A stretch of DNA of 64,000 bases, taken from assembly GCF_006494655.1 (NCBI RefSeq), contig NZ_VHIM01000006.1, forward strand, positions 1 through 64,000, written 5' to 3'. The notes under the pieces are model-generated. The model searched no databases. It was not told the origin of the DNA and was given only the letters and a program-made list of their open reading frames with translations. Of the stretch, positions 1 through 64,000 are shown one piece after another; position 1 is the first letter of the stretch; every line of letters begins with the position of its first letter. Both the position numbers and the translations under genes were made by a program. Source of the DNA: Arthrobacter agilis (lineage in GTDB: Bacteria > Actinomycetota > Actinomycetes > Actinomycetales > Micrococcaceae).

Positions 1-1
1 C

Positions 2-127
2 GAATCAGCCCGCCGGGCAGCACTACCGGGCTGGCTCCACGAATACAATCACCACAGGCCCCACACCGCCATCGGAGGCAAACCACCCATCACCCGGCTA
101 ACCAACCTCCCTGGGCAGTACAGCTAG
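2..127 (+). mobile_element. IS481-family transposase, C-terminal remnant (cut by window edge)
   Basis: An open frame entering from the left edge encodes about 41 residues ending in Gln-Tyr-Ser and a TAG at 125-127. It reads W-L-H-E-Y-N-H-H-R-P-H, then G-G-K-P-P-I-T-R-L. This is the conserved tail of IS481/IS3-type DDE transposases: the tryptophan and the YN-HRPH block after the catalytic Glu, then the PP-I-RL block. The catalytic residues lie outside the window, so completeness cannot be judged. The terminal inverted repeat should lie shortly after the stop but I cannot identify it. The frame overlaps the 3' end of the opposite-strand ribA. Confidence 0.75.
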
Positions 128-847
128 CTCCTCCCCCTCGCCCTGCGACGGTGCCACGGGCACCACTCCGTCGAGCAGGGATTCCCAGGCATCCGCGACC
201 GGCGGGGCATCGTGCCGCATGCGCGCTCGCTTGGTCGCGAGGTAGCCGGCGTTCTCCGACCTCTCCGACACGGCGAGCCCGTGGCGTTCGACGACGGCGA
301 TCCCGAGGTCCTCGAGGGCCTCCTCCTTGGCGGGATTGCCCGACAGGAGCCGGACGGCGCGGATCCCGAGGTCCTGGAGGATCTCGGCTGCCTGGTCGTA
401 GTGGCGCGCATCCACGGGTAGCCCCAGTGCGGTGTTCGCGTCGACCGTGTCGATGCCCTCGTCCTGCAGCGCATACGCCTTCAGCTTGGCGAGCAGACCG
501 ATCCCTCGTCCCTCGTGACCGCGGACGTAGACGACCACCCCGCGCCGCTCCCGCGCGACAGCCGCGAGCGCGGCGTCCAGCTGCTCACCGCAGTCGCAGC
601 GCCAGGAGCCGAAGGCATCTCCGGTGAGGCACTCGCTGTGGACCCGGACCAACGGGGGCTCGTCGATCGGCGTCACATCCTCGATCCCCTGGGCGAGCGC
701 CACGTGCTCGGTTCCCCCGGAGTCGCGGTACCCGATCATCCGGAAGGTCCCGTGCCTGGTGGGCAGCACGGTCTCCACGACCCGCTCCACGCTGGCCGGA
801 ACGGTCGACGCCGCGAGCTGCGCGGCCCGGAAGGATTGCGAGGACAT
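98..847 (-). CDS. ribA: GTP cyclohydrolase II (riboflavin biosynthesis)
   Basis: Converts GTP to 2,5-diamino-6-ribosylamino-4(3H)-pyrimidinone 5'-phosphate, formate and pyrophosphate, the first committed step to riboflavin. The 249-residue protein carries the family signature [18 protein letters not shown] with three zinc ligands (Cys73, Cys84, Cys86) and the catalytic stretch [10 protein letters not shown] near residue 110. It is a stand-alone form without a DHBP synthase domain and is longer than E. coli RibA (196) because of an N-terminal extension of about 20 residues and a C-terminal tail. A TACAGT hexamer ends six bases before the ATG and there is no clear ribosome-binding site, so the mRNA is probably leaderless. 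The last nine or so codons lie inside the IS481 remnant, so the C-terminus may have been altered by the insertion; the catalytic core is intact. Confidence 0.93.
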
Positions 848-953
848 GTCTCAACTGTAGGAGCGGAGCCGGAGGACGACGAAAACGTGGGTCGTCCCGC
901 GCCGTCGTCCGCCGAGGACCCGCTGACCCACAGCGTCGGGAGAGGTGGCGTAC

Positions 954-1871
954 TCAGGCGGGCGGCTCCGGTCGGCGGACCTCGCGGGCCGCGCGGTCCA
1001 ACACCTTCCGGACGGCCACGACGGCAGGGCGTTCTGCTCCCGCACGTCGGGCCGAGGTGAAGATGGCGCGTCGCGGACTGTCCTCCAGCTCCACGAGCCG
1101 CACGGGGACGTCCCGACCGGTCCACACGAGGTCCGGCATGAGCGCGACGGCGTTGCCGGACTCGATGAGCCGGATCTGTGCCTGCAGGTCCGCCGTCTCG
1201 TAGCGCACGTCCGGCTCGAAGCCGGCCCTGCGGCACGCCTGTTCGGCCCAGTGCCGCGACGCCGCTCCCCGCGGCTCCATGACCCACGCGGCGTCGGCGG
1301 CCGCCGCCACCGTGGCGATCCCGGCGTAGCGGGACGGTCCGACCGGCACCGCCAGGCGGATGGCGTCCTCCGTGAGTGCCAGATGGTCCAGTTCGGGATG
1401 GCGCGGGGCCGCGTGGCCCGGATACTGCTCGGCGATCACGAGGTCGAAATCACGGGCGAAGGTCTCCCAGAGGGCGGTCTCCGGCTCGCGCTGCACCATC
1501 TCCACGCGCACGTCCGGATAGTCCTGCGTCATCGCGGTGAGGGCATCGGGCATGAGGGCGAGCGCCGCCGACTGGAAGACGGCCACCCGGACGGTCCCGG
1601 TGACGGAGGTCAGGGATGCCGCGAGACCGGCCTCGGCCCGCTCGAGTGTCTCGAGCAGGTCTGCGGTGTGTGCGACGAGGATCTCGGCCTGCGGGGTCAG
1701 GACCACGCGCCGTCCGGTCTTCCGCAGCAGTTCGACACCCACCTCCTTCTCCAGCAGCGCCAACTGCTGGGAGACCGAGGACGGGCTGTAGCTCAGGGCG
1801 GCAGCCACCTCCGCGAGCGTTCCGCGGATCTTGAGTTCCCGGAGCAGGCGCAGCCTCCGTAGGTCCAGCAC
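954..1871 (-). CDS. LysR-type transcriptional regulator divergent from putA
   Basis: A 305-residue LysR-family regulator. Residues 1-60 form the winged helix-turn-helix (LRELKIRGTLAEVAAALSYS then PSSVSQQLALLEKEVG); the remainder is the substrate-binding-like effector domain. The start is GTG at 1869-1871 behind a good GGAGG. It is transcribed away from putA across 160 bp containing a 9-bp inverted repeat, the usual layout of a LysR regulator controlling its divergent neighbour. The inference is that it activates or represses putA in response to proline or a catabolite; the effector cannot be read from the sequence. Confidence 0.9.
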   Translation of the reverse strand: MLDLRRLRLLRELKIRGTLAEVAAALSYSPSSVSQQLALLEKEVGVELLRKTGRRVVLTPQAEILVAHTADLLETLERAEAGLAASLTSVTGTVRVAVFQSAALALMPDALTAMTQDYPDVRVEMVQREPETALWETFARDFDLVIAEQYPGHAAPRHPELDHLALTEDAIRLAVPVGPSRYAGIATVAAAADAAWVMEPRGAASRHWAEQACRRAGFEPDVRYETADLQAQIRLIESGNAVALMPDLVWTGRDVPVRLVELEDSPRRAIFTSARRAGAERPAVVAVRKVLDRAAREVRRPEPPA

Positions 1872-1918
1872 GGTACCTCCAGGGGTTGCTCGGGCGATCG
1901 GATCGCGTCGGTTCTGCT

Positions 1919-1942
1919 GATGAATACTCTTCGGTATTCATC
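1919..1942. promoter_or_regulatory. Inverted repeat, probable LysR operator between LysR gene and putA
   Basis: GATGAATAC and GTATTCATC form a perfect 9-bp inverted repeat with a 6-nt spacer. Its core, ATAC-N6-GTAT, fits the dyad T-N11-A boxes bound by LysR regulators. It lies 48 nt upstream of the LysR start and just upstream of a candidate putA promoter. Confidence 0.6.
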
Positions 1943-1944
1943 GC

Positions 1945-1973
1945 TTTTCCTCATCCTACGACCCGGTGATACT
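1945..1973 (+). promoter_or_regulatory. Candidate putA promoter
   Basis: TTTTCC (1945-1950) and GATACT (1968-1973) are separated by 17 nt and lie directly downstream of the LysR-type palindrome. The -35 is weak, as expected for an activator-dependent promoter. A start near 1980 would give a 5' leader of about 55 nt that contains an imperfect GAAGTAGCTGCTTC palindrome at 1981-1994. Confidence 0.4.
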
Positions 1974-2034
1974 GAGAAATGAAGTAGCTGCTTCATCCTG
2001 CCCGGCGCAAGCCGATCGACCGAGAGCCGTTGCC

Positions 2035-5000
2035 ATGACAACCCAGATCCCACCGCTCGAGGGAGTCGCCGTGACCGCGGCCCCCCTCACCCCGTCAGCC
2101 CCCACCTACCCGGTGGCCCCCGCCGGACCCGCCCACTTCACCGCCGCGCCCGGCGGCACCACCGAGATCCCGGCGGCGCTGCCGGAGGAATCGATCGCGC
2201 TCGTCCGGCGCTGGCTCACCGAGGCCTCGAAGGTCCCGGTGGACGCCTCCGCCCAGCAACTGGCGGGCGTCCTGAAGGATCCGAATGGGCTGGCCTTCAC
2301 CGTCGGCTTCGTGGACGGCGTCATCCGGCCCGAGGACCTCTCGGTGGCCGCGCGCAACCTCGGCGCAATCGCCCCCATGGTGCCAGGCTTCCTCCCCTGG
2401 TACATGCGCGCCGCCGTGAAGGTCGGCGCCGCCGTCGCACCCGTGCTTCCCCAGGTGGTCATCCCGATCGCACGGCGCGTGCTGCGCGAGATGGTGGGAC
2501 ACCTCATCATCGACGCCTCGGACGCCAAGCTCGGGCGTTCGATCGCGAAGATCAAGCGCGAGGGCATCCATCTGAACGTCAACCTCCTCGGCGAGGCCGT
2601 GCTGGGCGACCGCGAGGCCGAGCGCCGCCTCGAGGGGACCGTCCGCCTCCTCGAACGCCCGGACGTCGACTACGTGTCCATCAAGGTATCCTCCACCGTC
2701 GCCCCGCACCCCGCCTGGGCCTTCGAGGAGGCGGTGGAGCACGTGGCCGAGAAGCTGACGCCCCTGTACACCCTGGCCGCCCGGTCCGAGGCGCGGAAGT
2801 TCATCAACCTCGACATGGAGGAGTACAAGGACCTCGACCTGACGATCGCGGTCTTCATGAAGATCCTCGACCGTCCCGAGTTCGACACCCTGGAGGCCGG
2901 CATTGTGCTCCAGGCCTACCTCCCGGACTCCCTTGCCGCGATGATCCGGCTCCAGGAGTGGTCGGCCGCGCGGCGTGCGCGCGGTGGAGCCGGTATCAAG
3001 GTGCGCGTCGTCAAGGGTGCCAACCTGCCCATGGAGACCGTCGAGGCCTCCCTGCACGACTGGCCGCTCGCCACCTGGGGCTCCAAGCAGGAGTCCGACA
3101 CGCACTACAAGCGCGTCCTCAACTACGCACTGCAGCCCGGTCACGTGGAGAACGTCCGCATCGGCGTCGCCGGGCACAACCTCTTCGATCTCGCCTTCGC
3201 GTGGCTCCTCGCCGGGGAACGCCGGGTCCGGCACGGCATCGAGTTCGAGATGCTGCTCGGGATGGCGCAGGGCCAGGCCGAGGCGGTCAAGCGCGACGTC
3301 GGCTCGCTCCTGCTCTACACCCCCGTGGTGCACCCGAGCGAGTTCGACGTCGCCATCGCCTACCTGATCCGGCGTCTCGAGGAGGGCGCGAGCCAGGACA
3401 ACTTCATGTCCGCCGTGTTCGAGCTCACCGAGAACGAGGCCCTGTTCGAGCGCGAGAAGAACCGGTTCCTCGCCTCCCTCGAAGACCTCGACGACGCCGT
3501 GCCGGCGCCAAACCGTCAGCAGGACCGCAGCGTGCCTGCCCCTGCCCATCCGGGCACCGGCTTCGGGAACACCCCGGACACCGATCCCTCGCTCCCGGCG
3601 AACCGCACCTGGGGCCGCGCGATCCTCGACCGGGTGACCACCTCGCAACTCGGGAACGACCTCGTGGCACGGACCACGCTCTCGGGCGCCGAAGACCTCG
3701 AGGAGACCATCGCGGGCGCGGTCTCCGCAGCCGGAGCCTGGGGTGCGATGACCGGCGCCCAACGGGCCGCCGTCCTCCACCGGGCGGGCGACGCCCTGGA
3801 AGCGCGCCGCTCCGACCTCATGGAGGTCATGGCCGCCGAGACCGGCAAGACCCTCGACCAGGCGGATCCCGAGATCTCCGAAGCCGTCGACTTCGCGCAC
3901 TACTACGCCGAGCGGGCCCGTGAGCTCGACGACGTCGACGGCGCGTCCTTCTCCCCCGTCCGGCTCACCGTGGTCACACCGCCGTGGAACTTCCCGGTCG
4001 CGATTCCCGCCGGCTCCACGCTCGCCGCCCTGGCGGCGGGGTCGGCGGTCATCATCAAGCCGGCCTCGCAGGCCCGCCGTTGTGGCTCGGTCATGGTCGA
4101 TGCCCTCTGGGCGGCAGGAGTGCCCCGCGAGGTGCTGCGGCTGGTCCAGCTCGAGGAGAACGACCTCGGCCGGCAGCTGATCGCCGACCCCCGCGTGGAC
4201 CGCGTCATCCTGACGGGCGGCTACGAGACGGCGGAACTGTTCCGGTCCTTCCGGACGGATCTGCCGCTGCTCGCGGAGACCTCGGGCAAGAATGCCGTGA
4301 TCGTGACGCCCAGCGCGGATCTGGACCTCGCGGCGAAGGACGTGGCCCAGTCCGCGTTCGGGCATGCGGGCCAGAAGTGCTCCGCAGCTTCGCTCGTGAT
4401 CCTCGTGGGCAGCGCCGCGACGTCGCACCGCTTCCGCAACCAGCTGCTCGACGCCGTCGCCTCCCTCACCGTGGGCTACCCGGAGGACGCCGGGACGCAG
4501 ATGGGTCCCGTCATCGAACCCGCCACCGGCAAGCTCCTCGACGGCCTGACCACGCTCGGTGACGGCGAGTCCTGGCTGATCGAGCCGCGGAAGCTCGATG
4601 CGAGCGGCCGCCTGTGGAGTCCCGGTGTCCGTGACGGCGTGAAGCGCGGCTCCACCTACCACCTCACGGAGTACTTCGGCCCGATCCTCGGAATCATGAC
4701 GGCCGCGACCCTCGAGGAGGCCATCGCCCTGCAGAACGACATCGACTACGGACTCACCTCCGGCATCCATTCCCTCGACAGCAGGGAGATCGCCACCTGG
4801 ATCGACGGCGTGCAGGCCGGGAACCTCTACGTCAATCGCGGCATCACGGGGGCCATCGTCCAGCGCCAGCCCTTCGGCGGCTGGAAGAAATCGGCCGTCG
4901 GCGCCGGGACGAAGGCCGGCGGACCCAACTATCTCGTGGGTCTCGGCTCGTGGACGTCGGAGGAAGCCACGGCCGAGGGCACACCGCTGCCCGTCGTGGC

Positions 5001-5571
5001 ACCGCTGCTCACGGCAGCACGGACGGCGGGCCTCGCGGACAGTGACCTCGCGCGCCTGACACGCGCCGCGGTTTCGGACGCAGCCGCCTGGGGCAGCGAG
5101 TTCGGGGCGGTGAAGGACGTCTCGGCCCTCTCCGCGGAGCGCAACCTCTTCCGCTACCTCCCCCACCCCGTGACGGTCCGCCTCGCCGAGGACGGCCGAC
5201 CGGCTGACCTCCTCCGTGTGCTCCTCGCGGGACGGACCGCGGGTGCACCGGTCTCGGTCTCCACGGGTGTCGACCTGCCCGCAGCGCTCAGGCAGGCCGT
5301 CGGCCGGCAGGTCGAGAGCGTCACGTCGGAGGGCGACGCCGCCTGGCACGCCCGGGTGGCAGACCTGCCCGTGCGCCGGATCCGCCTCGTCGGTGGGGAT
5401 GCCTCGGCGCTCATGGCGGCGACCGGAGGACGCCCGGATCTCGCGGTGTACGCGCAGCCCGTGACGGAGGCGGGACGCGTCGAGATCCTCCCGTTCGTGC
5501 AGGAGCAGGCCATCAGCATCACGGCCCACCGGTTCGGCACGCCGAACGCACTGACCGCGGGCATCGTCTAG
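2035..5571 (+). CDS. putA: Bifunctional proline dehydrogenase / L-glutamate gamma-semialdehyde dehydrogenase
   Basis: Oxidises proline to pyrroline-5-carboxylate (FAD) and then to glutamate (NAD+). The N-terminal half (about residues 90-480) is the proline dehydrogenase barrel. The aldehyde dehydrogenase half (about 530-980) has PPWNFPVAIP near residue 648, the general base Glu in LLAETSGKN near 748 and the catalytic Cys in GHAGQKCSAAS near 782. About 200 further C-terminal residues (P5CDH-linked tail) follow. There is no N-terminal ribbon-helix-helix domain, so unlike enterobacterial PutA it does not regulate itself, consistent with the divergent LysR gene. The ATG at 2035 (1178 residues) was chosen over an upstream in-frame codon at 1966, which would lie inside the candidate promoter. 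Confidence 0.96.
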   Translation: MTTQIPPLEGVAVTAAPLTPSAPTYPVAPAGPAHFTAAPGGTTEIPAALPEESIALVRRWLTEASKVPVDASAQQLAGVLKDPNGLAFTVGFVDGVIRPEDLSVAARNLGAIAPMVPGFLPWYMRAAVKVGAAVAPVLPQVVIPIARRVLREMVGHLIIDASDAKLGRSIAKIKREGIHLNVNLLGEAVLGDREAERRLEGTVRLLERPDVDYVSIKVSSTVAPHPAWAFEEAVEHVAEKLTPLYTLAARSEARKFINLDMEEYKDLDLTIAVFMKILDRPEFDTLEAGIVLQAYLPDSLAAMIRLQEWSAARRARGGAGIKVRVVKGANLPMETVEASLHDWPLATWGSKQESDTHYKRVLNYALQPGHVENVRIGVAGHNLFDLAFAWLLAGERRVRHGIEFEMLLGMAQGQAEAVKRDVGSLLLYTPVVHPSEFDVAIAYLIRRLEEGASQDNFMSAVFELTENEALFEREKNRFLASLEDLDDAVPAPNRQQDRSVPAPAHPGTGFGNTPDTDPSLPANRTWGRAILDRVTTSQLGNDLVARTTLSGAEDLEETIAGAVSAAGAWGAMTGAQRAAVLHRAGDALEARRSDLMEVMAAETGKTLDQADPEISEAVDFAHYYAERARELDDVDGASFSPVRLTVVTPPWNFPVAIPAGSTLAALAAGSAVIIKPASQARRCGSVMVDALWAAGVPREVLRLVQLEENDLGRQLIADPRVDRVILTGGYETAELFRSFRTDLPLLAETSGKNAVIVTPSADLDLAAKDVAQSAFGHAGQKCSAASLVILVGSAATSHRFRNQLLDAVASLTVGYPEDAGTQMGPVIEPATGKLLDGLTTLGDGESWLIEPRKLDASGRLWSPGVRDGVKRGSTYHLTEYFGPILGIMTAATLEEAIALQNDIDYGLTSGIHSLDSREIATWIDGVQAGNLYVNRGITGAIVQRQPFGGWKKSAVGAGTKAGGPNYLVGLGSWTSEEATAEGTPLPVVAPLLTAARTAGLADSDLARLTRAAVSDAAAWGSEFGAVKDVSALSAERNLFRYLPHPVTVRLAEDGRPADLLRVLLAGRTAGAPVSVSTGVDLPAALRQAVGRQVESVTSEGDAAWHARVADLPVRRIRLVGGDASALMAATGGRPDLAVYAQPVTEAGRVEILPFVQEQAISITAHRFGTPNALTAGIV

Positions 5572-5584
5572 CAGTCCAGCCGAT

Positions 5585-5618
5585 CGGAGGGGTGGGCCGG
5601 CGACGGCCCACCCCTCCG
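5585..5618 (+). terminator. Hairpin after putA
   Basis: A perfect 15-bp GC-rich stem (5585-5599 with 5604-5618) closed by a GCGA (GNRA) tetraloop starts 14 nt after the putA stop. There is no U-tract, as is common for actinobacterial terminators. Confidence 0.8.
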
Positions 5619-5721
5619 TCGTGTTGAACACCCGACCGTGGCACCCGGCACCCGTCGCTCTGGCAGAATCGGTCTGGCCGGCATCCAGCCCAGCCAGTGG
5701 CTACCGAGAGGATTCGCGTCG

Positions 5722-6801
5722 ATGCGAGAGAACCGCACGCCGACCGCCGGGGCCCGCTCCGTCGGTGCCTCGCTCACGCGATGGGCTCCCGGGCTGTTCG
5801 TCATGGCGGTCGGAGTGGCCGCCTCGATCGTGCTCGCAAGCCTGCAGACCCTGCTCGGGGCGCTCGTCATCGCCCTGCTGCTCGGCATGGTGCTCGGCAA
5901 CTCGGGCCTCTACTCCGCAGCGCTCCGCGTCGGCATCGGCGGCGGCACCAAGCGCCTGCTCCGCGCAGGCGTGGTGCTCCTCGGCCTGCAGCTCGCGCTG
6001 CCGGACATCCTCGCGCTGGGGCCGCAGGTCATCCTGCTGATCGTCGCCTGCGTCACCATCAGTTTCTACGGCACGCTCTGGGTGGGACGTCGGCTCGGCC
6101 TGACGCGCGCGGGTGCCCTCCTCATGGCCGCCGGTTTCTCCATCTGCGGGGCGTCGGCCATCGCCGGGATGCAGGGCATCGTCGACGCCGACGACGACGA
6201 GGTGGCCTCCGCCGTCGCCATGGTGACCCTGTACGGCTCGCTCATGATCGTCGCCCTGCCGCTCCTCAACGCCGGGATAGGTCTCGACGCGACCCGCTTC
6301 GGCATCTGGTCGGGCCTCGCCGTCCACGAGGTGGCGCAGGTCGTGGCGGTGGCGAGCACCGCGGGAACGGCGGCACTGGCGTCCGCCACGGTCGTGAAGC
6401 TCGGGCGGGTCCTCATGCTGGCGCCGGTCTCCGCCGTGGCGAGCATCGGTGAACGACGGCGTGCTGCCGCGTCCGCAGCCACGACCGGTGCAACCGGTTC
6501 GGCCGGCCGGGCCGAGGCGGCCGTCGTCGCGACGAGCCGCTCCACGCCCCTGGTACCGCTCTTCGTCCTCGGGTTCCTCGCGATGGTGCTTCTGCGCTCG
6601 CTCGGGGTCCTTCCGCTGCCGGTCCTCGACCTCGGCCGCACGGCGACCACCATCCTCCTCGCGGCGGGCATGTTCGGATTGGGTGCGGGGATCGACCTCC
6701 GGAAGCTCCTGCGCTCGGGCGGGCGCTTCGCCGCCGTCGGGGCCACATCGACGGTGCTCCTCGCCGCAGTGTCGCTGCTCGGCGTGGTGGTGCTGGCCTG
6801 A
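5722..6801 (+). CDS. YeiH/UPF0324-family putative sulfate exporter, membrane protein
   Basis: A 359-residue polytopic membrane protein with about ten hydrophobic segments. It has the family hallmarks LLLGMVLGNSG, the GAGVVLLGLQLAL-like region, GFSICGASAIAG, and a terminal glycine-rich helix preceding GAGIDLRKLL. Members are annotated as putative sulfate exporters (YeiH/YadS); the substrate is not experimentally firm for most. The ATG at 5722 follows GAGAGGAT. A cytoplasmic loop near residues 245-275 is an Ala/Arg/Thr-rich insertion. It sits alone between the putA terminator and the convergent ddl. Confidence 0.85.
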   Translation: MRENRTPTAGARSVGASLTRWAPGLFVMAVGVAASIVLASLQTLLGALVIALLLGMVLGNSGLYSAALRVGIGGGTKRLLRAGVVLLGLQLALPDILALGPQVILLIVACVTISFYGTLWVGRRLGLTRAGALLMAAGFSICGASAIAGMQGIVDADDDEVASAVAMVTLYGSLMIVALPLLNAGIGLDATRFGIWSGLAVHEVAQVVAVASTAGTAALASATVVKLGRVLMLAPVSAVASIGERRRAAASAATTGATGSAGRAEAAVVATSRSTPLVPLFVLGFLAMVLLRSLGVLPLPVLDLGRTATTILLAAGMFGLGAGIDLRKLLRSGGRFAAVGATSTVLLAAVSLLGVVVLA

Positions 6802-6829
6802 TGCGGAGGCCGTGCCCCCGCGGCCCGCG

Positions 6830-7969
6830 TCAGCGGAGGCCGGTACCCCGCTCGAGCGCGAGGCCGATCAGCTCGTCGATCAGCTCGGTGTAGCCGAGGC
6901 CGGACTTCGCCCACATCTGCGGGTACATGCTGATGGGCGTGAATCCCGGCATGGTGTTGATCTCGTTGATGACCAGCCGGCCGTCCGGTGTGTAGAAGAA
7001 GTCGACACGGGACAAGCCCTCGCCGCCGATCGCCTCGAACGCCTCGCCCGCGAGCTGCCGCACGCGGTCGATCACGTCGCTCGGGAGGTCGGCCGGGCAG
7101 GTCAGTTCGGCGGCCGCGCCGTCCACGTACTTGGCGTCGAAGTCGTACCAGGCGTGGTCACCCGGCTGCATGGCGATCTCCCCGGGCAGGGACGTCCGCG
7201 GCGCGTCGAGCCCGCGCCCCTGCAGCACCGCCACCTCGATCTCGCGGCCCTCGATGCCCGCCTCGATGACGACCTTGGGATCGAAGGCGCGCGCGGCCTC
7301 GATGGCCGTCCGGAGTGCGGCGGTGTCCTCGACCCGGCTGATGCCCATGGAGGAGCCCGCGCGGGCCGGCTTGACGAACAGGGGGAAGCCGAGCGCCGTC
7401 GCGCGGTGCAGGGCGCCCTCGGCATCGGTGCGCCACTGGCGGTCGGTCACCACCGCGTACGGGCCCACCTCCAGCCCCGCGGCGGCGAAGACCACCTTCA
7501 TGAAGTGCTTGTCCATGCCGACGGCGGACGCCAGGACACCGGCGCCGACATAGCGCATGTCCGCCATCTCGAGCATGCCCTGCAGCGTGCCGTCCTCGCC
7601 GAACGGCCCGTGGAGCAGTGGGAGCACCACGTCCACGCCACCGAGGCTCTCGGGCACGGAGCCCGGGGCGGCGACGAGCAGCTCCTGACCGGCGCCGCCG
7701 TCGGCCGACGTCCCCATCACGACTGCATGCTCGGTCGCGGTGACCTCCGGGAGGACGTCGGCGCGCAGCGACCACGCGGACGGGTCGGCCGAGACGAGCG
7801 ACCACTGACCGCTCTTCGCGATGCCCACGGGTACCACCTCGTACCGTGAGCGGTCGATCGCCTCGAGGACGCCCGCGGCCGTCACGCAGCTGACGGCGTG
7901 CTCGCTGGAGCGCCCGCCGAACAGGACGAGGACGCGGGTCCGGGGGGCTGCTGGACTCTCGGTGGTCAC
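6830..7969 (-). CDS. ddl: D-alanine--D-alanine ligase
   Basis: ATP-grasp ligase that makes the D-Ala-D-Ala dipeptide for peptidoglycan. The 379-residue protein begins at a GTG overlapping the gpsA stop (GTGA). The N-terminal LFGGRSSEHAVSC signature, the ATP-grasp block FVKPARAGSSMGIS, and the C-terminal metal/substrate block NEINTMPGFTPISMYP are all present. It is the last gene of a murA-plsC-gpsA-ddl chain, a conserved actinobacterial grouping. It converges on the YeiH-type gene with 28 bp between stops. Confidence 0.96.
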   Translation of the reverse strand: MTTESPAAPRTRVLVLFGGRSSEHAVSCVTAAGVLEAIDRSRYEVVPVGIAKSGQWSLVSADPSAWSLRADVLPEVTATEHAVVMGTSADGGAGQELLVAAPGSVPESLGGVDVVLPLLHGPFGEDGTLQGMLEMADMRYVGAGVLASAVGMDKHFMKVVFAAAGLEVGPYAVVTDRQWRTDAEGALHRATALGFPLFVKPARAGSSMGISRVEDTAALRTAIEAARAFDPKVVIEAGIEGREIEVAVLQGRGLDAPRTSLPGEIAMQPGDHAWYDFDAKYVDGAAAELTCPADLPSDVIDRVRQLAGEAFEAIGGEGLSRVDFFYTPDGRLVINEINTMPGFTPISMYPQMWAKSGLGYTELIDELIGLALERGTGLR

Positions 7970-9036
7970 GGTGCGGAATCGCCTTCCGGCTTGAGGTTCC
8001 GGGACAGCAGGCGCTGCCCGAGGTCGTTGACGGACAGGCGTCCCTGCAGGACGGCCACCACGCTCTCGGTGATGGGCATGTCGACGCCGAGGGTCTGGGC
8101 GGCCTCGAGCACGGCCTGCGCGGACTTGATGCCCTCCGCGGTCTGGTTCAGCCGCACCGTCACCTGGTCGAGGGTCAGTCCCTGGCCCAGGAGGTGCCCT
8201 GCCGTGTGATTCCGGGACAGCGCGGAGGAGCACGTCGCGATGAGGTCGCCCATGCCGGCGAGCCCGGACATCGTCTCGGGACGGCCGCCGAGCGCGACGG
8301 CAAGGCGCGTGCTCTCGGCGAGTCCGCGCGTGATGACCGAGGCCTTCGTGTTGTCGCCCATGCGGCGGCCCTCGCAGATGCCGACGGCCAGGGCTATCAC
8401 GTTCTTGACGATCCCGCCGATCTCCACACCGATCACGTCGGTGGAGGTGTACGGGCGGAAGTAGGACGCCGTGCAGGCGGCGGCGATCCAGGTCGCTGTG
8501 TCGTGGTCGGGGCACGCGACCACCGAGGCCGTGGGCTCCTCGCGTGCGATTTCCATGGCCAGGTTCGGTCCGGAGAGGACGGCGATGCGCTCGGCGGGCA
8601 GGGCGAGCTCCTCGGCGATGACCTCGCTCATGCGGGCATCCGTGCCGACCTCCAGGCCCTTCATCAGGGACACGACGACGGCGTGGGCCGGGACGAGCGG
8701 CCGCCATGCGGGCAGCTGTGAGCGGAGCGTCTGCGCCGGGACGGCGAGGACCACGAGGTCGCTCCCCGCCAGGACGGTCGCCACGTCGGCGGACGCCGAC
8801 ACGTTGTCCGGCAGGCGGATGTCGCCGAGGTAGCGCGAGTTCCGGTGGTCGGCGTTGATCTCCTCGGCCACCTCGGCCCGCCGGGACCACAGGACCACGT
8901 CCGTCTGCGGCGAGGTGTCCGCGAGGACCTTCGCGAAGGTGGTCCCCCAGCTTCCTGAGCCCAGCACGGCGATCCGTCGCGGGGCCTCGTCCAGCCGCAG
9001 GATCTCCGGTGCGGCTCCGGGCGTCGCGTCGCTCAT
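7966..9036 (-). CDS. gpsA: NAD(P)-dependent glycerol-3-phosphate dehydrogenase
   Basis: Reduces dihydroxyacetone phosphate to sn-glycerol 3-phosphate, the backbone for phospholipid synthesis. 356 residues: N-terminal Rossmann motif GSGSWGTTFA (about 26-35), SLMKGLE with Lys126, and the catalytic GIVKNVIALAVG with Lys211. The start ATG overlaps the upstream plsC stop (ATGA) and its stop overlaps the ddl start (GTGA), implying coupled translation. Having the G3P-forming enzyme next to an acyltransferase that uses G3P-derived substrate makes metabolic sense. Confidence 0.96.
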   Translation of the reverse strand: MSDATPGAAPEILRLDEAPRRIAVLGSGSWGTTFAKVLADTSPQTDVVLWSRRAEVAEEINADHRNSRYLGDIRLPDNVSASADVATVLAGSDLVVLAVPAQTLRSQLPAWRPLVPAHAVVVSLMKGLEVGTDARMSEVIAEELALPAERIAVLSGPNLAMEIAREEPTASVVACPDHDTATWIAAACTASYFRPYTSTDVIGVEIGGIVKNVIALAVGICEGRRMGDNTKASVITRGLAESTRLAVALGGRPETMSGLAGMGDLIATCSSALSRNHTAGHLLGQGLTLDQVTVRLNQTAEGIKSAQAVLEAAQTLGVDMPITESVVAVLQGRLSVNDLGQRLLSRNLKPEGDSAP

Positions 9037-9863
9037 GAACCGTTCCCCTTCGTCGTCCCGCCGGTCATCCCGTCAGGTGTCCCGCCGGTCGTTCCGTCAG
9101 GTGTCCCGCCCGGCTCGTGGTCGCCGGACTGGAAATCGCGTCCCGTGGGCTTCTGCTGCTTCGCTGCCGGGTCCCAGCGCTCGGCCGGTACCGGCTCGCC
9201 GCGCAGCTCCGCGAGGAGCTCCGTGATGGCATCGATGATGCGGTCGGTCGCGGCGTCGAGGGTGGCGCGGGTCAGCGGAGCATCCCGGAAGTCGCTGAGG
9301 TCCACCGGATCACCGACGAGGACGCGGGAGGTCTTGCGCGGAACGAGGTGGAACCGCTTCGCGTACCGCGGGAAGACCTCATGGGCGCCCCACTGCGCGA
9401 TCGGTACCACGGGCGCTCCGGTCTGCAGTGCCAGCCGGGCAGCGCCCGTGCGGCCCTTCATGGGCCACATGCCGGGATCGCGGGTGAGCGTGCCCTCGGG
9501 GTAGATGATGATCCCGCCGCCGTCGGCCAGCACGTCGCGCGCCGCCTCGAGCGAGCGGTTCGCGCCGGAGGTGCTTCGCTCGACGGGCACCTGGCGGATC
9601 ACCCGGAGGATGGACCCGATGACGGGCACCGAGAACAGGGACGCCTTCGCCATGAAGTGCGGCATGACCCCCTGGTTGTACAGGAAGTGCCCCACCACGA
9701 CCGGGTCGATCTCCGTGACGTGGTTCGGGCACACGATCATGCCTGTTCCCCGCGGCAGACGCTCCTGCCCCCGCCATTCCTTGGCCATCATGGCGTTCAT
9801 GACCGGCCTCACCCACGAGGCGAGGAAGGTGAACATGGCGCGTGAGCCCCTGGGCTCCCCCAT
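9033..9863 (-). CDS. plsC: 1-acyl-sn-glycerol-3-phosphate acyltransferase (PlsC family)
   Basis: Transfers an acyl chain to lysophosphatidate to form phosphatidate at the membrane. The HX4D catalytic motif is N-H-V-T-E-I-D near residues 47-53; the second block is IIYPEGTLTRDP near residue 130. The ATG at 9861-9863, 4 nt after the murA stop, gives 276 residues; an in-frame ATG nine codons later (9836) with AGGGG upstream is an alternative. The C-terminal 40 residues are Gly/Thr/Pro-rich and encoded by a short tandem DNA repeat, not part of the enzyme fold. Its stop overlaps the gpsA start. Confidence 0.9.
   Translation of the reverse strand: MGEPRGSRAMFTFLASWVRPVMNAMMAKEWRGQERLPRGTGMIVCPNHVTEIDPVVVGHFLYNQGVMPHFMAKASLFSVPVIGSILRVIRQVPVERSTSGANRSLEAARDVLADGGGIIIYPEGTLTRDPGMWPMKGRTGAARLALQTGAPVVPIAQWGAHEVFPRYAKRFHLVPRKTSRVLVGDPVDLSDFRDAPLTRATLDAATDRIIDAITELLAELRGEPVPAERWDPAAKQQKPTGRDFQSGDHEPGGTPDGTTGGTPDGMTGGTTKGNGS
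9055..9110. repeat. 24-bp tandem repeat in the plsC 3' end
   Basis: Two near-identical 24-bp units (9055-9078 and 9079-9102, differing at two bases) plus the first 8 bp of a third. They encode a repeating Gly-Gly-Thr-Pro-Asp-Gly tail of PlsC. The unit length is a multiple of three, so copy-number change would keep the frame. Confidence 0.85.
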
Positions 9864-9867
9864 GCGC

Positions 9868-11217
9868 CTAGGCGGGTGCCACGGTGGCCGCCGGGGCATC
9901 CCCCGTGACATCGAAGTCGGCGCCCAGTCCCTCGAGCTTGTCCTGGAAGCGCTCGTACCCGCGGTTGATCAGCTCGATCCCGGTGACGCGCGAGACGCCG
10001 TCGGCCGCGAGGGCCGCGATGAGGTGGCTGAATCCGCCGCGAAGGTCGGGGATGTCGATGTCCGCGCCACGGAGCTGCGTCGGCCCGGAGATGACGGCGG
10101 AGTGCAGGAAGTTGCGCTGGCCGAAGCGGCACGGCACGCTGCCGAGGCACTCGCGGTGCACCTGGATGTTGGCCCCCATGCGGATCAGCGCCTCCGTGAA
10201 GCCGAACCGCTGCTCGTACACCGTCTCGTGGACGATCGAGACGCCGGCCGCCTGCGTGAGCGCGACGACGAGCGGCTGCTGCCAGTCGGTCATGAACCCC
10301 GGATGCACGTCGGTCTCGAGGACGAGCGGCGAGAGGTCCCCGCCCGGGTGGTAGAAGCGGATGCCGTCGTCGTCGACGTCGAAGGCGCCGCCGATCTTGC
10401 GGTAGGTGTTGAGGAAGGCCGTGAGATCGAGCTGGCGCGCGCCCTCGACGTAGATGTCACCCCGGGTGACGAGGGCGGCGGACGCCCAGGATGCCGTCTC
10501 GTTGCGATCGGAGATGGCCTTGTGGTTGTAGCCGGTCAGCTCCCGCACGCCCTCGATGCGGATCACGCGGTCCGTCTGCACCGTGATGATCGCGCCCATC
10601 TTCTGCAGCACGGCGATGAGGTCCATGATCTCGGGTTCGACGGCGGCACCCGAGAGCTCGGTGATGCCGTCGGCGCGGATGGCGGTGAGGAGCACCTGCT
10701 CCGTCGCCCCGACGCTGGGGTACGGCAGGGTCAGTTTCGCGCCGTGCAGTCCCTTGGGTGCCGAGATGGAGATGCCGCCCGGGCGCTTGTCCACGACGGC
10801 GCCGAAGTTGCGGAGCACTTCGAGGTGGTAGTCGATCGGGCGGTCGCCGATCTTGCACCCACCGAGGTCGGGGATGAAGGCCTCGCCGATGCTGTGCATG
10901 AGGGGGCCGCAGAAGAGGATGGGGATGCGGGAGTCGCCGGCGTGGGCGTCGATGTCCTTCGAGCGGGCCATCTTCGCGTCGCTCGGGTCCATCGTGAGGT
11001 CGCCGGTCACCGGGTCCTTGGTCACCTTCACGCCGTGCAGCTGCAGCAGGCTGGTGACGACGTCGACGTCCTTGATCTCGGGGACGTTCCGGAGCACGGA
11101 CGGCGTGTTGCCGAGGAGCGATGCGACCATGGCCTTCGGCACCAGGTTCTTCGCACCACGGACGGATACCTTGCCCGCCAACGGAATGCCGCCGCGAATG
11201 GTCAGAACGCTACCCAT
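9868..11217 (-). CDS. murA: UDP-N-acetylglucosamine 1-carboxyvinyltransferase
   Basis: First committed step of peptidoglycan synthesis: transfer of enolpyruvate from PEP to UDP-GlcNAc. 449 residues, somewhat longer than the E. coli enzyme (419). The N-terminal substrate residues Lys23-Asn24 are in GAKNLVPKA. The catalytic loop is LGGCKIGDRP with Cys121, the residue alkylated by fosfomycin in sensitive enzymes; Mycobacterium has Asp there. First gene of the murA-plsC-gpsA-ddl chain, preceded by a 223-bp spacer from leuD. Confidence 0.96.
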   Translation of the reverse strand: MGSVLTIRGGIPLAGKVSVRGAKNLVPKAMVASLLGNTPSVLRNVPEIKDVDVVTSLLQLHGVKVTKDPVTGDLTMDPSDAKMARSKDIDAHAGDSRIPILFCGPLMHSIGEAFIPDLGGCKIGDRPIDYHLEVLRNFGAVVDKRPGGISISAPKGLHGAKLTLPYPSVGATEQVLLTAIRADGITELSGAAVEPEIMDLIAVLQKMGAIITVQTDRVIRIEGVRELTGYNHKAISDRNETASWASAALVTRGDIYVEGARQLDLTAFLNTYRKIGGAFDVDDDGIRFYHPGGDLSPLVLETDVHPGFMTDWQQPLVVALTQAAGVSIVHETVYEQRFGFTEALIRMGANIQVHRECLGSVPCRFGQRNFLHSAVISGPTQLRGADIDIPDLRGGFSHLIAALAADGVSRVTGIELINRGYERFQDKLEGLGADFDVTGDAPAATVAPA

Positions 11218-11440
11218 GAATACCTATTTTCCTTCTACGTTGAACCCCCGCGGACGCGAAATTACTCGTTCCAAGCATAGAAGCACCACGGGGTAGACAG
11301 AAATACAAGGGTACGACGCGCACTCCCTGTTCCCCGAGACCAACTCCCGCAGGTGCGTCGGCATTCCTGCGTGTCGACGCACGGCAGGTGATGTGCATGA
11401 CACCCCCGCCCCGGCACGGAACGACGGAGGCGCCGGGTCG

Positions 11441-12040
11441 TCAGGTGCGGACTGGTTGGGTGGTCGGCTTGTAGGCGGCGCGCTCGGCCTCGAACGCCGT
11501 GATGTGCTCCTCCTGGCGCAGGGTCAGACCGATGTCGTCCAGCCCCTCCAGGAGCCTCCAGCGCGTGTAGTCGTCGATCTGGAAGGGTGCGCTGACCGAT
11601 CCGCACTGGACGCTGCGCGCCTCCAGGTCCACGGTGACCATGGTGCCGGGCTCGTTCTCCAGCACCTTCCAGATGAGCTCGATGTCGTCCTGCGCCACCT
11701 GCGCGGCGACGAGACCCTGCTTGCCGGAGTTGCCGCGGAAGATGTCCGCGAAGCGTGAGGACAGGACCGCCCGGAACCCGTAGTCCTTCAGGGCCCAGAC
11801 GGCGTGCTCGCGCGAGGAGCCGGTGCCGAAGTCGGGCCCAGCGACGAGGACCGACCCGCGCGAGTACGGCTCGCGGTTCAGGATGAACGAGCCCTCCTTG
11901 CGCCAGCCCGCGAAGAGGGCGTCCTCGAAGCCTGACCGCGTGATCCGCTTCAGATACACCGCGGGGATGATCTGGTCGGTGTCGATGTTGCTCTGGCGCA
12001 GCGGGACACCGATGCCGGTGTGGGTGGTGATCTTCTCCAT
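11441..12040 (-). CDS. leuD: 3-isopropylmalate dehydratase small subunit
   Basis: Swivel-domain subunit of isopropylmalate isomerase in leucine synthesis, partner of LeuC. 199 residues. The start at 12040 ([16 protein letters not shown]) has AGGAG upstream. Signature [15 protein letters not shown] and [17 protein letters not shown] are intact. It follows leuC by 10 nt, so the two subunits are co-transcribed. Confidence 0.96.
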
Positions 12041-12050
12041 GGCGAGGCTC

Positions 12051-13541
12051 CTAGGCGGCGGGGACGGCGGGGGTGTCGGACGCTGGACCGGATGCAGCTG
12101 CGGGCCGGTCGGCACCGCCCGGACACGGGTCGAGGTCCGACGGCGAACTCAGCGTTCCGCGGACCGCCGTGGCCGCGGCGACGACCGGTGAGACCAGGTG
12201 CGTCCGCCCGCCCTTGCCCTGCCGGCCCTCGAAGTTGCGGTTCGACGTCGACGCGCAGCGCTCCCCCGGTGCCAGCTGGTCCGGGTTCATCCCGAGGCAC
12301 ATGGAGCAGCCGGCGAAGCGCCACTCCGCGCCGAAGTCCTTGAACACGCGGTCCAGGCCCTCGGCCTCGGCCTGCAGGCGGACGCGTGCCGAGCCCGGCA
12401 CCACCATCATGCGGATGTCCGGATCCTTCTCGCGGCCGCGGATGATGTCGGCCGCGATGCGGAGGTCCTCGATACGGCTGTTGGTGCAGGAGCCGAGGAA
12501 GACGGTGTCCACCCGGATGTCCTTCATGGGAGTTCCCGCGTCGAGGGCCATGTACTCCAGCGCGCGGTTGCAGGCCGCCTTGTCGTTCTCGTCGGCGAAA
12601 TCATCGGGTGACGGCACGGACTGCGAGAGGGAGACGCCCTGGCCCGGGTTCGTGCCCCACGTGACGAACGGCTCGAGCTCGTTCGCGTCGAGGAAGACCT
12701 CGGCGTCGAAGACGGCGTCGTCGTCCGTGCGCAGCTCCCGCCAGTCGGCGACGGCGGCATCCCAGTCCGCGCCCTGCGGGGCGTGCGGGCGGCCCTCGAG
12801 GTACGCGAAGGTGGTCTCGTCCGGGGCCACCATGCCGGCGCGGGCTCCGGCCTCAATGGACATGTTGCAGATGGTCATGCGCGCCTCCATCGAGAGCGCG
12901 CGGATCGCGGAGCCGCGGTACTCGAGCACATAGCCCTGGCCACCGCCGGTGCCGATCTTCGCAATGACGGCCAGGATGATGTCCTTGGACGTGACGCCCG
13001 GCTTCAATGTTCCCTCGACCGTGATGCCCATGGTCCTGAAGGGCTTCAGGGAGAGCGTCTGCGTGGCCATCACGTGCTCCACCTCGGAAGTACCGATGCC
13101 CATGGCCAGTGCGCCGAAGGCGCCGTGCGTGGAGGTGTGGGAGTCGCCGCACACCACGGTGAGTCCCGGTTGCGTCAGGCCGAGCTGCGGGCCCACCACA
13201 TGGACGATCCCCTGCTCGACGTCTCCCAGCGAGTGGAGACGCACGCCGAACTCCCGGCAGTTGGCGCGCAGGGTCTCGATCTGCGTCCGGCTCGTGAGAT
13301 CCGCGATCGGCTTGTCGATGTCGAGGGTGGGCGTGTTGTGGTCCTCCGTCGCGATCGTCAGGTCGGGGCGTCGGAGGGGGCGGCCGGCGAGGCGAAGGCC
13401 CTCGAAGGCCTGGGGTGACGTCACCTCGTGCACGAGGTGCAGGTCGATGTAGAGGAGATCGGGCTGAGCCTCGGAACCGACGACCTCGCCCTTGCGGACC
13501 ACGTGCGCGTCCCAGACCTTCTCTGCCAGTGTCTTGCCCAT
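12051..13541 (-). CDS. leuC: 3-isopropylmalate dehydratase large subunit
   Basis: Aconitase-superfamily subunit carrying the 4Fe-4S cluster; isomerises 2- to 3-isopropylmalate. The cluster cysteines are in GSCTNSR and [13 protein letters not shown]; the substrate block [14 protein letters not shown] is intact. The start at 13541 ([15 protein letters not shown]) is preceded by AGAAGGA. 496 residues, with a short Pro/Ala-rich C-terminal extension. It is transcribed divergently from ndgR, whose palindrome lies 115-131 nt upstream of the leuC start. Confidence 0.97.
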
Positions 13542-13651
13542 GACGGTCGTCCTTCTCTGTTCCTCGGTGCCGCGCCGGGTTGGCGGCTCCTGCTGAACCA
13601 ACGGTGAGGACAACTCAACCAGTGGCCCCGGCCGAGTGCCAGCCGACCGGC

Positions 13652-13680
13652 TTGCGTCTCAGATAATGAGACTGCAATAT
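13652..13680 (+). promoter_or_regulatory. ndgR promoter, probably giving a leaderless mRNA
   Basis: TTGCGT (13652-13657) and CAATAT (13675-13680) are 17 nt apart, and the hexamer ends six bases before the ATG at 13687. There is no ribosome-binding site. The operator sits inside the promoter. Confidence 0.55.
13656..13672. promoter_or_regulatory. NdgR/LtbR operator palindrome
   Basis: GTCTCA-GATAA-TGAGAC is a perfect 6-5-6 dyad in the ndgR/leuC intergenic region, overlapping the spacer of the candidate ndgR promoter. IclR regulators bind palindromes of this size. LtbR/NdgR orthologues are known to repress leuCD and their own gene in other actinobacteria. Binding to this exact site is inferred. 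Confidence 0.7.
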
Positions 13681-13686
13681 CATCCT

Positions 13687-14406
13687 ATGGACAATTCTAG
13701 CGGCGTCGGCGTGATCGACAAGGCCGCCCTCGTGCTCGACGCCCTCGAGGCGGGGCCCACCACCCTCGCCCAGCTCGTCGCCTCGACGGGACTCGCCCGA
13801 CCGACGGTCCACCGGCTGGCCCTGGCGCTGGCGCACCACCGGCTCGTCGGACGGGACATGCAGGGGCGGTTCGTCCTCGGCAGCAGACTCGTGGAGCTCG
13901 CGTCCGCCGCGGGTGAGGACCGCCTGATCGCCGCGGCGGGACCCGTGCTGCTGAGCCTGCGGGACGCCACCGGTGAGAGCGCCCAGCTGTTCCGCCGGCA
14001 GGGCGAGTGGCGCGTCTGCGTGGCATCGGCCGAACGACCCGTGGGCCTGCGCGACACCATCCCTGTGGGCACCCAGCTGTCCATGCGGGCGGGCTCGGCG
14101 GCGCAGTGCCTCCTGGCCTGGGAAGACCACGACCGCCTCCTGAAGGGCCTGCAGAACGCACGCTTCACGCCCACGGTCCTTGCCGGCGTCCGGCGCCGCG
14201 GGTGGGCGCAGAGCCTCGGCGAACGGGAAGCGGGCGTGGCGTCGGTGTCCGCCCCCGTGCGGGGCCCTTCCGGCCGGGTCATCGCGGCCGTCTCGATCTC
14301 CGGTCCCATGGAGCGCCTCACGCGGCAGCCGGGCCGCATCCATGCGGAGGTCGTCTCGGACGCGGCGAAGCAGCTGACCCTCGCCGTCGCGAAGGCCGCG
14401 GACTGA
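13687..14406 (+). CDS. ndgR: IclR-family regulator NdgR/LtbR (branched-chain amino acid control)
   Basis: A 239-residue IclR regulator: N-terminal winged helix (about 10-70, with LAQLVASTGLARPTVHRLA) and C-terminal effector domain. The sequence, the start MDNSSGVGVIDKAALVLDAL, and its divergent position to leuCD match the NdgR (Streptomyces) / LtbR (Corynebacterium) group, which controls leucine and other amino-acid genes. The start at 13687 follows a -10-like hexamer by six bases (leaderless). An upstream in-frame ATG at 13636 would put the operator inside the coding sequence and is disfavoured. Confidence 0.9.
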   Translation: MDNSSGVGVIDKAALVLDALEAGPTTLAQLVASTGLARPTVHRLALALAHHRLVGRDMQGRFVLGSRLVELASAAGEDRLIAAAGPVLLSLRDATGESAQLFRRQGEWRVCVASAERPVGLRDTIPVGTQLSMRAGSAAQCLLAWEDHDRLLKGLQNARFTPTVLAGVRRRGWAQSLGEREAGVASVSAPVRGPSGRVIAAVSISGPMERLTRQPGRIHAEVVSDAAKQLTLAVAKAAD

Positions 14407-14407
14407 C

Positions 14408-15037
14408 ATGGGCGCGCGACCTTCGGGCGACCGCCGGCAGGACGATCACGACGAGCCGCCCCGCACGGCCTGCCGCTTCGCCGTCTTCCTCCGTGGAGTG
14501 AACGTGGGCGGCATCACCGTGCGGATGGCGGACCTCCGCGAACTCCTGGAAGAGCTCCCCGTCCGGGACGTCAGGACCGTCCTGGCGAGCGGCAACGTGA
14601 CGTGCACTTCGGAGCTTGACGCGGCAGCCCTCAAGGCCGCAGTCGAGGATTCCCTGAGCCACCGGTTCGGCTACGAGGCGTGGGTGATCGTGGTGGCCCA
14701 CGAGGATCTTCGCGCCCTGGCGGCGTCGGTCCCCCCGTCGTCCCCGACTCCGGCTCCGACTGCCGGCGGGACCGGGGTACCTGTCCTGCCGGAGCTGCAC
14801 ACCTACGTGACCCTGTTCACGGGCACCGACGAGCGCGATGCCTTCCTGGCCGAGGTCCGGGAGTTCACCGACAGGCCTGTGGGCCTGGACGGAGGCACCG
14901 CCGTCGCCTGGTTCTGCCCGAAGGGCCGCTCCACGGACGTGCCCCTGGCGAAGGTGCTCTCCCGCACCCGGTACGCCGCCGTCTCGACGACCCGGAACCT
15001 GAACACCGTCGAGAAGGTCCTTCGACTGCTCGAGTGA
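14408..15037 (+). CDS. DUF1697 domain protein
   Basis: A 209-residue protein with the DUF1697 pattern: FAVFLRGVNVGG near residue 25, a VLASGNVTCTSE block near 62, and a C-terminal WFCPKGRS-TDVPLAKVLSR region. Function is unknown for the family. The ATG lies 1 nt beyond the ndgR stop, so it is probably co-transcribed, though no role in amino-acid regulation is apparent. A Pro/Thr-rich loop (about residues 110-122) interrupts the domain. Confidence 0.85.
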   Translation: MGARPSGDRRQDDHDEPPRTACRFAVFLRGVNVGGITVRMADLRELLEELPVRDVRTVLASGNVTCTSELDAAALKAAVEDSLSHRFGYEAWVIVVAHEDLRALAASVPPSSPTPAPTAGGTGVPVLPELHTYVTLFTGTDERDAFLAEVREFTDRPVGLDGGTAVAWFCPKGRSTDVPLAKVLSRTRYAAVSTTRNLNTVEKVLRLLE

Positions 15038-15053
15038 CGGGGTGTTCCGGGCG

Positions 15054-17519
15054 TCACTGCAGGTCGCCCGCGACCTCCCTGCTGCGGGTATCGACAGCTG
15101 ACGCCGGGCCCACTGCCGTGTCGGGGTCCTGCCGGAGGAGGAGGTGGAGATCGGTGGGGAGCTGAGCCACACGCGCGCTGAGCCACACGTCGAGTTCGGC
15201 AGCCGGAATGGGCCGGGACATCAGGAATCCCTGCGCGAGGTCACATCCGAACCTGCTGAGCGCCTGGTATGCCTCCGTGTCCTCGACACCCTCGGCCGTC
15301 ATCTCGAGCCCCAGACTGTGCGCCAGGTCGATGGTGGACACCACGAGGGCCGTGGCGCGGGCGTCGTCCATCATGGTGAGGATGAAGGACTTGTCGAGCT
15401 TCAGCTCGTCGATGGGGAACTCGCGCAGGTAGGACAGCGAACTGTAGCCCTTGCCGAAGTCGTCCACCGCGATCCTGACGCCCATGTCCCGCAGCGCTGC
15501 GAGATTGACCGATGCCCGGTGGCGGTCCGCGATCAGGGCGTCCTCGGTGATCTCCAGCACGAGCACCGACGGGGAGAGCCCCCGCGACGCCGTCATAACC
15601 GCTATCTGGGCCGGGAGCCGCGAGTCCATGATGGAACTGACCGCCAGGTTCACCGCCACCGACAAAGTCTCGCCGCGGGCAGCCCAGACCGCCGCGCGAT
15701 CGAGGGCCTGCGCCAAGACGACGTCGGTCAGCGCGGGCAGCAGCCCGGCCTCGTCGAACCGTTTCAGGAAGGTGTCGGGCCCGAGGAGCCCCAGCGTCGG
15801 GTGGTCCCAGCGCACGAGGGCTTCCACACCGCGGACCCCTCCCGTGGCGAGGTCGATCTTCGGCTGGAAGTGAAGAACCAGCTGGTTCTCGGTCAGCGCG
15901 TCGTTCAGGCTCTTCACCGAGTGGAAGTGGAGCGAGAGTCCCTCGGCGGCGCCGTCGGAGTACACGGCGTAGCCGCTATGAGTCGTCTTCGCCGTGTACA
16001 TGGCCATGTCGGCCTTGCGCAGCAGCATGGTGAGGTCCTTCCCCTGATCCGGGAAGCACGCGATGCCGATGCTCGCGTTGACGTGCACGGTGATGCCCCC
16101 CAGATCGTAGGGTTCGGCGAGTGCGGTCCTCAGCTTCTCCGCCACCGAGGCGGCCTGGTCCTGTCCGCAGGCGGCCAGATGCATCACGAACTCGTCGCCC
16201 CCGATGCGGGCGAGCAGATCTGCCGGGCGCAGCTGGGCGGACAGGCGCACGGAGACCTGCGCCAGGAGGGTGTCACCGACGTCGTGGCCGAGGCCGTCGT
16301 TGATCTCCTTGAACTTGTCCAGGTCCAGCAGCAGGACGGCGCTAGGACGCTGGGAGTCCGCCGTGAGCCGTTCTGGCACATCCGTGTAGAAGGCGCGCCT
16401 GTTCGGCAGGCCGGTCAATTCGTCGGTCCGTGCCTGTTCGGTGACCTGTGCCAGCTGGAGCCGTTGACGGAACACGAGCGGCAGTGCCGCAAGTGCCAGC
16501 GTCAGTCCGGCCAGCACGACGGCGAGGACCACGACGCGCTGCTGCGACGCCAGGATCAGGACTCCCAGCCCGGCGAGGGTTGCCACAGCCGGGACGGTCT
16601 GCACTGGAACGGCCAGCCGCTTCCTCGAGTCACTCGGAACGGTCGTGCCCTGGAGCACCGCCCACGCCGCGATCAGCGCCATGCCGATGCCCCACCCCGC
16701 GTCGACCGGCATCCCGACGACATACAAATTGTTCAGTTCCAGCAGGGCGTACACCACATCCGCACCGGTGAAGGTGACCAGACCCAGCACCACGAAGATC
16801 CAGCCTTCACCGGCGGAGAAGCCCGTGGTCGCGGTGACCCCGATGATCGTCGCGACCAGGATGAGATCCATTAAGGGGTAGCCTGCGCCGAGAACGACGG
16901 CCAGGGTCCGCGGGCCGCCGAGCGCCGATTCCAGCAGGGGACCGAGCAGGACGCCGAGAACGGCCGCCGCCCCGAGCGCGCCGACCGCTCCGTCCAGGAC
17001 CACGGGCCAGGTCATGGCCCGCAGCCGGTTCCGGACGATGAAACCGAGGGCCGCCACCATCAGAAGATAGAAGCCCGAGAAGCCGAGATCCGCCGGGGAG
17101 GGGAACGGAACATCGACACCCTGAGCTGTGCGAATGACGTAATGGGTGGTGCCCGCCGCCCAGCAGGACAGGGCGCCGGCCGACAGCATGAGGTCCGGGC
17201 GCCGGCCGCGCGCTCGGATCACCGTGGTCCAGACGGCAAGGGTGGGAAGCCACATGGCCGATAAGCTCAGGACCCCATCGACAAGAGGGCTGAACTCCTC
17301 GGAGCGGCGGGACACCACGGCGAGCGCATACGACCCTGCGACGACGAACATGAGGATCAGGAGCGTCAGTGAGAAGGCACCGATTCCTCGGGTGGAACGC
17401 AAGCCCGCGAGCCCTTCACCTGTGCGCCGTCGTCCGGCTGCGGGCAGGACCTCCTCCTGGACCTGACGGGGGTAGCGGGCTCCGCTCCTGTCAGAGGTCC
17501 AGCCGTTCTTGATCACCAT
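15054..17519 (-). CDS. Membrane GGDEF-EAL protein (cyclic-di-GMP turnover)
   Basis: An 821-residue membrane-anchored protein. About nine hydrophobic segments fill residues 45-345; a GGDEF domain (about 360-520) has an intact active-site GGDEF in RIGGDEFVMH; an EAL domain (about 540-795) has EALVRW, the DDFGKGYSS loop and TAEGVED. Key residues for both diguanylate cyclase and phosphodiesterase activities appear present, so the net direction cannot be predicted. The ATG at 17519 has GGAAGGAA five bases upstream; an upstream in-frame ATG at 17558 lacks this. No ligand-binding domain is recognised in the membrane part. Confidence 0.92.
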   Translation of the reverse strand: MVIKNGWTSDRSGARYPRQVQEEVLPAAGRRRTGEGLAGLRSTRGIGAFSLTLLILMFVVAGSYALAVVSRRSEEFSPLVDGVLSLSAMWLPTLAVWTTVIRARGRRPDLMLSAGALSCWAAGTTHYVIRTAQGVDVPFPSPADLGFSGFYLLMVAALGFIVRNRLRAMTWPVVLDGAVGALGAAAVLGVLLGPLLESALGGPRTLAVVLGAGYPLMDLILVATIIGVTATTGFSAGEGWIFVVLGLVTFTGADVVYALLELNNLYVVGMPVDAGWGIGMALIAAWAVLQGTTVPSDSRKRLAVPVQTVPAVATLAGLGVLILASQQRVVVLAVVLAGLTLALAALPLVFRQRLQLAQVTEQARTDELTGLPNRRAFYTDVPERLTADSQRPSAVLLLDLDKFKEINDGLGHDVGDTLLAQVSVRLSAQLRPADLLARIGGDEFVMHLAACGQDQAASVAEKLRTALAEPYDLGGITVHVNASIGIACFPDQGKDLTMLLRKADMAMYTAKTTHSGYAVYSDGAAEGLSLHFHSVKSLNDALTENQLVLHFQPKIDLATGGVRGVEALVRWDHPTLGLLGPDTFLKRFDEAGLLPALTDVVLAQALDRAAVWAARGETLSVAVNLAVSSIMDSRLPAQIAVMTASRGLSPSVLVLEITEDALIADRHRASVNLAALRDMGVRIAVDDFGKGYSSLSYLREFPIDELKLDKSFILTMMDDARATALVVSTIDLAHSLGLEMTAEGVEDTEAYQALSRFGCDLAQGFLMSRPIPAAELDVWLSARVAQLPTDLHLLLRQDPDTAVGPASAVDTRSREVAGDLQ

Positions 17520-17694
17520 GATTCCTTCCGCGCTCCACGGGGCAGGGAAAGATCCCACCTACCCCTTATCCTTCCTTTCCTGCCCGAAGACCCGCGTCGT
17601 ATCGAGCACGGAAAAGGCGCAAGATTGCGGCAGCTTCACCGCCGAGCCCGCACCCCGATGACCAGCACACCCGTCGACCCACCGAAGGACAGCC

Positions 17695-18339
17695 ATGCGA
17701 CTGATCGCCCAGGATTGCTACCAGCTCGAACACCAGAAGGGTTCGCACGGTTTCGTCGTGGCCGGCGCGGGGCGGGCCGCCGTCATCGATCCGGGCATGA
17801 GCTCAGGACGCGACGCCGTGCTCGCCGAACTGCGCGCCAACGAGGCGACGACGGGCCGGATCACCGACATCGTCCTGACCCACTACGACGCCGACCACGC
17901 ACAGGTGGCACACGAGCTCCAGGCTGCGCTGGGCGCGACCGTGTGGATCGGCGCCGCGGACGCCGATGTTCTGCGCGGGCGCATCGCACCGAAGACCCTG
18001 TTCAGGAAAGTACTCGGCAAGGTGGCGCCGGTGACCCTGCCGTCGGGGGCACGGGAACTGAGCGGTTCGGGCGAGGTGTTCTCCGGGCTCCACTACCTCC
18101 CCACCCCCGGCCACACACCGGGTCACTACGCCTACCAGTGGCGCGGGGTGCTGTTCACGGGTGACGCCGTCCGCGTGGCGTCGGACGGCACGGTGCGCGA
18201 CTTCTTCGCGCCGTTCATCAACGACGGGGCGGTCGCTGCGCGGACCGTGCAGCTCCTGGCGGAACGCATCCGGACCGGGTCCGTCGAGTGGGTGTGCTCG
18301 GGCCATAGTGCGACGGCCAGGACGGCGGCATCCGCCTGA
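17695..18339 (+). CDS. Metallo-beta-lactamase-fold hydrolase
   Basis: A 214-residue MBL-fold protein. The metal motif reads T-H-Y-D-A-D-H near residues 62-68, so the second position of the usual HxHxDH is Asp. Further ligands are GHTPGH near 140 and the Asp in FTGDAV near 158, with a last His in CSGHS near 203. Members hydrolyse varied substrates (glyoxalase II-like, lactonase-like); the substrate is not readable here. AAGGA precedes the start. It is transcribed divergently from the GGDEF-EAL gene. Confidence 0.85.
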   Translation: MRLIAQDCYQLEHQKGSHGFVVAGAGRAAVIDPGMSSGRDAVLAELRANEATTGRITDIVLTHYDADHAQVAHELQAALGATVWIGAADADVLRGRIAPKTLFRKVLGKVAPVTLPSGARELSGSGEVFSGLHYLPTPGHTPGHYAYQWRGVLFTGDAVRVASDGTVRDFFAPFINDGAVAARTVQLLAERIRTGSVEWVCSGHSATARTAASA

Positions 18340-18389
18340 CGCGCGGGCCGCTTCCCGTCTCCGCGTGACCCACGGACCGCGTTCCGGCG

Positions 18390-20285
18390 TCAGACGCCCG
18401 ACGCGGCGGACCGGACGGTCGAGCTGAAGGCGTTGTACCGCTCCACCTCGTCACGCACGGGCCGCAGGACGACGTCGTCCGCAACGCCTCCGCAGGCGGC
18501 GAGCAACCGTCTGCGGACGCGGGAGGCGCGACGGGCCGCTCCCCAGCGAGCGAAAACCGCCGCGATGGCCCCCACCAGGATGCCCGCCGCCAGCCCACCG
18601 ACGATCAGCAGTGTCGGGACCGGGAAACCCTCGACGCGGGGGACGTCGACGACGGGCAACTGGAAGAACCCCAGGACGGCCAGCACACCGAGCCACGCCA
18701 GGCCGCCGACGAAGGCGGCGAAGGCCAGCCACTGCGCCACCCCGAAGGCACTCCACCAGGCACGCCTGACGGTCTCGAGGTCGGTGCCGGTGACCGCGGT
18801 GTCCAGTGCATCGGTGACGTCCTCCGCGGTACCACGGGCGGTAGCGCGGATCGAGGTGTGCCACGGCTCAACGGCGCCGGCGGCGGCGGCGTCGCCGAAC
18901 ACCCGCAGCGCATGATCGACACGCGCGCGCTGTGCGGGCTGCGCGAGTGGGAGGGACGAACTCCTGAGTTCGGGGATCACGTCCTGCGAGCGGAGGTGAA
19001 GACGCCGCAGGGGGTCGGGGCGGAGCCGGCCGAGCCAGCGCGTCACAGGCCACCCGGCCGTTGCGTGGGCGTCGCGGCGATAGGAACTGCGGACGGCATC
19101 CACCACCACGCCGACCCCGGCCGCGACTCCCAGCTCTTCGGCGAGCGCCTGTCGGGCCTCCTCCGCAGCCTCGGTGACGGGTCCGCCGGAGGCGAACGGC
19201 AGGAGCTCGGCGGCCGTGCGGGACGCGTCCGCCACCAGCCGGTGCGTCGCGGCCTCGCGGGTTTCCGCGAGTTCCCTGATGCGGGCGGCGAGCTCCTGCA
19301 CGCCCTGGCCCGTCCGTGCGGATACCGGGAGGACGGCGACGTTCCGCAGCCCCTCCTCCGCGAGGATGGCCGAGAGGGACGCCGTGACCGCCGCGAGGTC
19401 GGCCGGCTCGAGCCGGTCCGCCTGGTTCAGGGCCACCAGCGTGACGGCCTCGTGGGTTGCGAGCCCCCGCAGGAAGTCGTGGTGCAGGGCCGCGTCCGCG
19501 TACTTCTGGGGATCGACGACCCACAGGAGCACATCGACCTGCCCGGCCAGCCGCTGCACGATCTCCCGGTGGGCGAGCGTGGTCGAATCGAAATCGGGGA
19601 GGTCCAGCAGGATCAGGCCGGCCGTCACGTCCACCGCCTCCGGCACCACGGGTGGACGCGGCGTCGGCCCGGCAGGGCGCTGCCGACGCGAGCGCCGGGG
19701 CCAGCGGAGCCACCGCCTGCGGGTGCGGGACACGCCGTCGTCGTCCGCAGTGCCGTCCGACGGTGGGAGCTGCCGCCCACCGGAGTGTTCTCCTGTCCGC
19801 TCCGCCACGACAGCGCGTTCAGAGCCGGCACCACGACCGTCCTGCGCCCGTTCGTCCAGGGCCACCCGCCCGCCGACGTTCACGGCGGGCGCGGCGGCGA
19901 GCGGCGCTCCGTCGGGCAGGTCGACGCGTGTGCGCACCTCGAGCCAATCGAGCAGTCCGTCGCTCCCCTGCCGTCCCCACACGAGTGCCAGCGGCTCGGA
20001 GGTGGTGGGCCGGCGTGCGGCCACACGCGCCGCGTCCGTGCCGCTCAGGGCATTCACGAGGGATGACTTTCCGCTACCCGTCGGTCCGAACACACCCACG
20101 ACGGTGTGGGCCGCGGACAACGAGCGGCGCGTGCCCGCTCGCTCCAGGACGCCGGAGAGGCGCTGGAACTGATCCTCCGGCAACCGGTCCGCGCCGAGGT
20201 CGCGGGCCTCGCGCAACTGGTCGAGCACCCTGCCGAGGGTGGTCGCGGGCGCTGCCAAGCCCGCCGGCTTCCCCTGCCGGTTCAC
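18390..20285 (-). CDS. Dynamin-like membrane GTPase, second of a tandem pair
   Basis: A 631-residue GTPase: P-loop GPTGSGKSS (67-75), G3 motif DLPDFDS near 230, G4 NQAD near 285, and a two-segment membrane hairpin near residues 515-575. A long low-complexity, arginine-rich insertion (about 125-215) lies inside the GTPase domain between switch I and G3. The GTG start overlaps the stop of the upstream GTPase (GTGA), so the two are coupled. Tandem GTPases with C-terminal membrane hairpins are typical of bacterial dynamin-like pairs such as Streptomyces DynA/DynB (septation) and mycobacterial IniA/IniC. The match here is by architecture, not by proven orthology. It is often mislabelled as an ABC transporter. 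Confidence 0.75.
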   Translation of the reverse strand: MNRQGKPAGLAAPATTLGRVLDQLREARDLGADRLPEDQFQRLSGVLERAGTRRSLSAAHTVVGVFGPTGSGKSSLVNALSGTDAARVAARRPTTSEPLALVWGRQGSDGLLDWLEVRTRVDLPDGAPLAAAPAVNVGGRVALDERAQDGRGAGSERAVVAERTGEHSGGRQLPPSDGTADDDGVSRTRRRWLRWPRRSRRQRPAGPTPRPPVVPEAVDVTAGLILLDLPDFDSTTLAHREIVQRLAGQVDVLLWVVDPQKYADAALHHDFLRGLATHEAVTLVALNQADRLEPADLAAVTASLSAILAEEGLRNVAVLPVSARTGQGVQELAARIRELAETREAATHRLVADASRTAAELLPFASGGPVTEAAEEARQALAEELGVAAGVGVVVDAVRSSYRRDAHATAGWPVTRWLGRLRPDPLRRLHLRSQDVIPELRSSSLPLAQPAQRARVDHALRVFGDAAAAGAVEPWHTSIRATARGTAEDVTDALDTAVTGTDLETVRRAWWSAFGVAQWLAFAAFVGGLAWLGVLAVLGFFQLPVVDVPRVEGFPVPTLLIVGGLAAGILVGAIAAVFARWGAARRASRVRRRLLAACGGVADDVVLRPVRDEVERYNAFSSTVRSAASGV

Positions 20286-22189
20286 GCGCCGTCCTCCAGC
20301 GGGTCCCGCTGCCCCGCGGGCAACGCGGTGCGCAGCTCACGTGCAAGGACGCGGAGCGATTCGGCCGGGGTCTGAAGAGCGAGGGGAGCCAGGCATGCCT
20401 CGAACGGCGCCTGCTCCAGCTGGAACAGGCTCTCGACGCGGTCGGCGAGATTCCGGCGTGCGGTCGCGGCGAGCCGGCGCACCGCATCGTCGCCGAATAC
20501 CGCCTCCAGCAGTTTCTGGCCCGCGATCGCCGAGGCTCCGGCTATCCCGATCTCACCGCCCGTCAATCCACCCGTCGAGGCGAACACCACCACCATCAGC
20601 GCGACGGCGATGCCGTTGACCCCGAAGGAGAGCATCCTCGCCGTGAACCGCTTGTCCGCGCCCTCCGCCTGGACCAGCTGGAGGAGGTCCTGCTGCCACG
20701 CACGGATCTCCCGGGCCACCTTCCCCGAGAAGGCCTCGGCCTGCCAGGCCGGAACGTCCACCAGCAGCGCCGCCCCCGCGGGGTCGGACCGCCACCGCCG
20801 CCTGGTCGCCTCGTCGGCCCGGGCCGCCTGTTCCACGATGACGGTCTGCAGCCCGCTCCCGATCGCCTCGGCGACCGTCGACGCCGGTGCCGGCTTCCCG
20901 GTGAAGAAGGCCGTCACACGGTCACGCGCGCGCCCGATCCTCGTCTCCAGTCCACGCATGAACTCACCCGTCCCCACGAAATCCTGCCACCGGGCCAGGA
21001 CCTCGCCCCGCAACAACCGGCCGTCCTCGGTGGCGGCGAGCACATCGGCGCGGGCATCGCGGAAGGCAGCCTGGACCGCGGCGTGCAGCGAGTCACCCAC
21101 CAGCTGTTCCTGGGCGACGGCGTCGCCGATGGTCTCGAGCTGTCCTGCGAGCGCGCGGAGGGCACCTCCCACCGTGCGCCGTGCGATGTCGCGGCGGCCC
21201 TCCGCGTCCGCTGCCAGTGCCTGCAGCCAGCGCGAGATGGGCTCGACGGCGTCCGGGGGAAGCATCCGCTCCCCCGCGAGCCGCACCTCCGGGATGACGA
21301 AGATCGGGGCATGCCCCAGATTCTCGGCGGCGAGTAGTGTCAGCAGGTCTCCGCGGATCTCCTCCTCCACTCCCGGCGGCACGCGGTCCAGCACCACCGC
21401 CACCAGGATGTCGCGACGGCCCGCCTCCGCCAGCAGCTTCCACGGCACGGCGTCTGCGTAGCGGTTCGCGGTCGTCACGAAGATCCAGAGGTCGGCAGCA
21501 GCGAGCAGCTGCCCCGCGAGCCGGCGGTTCTCGTCGGCGATCGAATCGACGTCGGGCGTGTCGATCAGCGCGAGTCCGGCGGGCAGGGTCGGCATCGGCC
21601 GGAGGAGCAGGGTGTCTGCTCCCGTCGCCTGATGCAGCCGCGGCTGATGCTCCGGCCCACTGCTCGCCGGAACCGGCGGTCGCCCGGCCCTCGACGGTGC
21701 GACGGCGAGGGCCGGGATGCCGGCCGTAACTTCCGGGCCGGCCTTGCTGATACCCGCACCCGCTCCGGCGCTCCCGCCGTCCCCGGCGCCCGGCAGATCA
21801 CCGGACAGGCGTACCCGGCTCAGCGTGGGCAGGATGCGGGCGTCGTCGAACCAGGCGCCGTCATCGGGGTGGTGCAGCAGGAGGGGCTGCCGGGTGGTGG
21901 GCCGGACTGCACCGGCAACGGACACCGCTCGTCCGACGATCGCGTTCACGAGGGTCGACTTGCCGGCGCCCGTCGAGCCACCGACCACAGCCACGAGCGG
22001 CGCGTCGAGGCTGGCCAGGCGAGGCAGAATGTAGTCGCCGAGCTGCGCTCGGGCGGACGCGGCGGCACCGCGCGCATCGGCTGATGCCGGAAGGGCGAGG
22101 GGGAAGCTCAGGCTCTGGAGTGCTGTGCTGACCTCCCGCAGGAGCGGGGAGAGCCCGCGGGCATCGCCGGCCGGGGAGGGTGCACTCAT
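20282..22189 (-). CDS. Dynamin-like membrane GTPase, first of a tandem pair
   Basis: A 635-residue GTPase with P-loop GGSTGAGKST (70-79), a G2-like RPTTRQP block, and G3 motif DTPDVDS near 218. It lacks a canonical N/TKxD; VVLDRVPP occupies the equivalent place. A Gly/Ala/Pro-rich insertion (about 130-190) precedes G3. Hydrophobic segments near residues 515-560 suggest membrane insertion. It is upstream of and translationally coupled to the second GTPase. The pair probably forms a hetero-oligomer acting on membranes; whether in division, stress repair or phage defence is open. A CATGAT hexamer ends six bases before the ATG. Confidence 0.75.
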   Translation of the reverse strand: MSAPSPAGDARGLSPLLREVSTALQSLSFPLALPASADARGAAASARAQLGDYILPRLASLDAPLVAVVGGSTGAGKSTLVNAIVGRAVSVAGAVRPTTRQPLLLHHPDDGAWFDDARILPTLSRVRLSGDLPGAGDGGSAGAGAGISKAGPEVTAGIPALAVAPSRAGRPPVPASSGPEHQPRLHQATGADTLLLRPMPTLPAGLALIDTPDVDSIADENRRLAGQLLAAADLWIFVTTANRYADAVPWKLLAEAGRRDILVAVVLDRVPPGVEEEIRGDLLTLLAAENLGHAPIFVIPEVRLAGERMLPPDAVEPISRWLQALAADAEGRRDIARRTVGGALRALAGQLETIGDAVAQEQLVGDSLHAAVQAAFRDARADVLAATEDGRLLRGEVLARWQDFVGTGEFMRGLETRIGRARDRVTAFFTGKPAPASTVAEAIGSGLQTVIVEQAARADEATRRRWRSDPAGAALLVDVPAWQAEAFSGKVAREIRAWQQDLLQLVQAEGADKRFTARMLSFGVNGIAVALMVVVFASTGGLTGGEIGIAGASAIAGQKLLEAVFGDDAVRRLAATARRNLADRVESLFQLEQAPFEACLAPLALQTPAESLRVLARELRTALPAGQRDPLEDGA

Positions 22190-22257
22190 GGGACCATCAT
22201 GCCAGCCGGGGCAGTGGAACGGCCGTAGGGTCGGGACTCCCCCGCATCCCCGTTAAC

Positions 22258-22298
22258 CAGGACGTCCCGGTCATCGTGATGATGACCGGGACGTCCTG
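22258..22298 (-). terminator. Terminator of the tRNA unit
   Basis: A perfect 18-bp stem (22258-22275 with 22281-22298) with a 5-nt loop, 20 nt downstream of tRNA-Glu on its strand and upstream of the GTPase genes. Confidence 0.8.
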
Positions 22299-22318
22299 TG
22301 TGTCCATGCGGACCGATG

Positions 22319-22391
22319 TGACCCCAGCGGGATTCGAACCCGCGTTACCGCCGTGAGAGGGCAGCGTACTAGGCCGCTATACGATGGGGCC
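22319..22391 (-). tRNA. tRNA-Glu (CTC)
   Basis: A 73-nt cloverleaf on the minus strand: acceptor GGCCCCA pairs with TGGGGTC, anticodon loop CTCTCAC gives anticodon CTC, T loop GGTTCGAATCC. No encoded CCA. It lies downstream of tRNA-Gln and of gltX, the synthetase that charges it. Confidence 0.95.
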
Positions 22392-22458
22392 CGTACTTTT
22401 CCATCTTACTACTCATTTTTACTGCTCTTGCCACCCTGCCCGTCAGGGCCGGATTGCG

Positions 22459-22530
22459 CTGGGGTACCAGGACTCGAACCTAGAATGTTGGTACCAGAAA
22501 CCAGTGTGTTGCCAATTACACCATACCCCA
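22459..22530 (-). tRNA. tRNA-Gln (CTG)
   Basis: A 72-nt cloverleaf: acceptor TGGGGTA/TACCCCA, anticodon loop TTCTGGT giving CTG, T arm CTAGG-TTCGAGT-CCTGG, discriminator G. The outermost anticodon-stem pair (27-43) is C-A, a mismatch. Located between the HAD gene and tRNA-Glu on the same strand. Confidence 0.93.
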
Positions 22531-22599
22531 ATGGCACTTCCCGAAGCCCTGATCGTGCCGGGTTTCGACCGCGTAACCGCTCCGCGCCGAGATATAACG

Positions 22600-23460
22600 T
22601 TACCGGACGGATGGCAGGAACTGCAAAACGGCGTCCAATCCCCCGATGCGAGGAACCTCCTCCGGCTCTGACGATCCGGAAGCATCCCCTCGTTCTCCGG
22701 TGCCCGCATCCCTCGTTCCCGCGCAGGTTGCTGCCGCCGACCGTCCTGCTCTCGATGGCACTCCCGGCGCTGCCGAGCCCCCGGCGCGATCGAGCCACAC
22801 CCCGACGAGGCCCGCAGCGCGCGCCCCCTGTGCGTCGACGACGAGGTTGTCCCCCACGTAGAGGGTTCGTGCCGGATCGGTGTGGAGCAGGCGGGCGCCC
22901 TCCCGATAGATGGCGGGCTCCGGCTTCGCCACCCCGACGGTGTCGATCCCGACGAGGACCCGGATCCGCTGGAGCCCTGCCCGGTCCAGCTTCGCGCGCT
23001 GGTAGTCGTGCACGTTGTTGCTCACCGCGCCGTACGGTACTCCGCGATCGTCCAGGGCATCCAGCAGGGGGACGACGTCGTCGTACGCCCTGAAGTGCAG
23101 CGGCAGGGTCTGTTCGTAGGCGCGCACCCAGGCCTCCGCCACCGATCCCAGGAACGGCTCGGGGGTGAACCCGGCCCGGGCGTGCCGTACGCGGTGCACC
23201 CGCTGCTCCTCGAAGGTGAGCTCGCCCGCGAGGAATCGACCGTAGTGGCGCTGCGGATCGGCGGTGTAGAGCGCCTTGTACCGGACCCAGTCGTCGTCGC
23301 CGAGATGATCGAGCGCCGGATCGGGGATGGACTGCAGGGTCCGGCCCATCGCCCGTTCGAGGTCCACGAGCGTGTCGTCGATGTCGAACAGGACCGCCGC
23401 CACCTCCCCGACCGGTGAAGCCGTCACTCCTGCACGGCCGGCCCCTGTCTCCGCCGGCAT
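22600..23460 (-). CDS. HAD-superfamily hydrolase
   Basis: A 286-residue haloacid dehalogenase-type phosphatase. Motif I LFDIDDTLVD (nucleophile Asp26, Asp28), motif II in AVSNN, motif III Lys in VAKPEP, motif IV GDNLVVDAQGA are all visible. An alpha-helical cap (about residues 40-110) makes it subfamily I. The C-terminal 60 residues are Ala/Gly-rich and probably disordered. It starts 3 nt after the gltX stop and is likely co-transcribed with it. The substrate is unknown. Confidence 0.85.
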   Translation of the reverse strand: MPAETGAGRAGVTASPVGEVAAVLFDIDDTLVDLERAMGRTLQSIPDPALDHLGDDDWVRYKALYTADPQRHYGRFLAGELTFEEQRVHRVRHARAGFTPEPFLGSVAEAWVRAYEQTLPLHFRAYDDVVPLLDALDDRGVPYGAVSNNVHDYQRAKLDRAGLQRIRVLVGIDTVGVAKPEPAIYREGARLLHTDPARTLYVGDNLVVDAQGARAAGLVGVWLDRAGGSAAPGVPSRAGRSAAATCAGTRDAGTGERGDASGSSEPEEVPRIGGLDAVLQFLPSVR

Positions 23461-23463
23461 GCG

Positions 23464-24972
23464 TCAGTGCGCCGTGGCACGCAGGGCGCGGACCCTGCTG
23501 AGCGAGGACTCGCGACCGAGGATCACCATCGACTCGAACAGGGGCGGGGAGATGCGCCTGCCCGACATCGCGGTGCGTACGGGACCGAAGGCGAGCCGGG
23601 GCTTGAGGCCGAGGGTGTCCACCAGGGCGCCACGTAGGGCCGCCTGCAACGAGTCCGCGTCCCATTGCTCGCACGCCTCCAGTGCCTGAAGGGTCGCGTC
23701 GAGGATCTCCGCGAGGTTCGCGGGCAACCCCTTGCGGGCGTCGTCGGCGATGTCGACGGCGTCGTCCTCCTTGAAGAGGAAGGCGAGCATGTCGGGGGCC
23801 TCGCCGAGGAGGGTGATGCGTTCCTGGATGAGGGGTGCTGCCGCGGCGACGATCCGCAGCTCGTCGTCGGTCGGCTCGCTGCCGATGACGCCCTCGGCAG
23901 CGAGGTAGGGCAGGAGCCGGCTGCGGAACTCCGCCGGGTCGAGCAGGCGCACGTGCGTGCCGTTGATCGCCTCGGCCTTCTTGAGGTCGAAGCGGGCCGG
24001 ATTGGCGAGGACGTCGCGCACGTCGAACTTCTCCACCAGCTGGTCCACGGAGAAGATGTCCTCGTCCGCCGACAGGCTCCAGCCGAGCAGCGAGAGGTAG
24101 TTGAGCAGTCCTTCACGGATGAAGCCCCGCTCGCGGTGGAGGAACAGGTTGGACTCGGGGTCCCGCTTGGACAGTTTCTTGTTGCCCTGGCCCATGACGT
24201 AGGGCAGATGACCGAAGAGCGGCATGTACTTCGCGACGCCGATGTCGATCAGCGCGCGGTAGAGCGCGACCTGGCGGGGCGTGGAGGAGAGCAGGTCCTC
24301 GCCGCGCAGCACGTGGGTGATGCCCATGAGGGCGTCGTCCACCGGGTTGACGAGCGTATAGAGCGGCGCACCGTTGGCCCGGACCACCGCGAAGTCGGGG
24401 ACGCTCCCGGCGCGGAACGTGATGTCTCCACGCACGAGGTCCGTGAACGTGATGTCCTCGTCCGGCATCCGCAGGCGCAGGACGGCGGGCCGGCCCGCCG
24501 CGCGGAAGGCGTCCTTCTGCTCCTCGGTCAGCTCGCGATCGTGGTTGTCGTAGCCCAGTTTCACGTCGCGGCCCGCAGCACGGTGGCGCTCCTCGACCTC
24601 CTCCGGGGTGGAGAACGACTCGTACAGATGGCCGGCGTCGGTGAGCCGTTCGATCACGTCCCGGTACAGGTCGCCGCGCTGCGACTGGCGGTAGGGGGCG
24701 TGCGGGCCGCCCACCTCCACACCCTCGTCCCAGTCGATCCCGAGCCAGGTCATCGACTCGAGCAACTGCTGGTAGCTCTCTTCGCTGTCACGCGCGGCAT
24801 CGGTGTCCTCGATGCGGAAGACGAGCTTGCCGCCGGTGTGGCGGGCATACGCCCAGTTGAAGAGCGCCGTCCGGATGAGCCCGACATGCGGCGTGCCCGT
24901 CGGCGACGGGCAGAATCGGACCCTGACGGGCGTGGCATCGGTGACGACGGGGAGTTCAGCGGAGATAGTCAT
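23464..24972 (-). CDS. gltX: Glutamyl-tRNA synthetase
   Basis: Class I synthetase attaching glutamate to tRNA-Glu. 502 residues; the HIGH-type motif is [11 protein letters not shown] (22-32), the KMSKS-type motif KLSKRD (near 268). No zinc-knuckle cysteines are evident in the SWIM region. Actinobacteria generally use a non-discriminating GluRS that also makes Glu-tRNA-Gln for the GatCAB amidotransferase. The adjacent tRNA-Gln and tRNA-Glu fit that economy, though discrimination cannot be judged by eye. TAGACT lies nine bases before the ATG, so the transcript has a very short leader. Confidence 0.96.
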
Positions 24973-25008
24973 GATGACCCCAGTCTAGGCGGGACCCCTT
25001 GCGGGGGT

Positions 25009-25044
25009 GCGTCGCCGGTCCCCCGTGCGGGGAACCGGCGACGC
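25009..25044 (-). terminator. Terminator after the FAH-family gene
   Basis: An 11-bp stem (25009-25019 with 25034-25044), one C-A mismatch, then CCCC/GGGG closing on GTGC. It begins 8 nt past the stop at 25053. A smaller ACCCC-TTGC-GGGGT hairpin follows at 24994-25008. Confidence 0.75.
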
Positions 25045-25052
25045 TCACGGGG

Positions 25053-25826
25053 TCAGCGCCGGGCCGGGTTGGACAGTCGACCGATCCCCTCGACGTCGAC
25101 GTCGAAGCGCTGGCCGTCCGAGATCAGGCCGACGCCTGCGGGGGTCCCCGTCAGGATGATGTCTCCCGGGAGCAGCGTGAAGGCCTGCGAGACGTAGGCC
25201 ACGAGTTCGCGCGCGCCCCAGATCATGTCGCTCGTGGAACCGTCCTGCCGCAGCTCGCCGTCGAGCGTTCCGCGGATCGACAGGTTCTCCGGGTCGAGGT
25301 CGGTCTCGATCCATGGTCCGATCGGGCAGGAAGTATCGAAGCCTTTGGCCCGCGCCCACTGGTCGTCGGTCTTCTGCACGTCGCGGGCCGTGAGGTCGTT
25401 GGCGCACGTGTACCCGAAGACGACGTCGTCGACGCGCTCGAGTGGAACATCCTTGCAGATCCTCCCGATGACGACCGCGAGCTCGGCCTCGTAGGAGATC
25501 TGGTCGGAGAAGGAGGGAAGCAGGATCGGGTCGCCCGGCCCGATCACCGAGGTGTTCGGCTTCAGGAACATCAGGGGCGCCGCAGGCGTCTCGCTACCCA
25601 TCTCCTGGATGTGGTCGGCATAGTTCCGGCCTACGCCGACCACCTTGCTGCGCGGAATGACCGGGGCGAGGAGGCGGACGTCCTCGAGCGCGTGCCGCAC
25701 CCCCGTGAGCTGGATGCCGTTGTAGAAGGGATCGCCCTGGATGACGGCGACCTCCTCGCTGCCGGCGGGGCCTTCGACGATGCCGAAGAGGGGGTCATCA
25801 TGGACTACAAAGCGTGCAATTCGCAT
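25053..25826 (-). CDS. Fumarylacetoacetate hydrolase-family protein
   Basis: A 257-residue FAH-fold protein. Metal-binding acidic residues are seen in ISYEAELAVVIG (near 118) and in GYTCANDLTARD; the oxyanion loop is KVVGVGRNYADH near residue 65. Family members hydrolyse or decarboxylate beta-diketo acids or acylpyruvates in aromatic degradation; the substrate here is undetermined. The ATG at 25826 (MRIARFVV) was chosen because TAGGCT ends seven bases upstream, indicating a leaderless mRNA; an upstream in-frame codon at 25847 would precede that promoter. Confidence 0.85.
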   Translation of the reverse strand: MRIARFVVHDDPLFGIVEGPAGSEEVAVIQGDPFYNGIQLTGVRHALEDVRLLAPVIPRSKVVGVGRNYADHIQEMGSETPAAPLMFLKPNTSVIGPGDPILLPSFSDQISYEAELAVVIGRICKDVPLERVDDVVFGYTCANDLTARDVQKTDDQWARAKGFDTSCPIGPWIETDLDPENLSIRGTLDGELRQDGSTSDMIWGARELVAYVSQAFTLLPGDIILTGTPAGVGLISDGQRFDVDVEGIGRLSNPARR

Positions 25827-25910
25827 GCGGTCCAGCCTAGCGCGCACCGTCGGCGACGCGGGTCCGGCCCAGGACGGTGCAGGTACGGGCGGCTTGGTGA
25901 TTAAAAGGAG

Positions 25911-25955
25911 ATACCGCGGGCACTCCCTCCCCAGCGAAGAGGGTGCCCGCGGTAT
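25911..25955 (-). terminator. Terminator of the secreted-peptide gene
   Basis: A 12-bp stem ATACCGCGGGCA/TGCCCGCGGTAT (25911-25922 with 25944-25955) with a partly paired C/G-rich loop. On the minus strand it is followed by CTCCTTTTAAT. It lies 65 nt after the peptide stop. Confidence 0.75.
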
Positions 25956-26019
25956 AGGTACTCCGGTGGATCAGCAGGGCGCCCAGCTTACGCAAGAGCG
26001 CTGCATGCCGATGGTGGAG

Positions 26020-26160
26020 TTAGAAAGGCCAGTTGCCCACGCGGTCCAGCGACGATACGGGAGCAACTACACCGCTCTTGGCCGGAGCGGCATTCGCGGT
26101 GGCCGCGCCGGTGGTGACGAGGAGTGCGGCGAGCAGCAGTGCGGAGGTGATGCGCTTCAT
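26020..26160 (-). CDS. Small secreted pro-peptide (candidate signalling peptide)
   Basis: A 46-codon gene. Residues 1-24 are a textbook Sec signal: Lys-Arg, a Leu/Ala core (SALLLAALLVTTGAA) and an A-N-A cleavage site. The remaining 22 residues form a small peptide ending DRVGNWPF with no cysteine. AAAGGA precedes the ATG, and TTACTA-17 nt-TACGAT (26253-26258 and 26230-26235) is a possible promoter. A strong terminator follows. It is divergent from a TPR protein without a DNA-binding domain. In Firmicutes, Rap-type TPR proteins are paired with secreted Phr pro-peptides of just this size. That analogy suggests a peptide signal, but no homologue is recognised. Alternatives are a small secreted antimicrobial or an unrelated short secreted protein. 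Confidence 0.65.
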   Translation of the reverse strand: MKRITSALLLAALLVTTGAATANAAPAKSGVVAPVSSLDRVGNWPF

Positions 26161-26229
26161 GGAGTGTCCTTTGACGGTGATCGACAGTGGTTGTGGAGTT
26201 CCGCCCGTACCACGAGCGCCTCTGAAAAC

Positions 26230-26290
26230 ATCGTAAGCCACACCAGCCACTTTAGTAACATTTTTCACTTACTTTTTTTAGAATCTTTTC
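26230..26290. promoter_or_regulatory. AT-rich divergent promoter region (peptide / TPR genes)
   Basis: This stretch is far more AT-rich than its surroundings. For the minus-strand peptide gene, TTACTA (26258-26253) and TACGAT (26235-26230) are 17 nt apart. For the plus-strand TPR gene, TAGAAT (26279-26284) is a good -10 with no clear -35. An AGTAA-N10-TTACT repeat lies between them. CCACTTTA (26247-26254) is repeated inverted as TAAAGTGG (26322-26329), a possible shared operator. Confidence 0.45.
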
Positions 26291-26367
26291 GTCCAGTGGA
26301 TCCATGACACCCGGCCGCCCATAAAGTGGTGAGCACGGTCAACAGAGGCGGAAGGCCGATAAGACGA

Positions 26368-27408
26368 ATGGCAGACAGAGAAGCCCCAGGTGAGCGACTG
26401 ATCCTCGAATTCCGGGCACGCGATGCGTGGAACCAGAGGGACTATTCCGGTGCGCAGCGGCTTGCCGACGCGTGGGCGGACCTCTGCAGGGCGAACGACG
26501 ATGAAGAGGGCTTGTGGAATGCCTCCTTCCTCGCTGGGGAGTGTCTTCGAAAACAAGGCTTGATGGACGAGTCCCGACTTGTGGCAGAGCGTCTCGAGCT
26601 TTCACCGGTGACCCAGAGGTCGCCGGCCCTCAAGGCCCGGGTCTCGACTCTGAGGGCATTTGCGCTGCAGGGAAGCGGGGACCTGCCTTCAGCAGTGGAA
26701 GCTGCACGCGCCGCAGTCAAGGAGGCGATGACAGGCCCTGACCACACCGAAGTCGCTGTCGAAGCCATGAATGCTCTCATCGCGGCCCTGGCGGAGAGCG
26801 GGCTGCTTCCCGAGGCATGGAAGGAGTCCCTCCTCCTCGACGACCTCCTGAAGCAGGATCGGGACAACAAGTATGCGGGACAGTCCTACTGGGCCATCGG
26901 AAATGTAGCCTTTCTCCTGGACAGGATCTCCGACGGGGTGGCGTATCACCAGCTAGCAGCCAAGAATCTCTCGCCCACCAATGATTTGGACCTCTGGGCT
27001 CACTTCAACCGGGCTTCCGCGTCGCTCAGGCTGACCGCCGGAGTTACTGGACCAGAGACGCTCGAATGTATCGAACGCGCGGAGCTCGCGGCATCGATCG
27101 TCGGCGGCACCGAGCGTGATCGTCTCGAATTGAAACTGACACGGGCGCAGTGGCTCGTTCTCACCGAGCAGTTCGAGATGGCTGTCAGCCACCTGAATGC
27201 GATCATCGAACGCGAGGAGTTGCTCGCTTCCCACGTTGCGGCCCAGGCTCACTTCCTCCTGGGTCAGGCTCTCTCGGCCTGCGGACACGAGACCGACGCC
27301 GTCCGGCACCTGACGATCGGAGAGGAACTCTTCCTCGCGTCCGGAGCCGAGGACCGCGCCTCCATGGCCCGCGGGCTGATCCGCAGCATCGAGCACCCGA
27401 GCGCCTGA
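26368..27408 (+). CDS. TPR-repeat protein, candidate peptide receptor
   Basis: A 346-residue all-helical protein built of tetratricopeptide-like repeats, e.g. RDYSGAQRLADAWADLCRA, then [17 protein letters not shown], then QFEMAVSHLNAIIE and ETDAVRHLTIGEELFLASG. It has no helix-turn-helix, enzyme domain, signal peptide or membrane segment, so it should act in the cytoplasm through protein or peptide binding, as Rap proteins do. The ATG at 26368 has GGAAGG upstream; an in-frame GTG at 26326 has no Shine-Dalgarno but would also be downstream of the candidate -10. GC content and codon use look lower than in its neighbours, hinting at different ancestry. Divergent from the secreted-peptide gene. 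Confidence 0.7.
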   Translation: MADREAPGERLILEFRARDAWNQRDYSGAQRLADAWADLCRANDDEEGLWNASFLAGECLRKQGLMDESRLVAERLELSPVTQRSPALKARVSTLRAFALQGSGDLPSAVEAARAAVKEAMTGPDHTEVAVEAMNALIAALAESGLLPEAWKESLLLDDLLKQDRDNKYAGQSYWAIGNVAFLLDRISDGVAYHQLAAKNLSPTNDLDLWAHFNRASASLRLTAGVTGPETLECIERAELAASIVGGTERDRLELKLTRAQWLVLTEQFEMAVSHLNAIIEREELLASHVAAQAHFLLGQALSACGHETDAVRHLTIGEELFLASGAEDRASMARGLIRSIEHPSA

Positions 27409-27881
27409 GCGCGGCACCTCCTGCCGAGCGGATCGGGCATCGGTGTCATCCAGGGCGTCGTCGCCGCGTGCGGTCCCGCAGACGGAGCGGCTGACGTAGA
27501 CTGGTTCCGAGGCCCTGGTCGGGCCGGGCGTTTTCCCCCATTACTCCCGCTCCGACCGGGGTTCTCCTGTCTCGCGAATCAGACGTAGAAATTGACGAAA
27601 CGCTGATGCCCGATAGCAGCCTCTGCGGCTCGACCGAATGCTAGTGTTTCCCCGTCGGGTGGCGGATGAACGGTCGTTCGCCCATCGACACCTTCCACCG
27701 GCGCAGGACAACGCCGGGCACATCTTCATTCTTCGGCGAGCGTACGGGGGTAGAGCGCCATGACGAGGCCAATCGTCCGGACGGGCTCCGTCGCACGGCA
27801 CGGCATCTCGCTTGTTCACCGCCCGTACCCTTGCGGTTCGGGCTCCGACTCCCGCCCCACGAGGAATGTACGCTGGAACCG
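27409..27881. other. 473-bp region without a recognised gene
   Basis: Between the TPR gene and the second GGDEF-EAL gene. A short CGGCA-CCTCC-TGCCG hairpin follows the TPR stop. An in-frame codon at 27666 would extend the downstream protein by 72 residues, but those residues are Arg/Pro-rich, resemble no domain, and lie upstream of the likely leaderless start. I see no RNA gene or long repeat. Confidence 0.4.
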
Positions 27882-29456
27882 ATGAGCGCTGACCACAAGG
27901 ATCCCCGGCTCGCCATGCTGGTCGAGAGCATCGTGCGCCTGTCGCGGGGAGAGCTCAGCAGCCGCATCGAGCCGTCCAGTGCCCGGGACGACGTCGACGC
28001 CGTGATCACGGGTGTCAACCTGCTCGCCGAGGAACTCGAGCAGGTCTACGAGCAGTTCGAGAAGCGTGTGGAGAGCCGGACGGCCATGCTGCGGCAGGCG
28101 CACCTGGACATGATGAAGATGGCGATGTCCGATGCCCTCACCGGACTCGCCAACCGCGTGGCACTCATGGACGCCATCGAGGAAGCCCTCGGCCAGGCCG
28201 CGGACGGCGCGGCCCCGCCTGCGCTGCTGCTCCTCGATCTCGACAGCTTCAAGAACGTCAACGACCGGTTCGGCCACGACGCCGGCGACCGCGTACTCCA
28301 GGAGGTGGCCTCCCGCCTCAACGGGGTGGTCAGGGAGAGCGACCTCGTGGCGCGGCTGGGCGGCGACGAGTTCGCGATCCTGCTGCCGGCCGCGACCATG
28401 GACATCGCCATGCAGGTGGCCCGCCGGGCGCTGGAGGTGCTGGGTGAGCAGATCCGGCTCGACTCGCTCTACATCCACTCCCGGGCGAGCATCGGGGTCC
28501 GCCTCGGAACGGCCGACCAGAGCGCCGAGGAACTGCTCCTGGACGCGGACACCGCCATGTACGCGGCGAAGCGGGAAGGCCGCAGCATCATCAAGGTGTT
28601 CGAGCCGGTCATGCTCTACTCGCGGCAGCTACGCAGTCAGATGGCCACCGAACTGCGCGGTGCCATCAGTGCCGACGAACTCGTGCTGCACTACCAGCCC
28701 GTCGTGGAACTCGCGACGAACCGCATTCTCGGGGTCGAGGTCCTCGTGCGGTGGCAGCATCCGCTCCGAGGGCTCATCCCGCCGGACACCTTCATTCCGC
28801 TGGCGGAGGAGATCGGTGTCATCCACGACCTCGACCGCTGGGTGATGGCCGCATCGCTGCGGCAACTGGCCCGATGGCGCTCCGAGCTCGACCTCGACGA
28901 CGACTTCCAGCTGAGGGTCAATCTCTCGGCGATGGAACTCAAGCAACTCAATCTCGTGGACCACATCCGATCACTGCTTCGCGAGCTGGAGTTGCCGGCC
29001 GGCAACCTGGTGGTGGAGATCACCGAGACGGCGATCGTGACGCGGGGCGAGGTCGAGATGTACTCCCTGCTGAGCCTGCAGCAGCTGGGCGTGGGCATCG
29101 AGATCGACGACTTCGGGACGGGCTACTCGTCCATCAGCTACCTGCGGGAGCTTCCCGTCAGCATGGTGAAGGTGGACCGCTCGCTGCTCGTGGAGCTCAA
29201 CACCAGGGCGGGTCAGCTCGATTTCGTCGCGGCGATCCTGCAGCTCATCCGTGCAGCCGGCCTCGAGGCGGTCTTCGAGGGCATCGAGACCCGTGAACAG
29301 GCGGAACAGCTGCGCGCGCTGGGCTGCGCCAGCGGGCAGGGGTACTACTTCAGCCGCCCGTTGCCGGCGGATGAGGCAGGCGCGCTGCTCGCCACGACCC
29401 ATCACCTGCAGCTGGGCGACGGCGTGAAAAGCGCGGAAGTGACGACGTCGTCCTGA
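27882..29456 (+). CDS. Cytoplasmic GGDEF-EAL protein (cyclic-di-GMP turnover)
   Basis: A 524-residue protein. Residues 1-85 form a HAMP-like/coiled-coil segment (LVESIVRLSRGELSSRIEPS, then NLLAEELEQVYEQFEKRVE) without a membrane anchor. A GGDEF domain (about 90-250) has an intact GGDEF in RLGGDEFAIL. The EAL domain (about 265-505) has EVLVRW in place of EALVRW, keeping the metal-binding Glu, and DDFGTGYSS and EGIET. Both activities are possible. TACGCT ends seven bases before the ATG at 27882, supporting that start and a leaderless mRNA. This is the second c-di-GMP protein within 11 kb. Confidence 0.9.
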   Translation: MSADHKDPRLAMLVESIVRLSRGELSSRIEPSSARDDVDAVITGVNLLAEELEQVYEQFEKRVESRTAMLRQAHLDMMKMAMSDALTGLANRVALMDAIEEALGQAADGAAPPALLLLDLDSFKNVNDRFGHDAGDRVLQEVASRLNGVVRESDLVARLGGDEFAILLPAATMDIAMQVARRALEVLGEQIRLDSLYIHSRASIGVRLGTADQSAEELLLDADTAMYAAKREGRSIIKVFEPVMLYSRQLRSQMATELRGAISADELVLHYQPVVELATNRILGVEVLVRWQHPLRGLIPPDTFIPLAEEIGVIHDLDRWVMAASLRQLARWRSELDLDDDFQLRVNLSAMELKQLNLVDHIRSLLRELELPAGNLVVEITETAIVTRGEVEMYSLLSLQQLGVGIEIDDFGTGYSSISYLRELPVSMVKVDRSLLVELNTRAGQLDFVAAILQLIRAAGLEAVFEGIETREQAEQLRALGCASGQGYYFSRPLPADEAGALLATTHHLQLGDGVKSAEVTTSS

Positions 29457-29527
29457 CGCGGTGAGCCTGACGCGGTGGGCCTGACGAGGCTGACGATCAC
29501 GCCGTCGGACATCACCGTACCCGCGGG

Positions 29528-29582
29528 GCGCCCTCCTGCTCCCCCTGCGCAGCAGGGTCGCCCGGGAGGCAGCAGGGGCGCC
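29528..29582. terminator. Possible bidirectional terminator region
   Basis: Between the convergent GGDEF-EAL gene and ilvE. A CCCTGC-GCA-GCAGGG hairpin (29543-29557) is nested in an imperfect pairing of GCGCCCTCCTGCT with AGCAGGGGCGC. No U-tract is seen. Confidence 0.35.
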
Positions 29583-29625
29583 CGGGACCACGATCCACGA
29601 GCACCCCTGCAGGGCATCAGATCCG

Positions 29626-30732
29626 TCAGACCAGGCGCGTCAGCCAGCCGTGCGTGTCCTCGACGGCCCCGGTCTGGATGCCCAGCAGCTCGCTGCGGAT
29701 GGACATCGTGACCTCGCCCGCGGGGGCTCCGGCCGTACCGATGTAGTCGTCCCCGTCACGGAGCTGGCCGATCGGGGTGATGACGGCGGCCGTACCGCAC
29801 GCGAAGACCTCGGTGATCTCCCCGCTCGCGACCCCGTCACGCCACTCGTCCAGGGTGATCTTCCGCTCAGTGACCTCCAGGCCGCGGTCGCGTCCCAGCT
29901 GGATGACCGAGGAACGCGTCACGCCCTCCAGGATGGTTCCGGAGAGGGCCGGCGTCACGATCGACCCGTCACGGAAAACGAAGAAAACGTTCATGCCTCC
30001 CAGCTCCTCGACCGCGTTGTCGTTGAACTGGTCGAGGAAGAGCACCTGCTTGCAGCCGTGCGCTTCCGCCTCGAGCTGGGCCGCGAGGGAGGAAGCGTAG
30101 TTGCCGCCTGCCTTCGCGGCACCCGTCCCGCCGCGTCCCGCACGCGCATAGGTCCGGGACACCCAGATGTCGACCGGCTTCACCTCACCGCCGAAGTAGT
30201 TCCCCGCGGGGGACGCGATCACCCGGTAGGAGACCTCCCGGGCCGGGCGGACGCCGAGGAACGCTTCCGTGGCGATCATGAACGGGCGCAGGTAGAGGCT
30301 CTCGCCGTCCCCGGACGGAATCCAGTCCTGGTCGGCGGAGACGAGCTGCCGCAGCGACTCGAGGAAGAGTTCCGCGGGAAGCTGCGGCAGCGCGAGGCGG
30401 ACGGCCGAACGATTCAGACGGGCCGCGTTGGCGTCCGCGCGGAAGGTCCAGATGGAGCCGTCCGCATGCCGGTAGGCCTTCATGCCCTCGAAGATCTCCT
30501 GGCCGTAGTGCAGCACGGCCGCGGCGGGGTCCAGGGCGATGGGACCGTAGGGTTCCAGCCGCGCGTCCTGCCAGCCCCCCGTGCCGGTCTCGTCGACCCT
30601 GAAGTCGACGATCGCCGTGTGATCGGTGAAATAGTTGCCGAAGCCCGGATCGGCGAGGATCGCCATCCGCTTCTCGTCCGGCACCCGCTGCGTGGACAGG
30701 TGCTGGGCGAACTGGGTATCGGTGGCTGTCAT
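29626..30732 (-). CDS. ilvE: Branched-chain amino acid aminotransferase
   Basis: PLP enzyme (fold type IV) for the last step of valine, leucine and isoleucine synthesis and the first of their breakdown. 368 residues; the PLP lysine is in TGAAKAGGNYASS (Lys207), LHYGQEIFEGMKAYR and the phosphate-binding FACGTAAVITPIG are present. Length and these motifs fit the longer actinobacterial/eukaryotic BCAT type. It is on the same strand as leuB with 97 nt between, so it may be co-transcribed or have its own promoter. Confidence 0.95.
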   Translation of the reverse strand: MTATDTQFAQHLSTQRVPDEKRMAILADPGFGNYFTDHTAIVDFRVDETGTGGWQDARLEPYGPIALDPAAAVLHYGQEIFEGMKAYRHADGSIWTFRADANAARLNRSAVRLALPQLPAELFLESLRQLVSADQDWIPSGDGESLYLRPFMIATEAFLGVRPAREVSYRVIASPAGNYFGGEVKPVDIWVSRTYARAGRGGTGAAKAGGNYASSLAAQLEAEAHGCKQVLFLDQFNDNAVEELGGMNVFFVFRDGSIVTPALSGTILEGVTRSSVIQLGRDRGLEVTERKITLDEWRDGVASGEITEVFACGTAAVITPIGQLRDGDDYIGTAGAPAGEVTMSIRSELLGIQTGAVEDTHGWLTRLV

Positions 30733-30829
30733 GGTTCCTCCGCGCTCACGCGGGCCGCACAGGCGACAGGGCCGCCGTCGCCCGTGGATGGTCAGTGCAC
30801 CGGCACTGGGTTAATGATGTGTAACCACC

Positions 30830-31882
30830 TTAGGACACGGCGGCGGCAATAGCATCGCCGACGGCGGCGGTTCCGCGGCCCGCGGTCCGCGTCGCGACGT
30901 CCTCCTCCACGGCCCGCTCGATGCGTCCTGCCTGCGCGTCCAGTCCGAGATGGCGGAGCAGGAGCGCGGCCGAGAGGATCGCGGCCGTCGGGTCGGCGAT
31001 CTGCCGGCCGGCGATGTCCGGTGCGGAGCCGTGCACCGGCTCGAACATCGAGGGCGCGGTGCGGTCCATGTTGAGATTCGCGGAGGCGGCGAGCCCGATA
31101 CCTCCCGTGACGGCTGCGGCCAGGTCGGTCACGATATCGCCGAAGAGGTTGTCCGTGACGATCACGTCGAAGCGCGACGGGTCGGTGACGAGGAAGATCA
31201 TCGCCGCGTCCACGTGGAGGTAGTCGTGCGTCACCTCGGGGAACTCGAGCGCCACCGCTTCCACCGTGCGCCTCCACAGATGCCCCGCGTACACCAGCAC
31301 GTTGTGCTTGTGCACCAGGGTGAGCTTCCCGCGGCGTGCAGACGCGCGCTGGAAGGCGTCCCGGACCACCCGCTCCACCCCGTGGGCGGTGTTGAGGGAG
31401 ACTTCCGTGGCCACCTCGTGGGGCGTTCCCCCGCGCAGGGTTCCGCCGTTGCCCGTGTAGGGCCCCTCCGTCCCCTCCCGGACCACCACGAAGTCGATGG
31501 CGCCGGGGTCGGCGAGCGGACTGGAGACGCCGTCGAACAGGCGGGACGGCCTGAGATTCACGAAGTGGTCGAGCGAGAAGCGGAGCTTGAGCAGGAATTC
31601 ACGCTCGATGAGACCGGACGGGATGCGGGTGTCTCCCGGCGCCGCGCCGACTGCGCCAAAGAGGATCGCATCATGGCCGCGGAGCCGGGTGAGGGTCTCA
31701 TCGGGCAGGGTCTCCCCCGTCGCCAGCCAGTGCTGCGCACCGAGGGGGTACTCGGTGGACTCCAGGGCCACGTCGTCGCCCAGCACGGCCCGGAGCACCT
31801 TGAGGGCTTCGGCGGTCACCTCGGGGCCGATCCCGTCTCCCGGGATGACGGCGAGGTCGATGCTCTTGGGGGCTGGAGTCAT
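30830..31882 (-). CDS. leuB: 3-isopropylmalate dehydrogenase
   Basis: NAD+-dependent oxidative decarboxylation of 3-isopropylmalate in leucine synthesis. 350 residues; [12 protein letters not shown] at the N-terminus, substrate arginines in [16 protein letters not shown], catalytic [10 protein letters not shown] with Lys, the [13 protein letters not shown] metal block, and NAD-binding [12 protein letters not shown]. It is the short actinobacterial form. The ATG at 31882 lies six bases after TACGCT, so translation is probably leaderless; an in-frame TTG at 31918 would be upstream of that promoter and overlap the palindrome. Confidence 0.95.
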
Positions 31883-31903
31883 GGCTCCAGCGTAGGAAAA
31901 CCG

Positions 31904-31917
31904 TGGGATGTGTCCCA
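31904..31917. promoter_or_regulatory. Palindrome TGGGA-N4-TCCCA upstream of the kinase gene
   Basis: TGGGATGTGTCCCA is a 5-4-5 dyad in the leuB/kinase intergenic region. A half-site-like GTGGGATGTG recurs at 31971-31980, directly before the kinase -10. The same dyad type occurs before the second histidine kinase (34132-34145), making it a candidate target of the NarL-type regulator encoded here. Confidence 0.45.
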
Positions 31918-32002
31918 ATCCGTCCGCAGGGTGAGACGGGCCCGGATCGGTCCACCCCTAGTGGGATGTGGAACGGCGCGCAGCCCCCCTAGAGTTGCTC
32001 CA

Positions 32003-33208
32003 ATGGACATCCACCTGCGGATCGCACGCTGGCTCCGCACCCATCCCGGAACGATCGACCTCTGTCTCGCACTGGCGATCCTCGTGGTCTTCGTGCTCCC
32101 GTTCGCCGCGGGCGGCGCACAGGACTACGAGATCGTCCTCCTGGTCTCCACGGTCCTGGTGTCAGCACTGGCGGTGCGTCGATCCCGTCCCATCCTGTCC
32201 GCGGGCGTGATCGCGGGCGTCTCGGTCCTGCAACTCGTCACGGGAGTGGAACCCGTGCCGACGCAGTTCGTCATCCTGATCACCCTCTACACCCTCGCGG
32301 CCTACGCACCCCGGTGGGCGAGTCTCGGCTCGCTGGGACTCGCCATCGCCGGCACGGCGATAGGACTCGTCCGGTACGGCGAGAACTTCGGCCTGACCGG
32401 GGACGGCTCGGTGCTGGCGACGGTTCCGCTCTTCCTCATCGTCCTGTTCTTCGCGGAGTCGCTGGTGCTGCTCGCCTGGACGATCGGCGATCTCGCCCGG
32501 TCGCGCCGCCTGACGTACCAGGCCCTCGAGGACCGCGCCCGGCGCCTGGAGGTGGAGCGCCAGCAGGAGAGGGATCTCGCTGCTGCTGACGAGCGCAGCC
32601 ACATAGCGCGGGAGATGCACGACATCGTGGCCCACTCCCTGTCCGTGATCATCACCCAGGCCGACGGCGCGCGATATGCGAGCGTACAGCGGCCGGAACT
32701 CGCCGTGCAGACCCTCGGAACCATCGCCGACACCGGCCGGGGTTCACTGCGCGAGATGCGTCGCCTGCTGGGCGTGCTGCGCGGCGACGAGGACGCCTCG
32801 ACCCGGCCGCTCCCGACGCTCGACGACGTCGATGCGCTCCTCCACTCCGTGCGGAGCGCGGGCGTCAGGGTCTCGTGCCGCCGCCTCGGCTCGCCCCGGC
32901 GCGAGTTGCCGCTCGGTGCCGAACTCACCGCCTACCGCGTGGTGCAGGAATCCCTCACGAACGTCCTCAAGCACGCCGGCGCCGACACCAGCACCGAGGT
33001 CTGCCTCGACTACGGACAGCGCGGCCTGACCATCATGGTCGACGACGACGGCCGCGGCGCCGCCCCGGATCCCGGGACGGCGGGCGCCGGACAGGGCATC
33101 ATCGGTATGACGGAACGCGTCCGCCTCTATGACGGCACTGTCACCGCGGGCCCCCGGTCAGGTGGCGGCTACAGCGTCAACGCCTTCATCCCCTATACCC
33201 AGGCCTAG
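32003..33208 (+). CDS. Sensor histidine kinase, NarL/DesK type
   Basis: A 401-residue kinase with five or six membrane helices (about residues 15-165) and almost no extracytoplasmic loop, suggesting it senses something in or at the membrane. Then come a coiled-coil, a HisKA_3 dimerisation domain with phospho-acceptor His206 in REMHDIVAHSLSVI, and an HATPase domain with the N box (ESLTNVLKHAG) and G box (DDGRG, GIIGMTERV). TAGAGT ends seven bases before the ATG (leaderless). Its partner regulator starts 43 nt downstream. Confidence 0.92.
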   Translation: MDIHLRIARWLRTHPGTIDLCLALAILVVFVLPFAAGGAQDYEIVLLVSTVLVSALAVRRSRPILSAGVIAGVSVLQLVTGVEPVPTQFVILITLYTLAAYAPRWASLGSLGLAIAGTAIGLVRYGENFGLTGDGSVLATVPLFLIVLFFAESLVLLAWTIGDLARSRRLTYQALEDRARRLEVERQQERDLAAADERSHIAREMHDIVAHSLSVIITQADGARYASVQRPELAVQTLGTIADTGRGSLREMRRLLGVLRGDEDASTRPLPTLDDVDALLHSVRSAGVRVSCRRLGSPRRELPLGAELTAYRVVQESLTNVLKHAGADTSTEVCLDYGQRGLTIMVDDDGRGAAPDPGTAGAGQGIIGMTERVRLYDGTVTAGPRSGGGYSVNAFIPYTQA

Positions 33209-33251
33209 CCACCGGTCGGCAGGACCGGTGCGGAACGAGGAGAAATACAGC

Positions 33252-34046
33252 ATGGACAACACGACGAGTGTCGAGGGCGCCCGGACGGGACGACCAGCGG
33301 CGCCGGCGTCCCGGCGAGCCGCGCCGGGGTACCCGGAAGGCTCCGGGACGACCGCCGGCCACGCCCCGATCCGCGTCGCGATCGTCGACGACCAGCACCT
33401 GGTGCGCAGTGGTTTCGCCATGCTAATCAACTCGCAACCCGACCTCGAGGTGGTGAGCGAGTCCGCCAACGGCGCCGACGCCGTGCGGGCCCTCGCCGCC
33501 ACGCGCGCCGACGTCGTCATGATGGACGTGCGCATGCCGGGCATGGACGGGATCGAGGCGACCCGCCGCATCCTCGCCGGCCACGGCTCCGCGACCGACA
33601 GCGACGGACCCCGCATCGTGGTCCTCACGACCTTCGACCTGGACGAGTACGCGCTCGCGGCCATCCACGCGGGGGCCAGTGGCTTCCTCCTGAAGGATGC
33701 CCCGCCCGAGGAACTGCTCGACGCGATCCGGACGGTCCACCGCGGCGACGCCGTCATCGCGCCGTCCACCACGCGCCGGCTCCTCGATCACGTGGCGCCC
33801 CTGCTCCGTGAGCCCTCCCCCACCCAGTCCGCCCACGCGGACGCCGTCGGCCGCCTGACCGCACGCGAACGCGAGGTGTTCGGGCTGATCGCCCAGGGAC
33901 TGTCCAATCCGGAGATCGCTGCGGGGCTGTTCCTCTCCGAGGCGACCGTCAAGACGCACGTGGGCCACATCCTCGCGAAACTGGAGGCGCGCGACCGGGT
34001 GCAGGCCGTCGTGATCGCCTACGAGACGGGCATCGTCCGGCCGTGA
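33252..34046 (+). CDS. Response regulator, NarL/LuxR family
   Basis: A 264-residue regulator: receiver domain (about 40-160) with the acidic pair in AIVDDQHLVRSG, phospho-acceptor Asp92 in VMMDVRMPGMDG and the conserved Lys in FLLKDAP, then a LuxR-type HTH (about 200-260) with LTAREREVFGLIAQG and SEATVKTHV. An unusual 38-residue Arg/Ala/Pro-rich N-terminal extension precedes the receiver. GAGGAG lies before the ATG. Forms an operon with the upstream kinase and ends at a strong hairpin. Confidence 0.92.
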   Translation: MDNTTSVEGARTGRPAAPASRRAAPGYPEGSGTTAGHAPIRVAIVDDQHLVRSGFAMLINSQPDLEVVSESANGADAVRALAATRADVVMMDVRMPGMDGIEATRRILAGHGSATDSDGPRIVVLTTFDLDEYALAAIHAGASGFLLKDAPPEELLDAIRTVHRGDAVIAPSTTRRLLDHVAPLLREPSPTQSAHADAVGRLTAREREVFGLIAQGLSNPEIAAGLFLSEATVKTHVGHILAKLEARDRVQAVVIAYETGIVRP

Positions 34047-34053
34047 CCCGCGC

Positions 34054-34078
34054 GCGGCGCGGGAATCGCCCGCGCCGC
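34054..34078 (+). terminator. Terminator of the two-component operon
   Basis: A perfect 10-bp stem GCGGCGCGGG/CCCGCGCCGC with loop AATCG, 7 nt after the response regulator stop. Confidence 0.8.
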
Positions 34079-34126
34079 ACTGGCACCCGCGACTGCTGCA
34101 TGACCGCCTCACCCTCCCGCGCCACC

Positions 34127-34145
34127 TATATTGGGAACATTCCCA
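34127..34145 (+). promoter_or_regulatory. -10 element and start-site palindrome of the second kinase gene
   Basis: TATATT (34127-34132) is a strong -10. It overlaps TGGGAACATTCCCA (34132-34145), a dyad placed over the expected transcription start, where a bound protein would repress. No convincing -35 is present. Confidence 0.5.
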
Positions 34146-34164
34146 GCAGCGGTCGGAGGACAGC

Positions 34165-35859
34165 GTGACGCAGGACGAAACGCGCGGACGTCGCGGCACT
34201 GCCGCCGCCGTCGTCGCCTCCGCTTCCGCGTCCGAGGCCGCCGAGGTGCAGCAAATGCTGAGGAGCGGTGGCCTGACCGGCACGATCACCGCAGCGGGAG
34301 ACGACCTGCTCGTCGAGGTGCTGTCCTTCCAGCCGGACATCCTCGTCGTCGACCTCGAGATCGCCCTGACCCATGCGGAGTCCCTGCCGGAAATCATCGC
34401 GCAGCACCGGCAGCTCGCCGGCCTGCCCGTCATCCTGCTCCTGCCCGATGCGGGGGTGGGACAGCTGCCCGAGGGTCTCCTGCCCTACGTCTCGGACATC
34501 GTCTTCAGGCCACTCACCGCCGCCGAGCTGGTGCACCGGGTCCGTGCGGCGGTCACCCGGCGGCGCCGCCGCCAGTCGCAGCGCGCCGCGTCCGCCCGCC
34601 TGCGTGAGGACATGCGACGGATTTCGGCGGGCATCCGCGCCACCAACGATCCCACCGTGATGGTCGGGGACGCCCTCCCCGCCGTGGGCCGGGCCCTGGG
34701 TGCACACCATGTAGCCCTGCAGTTGTTCGACGACGAGCGCATCGCCGCGCAGGGAAGCAGCTGGACCGCCGGGGAGGCCCGGGTAGCGAGCTACTCCACG
34801 CCGAGCACGGACGACGACGCGGCGTTCGCCGTCGCGCGCTCGCTGTGGGAGGAGACTGCCGCGGCGACCTTCGATTCGGACGCTGCTCCCGCGAGCCGGT
34901 CCGGCGCCGCACCCGTGCCCGCCTGGATCCGGCTCCCCTCGGACAGGACCGTCCGGGTCAGCGGAGCGGTGGCGGCCCTCGGTGAAGGGGCTGGCCCGTT
35001 TGGCCTGCTCTGGATCGTCGCGGAGGATACGGACCTCGCGTGGAGCGGCGTCAAGAGCGCGCTGACCCAGCATGTGCTCGGCAACCTCGCCCACGGACTG
35101 ATCCAGGCGAAGCTCATCTCGACCCAGCAACAGGCGGTGCGCAAGCTGCACGCCCTCAACAAGGCGAAGAGCGACTTCGTGGGCACCGTCAATCACGAGC
35201 TCCGCACTCCGCTCGCCTCCATCACCGGTTACCTCGAGATGATCATCGACGGAGTGGGCGGGGAGCTTCCGCCCGAGGCGAGCACCATGCTGCACGCCGT
35301 GGAGCGCAACACCGCGAAACTGAGCCGGCTGATCGAGAACATCTCGGCGCTGTCCTCGCGCGAGGACGATCTCCCCGCGCACGAGCCCGTCGACATCGTG
35401 CACCTCGTCTCGGAGCTGACCAGCCGCTCGGTACTGCAGGCCTCCGCCGGCGGGATCCTGCTCGACTGCGTTCTTCCGGACCGACCCATCACCGTTTCCG
35501 GCGACCGCGAGCAACTCTCCGACGCCCTCGCCGGCGTGCTCTCCAACGCGCTCACGTTCACGCGCGAGGACGGCACCGTGTCGGTGCGCGTGGCCGGCGG
35601 GCCCGAGGACGATCGGGTGGTCATCACGGTGAGCGACACGGGCATCGGGATCCCGCCGGACGACCTCCCGAGGCTCTTCGACTCCTTCCACCGGGCTGCC
35701 AACGCCCCGCAGGCTCTCCCGGGTGCCGGGGTGGGCCTGTCCATCGCCAGGAACACGCTGGAGGACCACCGGGGCAGTATCAGGATCGACTCGAGCCTGG
35801 GCCTCGGGACCACGGTCGTCATCACGCTACCGCTGCTCGATCAGGCTGCCATAAGCTGA
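34165..35859 (+). CDS. Soluble hybrid-type histidine kinase with degenerate receiver domain
   Basis: A 564-residue cytoplasmic kinase. Residues 15-130 fold like a receiver: an Asp remains in ILVVDLE, but the upstream acidic pair is absent and the switch Lys is Arg (FRPLTAAEL), so it is probably a pseudo-receiver. A GAF-like segment (about 155-305) follows, then HisKA with His344 in NHELRTPLASITGY and an HATPase domain with DTGIGIPPDDL and GVGLSIAR. GTG start at 34165 with GGAGGA upstream. No regulator gene is adjacent; the next gene, 26 nt on, encodes a helical protein of unknown function. Confidence 0.88.
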   Translation: MTQDETRGRRGTAAAVVASASASEAAEVQQMLRSGGLTGTITAAGDDLLVEVLSFQPDILVVDLEIALTHAESLPEIIAQHRQLAGLPVILLLPDAGVGQLPEGLLPYVSDIVFRPLTAAELVHRVRAAVTRRRRRQSQRAASARLREDMRRISAGIRATNDPTVMVGDALPAVGRALGAHHVALQLFDDERIAAQGSSWTAGEARVASYSTPSTDDDAAFAVARSLWEETAAATFDSDAAPASRSGAAPVPAWIRLPSDRTVRVSGAVAALGEGAGPFGLLWIVAEDTDLAWSGVKSALTQHVLGNLAHGLIQAKLISTQQQAVRKLHALNKAKSDFVGTVNHELRTPLASITGYLEMIIDGVGGELPPEASTMLHAVERNTAKLSRLIENISALSSREDDLPAHEPVDIVHLVSELTSRSVLQASAGGILLDCVLPDRPITVSGDREQLSDALAGVLSNALTFTREDGTVSVRVAGGPEDDRVVITVSDTGIGIPPDDLPRLFDSFHRAANAPQALPGAGVGLSIARNTLEDHRGSIRIDSSLGLGTTVVITLPLLDQAAIS

Positions 35860-35885
35860 AGGGCCCCTATCGGAAGGACCCGCAG

Positions 35886-36425
35886 ATGACCCCGGCCCGG
35901 AACGGCATTCCCGTTCACCACCTCGACCTGGAGACCCTCCTGCCCTATCTCGATCTCCATCTGGTCGGCGCCACGAACGGAGTGCGGCTGTTCGAGGCGG
36001 CGGGCAGGTCGTGGGCGGACACGCCCTACGAGGAGGATTTCGGCCGCCTCCGCACCGAGATCTTGGAGGAGCGGGCCTTCCTCAAGGGCCTCATCATCTC
36101 GCTGGGTCACCGACCGGGGCCGCTCAAGATGGCCCTCGCCCGGGCGCTCTCCGTGCTGGCCGAGGTGAACCCGCTCAACCCCCTGCGGCGCAAGGCCAGC
36201 GCCGGCTCGCAGTTGGAGCTGGAATCCCTGCAGTCCCTGCTCAAGGGCAAGGAGGCGCTCTGGTCCACCCTGGTCGCCCTGGCAGCACGGACGCCTGCCC
36301 CTTCGGGAGACGCCCTCCTCGACCCGGCGGAGCTCGAGCGCCTGCTCGAGACATCGAGGCGGCAGCAGGACGTCGTGGCCCGCGTGATGACGGAGACGGC
36401 GCCCGACCGCTTCCTCCATCAGTGA
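35886..36425 (+). CDS. Conserved-looking helical protein of unknown function
   Basis: A 179-residue soluble protein I do not recognise. It appears to be an alpha-helical bundle: amphipathic segments near residues 12-40, 50-75 (TEILEERAFLKGLIISLGH), 80-95, 107-133 and 150-172. There is no signal peptide, membrane helix or cysteine cluster. Scattered Glu and His residues in the helices loosely recall ferritin-like bundles, but no ExxH pair is clear. A GGAAGGACC site precedes the ATG and only 26 nt separate it from the kinase gene, so it is probably in that operon and may act in its signalling. Function unknown. Confidence 0.75.
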   Translation: MTPARNGIPVHHLDLETLLPYLDLHLVGATNGVRLFEAAGRSWADTPYEEDFGRLRTEILEERAFLKGLIISLGHRPGPLKMALARALSVLAEVNPLNPLRRKASAGSQLELESLQSLLKGKEALWSTLVALAARTPAPSGDALLDPAELERLLETSRRQQDVVARVMTETAPDRFLHQ

Positions 36426-36447
36426 CCGGTGTGCGGGCCGCCCTGCC

Positions 36448-38022
36448 CTACTGCCCCGCGGGCTCCTCGTACTTCGGGAAGACCGGTGACGGGGCCGGCA
36501 GGACCGTTCCCGGGACGATCCGCTCGTCGAGCGCTGCGAACAGGCGCAGATCGTCGCCGGCGTCGGTCCCCTGGCCCAGCGCGGTGAGGATCTGCCCTGC
36601 ACTGGTGGGCATGACGGGCTGCGCGAGGATCGCGACGACCCGAAGCACTTCGAGGGTCACGTAGAGCACCGTGTTCATGCGCTCCGGGTCGGTCTTGCGG
36701 AGAACCCAGGGCTGCTGGTCCGCGAAGTAGGCGTTCGTGTCACCGAGCACCGTCCAGACCGCCTCGAGGGCCCGGGAGAACTCCTGACGGTCGTAGGCGG
36801 AGCGGCTCGCATCGAGCAGGCCGTGGGCCTGGTCGAGGATCGCAGTGTCCGCCGGCGCGAGCTCTCCCGGTTCCGGGACGACGCCCGCGCAGTTCTTGGC
36901 CACCATCGACAGCGACCGCTGGGCGAGGTTGCCGAAGTTGTTGGCGAGGTCGGAGTTCATGCGTCCGACGACGGCTTCGTGGCTGTACGAGCCGTCGGCG
37001 CCGAAGGGCACCTCCCGCAGCAGGAAGAAGCGCACCTGGTCGAGCCCGTACTGGTCCACCCAGTCGCGGGGGGCCACCGTGTTGCCGAGGGACTTGGACA
37101 TCTTGACGCCGCGGTTGTGCAGGAACCCGTGGATCATCACGCGCTTCGGCAGTTCGAGGCCCGCGGACATGAGGAAGGCCGGCCAGTAGATGGCGTGGAA
37201 GCGCGAGATGTCCTTGCCGATCACGTGGACGTCCGCGGGCCAGAACTTCCGGAAGGACTCGGACTCGGTGTCGGGGAAGCCCACACCGGTCAGGTAGTTG
37301 GTGAGGGCGTCCACCCACACGTACATGACGTGGCGGTCGTTCCCCGGGACCGGGACACCCCAGTCGAACGTGGTGCGGCTGATGGACAGGTCCTCGAGGC
37401 CGCGGCGCACGAAGGAGATGACCTCGTTGAACCTCGACTGCGGCGCACCGAACTCCGGCTGCTCCTCGTAGAGGTCCAGGAGCCGCTGCTGGTAGGCGGA
37501 CAGGCGGAAGAAGTAGCTCTCCTCCTCCGTCCAGGTGACCTCGGTGTCGGTCTCCTTCGAGTAGCGCACGCCGTCGTCACGGAGCTCGGTGTCGTCCTCG
37601 GCCCAGAAGGCCTCGTCGCGGACGGAGTACCAGCCGGCGTACGTGTCGAGGTAGATGTCCCCGTTGGCCTCCATGCGCTTCCAGATGTCGGTGGCGGCCG
37701 CGTAGTGGTCCTCGTCCGTGGTCCGGATGAAGCGGTCGTAGGAGGTGCCGACGACGTCGTTCATCTCACGGAATGCCAGCGCGTTGCGGGTGGCGAGCTC
37801 GCGGACGGGGATACCCTCGCGGTCCGCAGCCTGCTGCATCTTCAGTCCGTGCTCGTCCGTCCCGGTCAGGTACCTGACGTCGAACCCGTCCAGCCGTTTG
37901 AAGCGGGCCAGGGCGTCGACCGCGATCGTCTCGTAGGCGTGCCCGATGTGCGGCACCCCGTTGGGGTAGGAGATGGCGGTGGTGATGTAGAACGAGGGCT
38001 TGGCGCCGGCTGCGGGAGTCAC
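36448..38022 (-). CDS. metG: Methionyl-tRNA synthetase
   Basis: Class I synthetase charging tRNA-Met. 524 residues; HIGH motif in [13 protein letters not shown] (about 19-31), KMSKS motif in [11 protein letters not shown]. The zinc-knuckle cysteines are missing in the connective peptide ([15 protein letters not shown]), so it is the zinc-free type, without the C-terminal tRNA-binding extension. GTG start; TAATTT ends six bases upstream, so probably leaderless. Convergent with the helical protein gene, 22 nt apart. Confidence 0.95.
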
Positions 38023-38068
38023 CCTATGAAATTACCCCGCCCGGTACGGATTTGCCCAAGCGCCCGCG

Positions 38069-38998
38069 CTACGCCCGGCCGACGGCGTCGAGGCCGAGGA
38101 CTGCATGCGCACCCCACGTGCGGTTGGCGATCTGCGTGACCCGGAGGTCGACGACGGAGCTCGCCAGGGCGAGCGCGGTCTTCCGCTCCAGCCCGTACAG
38201 CCGCTGCAGCCACGTCAGCATGGCGCCGAGGGCTTCCGCCGTCGCCCGGTTCAGGTCCGCGTCGAAGCCGAACGTGATCCGCGCCGACGGGGTGAGCGCG
38301 TGGATGCCGGTCAGTGGAGCGTCACGGACGACGTCGACCGTCAGGGTCGTCGTCATGCCGCACTCGATCGCGGTGCCGCCCACTTCCCCGTCGCCCTGCG
38401 CGGCATGGCCGTCCCCGAGGTGCAGGAGAGCGCCCGGAACCGTGACCGGCAGGAACAGCGTGGACCCCGCGGTGAGCTCACGGCAGTCGATGTTCCCGCC
38501 ACCGGCGGCGCGGGGCGGCGTGGTCGAGTGTTCGCCGGGCTCGGCCGGGGGCAGGCCGACGACGCCGAGGAACGGGTCCAGGCGGACGGACTGTCCGTAC
38601 TGGTTGGTCCCCGTCATCGTGTCCCGGTCGAGCTCCCACAGGAGCCAGGCGGGATCGGTCCCTGCCAGGCCGAGGCTGTGTGCGAACGCGTCGTCGAGCC
38701 GTCCGGCCGCCGTCCAGCCCCACCCGGCGGTCTCGAACGCTTCGAACCGGAGCGCCAGCACGTCGCCCGGCACGGTGCCGGCGATCTCGATGGGCCCGGT
38801 GAGGGCGTGGCCGCGACGGTCAGGGAACCGGTAGGGGGTCACCGCTCCCGGTGACGCCTGCCGTTCGAGGTGACCCCACGCGTCGAGGGACTCGACGACC
38901 ACGCGGTCTCCGGGCTCGATCCGCAGCACGGGAGGCGTCGCGCGCGAGAGCACCTGCGTGGCGGTGGCCTGCTCCGCGGGGAGGTGGTGTGTTGGCAT
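38069..38998 (-). CDS. Acetamidase/formamidase-family amidohydrolase
   Basis: A 309-residue member of the acetamidase/formamidase family, which releases ammonia from small amides. Typical blocks are PGDRVVVESLDAWGHL near residue 30, TGPIEIAGTVPGDVLALRF near 68, and GGNIDCRELTAGSTLFLPV followed by GDGHAAQGDGEVGGTAIE. The start at 38998 has AAGGA upstream and lies 47 nt after serA on the same strand. No amide transporter is adjacent; the substrate is inferred from the family only. Confidence 0.9.
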   Translation of the reverse strand: MPTHHLPAEQATATQVLSRATPPVLRIEPGDRVVVESLDAWGHLERQASPGAVTPYRFPDRRGHALTGPIEIAGTVPGDVLALRFEAFETAGWGWTAAGRLDDAFAHSLGLAGTDPAWLLWELDRDTMTGTNQYGQSVRLDPFLGVVGLPPAEPGEHSTTPPRAAGGGNIDCRELTAGSTLFLPVTVPGALLHLGDGHAAQGDGEVGGTAIECGMTTTLTVDVVRDAPLTGIHALTPSARITFGFDADLNRATAEALGAMLTWLQRLYGLERKTALALASSVVDLRVTQIANRTWGAHAVLGLDAVGRA

Positions 38999-39045
38999 CG
39001 ATGTCCTTACCGAGAGAGCGCTGTATCCGGGCAGTACCCGCCGGG

Positions 39046-40638
39046 TCAGTCCTGGAGATCGACCTCGCGCGCCACCGTGGCACCGATCTCGGCGCGGATG
39101 GCATCGAGCACCTCCTGGGGCACGGCGCTGTCCACCGTGAGGAGGGACAGTGCCTGGCCGCCCTCCGTGTTGCGTGCCACCTGCATGCCGGCGATGTTGA
39201 TGTTCCGCTCGCCGAGCAGCCGCCCGAGCGTGCCGATGACCCCCGGCCGGTCGGTGTAGAGCAGGACGAGGAGGTGCTCGCTGATGGGGATCTCGAGATC
39301 GTAGCCGTTCACCCCGACGAGCTTCTCCACCTGCTTCGGGCCGGTCAGGGTCCCTGCGACGGAGATCCGGGAACCGTCGGAGAGCGCCCCGCGGAGTCGG
39401 AGCACGTTGCGGTACTCCTCGGACTCGGGTGTGGTGATGAGGCGCGAGGTGACGCCGCGCTGCTCCGCGAGGACGGGTGCGTTGACGTAGGAGACCTGTT
39501 CGGAGACCACGTCGGTGAACACGCCCTTCAGGGCGGCGAGCTCGAGGGCCTTCACGTCGAGGGACGCGATCTCGCCGGCCACCTCGATGTCGATCTGCGT
39601 GAGCGAGTCGTGGGTGAGGGCGGTGAAGATCCGGCCGAGCTTCTCCATGAGCGGGATCCCGGGGCGGACCGCCGGGTCGATCACACCGCCGGCCACGTTG
39701 ACGGCGTCGGGCACCAGCTCGCCCGCGAGGGCCAGCCGGACGGATCTGGCCACCGAGATGCCGGCCTTCTCCTGGGCCTCGTCCGTCGAGGCGCCGAGGT
39801 GGGGAGTCACCACCACGGAATCGTGCGCGAAGAACGGCAGGTCCGTGCTCGGCTCCTGGACGAACACGTCCACGCCGGCGCCGGCGATCTGGCCCTGCTC
39901 GAGGGCGGTGTGCAGCGCCGCCTCGTCGATGAGGCCGCCGCGCGCCACGTTGACCACGTAGGCGGAGTCCTTCATGAGGGCGAACGCGTCGGCGCCGAGC
40001 ATGCCGATGGTCTCCGGGGTCTTCGGCATGTGGATCGTGACGAAGTCCGACTCGCGCAGCAGCTCGTCGAGCGTCACCAGCCGGACGTTCAGCTGGGCCG
40101 CGCGGGCCGAGGTCACGTACGGGTCGTAGGCGAGGATCTGCGTGCCGAACCCCTGCAGGCGTGCTGCGACCAGGGCGCCGATGCGACCGAGGCCGATGAT
40201 GCCGATGTTCTTCTCGAACAGCTCCGAGCCCGAGTACCTGGAGCGCTTCCACTCCCCCGCCTTCAGGGCTGCGCTCGCCTGGGGGATGTTCCGGGCGAGG
40301 CTCAGGATGTGGCCCACCGTCAGTTCCGCGGCGGAGATGATGTTCGACGTCGGCGCATTGACCACCATGACGCCCGCCTGCGTGGCGGCCTTGATGTCCA
40401 CATTGTCCAGGCCCACCCCGGCGCGCGCGATGACCTTGAGCTTCGGGGCGGCGGCGATGGCCTCGGCGTCCATCTGCGTCGCCGACCGCACGAGGACGGC
40501 GTCGACGTCGGCCAGTGCGCCCAGCAGCTGCGCGCGGTCCGCGCCGTCGGTGCTGCGGATCTCGAAGTCGGGGCCGAGAGCCTCGACGGTGGCGGGTGAG
40601 AGTTCCTCGGCGAGGAGGACGACGGGCTTCGGGGTCAC
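39046..40638 (-). CDS. serA: D-3-phosphoglycerate dehydrogenase
   Basis: First step of serine synthesis, oxidising 3-phosphoglycerate with NAD+. 530 residues, the long actinobacterial form: N-terminal substrate domain, Rossmann domain with GIIGLGRIGALVA, catalytic Arg/Glu/His (NVARGGLIDEAAL, VTPHLGAST), an intervening domain (about 320-455), and a C-terminal ACT domain (VLLYTDRPGVIGTLGRLLGE) that binds serine for feedback control. GTG start with AAGGA upstream. It is separated from ilvC by a strong terminator, so it is a separate unit from ilvBNC. Confidence 0.96.
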   Translation of the reverse strand: MTPKPVVLLAEELSPATVEALGPDFEIRSTDGADRAQLLGALADVDAVLVRSATQMDAEAIAAAPKLKVIARAGVGLDNVDIKAATQAGVMVVNAPTSNIISAAELTVGHILSLARNIPQASAALKAGEWKRSRYSGSELFEKNIGIIGLGRIGALVAARLQGFGTQILAYDPYVTSARAAQLNVRLVTLDELLRESDFVTIHMPKTPETIGMLGADAFALMKDSAYVVNVARGGLIDEAALHTALEQGQIAGAGVDVFVQEPSTDLPFFAHDSVVVTPHLGASTDEAQEKAGISVARSVRLALAGELVPDAVNVAGGVIDPAVRPGIPLMEKLGRIFTALTHDSLTQIDIEVAGEIASLDVKALELAALKGVFTDVVSEQVSYVNAPVLAEQRGVTSRLITTPESEEYRNVLRLRGALSDGSRISVAGTLTGPKQVEKLVGVNGYDLEIPISEHLLVLLYTDRPGVIGTLGRLLGERNINIAGMQVARNTEGGQALSLLTVDSAVPQEVLDAIRAEIGATVAREVDLQD

Positions 40639-40725
40639 GGTGTTCCTTCACGGGTGGCAGGCGGATCGAACGGGGACGGTCATCGCGTGGGGGCCGGCAC
40701 CGGACGGACCGGGCCGGGACATGGG

Positions 40726-40776
40726 TCCGGCAGGGCACCTGCTCGTCGATGAGCGTCGAACACGTGCCCTGCCGGA
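40726..40776 (-). terminator. Terminator of ilvBNC
   Basis: A perfect 13-bp stem TCCGGCAGGGCAC/GTGCCCTGCCGGA (40726-40738 with 40764-40776); the loop holds a second GCTC-GTCGAT-GAGC hairpin. It starts 13 nt after the ilvC stop. Confidence 0.85.
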
Positions 40777-40788
40777 GAGGGTGCTGCG

Positions 40789-41865
<1,077 letters not shown>

Positions 41866-42378
41866 TCAGGCGCTGCGCAGGGCGCGGTCGCTCATCGACT
41901 TCGCCCCCCGGCCGATCGCGAGCGTGCCCGACTGGACGATCTCGCGGATGCCGAAGGGTTCGAGCACCGACAGGAGGGCCGAGAGCTTCTCGGGCGTGCC
42001 GGTGGCCTCGATGATCAGGGAGTCGATGGCGACGTCGACGACCGAGGCGCGGAAGAGGTCCGCGGCCTGGGTCACCTGCAGGCGGGTCGAGGCGTCGGCC
42101 CTGACCTTGATCAGGACGTGGTCGCGCTGAACCGACTGCTCGCTGGTCAGCTCGACGATCTTGATCACGTTGATGAGCTTGTTGAGCTGCTTGGTGACCT
42201 GCTCGAGGAGATCGCCCTCGGCCTCCACCACAACGGTGATGCGGGACATGCCCGCGACTTCGGTCGGTCCGACCGCAAGCGAGTTGATGTTGAACGCGCG
42301 CCGTGCGAACAGGCTGGCGACGCGGGTCAGGACGCCGGGTACGTCCTCGACAAGGACGGAGAGTGTGTGCCGTGCCAT
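41866..42378 (-). CDS. ilvN: Acetolactate synthase small (regulatory) subunit
   Basis: Regulatory subunit that activates IlvB and mediates valine feedback. 170 residues: N-terminal ACT domain (HTLSVLVEDVPGVLTRVASL, NINSLAVGPTE) and a C-terminal domain. Begins 2 nt after the ilvB stop. Confidence 0.96.
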   Translation of the reverse strand: MARHTLSVLVEDVPGVLTRVASLFARRAFNINSLAVGPTEVAGMSRITVVVEAEGDLLEQVTKQLNKLINVIKIVELTSEQSVQRDHVLIKVRADASTRLQVTQAADLFRASVVDVAIDSLIIEATGTPEKLSALLSVLEPFGIREIVQSGTLAIGRGAKSMSDRALRSA

Positions 42379-42380
42379 GG

Positions 42381-44258
42381 TCAGTCCTCCTGCTCCCAGG
42401 TCGGGGTCATGTTGCGGGCGATCTGGATGAGGTCGTTGCTGACTCCCGACGGGACCATCGGCCAGACCATCGAATCACGGCTGACCACGAAGTCGACGAC
42501 GACGGGCCGGTCGTTGATCGCGAGTGCTTGCTGGATGGTGGCGTCGATGTCCTCGTCGCGCTCGCAGCGCAGGCCCACGCACCCGTACGCATCCGCGAGC
42601 TTGACGAAGTCCGGGACGCGGACGGTGTCGTGCCCCGTGTTCAGGTCCGTGTTGGAGTAGCGGCCCTCGTAGAACAGGGTCTGCCACTGCCGCACCATGC
42701 CGAGCGAGGAGTTGTTGATGACCGCGACCTTGATGGGGATGTTGTTGATCACGCAGGTCGCGAGTTCCTGGTTGGTCATCTGGAAGCAGCCGTCGCCGTC
42801 GATGGCCCAGACCACGCGGTCGGGATTGCCCACCTTCGCACCCATGGCTGCCGGGACGGAGTAGCCCATGGTGCCGAGGCCGCCCGAATTGAGCCAGGCG
42901 TGCGGGCGCTCGTACTGGATGAACTGTGCCGCCCACATCTGGTGCTGGCCCACTCCCGAGACGAAGACGCCCTCGGGTCCGGTCAGCTCGCCGATGCGCT
43001 TGATGACCTGCTGCGGCGCGGAGAGACCGTCGTCGGGCTGCGTGAACCCGACCGGGTAGGTCTCCCGCAGGTGGTTGATGGTCCTCCACCAGGCGGAGAT
43101 GTCGGGGCGGTCCTGGGTCTCGAAGTTCTCGCGGACCGCGGAGGTCAGTTCAGGGATGATCTCCTTGACGGATCCGACGATCGGGACGTCGGCGGTGCGG
43201 TTCTTGGATATCTCGGCGGGGTCGATGTCCGCGTGGATCACCTTGGCGTTCGGGGCGAAGCTCGAGAGGACACCGGTCACGCGGTCGTCGAAGCGTGCGC
43301 CGAGGGTGATCAGGAGGTCCGCCTGCTGCAGGGCGGTCACGGCGGAGACCGAACCGTGCATGCCGGGCATCCCGACGTGCTGGTCGTGGGAGTCGGGGAA
43401 GACCCCGCGCGCCATCAGCGTGGTCACCACCGGGGCACCGACCAGTTCGGCCAGTTCCTTCAGCTCGGCCGATGCGTGGCCCTTGACCACGCCGCCACCG
43501 ACGTAGAACACCGGGCGCTGGGACGCGCCGATGAGCCGGGCTGCCTCGCGGACCTGCTTGGAGTGGCCCCGCACGACGGGACGGTAGCCGGGGATGTCCA
43601 CCTTCGGCGGCCAGGAGAACGTCATGGTGGACTGCTGCGCATCCTTGGCGACGTCCACCAGGACGGGGCCCGGGCGGCCCGTGGTCGCGATGTGGAAGGC
43701 CTCGGCGAGGACGCGCGGGATGTCCTGCGCGTCGGTGACGAGGTACGAGTGCTTGGTGATCGGCATGGTGATGCCGACGATGTCCGCCTCCTGGAACGCG
43801 TCCGACCCGATGAAGGCACTGGACACCTGTCCCGTGATCGCGACCATCGGCACGGAGTCCATGTGCGCGTCGGCGATGGCCGTGACGAGGTTGGTGGCGC
43901 CCGGACCGGAGGTGGCGATGCAGACTCCGGGACGGCCCGTCACCATGGCGTAGCCCTGGGCGGCGTGTCCGGCACCCTGCTCGTGCCGCACCAGGATGTG
44001 CCGAAGCTTCGTGGAGGCGAGGAGGGGATCGTACGTGGGCAGGATCGCCCCACCCGGCAGGCCGAAGACGTCGTCGACACCGAGTTCCTCGAGGGACCGG
44101 ACGATCGCGGCGGATCCGAGCATCTGGGTGGGCGCGACCACGGCGTTGGGGCCGCGAACGGCGCTCACCGGGACGGGCGCGGTCTCACGCGCAGGTGCTG
44201 CGGGAGGTGCTGGCCTTGCTGCCAGCAGCGCTGGGCTGATGGGCGATCCCTTGGACAT
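42381..44258 (-). CDS. ilvB: Acetolactate synthase large (catalytic) subunit
   Basis: ThDP/FAD enzyme making acetolactate or acetohydroxybutyrate from pyruvate, the entry to branched-chain amino acid synthesis. 625 residues with a 40-residue Ala/Pro-rich N-terminal extension. ThDP glutamate in [19 protein letters not shown] region [13 protein letters not shown], and the ThDP/Mg signature [17 protein letters not shown] followed by [12 protein letters not shown] are present. The ATG at 44258 has AAGGAAG upstream. Expression is governed by the attenuator directly upstream. Confidence 0.97.
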
Positions 44259-44347
44259 CTCGGACTTCCTTCGGAACGTTTGCTGCACGGGTGCGGCTAT
44301 GACTGCGGACGGCCTCCGCGGGCTTCTTCGCCGACAGGTCATGTCAA

Positions 44348-44386
44348 CAAAAAAACCCCTCAGCCTGGTGGGCTCTGCGAGGGGTT
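44348..44386 (-). promoter_or_regulatory. Transcription attenuator (intrinsic terminator) upstream of ilvB
   Basis: AACCCCTC (44354-44361) pairs with GAGGGGTT (44379-44386), with AGCC/GGCT (44362-44365 with 44371-44374) inside. On the minus strand it is followed by a run of seven T. It lies between the leader peptide stop and ilvB. Ribosome stalling in the leader would have to disrupt it; I have not traced the alternative antiterminator pairing. Confidence 0.85.
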
Positions 44387-44418
44387 GCGCGTGACTGCAG
44401 TCGTCTGGTGGACGGGCT

Positions 44419-44466
44419 TCAGGCCACGCGCTGTATAAGGACGACGACTACGGGTTCGGGCTGCAT
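44419..44466 (-). CDS. ilvL: ilvB leader peptide (branched-chain attenuation)
   Basis: A 15-codon reading frame encoding [15 protein letters not shown]. Four consecutive valine codons then leucine and isoleucine make it an obvious sensor of charged branched-chain tRNAs: starvation stalls the ribosome here and should allow read-through of the terminator 33 nt downstream. A candidate promoter on this strand (TTGACA at 44502-44497, GAGACT at 44478-44473) would place the transcription start at the ATG itself, so the leader peptide mRNA may be leaderless; a GGAG at nine bases upstream is the alternative initiation signal. Confidence 0.88.
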
Positions 44467-44472
44467 ATGAGT

Positions 44473-44502
44473 AGTCTCCACGCCTCCGCGAAAGAGTGTC
44501 AA
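44473..44502 (-). promoter_or_regulatory. Candidate ilvBNC promoter
   Basis: Consensus TTGACA (44502-44497) and GAGACT (44478-44473), 18 nt apart, ending six bases before the leader-peptide ATG. Confidence 0.6.
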
Positions 44503-44527
44503 CCGGACCCTCTGCCGTCTCGCATCG

Positions 44528-44552
44528 TGGACAAGTAGTCCAGTTAGTGGAC
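44528..44552. repeat. Alternating TGGAC/GTCCA/TGGAC repeat upstream of the ilvB promoter
   Basis: TGGAC (44528-44532), GTCCA (44538-44542) and TGGAC (44548-44552) are spaced 5 nt apart, giving two overlapping 5-5-5 dyads with a 10-bp period. It lies 26 nt upstream of the ilvB -35 and before the ilvD terminator; a possible operator. Confidence 0.4.
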
Positions 44553-44573
44553 ATTAACACGACCGGCCGACGG

Positions 44574-44603
44574 CGGCCGGAAGGACTGCGGTCCTTCCGG
44601 CCG
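44574..44603 (-). terminator. Terminator of ilvD
   Basis: A perfect 13-bp stem CGGCCGGAAGGAC/GTCCTTCCGGCCG with loop TGCG, 26 nt after the ilvD stop. It separates ilvD from ilvBNC. Confidence 0.85.
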
Positions 44604-44628
44604 GCGGGCGGCAACGGCGTGTGGGCGC

Positions 44629-46332
44629 TCAGCCGCAGTAGGCACCCGTGGACGCGGAGTGCACGAGTTTGGCGTACTTGCCGAGCACGCCCTTGGTGTA
44701 GCGGGCGGGCAGGGGCGCCCAGCCAATCTTCCGCTGCTCGAGCTCCGCCTCGTCGACGAGGAGGTCGAAGCTCTTCGCCGCGATGTCGACGCGGATGCGG
44801 TCGCCGTCCTGCACGAAGGCGATGGGACCGCCGTCGACGGCCTCCGGCGCGACGTGGCCGATGCACAGGCCCGTGGTACCGCCCGAGAACCGGCCGTCGG
44901 TGAGCAGCAGGACATCCTTGCCCAGCCCGGCGCCCTTGATCGCCCCGGTGATGGCCAGCATCTCGCGCATGCCCGGTCCGCCCTTGGGCCCCTCGTAGCG
45001 GATCACGACGACGTCTCCGGCGTGGATGGCCCCCGCGTCGAGGGCGTCGAGCGCACCCTGCTCGCGTTCGAAGACCCGCGCGGTGCCCTCGAAGACGTCG
45101 GCGTCGAATCCGGCGCTCTTCACGACGGCGCCCTCGGGTGCGAGCGAACCGTGCAGGATGGTGATGCCGCCGGTCTTGTGCAGCGGGTTGTCCAGCGCGC
45201 GCAGGATCTTGCCGTCGAGATCCGGTGGGTCGATCTCCGCGAGATTCTCCGCGACGGTCTTGCCCGTGACGGTCAGGCAGTCGCCGTGGATGAGCCCGGC
45301 GTCGAGCAGCGCCTTCATGATGACCGGCACGCCGCCCACCTTGTCGACATCGAACATGACGTAGCGGCCGAAGGGCTTGAGGTCGCCGAGGTGCGGGATG
45401 CGGTCGCCGATGCGGGTGAAGTCGTCGAGGGTCAGCTCGACCTCCGCCTCGCGGGCGATCGCCAGGAGGTGCAGGACGGCGTTGGTGGAACCACCGAACG
45501 CCATGGTCACGGCGATGGCGTTCTCGAAGGCCTTCTTGGTCATGATGTCGCGGGCCGTGATGCCGAGGCGCAGCAGGTTGACCACCGCTTCGCCGGACTT
45601 GCGGGCGAACATGTCGCGTCGCCGGTCCGCCGACGGCGGTGCCGCCGAGCCGGGCAGGGACATGCCGAGTGCTTCACCGATGCACGCCATGGTGTTGGCG
45701 GTGTACATCCCGCCGCAGGCGCCCTCGCCCGGGCAGATGGCGCGTTCGATGCTGTCGAGGTCCTTGAGGCTCATCTTGCCCGCAGCGCACGCCCCGACGG
45801 CCTCGAAGGCGTCGATCAGGGTGACCTCCTTCTCCGTACCGTCCTCCAGCTTCGCGAAGCCGGGCATGATGGTCCCGGCATAGAGGAAGACGGAGGCGAG
45901 ATCGAGGCGCGCGGCGGCCATCAGCATGCCGGGGAGCGACTTGTCACAGCCGGCGAGCAGGACCGAACCGTCGATCCGCTCGGCCTCCATCACGGTCTCC
46001 ACCGAGTCGGCGATGACCTCGCGGGAGACGAGGGAGAAGTGCATGCCCTGGTGGCCCATCGAGATGCCGTCGGAGACGGAGATGGTGCCGAACTGCATGG
46101 GGAAGCCGCCGCCGGCGTGCACCCCCTCCTTCGCACCCTGGGCGAGTCTGTTGAGCGAGAGGTTGCAGGGGGTGATCTCGTTCCACGAACTGGCGACGCC
46201 GATCTGCGGCTTGGCGAAATCGTCGTCCCCCATGCCGACCGCTCGGAACATTCCGCGCGCCGGCGCTGCATGGATGCCGTCCGTGACGACGCGGCTTCTG
46301 GGCTTGATGTCTGGGGTTGTTTCCACGCTCAT
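44629..46332 (-). CDS. ilvD: Dihydroxy-acid dehydratase
   Basis: Iron-sulfur enzyme dehydrating dihydroxyisovalerate and dihydroxymethylvalerate to the keto acids used by IlvE. 567 residues. Cluster cysteines: TPCNLSL near residue 56, [12 protein letters not shown] near 128, and [13 protein letters not shown] near 200; the catalytic Ser region is in [20 protein letters not shown] ends six bases before the ATG and no ribosome-binding site is seen, so translation is probably leaderless. It has its own promoter and terminator, so it escapes the ilvB attenuator. Confidence 0.96.
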
Positions 46333-46587
46333 GAGGGAAGTCTAGGCCCGTGTTGCGGGCAGGTTTCGCCATGTGACCCTCCTGTTACACCCCCTCGCCG
46401 CCCCCGCTCCACCCCCTCGCAGGGCGCCGATGCACCGCGTCGCCGGGCCGCGCGGTCCCTCGTCCGGCCCCTGCCGCTCGGGTACAGTGTGGGGATCGCG
46501 GGCGACTCCACCGGCCCGCCGGTCGAGCACCCCGCAAGCCGTCCCGTCAGGGACCCGTCCGAGAGTTTCCTACCGCAACGGCGTGAT

Positions 46588-47082
46588 ATGACCCCCGACG
46601 AACCCCACGAGACCAGCGCACCGCTCGACGGCGGTCAGGGGCTGAAGAACGCCCTGCGCCGCGTCTTCGACGGACAGATCCCCAACTACGGCGACTACAA
46701 CCTCGTCGTCGGCGCCCAGGCGGCTCCGGGAACCGATCGCGATGCGGGGCGTCGTCCTGCATCCATCGGCACGGCGAGCGGCAGGGCCCTCGTGCTCGGG
46801 TATCGCTGGAAACCCATGGAGCTCATGATCGCGCCGGTCGACCTGACCGCGATCACGGGCGCGGGAGTTCCCGTGGAGGTCAACATGACCAATCTGGCGC
46901 ACGCCGTGCTGTGGGACGACGGCGTCTACGAGGTGGGCACGAGTACGGGGCGGATCTTCCGCTTCGGCGTGGCGGCGGCCCCCGTCCTGGACATCGGTCC
47001 CGGCTCGCCCCTCCGCCTGGCGCAGGAGGAGGACCAGACCGATTTCACCGCGTTCATGGACTCCTTCATCGCCATGGCCTGA
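46588..47082 (+). CDS. Conserved-looking hypothetical protein
   Basis: A 164-residue protein of no recognised family. The N-terminal 20 residues are acidic and polar. The middle (LKNALRRVFDGQIPNYGDYNLVVGA) and an alternating hydrophobic region (ALVLGYRWKPMELMIAPVDL, later DDGVYEVGTSTGRIFRFGV) suggest a beta-rich fold. No signal peptide or membrane segment. The start has only a weak ribosome site; a TACAGT hexamer at 46483-46488 would give a 5' leader of about 90 nt. Convergent with the hydroxyacid dehydrogenase gene. Function unknown. Confidence 0.7.
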   Translation: MTPDEPHETSAPLDGGQGLKNALRRVFDGQIPNYGDYNLVVGAQAAPGTDRDAGRRPASIGTASGRALVLGYRWKPMELMIAPVDLTAITGAGVPVEVNMTNLAHAVLWDDGVYEVGTSTGRIFRFGVAAAPVLDIGPGSPLRLAQEEDQTDFTAFMDSFIAMA

Positions 47083-47171
47083 CCCCAGTCCGAGCCCTGC
47101 CCTACTCCTTGCCTCACGCCTGCCTCGCCCTACCGCTCCCTGTCCTCCGCCCGACCCGCCGCAGCTCCTGC

Positions 47172-48146
47172 CTACCCGGTCCAGGATCCGGTGCGGACGA
47201 GGTTGAGGGGCTTCTCCCCCTTGCCGAGCAGCGCGATCTGTTTCCGGAGCAGTGCGAGGATGCGCGGCGGGAACGCGCCGGTGTTGCCACCCACGTGCGG
47301 CGTGATGATGGCGCCGGGCGCACTCCACAGCGGATGACCCTCGGGCAGGGGCTCGGGGTCGACGACGTCGAGCGCAGCCTTCAGCCGCCCCGAGAGCACC
47401 TCGGCGGTCAGCGCCTCGGTGTCCACCACGACACCGCGTGCCACGTTCACCACCAGCGCGCCGTCGGGTAGTGCGGCGAGGACCTCGCTGCCGATCAGGC
47501 CGCGGGTCGCGTCCGTGAGGGGCGTGATGACGATGACGACGTCGTGGTCCGGAGCGAGCCGCACCAGCTCGTCGCTGCCGTGGACCTGTCCCAGGTCGTC
47601 CTCGCGCGCTGCACTGCCGACCCTCGTGACCTCGGCCTCGAAGGTGACGAGCCGGCGTCGGATCTCCTCACCGATCCCGCCGACGCCGACCAGCAGGACG
47701 CGCCGGTCCGCGAGGCCCGGATACCTCTCGCTGCGCCACACTCCCTCGGCCTGCTGCCGGACGGCGTCGTCGATCCCGCGCAGGGATGCGAGCGCGAGCC
47801 CGACGGCGAGTTCCGCCGTGGCGGCGGCGTGGACGCCCGACGCCGTCGCGATGGCGACGTCCGGGCCCACGAGATCGGCGATGCCGTCGAAGCCGGTGGA
47901 CTGGGTGTGCACGAGTCGGAGATTGGTCGCGGCATCGAGGGCACCGTCGAGGTGGGCACGTCCCGTGTACGGGAGCACGGCCGCGTCCAGCCGCCCCGGG
48001 TCGCAGCCCTCGGGCGGGCTGCGGAAGTCCCACAGCACCACGTCGACGTCCGGCGAGGCATCGGCGAGGGCCTCCCGCAGGTCGGCGGTCGGGACGCTGA
48101 CCGTGCGGATCGTGGGCGTGGCAGAGGTTCCGGCGGGAGTCGTCAT
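47172..48146 (-). CDS. D-2-hydroxyacid dehydrogenase family protein
   Basis: A 324-residue NAD(P)-dependent oxidoreductase of the formate/D-lactate/phosphoglycerate dehydrogenase family. Rossmann motif LLVGVGGIGEEI, catalytic Arg in VNVARGVVVDTEAL, Glu in DVVDPEPLP and His in ITPHVGGNT are present. It lacks an ACT domain, so it is not a second SerA; glyoxylate/hydroxypyruvate or another 2-keto acid reductase is possible. TAGGCT ends six bases before the ATG (leaderless). Confidence 0.88.
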   Translation of the reverse strand: MTTPAGTSATPTIRTVSVPTADLREALADASPDVDVVLWDFRSPPEGCDPGRLDAAVLPYTGRAHLDGALDAATNLRLVHTQSTGFDGIADLVGPDVAIATASGVHAAATAELAVGLALASLRGIDDAVRQQAEGVWRSERYPGLADRRVLLVGVGGIGEEIRRRLVTFEAEVTRVGSAAREDDLGQVHGSDELVRLAPDHDVVIVITPLTDATRGLIGSEVLAALPDGALVVNVARGVVVDTEALTAEVLSGRLKAALDVVDPEPLPEGHPLWSAPGAIITPHVGGNTGAFPPRILALLRKQIALLGKGEKPLNLVRTGSWTG

Positions 48147-48241
48147 GGCGCCAGCCTAGCGCCGGAGCCTTCACGCGCCGGCGACCGCACGGAGACCGTG
48201 CATGGATGGACACCCCGGGAACGGCACCCTACTGTCGGGGC

Positions 48242-49378
48242 ATGTCGCACCCAGCCCCACGGCCTGCCCGGCCCGCCCGACTGCTCCTCCGCACGGTCCC
48301 GGCAGCGTGCGCCCTGATGGCGGCGACCGCCTGCACCGCCGCACCGGACGAGTCCGAGCCAGCCTATGCCGGGGCATCGGGAGGGACCGGCGCATCGACC
48401 ACCGGCGAAGTAGCCGACGCGGGCCGCCCGACGCCCGCCTACGAGGGGGATGTAGCCACCGGCCTCGGACTCCCGTGGTCGGTGGTGGTCCTCGACGACG
48501 GCGTGCTGCTGGTCTCGGACCGCGAGACGGGCGAGATCAGCCGCATCAGCGGTGGGACGAGGGACGTCATGGGCAGCATCCCCGACGCCGTTGCCGCGGG
48601 CGGAGAGGGCGGCCTCCTGGGACTCGCAGTCCCGGCCGGGCCCGGTCCCGCCGCGCTGTACGCCTACTACACGTCCCCCGAGGACAACCGGGTGGTCAGG
48701 ATGCCGATCGAGGACGGCACCCTCGGCGTGCCCGAGCCCATCCTCACAGGCATACCGAGCGCGGGCCGCCACAACGGCGGGCGGATCGCGTTCGGACCGG
48801 ACGGCCACCTGTACATCGGTACCGGCGACGCCGCCGTCGAGGACTCGGCACAGGATCCCGACAGCCTGGGCGGGAAGATCCTGCGCGTCACCGCCGAGGG
48901 CGGCATACCCGAGGACAACCCCGTGGCGGGCTCGCCGCTGTACAGCCTCGGGCACCGGAACGTTCAGGGCCTCGCGTGGGACTCCGCCGGACGGCTCTGG
49001 GCCACGGAGTTCGGGCCCGAGGTCGACGACGAACTGAACCTCGTCCGCGCCGGAGCGAACTACGGCTGGCCGGAGGTCACGGGGGCTCCTGGCGACGAGC
49101 GCTTCGTGGACGCACAGGTGGTGTGGCCCACGACGGCGTCGTCCTCCCCGAGCGGCATGGCGATCATCGACGATGTGGCGTATATCGGGGGGCTGCGCGG
49201 ACAGCGGCTGTGGCAGGTCCCGGTGTCCGGCGGCACGGCCGGCGAACCGGTGAGCTACTTCGACGGCCGGTACGGGCGCCTGCGCGACGTCGCGGCGGCC
49301 GACGGCGCCCTCCTGGTGGCCACCAACGAGCCCGACGGCGCCCGGATCCTGCGGGTCGGCGTGGCACAGGACCAGTGA
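48242..49378 (+). CDS. PQQ-dependent sugar dehydrogenase family lipoprotein
   Basis: A 378-residue exported protein. A lipoprotein signal peptide ends at the lipobox ALMAATAC, so Cys31 should be lipidated and the enzyme held on the outer face of the membrane. The body is a six-bladed beta-propeller of the soluble glucose/aldose sugar dehydrogenase family: GEGGLLGLAV, GRHNGGRIAFGPDGHLYIGTG with the catalytic-type His, GKILRV, and GHRNVQGLAWD with ATEFGPEVDDELN. No PQQ synthesis gene is seen in the window. TACTGT ends six bases before the ATG (leaderless). Confidence 0.88.
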   Translation: MSHPAPRPARPARLLLRTVPAACALMAATACTAAPDESEPAYAGASGGTGASTTGEVADAGRPTPAYEGDVATGLGLPWSVVVLDDGVLLVSDRETGEISRISGGTRDVMGSIPDAVAAGGEGGLLGLAVPAGPGPAALYAYYTSPEDNRVVRMPIEDGTLGVPEPILTGIPSAGRHNGGRIAFGPDGHLYIGTGDAAVEDSAQDPDSLGGKILRVTAEGGIPEDNPVAGSPLYSLGHRNVQGLAWDSAGRLWATEFGPEVDDELNLVRAGANYGWPEVTGAPGDERFVDAQVVWPTTASSSPSGMAIIDDVAYIGGLRGQRLWQVPVSGGTAGEPVSYFDGRYGRLRDVAAADGALLVATNEPDGARILRVGVAQDQ

Positions 49379-49508
49379 TCGGGGCGGGGACCGATGGCAG
49401 GGACAGGACCAGGGACAGGGGCGGTTTCATGATTCCGCCCGGATGCTGGTAGAGTTTCATGCTGTTGCGGATGACCCGATCGGTGGAAATCGTCAGGGAA
49501 AACGCCAC

Positions 49509-49581
49509 GCACCTCTAGCTCAATTGGCAGAGCAATTGACTCTTAATCAATGGGTTTCGGGTTCAAGTCCCGAGGGGTGCA
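49509..49581 (+). tRNA. tRNA-Lys (CTT)
   Basis: A 73-nt cloverleaf: acceptor GCACCTC/GGGGTGC, anticodon loop CTCTTAA giving CTT, T loop GGTTCAAGTCC, discriminator A. No encoded CCA. Followed within 8 nt by a terminator. Confidence 0.96.
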
Positions 49582-49588
49582 CTTCGTT

Positions 49589-49630
49589 ACCCCGTCCGCC
49601 AGGTCTCGCCGCCTGGAGGGCGGGGTTTCG
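49589..49630 (+). terminator. Terminator of tRNA-Lys
   Basis: ACCCCGTCC (49589-49597) pairs with GGGCGGGGT (49618-49626, one G-U), with an inner CCAGG/CCTGG stem, then TTTCGTTC. Confidence 0.8.
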
Positions 49631-49656
49631 TTCTACCCGGGGCCTACCATGGACGA

Positions 49657-50373
49657 GTGAATGAGATCCTGTCCTTCGCCGGGAACTACTGGTGGCTGAT
49701 CTTCCCGCTCTCGGGCGTCTTCGCCATGTGGGGCTCGTCCTGGTCCGAGGCGAGCGAACGCCGGCACCGGCGCAAGGTTGAGTTGTACCGCCTGAAGCAC
49801 CCCGCTCTCGACGCCGTGCCCGGCAAGGGTGCCACCGCCGTCGACGGCGAGGCACGGAAACCGGCCCGCGAGCGTGATCTCCGCCACATCGAGCGGATGC
49901 ACGACGAGGTTGATGGGAAGTGGCTGACGTATGAGCTCGACGCCTCGAAACTCATCGACTACCCCACCATGACGGACGTCCGGGAGCCACTGACCGTGGC
50001 CTTCCTCCGCGCGAAGCGGGAGGCCGATGCCCTGCGACCGCAGGACCGCGAGGGAGCGTCGGCCGAGGACCTCGCCGCCTACCGCTCGGCGGTGACAACC
50101 TACGACGTGGCCTTCCAGGTCGCCGAGACCGAGGCACGGCGGGTCCGGGCCGGCGGCTTCACCCCCGAGGAACGCCGGCGCCTGGCGACGGCACGCACGC
50201 TCGTCACGGTGGCCGTGGACGAGGCCGCCACCGAGGCGGAGCGGCAGACGGCCTACCGGCGTGCGCGGCGGGAACTCGACGGCCTGATCGTGCTTCCCGA
50301 TGCCACGGTCGCCGCGCTCGAGAAGACCGTCGCGGGGGCTCTCGGGTCGCGACCCGAGCCGACAGCGTCCTGA
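49657..50373 (+). CDS. Single-pass membrane protein of unknown function
   Basis: A 238-residue protein. One N-terminal membrane segment (about residues 5-26, FAGNYWWLIFPLSGVFAMWG) is followed by a highly charged, helical cytoplasmic region rich in Arg, Glu and Ala with probable coiled coil (about 115-215). No catalytic domain is recognised. The GTG start lies six bases after TACCAT, which points to a leaderless mRNA. Upstream is the tRNA-Lys terminator, so it is independently transcribed. Function unknown. Confidence 0.75.
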   Translation: MNEILSFAGNYWWLIFPLSGVFAMWGSSWSEASERRHRRKVELYRLKHPALDAVPGKGATAVDGEARKPARERDLRHIERMHDEVDGKWLTYELDASKLIDYPTMTDVREPLTVAFLRAKREADALRPQDREGASAEDLAAYRSAVTTYDVAFQVAETEARRVRAGGFTPEERRRLATARTLVTVAVDEAATEAERQTAYRRARRELDGLIVLPDATVAALEKTVAGALGSRPEPTAS

Positions 50374-50472
50374 CGGGCGTCGGTCCCTTCCCCGGGTGCT
50401 TCCTCCGGCGCATACTTCTTCCATCGATGCCCCACGGCCGCGCGGGCAGGGGCCGACGACAGGAGCGGACCC

Positions 50473-50967
50473 ATGGCGGCAACCATCAACACCTATCTCA
50501 GCTTCCGCGATACCGCGGCCGAGGCGATGGACTTCTACCATTCGGTGTTCGGCGGGGAGATGCAGCGCAGCACCTTCGCCGAGTACCAGGTGAGCGAGGA
50601 CCCCGCCGAGCAGGACAAGATCATGCATTCGATGCTGACCACGCCGTCCGGTCAGGTGCTGATGGCGGCCGATACACCCAACAGCATGGAGTACCGCCCT
50701 CCGGCCGGCCATTCACTGTCGATCAGCGGCGATAGCGAGGCGGAGCTGCGGGGCTACTGGGAGGCACTCTCCGGGTCGGGGAGTGTGCTGGTGCCGCTCG
50801 AGGTCTCTCCCTGGGGCGACAGCTTCGGCATGTGCGTGGACCGCTTCGGCATCACCTGGATGGTGAACATCGCGGGCGCCCCGGGTGCGGCGGCGGAGGA
50901 ACCTGCCGCACACAGCGCACCGACCGCTGCACCCGTGGACACGCCGGGCCAGGCCACCGGCGTCTAG
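50473..50967 (+). CDS. VOC/PhnB-like family protein
   Basis: A 164-residue vicinal-oxygen-chelate protein of the PhnB-like group: TYLSFRDTAAEAMDFYHSVF at the N-terminus, PSGQVLMAADTP in the middle, and PWGDSFGMCVDRFGITWMVN at the C-terminus. Members of this group are often of unknown function. GGAGCG precedes the ATG. The last 25 residues are Ala/Pro/Thr-rich. A short tandem repeat begins just after the stop. Confidence 0.85.
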   Translation: MAATINTYLSFRDTAAEAMDFYHSVFGGEMQRSTFAEYQVSEDPAEQDKIMHSMLTTPSGQVLMAADTPNSMEYRPPAGHSLSISGDSEAELRGYWEALSGSGSVLVPLEVSPWGDSFGMCVDRFGITWMVNIAGAPGAAAEEPAAHSAPTAAPVDTPGQATGV

Positions 50968-50972
50968 GTACG

Positions 50973-51017
50973 GGCGTCCAGATCACCGGCGTCCGGATCA
51001 CCGGCACACAGGTCACT
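50973..51017. repeat. 15-bp tandem repeat after the VOC gene
   Basis: GGCGTCCAGATCACC (50973-50987) and GGCGTCCGGATCACC (50988-51002) are adjacent, followed by a degenerate third copy (51003-51017). It lies in the 61-bp convergent space before the cation efflux gene. Confidence 0.75.
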
Positions 51018-51028
51018 GCAACCCAGGC

Positions 51029-52021
51029 TCACTCTCCGACGGTCAGTGTGGGTTCGTCGGGGGTGGAGAGCGTCAGGACTGCTTCCTCGATGCGCTCGTG
51101 CTCCTCGATGTCACGCTCGACGGCGCGGAGCGCGACGGCGACCTCGTGTTCCCTGCGGTCGCCCTTGAGGTCCACCGCGGCGACGAGATAGAGCCGTTCG
51201 GGTCCGACGTACTCGAGGTGCAGGTAGGTGATGCGTTCGATGGCGGCGTGGCCGTTCAGCCGCTTCGCCACGGCGGCGAGGAGTTCGGGTGACACGGCCT
51301 GACCCACGAGGAAGCGCCGGTTCCGCTCGATGAGGATCACGGCGATCACCCCGAGCAGGATCCCGACGAGGATGGAGCCGACGGCGTCCGGCAGGGGCGA
51401 TCCGGTGACCTGGTGCAGGAAGATCCCGACAAAGGCGATCAGCAGTCCGATGAGGGCGGCGGCGTCCTCCGCGAACACCGCGCGGAGGGTGGGGTTCGAT
51501 GTCGTCGACACGCTCTCCAGGGTCGTCGTGCCGCGCTCGCGCCCCGCGGCCCGCGCCTGCCGGAACGCCTGCGTGAACGAGATCCCCTCGAGGACGAAGG
51601 CGACCCCGAGGACGGCGTAGGCGATGCCGTAGTCGCTGGCCGGTTCGGGCGCGAGCAATTGCTGGATTCCGTGGGTGATCGAGACCACCGCGCCGGCGGT
51701 GAACAGCCCGAACGCGGCGAACATGGACCAGACGTAGGCTTCCCGTCCGTAGCCCATGGGGTGCGTGCGGTCCCTCCGGCGCCGTGACTTGCGCTCGGCG
51801 ATCAGCAGGAAGATCTGGTTGCCGGTGTCCGCCCAGGAGTGCGCGGCCTCGGCTGTCATGGAGGCCGAGCCCGTGATGAGCGCGGCGACGGTCTTGGCCC
51901 CGGCCACCAGGAGATTCGCGACGAACGCGATGATGACCGTCAGCGGCCGTTCGCCGCCCGACGACTGCTCATCCTCCGCCGCGCCGTTCTCCCCCGGAGG
52001 CGATGTCGTGTCCTGCTTCAT
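51029..52021 (-). CDS. Cation diffusion facilitator family transporter
   Basis: A 330-residue CDF-type efflux protein exchanging divalent metal (Zn2+-like) for protons. Six membrane helices between residues 30 and 245; the TM2 metal site is HSWAD (H-x3-D). TM5 reads FAEDAAALIGLLIAF, with Glu-Asp in place of the usual His-x3-Asp, as in the ZnT9-like subgroup. A cytoplasmic C-terminal domain follows. The ATG at 52021 has GGAAGGA upstream. The metal cannot be assigned. Confidence 0.9.
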   Translation of the reverse strand: MKQDTTSPPGENGAAEDEQSSGGERPLTVIIAFVANLLVAGAKTVAALITGSASMTAEAAHSWADTGNQIFLLIAERKSRRRRDRTHPMGYGREAYVWSMFAAFGLFTAGAVVSITHGIQQLLAPEPASDYGIAYAVLGVAFVLEGISFTQAFRQARAAGRERGTTTLESVSTTSNPTLRAVFAEDAAALIGLLIAFVGIFLHQVTGSPLPDAVGSILVGILLGVIAVILIERNRRFLVGQAVSPELLAAVAKRLNGHAAIERITYLHLEYVGPERLYLVAAVDLKGDRREHEVAVALRAVERDIEEHERIEEAVLTLSTPDEPTLTVGE

Positions 52022-52044
52022 GCGGTCCTTCCGGAGCCGGACCG

Positions 52045-52076
52045 GCACGGCGGCACCCCGTGGGGCACCGCCGTGC
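52045..52076 (-). terminator. Terminator of the DUF2795 gene
   Basis: A 9-bp stem (52045-52053 with 52068-52076), two mismatches, then CCC/GGG. It starts 14 nt after the DUF2795 stop and lies just upstream of the transporter gene. Confidence 0.65.
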
Positions 52077-52089
52077 TGTCACTCGGATG

Positions 52090-52278
52090 CTACTTCGACG
52101 CTTCCTTGTTCACGTCGGTCGGGGAGTCGTATTCACGGTCCGGGAGGTTCTTCAGAGTCTCGAGGACCGAATCCTCGGCGCTCTTCCCCTCGGCGTGCCG
52201 GACGAGGTCCTCCTTCGACGCCGGGTAGTCCATGCCGCCCAGGGCCTTCTGGATGTCGATCGGGCTCGGATCTGCCAT
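52090..52278 (-). CDS. DUF2795 small protein
   Basis: A 62-residue protein with the DUF2795 pattern: DIQKALGGMDYPASKEDLV, then HAEGKSAEDSVLETLKNLPD and a YDSPTDVNKE end. It is small, charged and probably helical; the family has no established function. AAGGAG lies before the ATG. Confidence 0.88.
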   Translation of the reverse strand: MADPSPIDIQKALGGMDYPASKEDLVRHAEGKSAEDSVLETLKNLPDREYDSPTDVNKEASK

Positions 52279-52341
52279 GTCGTGCTCCTTCGTAGTGGTT
52301 GTCCGTCTCCTGCAGGTGGCGTTCCCGGTCCGGGAGCGCCG

Positions 52342-53205
52342 TCACTGGCCCAGAATCACGTGGGCAGCGTCTGTGTCACGGTTGACCACCGTGGTGGGCG
52401 CCTCGAGGTGCACCGCGCCGGACGGGAGGATGCCCGCCCCGCCGTACCGCTCCATGACGCGCCACTGGGCCGCCACGTCCTCCCCCGCGTGGTCGGGAGG
52501 CAACCGGTCCCAGAAGTCGAACCCGCCGGTTTCGACGAGGGCCAGGCGGTCGAAGAGGACACATCCGCCGACCCACGCCACGCGGTAGAGCTGGTAGCCA
52601 CCGGGGGGAACCCCCAACTCGGCGGCTGCGTGCGCGAGGTTGGCCGCGTTGTGGAGCGGCCACCGGTCGAACTCGCGGGTGTCCGGCCGGATCCTCTCGG
52701 GGAGGACCTGATTGCCGGGCCACAGCTCGAGCTCCGTGCGCTCGTGCGGCCGGTGGTCGCCGAGGTAGGACAGCCCCTGCACCGCGGACCCGACGAAACC
52801 GCAGTGCGCCGTGCGCAGCGCCCGGCTCATGCGGTCCAGCGATCCGGGCTCGAGCCAGACGTCGTTGTCCAGGAAGAGCACCTGTGGTGCGCGGGCGAGG
52901 CTCAGGAGATAGTTCCTGTGCTCTGCCAGTCCCCTGCGGGGCAGGTGCCGCTCGAGCTGCACCGAACGCCCCTGTGCCTCGAGCACGCGCACCATGGCGC
53001 GGACCGCGGGTTGCGAGAAGGACGCCGGCTCACCTTCGGTCTGGTCGCTCACGACGACTCGGAACGACACGGACTCCTGCGCGGCCAGCCCGGAGAGGGT
53101 CACCGCGAGCTCGGCCGGCCGGCCGAAGGACGGGATGAGGACGTCGATCAGGGGCTCGTCCCCGGGAGATTCGAGCGCCCACTCCCCCGACCAGCGCGAT
53201 GTCAT
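52342..53205 (-). CDS. Glycosyltransferase family 2
   Basis: A 287-residue GT-A fold glycosyltransferase: DVLIPSFGRPAELAVTLSGL at the N-terminus, the DXD metal motif in VLFLDNDVWLEPGS near residue 115, and a C-terminal acceptor region with GGFDFWDRLPPDHAGED. No membrane anchor. The start ATG overlaps the upstream kinase/nucleotidyltransferase stop (ATGA), tying it to heptose metabolism. The sugar donor is unknown. Confidence 0.9.
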   Translation of the reverse strand: MTSRWSGEWALESPGDEPLIDVLIPSFGRPAELAVTLSGLAAQESVSFRVVVSDQTEGEPASFSQPAVRAMVRVLEAQGRSVQLERHLPRRGLAEHRNYLLSLARAPQVLFLDNDVWLEPGSLDRMSRALRTAHCGFVGSAVQGLSYLGDHRPHERTELELWPGNQVLPERIRPDTREFDRWPLHNAANLAHAAAELGVPPGGYQLYRVAWVGGCVLFDRLALVETGGFDFWDRLPPDHAGEDVAAQWRVMERYGGAGILPSGAVHLEAPTTVVNRDTDAAHVILGQ

Positions 53206-54770
53206 GGCACATCACCCGCGAGGCGCGTCGACCGGATCCGCCGCACCACGGCCGCTGTGGAGCGCTCAGGCACGTAGTCGAGGATACGGACGCGGCCGCC
53301 GCACGCCTCGACGGCCGGTGTCTCCTCGAGCATCTGGGCCGTGTAGTCTCCGCCCTTCGCGTAGACGTCGGGCTTCAGCAGCTCGATCAGCGGTACCAGG
53401 GTGTCCGTGGAGAACACCGTCACGTAGTCCACGCAGCTCAGGGAGGCGATGATCCCGGCCCGGTCCGCGATCGGGTTGATGGGCCGGTCGGGGCCCTTGA
53501 GCCGCCGCACGCCGGCGTCGTCGTTGAGCGCGACCACGAGCACATCGCCGAGCTGCTTGGCCTGGTTCAGGTAGCGCGTATGGCCGCGGTGCAGGACGTC
53601 GAAGCACCCGTTGGTGAGGACGATGCGTCGGCCCGCGGAACGGTCCTCCTCGACCCGCCGCAGGAGGTCGGCCGTGGCGAGGGCGGTGTCCGCGAACTGC
53701 TGGAGATGCTCCGCGAGGTCCGCCGTCGTGCAGACGGAGGTGCCGGGTCGGTGCACGACGACGTCCGCGGCGGCCTGGGCGAGGTCGAGGCTCGTGGTGA
53801 GCGGCAGCCCGGCCGCCCGCGCGGCGGTGAGGCTCGCGACGAAGGTGTCTCCCGCCCCGGAGGCCTGCTTCTCGGTCGCGGGCTTGGCCCAGGTACGGTG
53901 CCCGCCGTTGCCGGTGAGGAGCACCGTGCCGTCGCGGTCCAGGGTCACCACGACCGCGGCGGCGTTGGTCGCGGCGAGCAGTTCGCTCCGCCGCTCGGTC
54001 ACCACGGCCACCCGGTCGGAGCGCGGGTCGAGCCGCAGCGCCAGCACCTGCGCGGCCTCCGCCGCATTGGGTGTCACGATGTCGGGGCAGATCTCAGCCC
54101 ACGCGGCGGTGTCGTGGGCGTCCACGACGATCAGGATGTCGGGATCGATACCGGACTCCGGAGCGAGGGCGGCACGGACCTCCGGACCGAGGGCACCGGA
54201 CCCGTAGTCGCACACGACGACGGCGTCGGCTCCGGCGACCGCACCCGGGACGCGGTCGGCGAGGGAACGGATCGCGTCTGCGGGAAGACCGTCATGCGTG
54301 TCGTCGATGCGCAGCATCACCTGGTCGCCCCCGAGGATCCGGTACTTCGTGGTCGTGCCCACGCGCTCGTCCTGGCAGAGGTCCGTGGTGTCCACTCCGG
54401 CACCGTCGAGGATCGCGCGCAGGCGGTGACCGGCGTCGTCATTCCCGATCAGGCCGCAGATCCGGACCCGGGCACCGAGGGCGGCGAGGTTCATCGCGGT
54501 ATTGGCGGCGCCGCCGGCCGCGTAGTCGCGGCGCGTGATGTCGACGACGGGTGCGGGTGCCTCACGGCAGAAACGCTCGATGGTCCCCGTCCACCATCCG
54601 TCCAGCATGGCATCCCCCACCACGGTGATGCGGGGTGCGTGGTCGGCGATGGCGGCCGGGACCCACGCGGCGAGCCCCCGTACCCCTGCCAACTCACCGG
54701 CACCGGCGCCGCCGGTTGCCCCGGCCGCGTCCGTGCCTGACCCGGAGTGCGACTCGGGGCGGGCGGCCAT
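53202..54770 (-). CDS. HldE-like bifunctional heptose-7-phosphate kinase / heptose-1-phosphate nucleotidyltransferase (copy 1)
   Basis: 522 residues. The N-terminal domain is a PfkB-type kinase with AAGGAANTAMNLAALGA near residue 85 and the catalytic SGAGDTFVASL near 305. The C-terminal domain (about 380-515) is a nucleotidyltransferase with NGCFDVLHRGHTRYL (HxGH) and IRSTR at the end. In Gram-negatives this fusion makes ADP-D-glycero-beta-D-manno-heptose. Nearby gmhA and GT9 genes support a heptose role; nucleotide specificity is inferred. GTG and ATG are adjacent as possible starts; the ATG shares one base with the aldehyde dehydrogenase stop. A 30-residue Gly/Ala-rich N-terminal extension is unusual. 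Confidence 0.85.
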   Translation of the reverse strand: MAARPESHSGSGTDAAGATGGAGAGELAGVRGLAAWVPAAIADHAPRITVVGDAMLDGWWTGTIERFCREAPAPVVDITRRDYAAGGAANTAMNLAALGARVRICGLIGNDDAGHRLRAILDGAGVDTTDLCQDERVGTTTKYRILGGDQVMLRIDDTHDGLPADAIRSLADRVPGAVAGADAVVVCDYGSGALGPEVRAALAPESGIDPDILIVVDAHDTAAWAEICPDIVTPNAAEAAQVLALRLDPRSDRVAVVTERRSELLAATNAAAVVVTLDRDGTVLLTGNGGHRTWAKPATEKQASGAGDTFVASLTAARAAGLPLTTSLDLAQAAADVVVHRPGTSVCTTADLAEHLQQFADTALATADLLRRVEEDRSAGRRIVLTNGCFDVLHRGHTRYLNQAKQLGDVLVVALNDDAGVRRLKGPDRPINPIADRAGIIASLSCVDYVTVFSTDTLVPLIELLKPDVYAKGGDYTAQMLEETPAVEACGGRVRILDYVPERSTAAVVRRIRSTRLAGDVP

Positions 54771-56182
54771 CACGCGTCACCCTGCGGGGGCGAGCTGATG
54801 TGGACCACCTTCACGAGTGAGAATTCGTCGAGCAGTTCCGGCCCGTAGCCGAACCCCGCCCCGCTGATCCCGCGGGGCTGCGCCGATCCGCCGGGCGCTC
54901 CGCCGAACACGGCATTGATCTTCACCGTGCCGACCGCCAGGGCTGCAATGGCTCGCTGGGCGTGGGCGATCGAGCCGGTCAGGACGGTCGCCGCGAGCCC
55001 GTAGGGGCCGGAGGCCGCGAGGCGCAGGCCGTCGTCGAAGGAATCGACCACGGTCACGGGTGCCACGGGCCCGAACGTCTCCTCCGTCATGATCGTCATG
55101 GCCCCGGTGCAGTCGGTGAGGACCGTCGCCGGGTAGTGGGCTCCGGGGCCGTCCGGCACCGTACCCCCGGCGAGGCAGCGGGCGCCGAGGTGGAGTGCCT
55201 CCCCGACCTGCGCCTCCACCGCATCGCGCATGCGCCGGTCCACGAGGGGTGGGAAGCCGCTGCTCCCGGTCCATGCCTGCGCCTCCTCGGTCAGTGCGGC
55301 GAGGAACGGCTCCGCGACGTCCCGGTGGACGTAGATCCGCTCCACAGACGTGCAGATCTGCCCGGCATTGGCGAACGCGCCGAGCGCCGCCTGCGCGGCA
55401 GCCCACGCCGGGTCCACGTCGGCGTCGACCACGAGGGGATCGTTGCCGCCGTTCTCACGGATCACATAGGCACCCGTCAGGGAGGCGGCCCGGGCGATGC
55501 GCTCGCCGGTGGCGCTGGAGCCCACGTGGGCGAACACGTCGACGTCGGTCTCCATGGTGAGCAGCTGGCCCACCTCCGCGCCCCCGGTGAGCGTGGTGAG
55601 GACGCCGTCCGGAAAGGCGGGCTGCAGGAGCCGCCCGAGCATCTCGCCCACATGCGGGCAGCGCTCGCTCGGCTTGTGGATCACGGTGTTGCCGGTGACG
55701 AGGGCGGCGCCGATCAGGCCGGCGGCGACCGCCACGGGATCGTTCCAGGGCGTGAGGAGGACGGCGACGCCGCGCGGCTCCGCGACGGTGTAGTCGGTGG
55801 CCGTGACGGCGCCCCGCAGGCTGAGTCCGCGATGCACGGGCCCGAGTTCCGCGTACTGCTCGAGCGTGGAGATTGCCGCCTCGATCCCGCCGAGCGAGTC
55901 AGCGGCCGGTTTGCCCGTCTCCCGCGTGTTCAGAGCCGCGAGCTCCTCCGCCCCGGACCGCAGTGCCGCTGCCGCCCGGCGGAGCGCGGCTCCGCGGTCG
56001 GCAGGGCTCGTGGCGGCCCATTCGGGCTGGACAGCGCGGGCCAGGGACACCGCGAGGCCGATCTGCTCGCGCGAGGTGCCCGGGAGTGTTCCGACCTCCT
56101 CGCCGTCGAGAGGACTGTGGATGGTGATGGACGCGTCGTCCTGCGCATCAAGCAGGGAGAGTGCCTGGGACTGGATGGACAT
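54770..56182 (-). CDS. NAD(P)-dependent aldehyde dehydrogenase
   Basis: A 470-residue aldehyde dehydrogenase. VLLTPWNDPVAVAA is the cofactor-loop block, the general base Glu is in VIRENGGNDPLVV near residue 245 (normally ELGGKNP), and the catalytic Cys is in FANAGQICTSVERIY near 280. The late EETFGPVAPV block is intact. Substrate unknown. AAGGAG precedes the ATG at 56182. It is first in a coupled three-gene set with the HldE-like and GT2 genes, which hints at oxidation of a sugar aldehyde or supply of a glycan precursor; this is conjecture. Confidence 0.88.
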   Translation of the reverse strand: MSIQSQALSLLDAQDDASITIHSPLDGEEVGTLPGTSREQIGLAVSLARAVQPEWAATSPADRGAALRRAAAALRSGAEELAALNTRETGKPAADSLGGIEAAISTLEQYAELGPVHRGLSLRGAVTATDYTVAEPRGVAVLLTPWNDPVAVAAGLIGAALVTGNTVIHKPSERCPHVGEMLGRLLQPAFPDGVLTTLTGGAEVGQLLTMETDVDVFAHVGSSATGERIARAASLTGAYVIRENGGNDPLVVDADVDPAWAAAQAALGAFANAGQICTSVERIYVHRDVAEPFLAALTEEAQAWTGSSGFPPLVDRRMRDAVEAQVGEALHLGARCLAGGTVPDGPGAHYPATVLTDCTGAMTIMTEETFGPVAPVTVVDSFDDGLRLAASGPYGLAATVLTGSIAHAQRAIAALAVGTVKINAVFGGAPGGSAQPRGISGAGFGYGPELLDEFSLVKVVHISSPPQGDA

Positions 56183-56390
56183 TGCGCTCCTTGAGTGTGA
56201 CCTACGGGGTGGTGTGCTGGTTCCGTACCCCGCTCCAGCGGCTTCACACAGGGCACCGGCTGATTTCTGCGTCACTCCCACGCAGTCATCAGCACGCTTA
56301 GCATATGGTGGCGGGAGGACATGCGCGGCCGGCCCGGCGACGGCGAAAACCCATGGACAGCAGCAGCAGCGCTGTGTAGGGATGGACGAG

Positions 56391-56438
56391 CGGAGCCGGT
56401 CGGAGCCGGCCGCACCGATCGGAGTTGGTCGGAGCCGG
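56391..56438. promoter_or_regulatory. Four CGGAG(C/T)(C/T)GG direct repeats upstream of the GT9 gene
   Basis: Copies at 56391-56399, 56401-56409, 56420-56428 and 56430-56438 form two pairs, each with a 10-bp period, the pairs 29 bp apart. One-helical-turn spacing puts all half-sites on one face of the DNA. They end 30 nt before the GT9 start. Binding protein unknown; chance in GC-rich DNA is possible. Confidence 0.4.
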
Positions 56439-56468
56439 TGGACACGAACAGGAACGGGGAAGACCTTG

Positions 56469-57638
56469 ATGGCGCACGGAGACACGACGGCGGATTTCGG
56501 CGGGCAGCGGGACACGACGCGATCCGTCGGCCCCGTCCTCCCCCCGTTCGAGGATGTTCGGCGGATCGCCGTGCTGCGGGGCGGCGGCCTGGGTGATCTC
56601 ATGTTCGCCCTGCCTGCGATCGCGGCACTGAAGGCACGCTATCCCGGGGCGGACATCACCCTTCTCGGCATGCCGGGGCACGCCGCCCTCCTCGAGGGCA
56701 GGCCGGGGCCCGTCTCCAGGGTCGTCGAGCTTCCGTACTCCCCCGGCGTGCGTCCTGGTGGCGCCGTGGACGGCACGGCTGACGCGGACGCCGTCGATGC
56801 CTTCTTCGAAGGCCTTGCCGGCTCCTTCGACCTCGCGGTGCAACTGCACGGCGGCGGCCGGAACTCCAATCCTTTCCTGCTCCGCCTCGGCGCCCGCCAC
56901 ACGATCGGCACGCGGACGCCGGACGCCCCCGGGCTGGAGCGCACCATCCCGTACGTCTACTACCAGCACGAGGTCTTCCGCGCGCTCGAGGTCGTGGGCC
57001 TGGCCGGTGCCGTGCCGGTGGACCTGGAGCCGCGCGTGGCGGTCACGCCGGCCGAGGCCGCCCGGGCCGCTGAGCTCACGGGCACCGGCCCCGTGCTGGC
57101 CCTGCACCCGGGAGCCACAGATGCGCGCCGGAGGTGGCCGGCGGCGTCATTCGCCGAGATCGCGGTGCGGGCGGCGGCCGACGGCTGCGAGGTGGTGGTG
57201 GTCGGCGATGCAGGTGACGCCGCCGCGGCGGAGGAGATCGTGCGGATCGCCCGGGCCACGAGTCCGTCCGCGGACGTGCGGTCCCTGGCCGGCCAGCTCA
57301 GTCTGGGCGACCTCGCAGGCATCCTCGACCGCAGCGCCGTAATGGTGGGCAATGACAGCGGCCCCCGACATCTCGCGCAGGCCGTCGGCACGCCGACCAT
57401 CGGCGTGTACTGGATCGGGAACGTGATCAACGCGGGAGCCATCGGTCGCTCCCTCCACCGCGTGCACTTCTCGTGGATCTCGCAGTGCCCCGTGTGCGGG
57501 GTCGACGTGACGCAGGTGGGCTGGACGGCGCAGCGATGCGAACACGATGACTCGTTCGTCGCGACCGTCCAGCCCGAGGCCGTCTATGCGGATGTGGCCG
57601 AACTCAGGGCCACGAGCCTTCTTCTGCGTGGGCGATGA
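56469..57638 (+). CDS. GT9 (heptosyltransferase-like) glycosyltransferase, copy 1
   Basis: A 389-residue GT-B glycosyltransferase of family 9, the ADP-heptose:LPS heptosyltransferase family. N-terminal RRIAVLRGGGLGDLMFALPAI near residue 35; C-terminal donor domain with ALHPGATDARRRWP near 215 and MVGNDSGPRHLAQAVGTPTI near 300. Cysteines in SQCPVCG and QRCEHD near 345-370 may bind a metal. GGGAAG lies eight bases before the ATG. It is transcribed toward, and overlaps by 35 bp, the SDR gene. The acceptor must be a non-LPS glycan in this host. Confidence 0.88.
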   Translation: MAHGDTTADFGGQRDTTRSVGPVLPPFEDVRRIAVLRGGGLGDLMFALPAIAALKARYPGADITLLGMPGHAALLEGRPGPVSRVVELPYSPGVRPGGAVDGTADADAVDAFFEGLAGSFDLAVQLHGGGRNSNPFLLRLGARHTIGTRTPDAPGLERTIPYVYYQHEVFRALEVVGLAGAVPVDLEPRVAVTPAEAARAAELTGTGPVLALHPGATDARRRWPAASFAEIAVRAAADGCEVVVVGDAGDAAAAEEIVRIARATSPSADVRSLAGQLSLGDLAGILDRSAVMVGNDSGPRHLAQAVGTPTIGVYWIGNVINAGAIGRSLHRVHFSWISQCPVCGVDVTQVGWTAQRCEHDDSFVATVQPEAVYADVAELRATSLLLRGR

Positions 57639-58368
57639 CCATCTCGCGGATCTCGCAGCTCTTCGGTTGCGAGAGCGCGAAGAGGATGGCCTCGGCCACG
57701 CGCTCGGGATCGTTCAGCCGTGAGTCGTCCTGCGGCTTGTACTGCTCGTCGCGATCGTCGAAGAACCGGGTCTTCATGCCGCCGGGAATGATCGTGGTCA
57801 CGCCGATCTGACCTGCGGTCTCCGCGGCCAGGGCCTGCGAGAAGCCCATGACGCCGAACTTCGACGCGCAGTAGGCCGTCGCGTCGCCCACAGCCTTGAT
57901 GCCGAGTGTGGACGCGATGGTGACCACGCGGCCGTGTGTCTCCTTCAGGTACGGCAGCGCCGCGCGGGCGGTGGATGCCGTCCCCATGAGGTTCACGCCG
58001 ATCACCTTCTCCCACTGGTCTGCGGGAACGGTGTCGAGGGCACCGCAGCGGTCGATCCCCGCCGCTGTCACGACGGCATCGAGTCCGTCCATGGTCTCGG
58101 CGGCTTCACGCACCGCCTGCTCGACGGCCTCGCGATCGGAGACGTCCACTTCGAACGCCTTGACCCCGGTGACCCGGCTGATGTCCCGGTCCAGGACCAC
58201 GGGAGTCCCACCCGCCGCGATCACGCCCTGCACGATCGCCGCACCGAGGCCGGAGCCTCCCCCGGTCACGAGGACGCGTCCGGGGTTGAAGCCCGCGGCC
58301 CCCGCACTGGTCGCACGGGTGGTCGCACTGGTGGTGCCGCTGGTGTTCTCGCTGGTGTTTTCGCTCAC
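57604..58368 (-). CDS. Short-chain dehydrogenase/reductase
   Basis: A 254-residue classical SDR: cofactor motif VTGGGSGLGAAI near residue 35 and catalytic YCASK near 165 with the upstream Ser in IASTLG. It is too short, and of the wrong subtype, to be HldD (ADP-heptose 6-epimerase, an extended SDR of about 310 residues). The first 22 residues are a Ser/Thr/Asn-rich repeat. GTG start with AAAGGAA. Its 3' end overlaps the convergent GT9 gene. Substrate unknown. Confidence 0.88.
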   Translation of the reverse strand: MSENTSENTSGTTSATTRATSAGAAGFNPGRVLVTGGGSGLGAAIVQGVIAAGGTPVVLDRDISRVTGVKAFEVDVSDREAVEQAVREAAETMDGLDAVVTAAGIDRCGALDTVPADQWEKVIGVNLMGTASTARAALPYLKETHGRVVTIASTLGIKAVGDATAYCASKFGVMGFSQALAAETAGQIGVTTIIPGGMKTRFFDDRDEQYKPQDDSRLNDPERVAEAILFALSQPKSCEIREMVIAHAEEGSWP

Positions 58369-58389
58369 TGTGTTCCTTTCGTTGCGTGC

Positions 58390-58415
58390 GCGGGGTCCGT
58401 CGAATCGGACCCCGC
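58390..58415 (-). terminator. Terminator of the heptose/glycan operon
   Basis: A perfect 10-bp stem GCGGGGTCCG/CGGACCCCGC with loop TCGAAT, 16 nt after the second HldE-like stop and before the SDR ribosome-binding site. Confidence 0.8.
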
Positions 58416-58431
58416 ACGGTTCTGCAGCCCG

Positions 58432-59799
58432 TCAGCCGACCCGGGCGAGCGCGGCTGCAAGTTTCGTGGTGGAGCGTGCCGGGATGTAGGGGACGGTGAC
58501 CGTCCGACCACCCCAGGTGCTCACGAGGGCGGCTTCGGGAAGATCCTCGGCCGCGTAGTCACCGCCCTTGACCCAGATGTCCGGGCGCAGGCGGGAGATG
58601 GCGTTCTCGGGTGTCGATTCGCCGAAGACCAGGACGGCGTCCACGCACTCGAGGGCGGCGAGCAGTTCGGCGCGATCCTCCTGCCGGATGATCGGTCGGT
58701 GCTCACCCTTGAGCCCGCGGACGGACTCGTCGGAGTTGAGGCACACGATCAGGCAGTCACCGAGCCGGCGGGCCGCCGCGAGTGTCCGGGCGTGGCCGGC
58801 GTGGAGCAGGTCGAAGCAGCCGCCGGTCGCCACGACGGTGCCTCCCGCGTCCCGCGTGCGCTGGGCGACGGTCAGGGCGTCGAGCCCGTCGACGGGCAGT
58901 TGCCGCGGCGCTTCCCCGCGGGGTCCGCCGAGCGCCCCGACACCGCCGGAACCGAGGAAGTGCGCGGCCGCTTCGGTGGCCCGGTGCGCCGCGGCGTCGA
59001 CGGTCCTCCCCTCCGCGAGGGCCACGGCGAGGGCCGAGGCGAAACGGTCCCCGGCCCCGCACGGATCGGACGCCGTCACGCGCGGCGCGGGGACCACCTG
59101 GGGCAGGAGCCCGGAGGCCGCGACGAGCGCGCCGTGCTCGCCCATGGTGACGATCACGGCCCTGCTGCCCCAGCGGGCCAGCAGGTCATCGGCGGCCGCT
59201 GCCGCACCCTGTGTCCCGGACTCCGTGCTGCCCGCGAAGCGGAGCGCTTCTCCGAGGTTCGGGGTCACCGCGGCAACACCCGGGACCGGCTGCGCCCCGG
59301 AGGGATGCGGATCCCAGACCACGGGTGTCGAACCGGCCATCGCCTCCAGCCGACGCCGGAGCTCCACGTTCGCGAGCAGTCCCCTGCCGTAGTCCGCGGC
59401 GATGACGGCATCGGCGCCCTCGAGCGCGGCGATCATGGCGGCGCTGCACGCGGGGACCAGCGGCGTGGCGCATCCCTCGTCGAAGCGGACCACCGGCTGA
59501 CCTGAGGCCCGGACACGGGTCTTCACGGGGGTGGGGGCCCCGGACGGGCCGGCGACCACCGTGATGCCGTCCAGCTCGGCTCGCAGCAGCACCGCGGCGT
59601 CGTCGTCGCCGAGAACCGTCACCAGCACGGCCTCGTGCCCGTCGGCCTCCAGCATGCGGGCCACGAGGCCCGCACCTCCGGCGCGGCGCCGGACCGCGTC
59701 GACATCGACGACCGGCACCGGCGCGTCGGGTGACAGCCGACCGGCATCGCCGGACAGATCCGTGTCGAGGAGGACATCACCGACCACGACGATCCTCAT
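58432..59799 (-). CDS. HldE-like bifunctional kinase / nucleotidyltransferase (copy 2)
   Basis: 455 residues, shorter than copy 1 by about 65. PfkB-type kinase domain with RRAGGAGLVARML near residue 45 and DPCGAGDRFASALA near 240; nucleotidyltransferase domain with GGCFDLLHAGHARTL near 330 (HxGH) and IPARSTTKLAAAL at the end. The start at 59799 ([14 protein letters not shown]) has AGGAGG upstream and overlaps the gmhA stop (ATGA). The two HldE-like proteins differ throughout, so they may have different substrates or one may be degenerate in one activity. In copy 2 the usual GGAxN asparagine is replaced (GGAGLVA), a possible kinase weakness. Confidence 0.83.
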   Translation of the reverse strand: MRIVVVGDVLLDTDLSGDAGRLSPDAPVPVVDVDAVRRRAGGAGLVARMLEADGHEAVLVTVLGDDDAAVLLRAELDGITVVAGPSGAPTPVKTRVRASGQPVVRFDEGCATPLVPACSAAMIAALEGADAVIAADYGRGLLANVELRRRLEAMAGSTPVVWDPHPSGAQPVPGVAAVTPNLGEALRFAGSTESGTQGAAAAADDLLARWGSRAVIVTMGEHGALVAASGLLPQVVPAPRVTASDPCGAGDRFASALAVALAEGRTVDAAAHRATEAAAHFLGSGGVGALGGPRGEAPRQLPVDGLDALTVAQRTRDAGGTVVATGGCFDLLHAGHARTLAAARRLGDCLIVCLNSDESVRGLKGEHRPIIRQEDRAELLAALECVDAVLVFGESTPENAISRLRPDIWVKGGDYAAEDLPEAALVSTWGGRTVTVPYIPARSTTKLAAALARVG

Positions 59800-60509
59800 C
59801 GCTGGTCCTCCTGGCGGCGGCGGCGCACCTCGGCGTCGAAGGCCCGGCAGATGGCGTGCAGGGCGATCAGGTGCCCCTCCTGGGCGTTCGCGGACTGCGC
59901 CTCCACGGCCACGAAGTCGTCCACGCAAGCCGTCAGCGGGTTGGAACCCGCCCCCGTCAGCGCCCACGTGGTGATGCCGGCCGCACGGGCGGCCTCCACC
60001 GCGCGCAGCAGATTCGGGCTCTTCCCGCTCGTGCTGAGCAGGATCAGGATGTCGCCCGGACGTCCGTGGGCGCTCACCTGGCGCGCGAACATGTGCTCGA
60101 AGCCGTAGTCGTTCGCTATGGCGGTCACGGCCGAACTCTCGGCATGGAGCGAGATGGCGGAGAACGGCTCGCGTTCACCGTCGAAGCGCCCCACGAGTTC
60201 GGCAGTGAGGTGCTGGGCCTCCGCCGCCGACCCTCCGTTGCCGGCCGCGAGCAGTCGCTGTCCGGCCATCAGGCGCGTCGCCATCTCGACTCCCCAGCCG
60301 GCGAGGGTCCCGGCGTTCTGCGCCAGTGACTCCAGTGCGGGCGTCACTGCGCGGAGATGTTCCAGGACCACACGGCGGGCGTCCTGCTGGACGTCGTCCT
60401 GCGACCGCCGTTCGTGATCGCGATGTGCCGGGGCGGCGGACGCGTCGTCCCGCGCCCGGCTTCCCGGTGTCGCCAGATCGGTGTACGTGTCGGAAAGGTG
60501 CGTGGTCAC
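59796..60509 (-). CDS. gmhA: Sedoheptulose-7-phosphate isomerase-like SIS protein
   Basis: Converts sedoheptulose 7-phosphate to D-glycero-D-manno-heptose 7-phosphate, the entry to nucleotide-heptose synthesis. 237 residues: a 35-residue polar extension, then the SIS domain with [20 protein letters not shown] near 90, [11 protein letters not shown] near 150 and the Gln/His block [14 protein letters not shown] near 210. The GTG start (60509) overlaps the upstream glycosyltransferase stop (GTGA). Followed by the coupled HldE-like gene, the next enzyme of the pathway. Confidence 0.88.
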
Positions 60510-61798
60510 AGTGCCCTGCCTCCTGTGCTCTCGAGTCGACGCGCGGCGGTCCGCCGCGCAGTGGCCGGTTGTGCGGGCACGGCTGCGCCCAGTGCTGTCT
60601 GGTAGGCCTTCTCGGTGTCCGCCGCGATCCGGCTCCAGGAGTACCGTGCCCGGACCCGGCGGTAGCCGTTGTCGCCGAGGTCGCGTGCCCAGTCGGGGTC
60701 GGCCAGCAGTTCGGCGACCGCCCCCGCGATGGCTGAGGGATCCTGCGGGGGGACGTGCAGGCCTGTCTTGCCGTCCACGACGGTGTCCACGAGGCCTCCG
60801 ACCGCGGCCGCGACGACGGGCGCACCGCACGCCATCGCCTCGAGGGGCACGATGCCGAAGGGCTCGTACCAGGGTGCGCAGACCACGGCGTCGGCGCTGC
60901 GGAGGAGGGCCGGCATCTCGGCCCGCGACACCTGCCCGCGGAGGATCACCCGGTCGGCGACGCCGAGCTCGGCGGCGAGGGACAGGAGCCGCTGCGCCTC
61001 GGGGTCCTCCTCCAGCACGGAGGTGTTGCCCCCTCCGCCGACGATCAGGAGTTCGACGTCGTCGTGCCCGGCGTCCTTGAGTGCGCGCAGGGCCCGGATC
61101 ACGAGGTCCATACCCTTGCGGGGGACGAGGCGTCCCACGCTGACGATGCGGTGGGGCAGGCCGCGCCCCTCGACGGGCCCGTGGGGGCTGAAGAGTTCGA
61201 GGTCGACACCGCAGGGGGCGATCGAGACGCGGTTCGCCGGGACGCCCATGGCTTTCAACTCGAACACCTCGTCCGAGCAGGTGGCGACGATGCGGTCAGC
61301 GCTCCGTCCCACCATCGCCTCGAGCATGAGCCGCTCCGGGGGGCTCGTGTCCTCGGAGCCCTGGTGGCGCCGCTTGACGGTTCCGAGGGCGTGGAATGTC
61401 TGGAGGACCTGAACGTCCCGCCCCGCGCCGTGGCACTGGCGGGCGGCGTCGAGCGCGGCCAGACCGGACATCCAGAAGTGACCGTGGACGATGTCCGGCG
61501 GCGCCTGCCCCCAGTCCTCGACGATCCCGTCGGCGAGTTCGCCCATGAACGGCAGGAGCAGATCCTTCGGCACATGGCGCACCGGGCCTGCCGCGATGTG
61601 GACCACCTCCAGGCGGGGGTCGGTCCTGACGCGATCCGGTAGTGCGGGGTCGTCACGCCGGGTGTACACCGTGACGTCGTGCCCGCGGCGCGCGAGCGCG
61701 AGGGAGAGTTCCGCGACGTGGACGTTCTGTCCGCCGGCATCGACTCCCCCGAGGGCCGCGAGCGGGCTCGCGTGCTCTGACACCATCGATATCTTCAC
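60506..61798 (-). CDS. Glycosyltransferase family 4
   Basis: A 430-residue GT-B retaining glycosyltransferase. N-terminal [20 protein letters not shown] with the glycine-rich acceptor loop; C-terminal donor domain with [16 protein letters not shown] near 225 and the EX7E motif in [17 protein letters not shown] near 320. It resembles MshA/sucrose-synthase-like GT4 proteins. Both ends overlap neighbours by 4 nt (ATGA start, GTGA stop). Donor and acceptor unknown. Confidence 0.9.
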
Positions 61799-62796
61799 TG
61801 GGTTCTCCTCTCTCCGACCGCCAGGACACGGGTCCTCGCGGGTTGCTCCTCCAGCACGGCGTCCCAGTCGCCCAGGAACCGTGCGAGCCCGTACCGCTCG
61901 AGGGCTGCCTCACGCGCCACCAGTCCGCGCGAGCGCGCGTCGTTTGGGTCCGCCATGAGCCGGGCAGCTGTGCGGACCAGGTCCTCGACACGGGTGGAGA
62001 CTGCCCCGGCGCCCGGCGGGACGGCCCGGGCCGCTTCGGTGGTGGCCAATGCCAGGACCGGGAGGCCCACATGCATCGCCTCTAAGAGGGAGAGGCCGAG
62101 CGAGGTCCAGCGCAGGGGGTGTACGTAGGCCCTCGAGCGGCCCAGCCGGGCGTGGAGCTCACCGGTCGGGAGGTCTCCCCCGATCCGCAGTTCGGCCGGT
62201 CCGAGGTCGAGTGCATCGCCGAGCCCGTCCGTCCCCATCCCGAAGACCTCGAGCGGGGCCACGCCCGCGAATCGGGGCAGGAGGTCGGTCCCGGTGATGC
62301 GTCCGCGACGGACGGGCTCGTTGATGACGGCGGCCAGTTGCTGCACCTCGCCCGTGTAGAGGTACCCCGGATCGACGATCCCGTGCTCGATCACGGTGGT
62401 GCTCGCGACCCCGCTGTCCCAGAACAGCTCGTTGAAATGGGTCACATGGATGATCGGGATCGCGGTCTGCCCGGCGAGCGGGTGGACCGTGCCCACGGTG
62501 TCCCGACGTGGTGTGTTGTGCTCGAGGAAGACCGCGGGCAGATCGCGGCCGGGGACGCGTCCTAGCAGCCGTTCGCACTCGGCGATCTCCTCGACCCGCT
62601 GCAGGACGACGACGTCGATGTCGGCGTCCGCCAGAGCGGCGGGGGCCACCTCGACCACCGAGGCGGGCCACGGGCGACTGGCTCGGCCGAGCCCCCACGG
62701 TCCGCCGTCCGGCGTCGTGGGCAGTACGTAGGTGTGCGCTCCCCTGACGAAAGCGTCCGTCCAGCCGCCGTGGACGTGCCATAACAGGATCCTCAT
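61795..62796 (-). CDS. GT4-like glycosyltransferase
   Basis: A 333-residue GT-B-like protein: [21 protein letters not shown] at the start, [10 protein letters not shown] near 105, [17 protein letters not shown] near 140, and the C-terminal [20 protein letters not shown] near 255, a variant of the EX7E donor motif. Similar proteins are often annotated as glycosyl transferase group 1. GAGGGGA lies before the ATG at 62796, which overlaps the GT9 stop. Confidence 0.82.
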
Positions 62797-63905
62797 CGGT
62801 TTCCCCTCGGTGTTCTGCGGCCGTCGGTACGGCCGATGCTGCGGCGCGAGCCGAGCGATGATATTCCGGAGCTGAGCCGTAGGGCGGCGTCGACGACGTC
62901 CTCCGGCGAGACGTTGGACAGGCAGGGATGGCCCTGGACGGGGCAGATCCGTGCCCGGCTCAGGGCGCAGGGCGCGTTCTGGTCGCCGAGGAGCTCCACC
63001 GGCACGCGGTAGGGTGCCCAGCGGACGGCGGGGACCACGGGTGAAAACAGGCACACCACCGGAGTGCCGACCGCGGCAGCCAGGTGCGCCGGACCTGTGT
63101 TGCCGGTGATCACGACGCTCGCGCCCGCGAGCACCGCTCCGAGGACCGGCAGGTCCGTCCGGCCGCCCAGATCCAGCGCTTCGGGTCCCGCCACGGTGGA
63201 GGTCAGTTCCGTCTCGCCCGGACCGCCGGTCACGACCACCCGGAAACCGGTCGCGGTCAGCAGTTCGACGGCGGCCGCGTGGTGCAGCGGCGGCCACGCT
63301 CGCGCCGGTACGGAGGCACCGGGATGCACGACGACGTAGGGGCCGCTCCCCACGAGTGCGGCCAGCTCGTCGGCGCCTGCGAGATTCGCGACCTGGAGCC
63401 GTCCGTCGTCGCCCGCGGGCAGGACATAGCCGGCCGCCTCGGCGATCCCCAGGGCCCGCTCGGCCTCCGGCTGGTCCTCCGGGAAGTCCTCCCCGGGCTT
63501 GAGCCGAACATCGAGGAGCGAGCCGGCGTAGTCCACGGACGCTCCGGCGATGCGTCTCACCCCGGCGAGGCGCAGGAGCAGGGCCAGCGGCAGCGGTGAC
63601 TGGTGGAAGGACGTGAGGATGACGGCCTCGTCCGCTCCGACGGCCACGACGGCATCGTGCAGCTCGGTCACCAGCCCGGGCGTCGGCTCCGGCGCCGGAT
63701 CGATGATCCACGGTGCGGACCACGTGATCACGTCGACGACCCCCGGCAGCAGCCGTGCCGCCGCAGCACCCTGTGGCCCGCAGAGCATGACGACGTCGTT
63801 GGGCGAGTCCCCGTGGTCGCCCGCGGCGATCGCGCGGACCGCCGGACCTGCGAGCAGCACATCGCCCGCGCTGTCCAGGCGTGCCACCAGGACGCGGCGC
63901 CTCAT
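62793..63905 (-). CDS. GT9 (heptosyltransferase-like) glycosyltransferase, copy 2
   Basis: A 370-residue GT9 protein: RRRVLVARLDSAGDVLLAGPAV at the N-terminus, VVVHPGASVPARAWPP near 190 and VITGNTGPAHLAAAVGTPVV near 260. A Cys-bearing tail (CALSRARICPVQGHPCLSNV, near 325) parallels the Cys-rich tail of copy 1. The start at 63905 overlaps the preceding stop (ATGA). It should transfer a heptose (or related sugar) to a cell-envelope glycan. Confidence 0.88.
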   Translation of the reverse strand: MRRRVLVARLDSAGDVLLAGPAVRAIAAGDHGDSPNDVVMLCGPQGAAAARLLPGVVDVITWSAPWIIDPAPEPTPGLVTELHDAVVAVGADEAVILTSFHQSPLPLALLLRLAGVRRIAGASVDYAGSLLDVRLKPGEDFPEDQPEAERALGIAEAAGYVLPAGDDGRLQVANLAGADELAALVGSGPYVVVHPGASVPARAWPPLHHAAAVELLTATGFRVVVTGGPGETELTSTVAGPEALDLGGRTDLPVLGAVLAGASVVITGNTGPAHLAAAVGTPVVCLFSPVVPAVRWAPYRVPVELLGDQNAPCALSRARICPVQGHPCLSNVSPEDVVDAALRLSSGISSLGSRRSIGRTDGRRTPRGNR

Positions 63906-64000
63906 GGCGTCCCCGCCCACAGCAGCTCGACGGCCTCGGCGAGACTGTCCGCCACGGCGGGAGCGGCGTCCACCTCGTTCTGGAGCGTGATGCCCGTCGG
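63902..64000 (-). CDS. C-terminal end of a coupled upstream gene (cut by window edge), possibly a heptose-bisphosphate phosphatase
   Basis: An open frame entering from the right edge gives 32 residues (T-L-Q-N-E-V-D-A-A-P-A-V, then S-L-A-E-A-V-E-L-L-W-A-G-T-P) and stops at 63902-63904, overlapping the GT9 start (ATGA). Too short to identify. GmhB, the HAD phosphatase needed between HldE steps, is the one missing core enzyme of the pathway, and this tail would suit a HAD-IIIA protein; that is a guess from context. Confidence 0.4.
   Translation of the reverse strand, partial: PTGITLQNEVDAAPAVADSLAEAVELLWAGTP

Follow-up and report, generated by a model that had tools for sequence, protein, structure and literature searches.

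A Trp-Pro peptide gene and a divergent TPR gene of Arthrobacter agilis as a candidate peptide-signalling pair with relatives in other Actinomycetota

Does a 46-codon gene for a predicted secreted peptide, standing back to back with a TPR protein gene in Arthrobacter agilis, belong to a peptide-signalling system, and if so, how does that system compare with those already described? The pair lies within a 64,000-nucleotide stretch of the genome (contig NZ_VHIM01000006.1, positions 1 to 64,000; hereafter the window), and an initial annotation, made from the sequence alone, proposed that it follows the logic of Rap-Phr systems. In the portions of the literature drawn on here, RRNPP systems are described for Bacillota/Firmicutes (PMC10075063, PMC9765709), and actinobacterial quorum-sensing signals are given as typically small enzyme-made molecules, oligopeptides being the signals of Bacillota (PMC10075063). 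Open-access matches listed on RRNPP systems or on peptide signals of actinobacteria included no such system, and those listed for the core strings of the peptides included no relevant paper. We consider it quite likely that the two genes encode a peptide pheromone and the cytoplasmic protein that receives it, RRNPP-like in kind and forming an actinobacterial family of their own.

The propeptide and receptor genes in the window

The propeptide gene (26160-26020, minus strand) encodes 46 aa and a stop; its product reads MKRITSALLLAALLVTTGAATANA followed by APAKSGVVAPVSSLDRVGNWPF, split at an ANA-A site. A Sec signal peptide covers residues 1-24 (26089-26160, minus), with a probable signal peptidase I site between ANA and AP, and 22 residues past ANA-A make up the mature part, the cleavage position being judged by eye. 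A ribosome site, AAAGGA (26167-26172, minus), lies 6 nt ahead of the ATG, and the C-terminus, DRVGNWPF (26023-26046, minus), is the putative signal core. The Sec-signal gene, its 22-residue mature part and its ribosome site are thus present as first annotated. A lipoprotein reading of the product was rejected because it has no cysteine, and LPAM_1, its sole Pfam match (E 0.03), is below cut-off.

The receptor gene (26368-27408, plus strand, ATG at 26368) encodes a TPR-only protein of 346 aa, which looks cytoplasmic from its sequence. Pfam matches it to TPR_16 with E 1.7e-6 and 28.8 bits, below the cut-off of 32.7, and its AlphaFold2 model is an all-helical solenoid (pLDDT 93.7, pTM 0.86) with helices spanning residues 6 to 342. 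Foldseek returned generic peptide-binding TPR proteins (LGN, consensus TPR) as best matches and no RRNPP protein in the top 50. Invariant residues in an alignment of 36 proteins (A1) include W50, W151, W175, H194, W210, F213, N214, R221 and W262, and the helix formed by residues 207-223 (26986-27036, plus) holds four that are invariant in both A1 and a further alignment, A3 (W210, F213, N214 and R221). In 14 chosen same-group loci, median identity to the window receptor is 61%, and the neighbouring GGDEF-EAL, FAH, gltX and BCAT products keep medians of 90-93%.

Between the two genes lies an AT-rich divergent region (26161-26367) of the TPR-only type, lacking the TTGACA-N28-TGTCA repeat of HTH-bearing relatives. 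A promoter-like site within it points towards the TPR gene (26255-26284, plus; one found, 0.2 expected). It was the single match of the promoter scan, which gave no promoter-like site for the propeptide and did not recover the promoter candidate annotated for that gene. The annotated terminator held in part: a strong terminator-like hairpin stands 3' of the propeptide gene (25911-25955, minus; -35.3 kcal/mol, z -5.3) and is followed by CUCCUUUU, but a simple terminator scan found no terminator and did not list this hairpin. GC over 26000-27000 is 0.596-0.612 versus 0.65-0.70 in the surroundings, in agreement with the lower GC noted earlier for the pair.

Recurrence of the pair, peptide repeats and co-variation

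Receptor homologues were found in 144 of 295 sampled Micrococcaceae genomes, the other 151 giving no receptor match; with weaker matches of this search left out, the receptor set comprises 170 distinct genes. Among the best 80 of 318 matches, receptors occur, among others, in Arthrobacter (A. agilis, A. ruber, A. echini, A. bussei, A. globiformis, A. koreensis and A. rhombi) and in Paenarthrobacter (P. aurescens, P. nicotinovorans and P. nitroguajacolicus). Upstream DNA was filtered for a divergent short ORF with a basic start, a hydrophobic stretch and WP after residue 18. Such a signal-bearing ORF stands beside 156 of the 163 receptor genes that have at least 650 nt of upstream DNA, with none detected at seven (L074, L117, L125, L136, L138, L141 and L165), and of 159 starts of other genes at these loci, which are mutually dependent, 2 pass the same filter. 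A chance micro-ORF is ruled out by this control. The back-to-back order seen in the window is kept in the same 156 relatives, and TPR homologues are regularly accompanied by the micro-ORF, the opposite of what the initial annotation had named as refuting its idea. Used as a separate query, the propeptide gave a match adjoining the receptor gene in every one of the 22 same-genus genomes sampled.

Genomes with two peptide-bearing pairs (14, plus two loci) carry two different cores each. The A. agilis genome also has an orphan HTH-TPR paralogue (G000:C11). As a peptide for this paralogue, the sole WP frame within 2.5 kb (213 residues, arginine- and serine-rich, no signal) was rejected as a chance occurrence.

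Across 351 cores, the usual form is (V/I)G(N/W/D)WP(D/N/H/F/Y); WP is present in all of them, being a search criterion, and the -2 position is Gly in 324. For P. aurescens TC1, the predicted core is IGWWPN. For the window's genus we aligned 14 peptides of 46 aa, setting aside two of the 16 found that had other lengths. D39, R40, V41, W44 and P45 are invariant (14/14) and positions 42, 43 and 46 vary; in the signal region, A19, A20, A22, A24, A25 and P26 are invariant across the 14 orthologues. The glycine of the whole set and the five invariant C-terminal positions of the genus together supply the conservation of the peptide C-terminus that had been put forward as a test of the idea. In single-copy peptides of the genus, pN/pS comes to 0.33 over the whole length and to 0.31 within the core. 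By this codon comparison they show selection at the protein level, yet their core appears not to be specially constrained, because positions 42, 43 and 46 vary.

Some members of the window's genus carry repeated cores instead of one, and repetition is common in the family: among the 156 propeptides, a single WP copy is seen in 59 and two to eight copies in 97, versus none with repeated WP among the 159 control gene starts. Examples include VGDWPH x8 (L072), AIGNWPDPM x5 (L096), VGNWPDPM x4 (L126), FVGNWPDAVAP x5 (L128) and, in another genus of the family, VTPAVGNWPDR x5 (L331). Comparison of six-residue cores within genes gave 649 synonymous versus 18 non-synonymous differences (pN/pS 0.007; 375 pairs from 97 genes, neither pairs nor related genomes being independent).

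Peptide and receptor residues change together. In a table of 156 pairs, with 16 tips that have another residue at peptide position -3 set aside, Ile at -3 accompanies I, L or V at receptor residue 66 (window numbering) in 77 tips, and Val accompanies M, W, F, Y or H in 62; the sole exception is one tip with Ile at -3 and M at 66. In the window, codon 66 (26563-26565, plus) encodes Met. Since a mutual-information scan is too open to shared ancestry, a branch test was run on a FastTree tree built with the tested columns excluded. It counted 17 switches between Ile and Val and 19 between small and bulky residues, with 15 branches in common against 1.74 expected by branch length, a number reached in 0 of 5000 permutations; the small/bulky grouping was chosen post hoc, once the residue table was known. 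An exact-residue scan of variable, mostly ungapped columns, which needs no grouping and uses a score devised for this analysis, ranked column 66 at the top, ahead of 61 and 101 in that order. Direct packing would be expected to match a bulky receptor residue with a smaller peptide residue and a small one with a larger, and position -3 likely touches residue 66 directly. For peptide position -1, common branches number 7 at receptor column 220 (2.1 expected; 3 of 2000 permutations), 8 at 219 (4.1 expected; 42 of 2000) and 3 at 216 (1.1 expected; 150 of 2000). The two leading columns, 220 and 219, fall within the same helix as W210, F213, N214 and R221, which suggests, with weaker support than for -3 and 66, that position -1 touches residues 219/220. 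At position +2, an exact-residue match appeared by mutual information alone.

These data bear on whether the small ORF and the TPR gene adjoin by chance or phylogenetic inertia, with no functional link. Co-inheritance of the genes within the genus would be in keeping with such a history, but the gene-start control, the selection on repeats, the co-variation and the recurrence in other families described below leave it a negligible probability. Judged from the same sequence comparisons, the two products very probably form a cognate ligand-receptor pair, a reading as well supported as sequence data can make it.

Receptor classes, an operator-like repeat and the GGDEF-EAL neighbour

Many receptor homologues carry about 74 extra N-terminal residues of XRE type; one such HTH form is found in Arthrobacter sp. 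Hiyo8. Pfam finds HTH_31/HTH_3 in 5 of 5 long forms scanned, which also have TPRs, and in 16 members of A1; in the AlphaFold2 model of an HTH form, the HTH part is poor (pLDDT about 35-50) and the TPR part good, and Foldseek places Rap (4gyo) at rank 49. Of the 170 genes, 69 (~40%) are HTH forms and 101 are TPR-only, and a single change separates these classes on the tree built from the 156 pairs; the repeat and GGDEF-EAL associations given below therefore do not represent many independent events.

Of the 65 intergenic regions of the HTH class that include a peptide, 60 carry an inverted repeat, TTGACA-N27/28-TGTCA (spacing 28 in 58); it is present in 0 of 91 TPR-only regions, with 0.05 in shuffles. 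One arm coincides with the -35 of the propeptide promoter, and TACAAT (49) or TTTACT (13) comes after it; at the other arm, no -10 is visible. From this layout it is very likely that HTH-bearing receptors control the propeptide promoter through TTGACA-N28-TGTCA as a candidate operator. A wider regulon was sought with the exact pattern TTGACA-N28-TGTCAA in 43 chosen genomes (40 with an HTH form and three of the window's genus) and rejected. The 12-base pattern is present in 39 of them, once in 34 and twice in five with a dissimilar second site; it is absent from G037 and from all three members of the window's genus, and a reversed control found none. Each of the 39 has one site upstream of the receptor, and therefore no further target emerged.

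Downstream of the window receptor and on the same strand, the annotated GGDEF-EAL gene was confirmed by Pfam (27882-29456, plus; ATG at 27882), and its product is the proposed output of the receptor. The N-terminus is HAMP-like, with a HAMP match below the Pfam cut-off, no membrane segment and no other Pfam sensor domain. Among the 100 TPR-only receptors with enough sequence beyond them to tell, 72 have a GGDEF-EAL gene on their 3' side and 28 lack it; the count for HTH forms is 0 of 69. The gene is retained in the A. agilis group and as far as A. koreensis, A. globiformis and Paenarthrobacter, through loci in which the other flanks (gltX, FAH, BCAT, leuB) change. The GGDEF and RxxD sites and the catalytic positions of EAL are identical in all 48 proteins of at least 450 residues. 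The association is a conserved linkage.

Two departures from this gene order were observed. At L124, the GGDEF-EAL gene lies on the opposite side of the pair. In several same-genus loci and at L182, a secreted protein takes its place, mostly followed by a processive GT2; in the two such proteins tested by Pfam, CBM5_12 was found in both and a sub-threshold GH18 in one.

Whether the linkage reflects function is a closer question. The GGDEF-EAL protein could be a bystander, the TPR-only protein acting on another partner such as an orphan HTH-TPR protein or a response regulator. The 28 loci that lack the neighbour, the 473 nt that separate it from the receptor in the window and the presence of orphan G000:C11 in the same genome all suit a bystander, which we regard as a substantial possibility, somewhat short of an even chance. 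Against it stand the retention of GGDEF-EAL while other flanks change, a gap of 15 nt, as judged from where the alignment begins, in 18 of 72 loci, and the lack of any Pfam sensor domain beyond the sub-threshold HAMP match. We incline slightly towards a c-di-GMP output for the window's branch.

Relatives in other families and comparison with known systems

A search at class level gave matches in 13 of 394 genomes. Outside the family, a divergent signal-bearing WP ORF was present in 5 of 10 fetched loci, with repeats such as TVGGSWPT x3 (L242) and DIGWP or DIEWP x2 (L245, L249). Streptomycetaceae contributed 37 plasmid records with HTH-TPR relatives. Of 18 that were fetched, eight have a signal-bearing ORF with 2-6 (I/V)(G/E/D)WP motifs within ~2.5 kb, six others carry the motif in an upstream frame that has no evident signal and four have neither; among 38 Streptomycetaceae loci, 20 contain the motif, with 44 occurrences in all, versus 2 in reversed sequence. 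Neighbours in Streptomyces include NRPS, condensation-domain, acyl carrier, P450 and SARP genes.

Several Streptomyces relatives seemingly lack a signal peptide, which weakens a universal export-import model. Those short motif frames would suit a TPR protein that binds unexported propeptide inside the cell, as a sensor of secretion status or synthesis or as a chaperone, with no cell-cell signal; co-variation, too, demands contact alone and not import. Yet a Sec-like signal, which the filter required, is there in 156 of 163 cases, and spacer-separated repeats look made for cutting into many copies. We consider the intracellular sensor unlikely, and an extracellular signal rather than an internal cue is likely on these features.

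A secreted antimicrobial or RiPP-like product, with the TPR protein as immunity protein or dedicated regulator, would share several traits of the pair: toxin-immunity pairs co-vary too, multi-core precursors are known in RiPPs, and some of the Streptomyces loci adjoin biosynthetic genes. No modification enzyme was seen in the inspected part of the Micrococcaceae loci, however, the receptor looks cytoplasmic, HTH forms have the inverted repeat at the peptide promoter, and the core is a short, nearly invariant scaffold. On balance, an antimicrobial role is very improbable.

For the favoured pheromone-receptor pair, we propose the following sequence of events. Sec would export the propeptide, as its signal suggests; signal peptidase and a further protease would then free a C-terminal peptide of about 6-8 residues, (DR)VGNWPF, and an oligopeptide permease would re-import it. 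The A. agilis genome encodes five SBP_bac_5 proteins, which show import capacity only. Inside the cell, the peptide would bind the TPR groove, with -3 against residue 66 and -1 against 219/220, and change the action of the receptor. In the TPR-only branch, the GGDEF-EAL protein is the likely receptor partner, such that the peptide would set local c-di-GMP.

More broadly, we lean with modest confidence towards a phylum-scale group of Trp-Pro pheromones in Actinomycetota, made from Sec-exported and often multi-copy propeptides and read by HTH-TPR or TPR-only receptors. Its Micrococcaceae TPR-only branch would be coupled to c-di-GMP, and its members in Streptomyces, of which some lie on linear plasmids and beside NRPS/PKS/SARP genes, would time specialised metabolism. 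If true, a swappable, encoded peptide language of Arthrobacter and Streptomyces would open community behaviour to tests with hexapeptides, and bring biofilm control and silent biosynthetic clusters within their reach. Its specificity code is already partly readable in peptide position -3 versus receptor residue 66. A cytoplasmic peptide receptor driving a GGDEF-EAL protein would, moreover, be a new wiring of cell-cell signals to c-di-GMP.

Among known systems, GGDEF-EAL proteins with sensory partners resemble the one described here in being composite c-di-GMP enzymes with conserved catalytic positions, whereas the input here would be a separate TPR peptide receptor. We know of no described case of such a receptor feeding a GGDEF-EAL protein, and the open-access matches listed for this combination contained none. 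The XRE-DUF397 pairs of Streptomyces (WhiJ/BldB-type) likewise set an XRE regulator beside a very small gene, whose product is a cytoplasmic DUF397 protein; by contrast, the receptors of WP pairs carry TPRs, and the window peptide has no DUF397 match in Pfam.

The AimR-AimP arbitrium system shares an HTH-TPR receptor and inverted boxes with a long spacer. In the part of the source drawn on here, the AimR operator has two 6-bp inverted boxes set 25 bp apart, and affinity is much the same with spacers of 23-28 bp (PMC6458997); the HTH branch has mostly N28, a likeness of layout only. Unlike AimR-AimP, WP pairs are chromosomal, or on plasmids in Streptomyces, their boxes differ, and one box of the HTH relatives overlaps the -35 of the propeptide promoter. 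An arbitrium-like phage origin was considered and rejected, as the HTH-TPR receptor L083 had no match in 50,697 phage records (E 1e-5). In a viral fold library, no RRNPP-named entry was found among the best 50 of 378 matches; one ‘Response regulator protein’ was matched at E 9.7e-4.

With the RRNPPA receptors at large (PlcR, NprR, Rgg, PrgX, ComR, AimR), the HTH-bearing relatives share an HTH plus TPR receptor and an adjoining small secreted propeptide, the pheromone of which is usually C-terminal; secretion is here predicted from the signal. They differ in belonging to another phylum, Actinomycetota, in the Trp-Pro core and in having up to eight copies of it. The HTH-TPR profile A2 matches PlcR (2qfc_A; profile 5-173 to chain 4-173, E 4.3e-10) over the HTH and first repeats, and the HTH of ComR was matched as well (best 60 of 190). 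Designed TPR and XRE proteins score equal to or above PlcR with the same profile, so a remote kinship of the HTH-TPR relatives to RRNPP is possible and not proven. Profile A1 gave no RRNPP match among 25 and none to Rap, and no RRNPP-specific Pfam model was found among the best 25 of 59 families.

Rap-Phr of Bacillus, the comparison from which the analysis started, is alike in its HTH-less TPR receptor beside an exported propeptide and in its tandem copies, some Phr carrying several copies of the pheromone according to the part of the source used here (PMC11343458). The window pair differs in its divergent gene order, its Trp-Pro core and its common GGDEF-EAL neighbour. Of the Rap-Phr-like logic first proposed, a TPR receptor with a cognate adjoining propeptide is supported by the 156 of 163 accompanied receptors, and sequence kinship to Rap is not. 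The pair is thus no plain Rap-Phr system, and the claim of a peptide-signalling module is supported in a form wider than first stated, with core repeats, HTH-bearing relatives and their inverted repeat, a conserved GGDEF-EAL neighbour, and co-variation of peptide and receptor.

Other neighbours and tandem pairs

At seven receptor loci (L065, L156, L158, L161, L163, L167 and L182), the TPR gene is without a GGDEF-EAL gene and adjoins instead a gene for a secreted protein, in most cases followed by a gene for a processive GT2 glycosyltransferase. Pfam scans of the secreted proteins of L156 and L167 identified CBM5_12 in both, along with a GH18 match below cut-off in L167. An orthologue of the GT2 (82%) is kept elsewhere in the window's own genome (C44). 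Five loci (L062, L063, L065, L163 and L167) carry two peptide/TPR pairs in tandem, each with a different core (e.g., IDDWPH and IGNWPD in one array), as if a duplication had been followed by divergence.

A possibly decaying pair and a mislabelled or contaminated assembly

The L141 receptor frame is interrupted by a stop, and its short, single-core propeptide has no clear signal; this is possibly a decaying pair. L145 is an Arthrobacter-type locus on a contig (WNZI01000017.1) that bears the name Vibrio cholerae strain 35D; its gltX, FAH, BCAT, leuB and GGDEF-EAL share 89-94% identity with the window and the HAD gene 69%. Judging by its sequence, this assembly is mislabelled or contaminated.

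HTH-TPR relatives

The window's genome also encodes an orphan HTH-TPR relative (G000:C11:459179-460357; L240 and L339); the 2.5 kb around its gene hold no WP peptide that convinces. Visual comparison puts a Leu where residue 66 would be, so the protein may favour an Ile-type peptide made elsewhere and is a possible eavesdropper. On Streptomyces plasmids, DIGWP or DIDWP frames lie upstream of HTH-TPR genes (L273, L277, L278, L281, L285 and L287). No signal peptide is evident in the frames of these six loci, and several of the frames terminate right behind the motif; they possibly encode leaderless signals.
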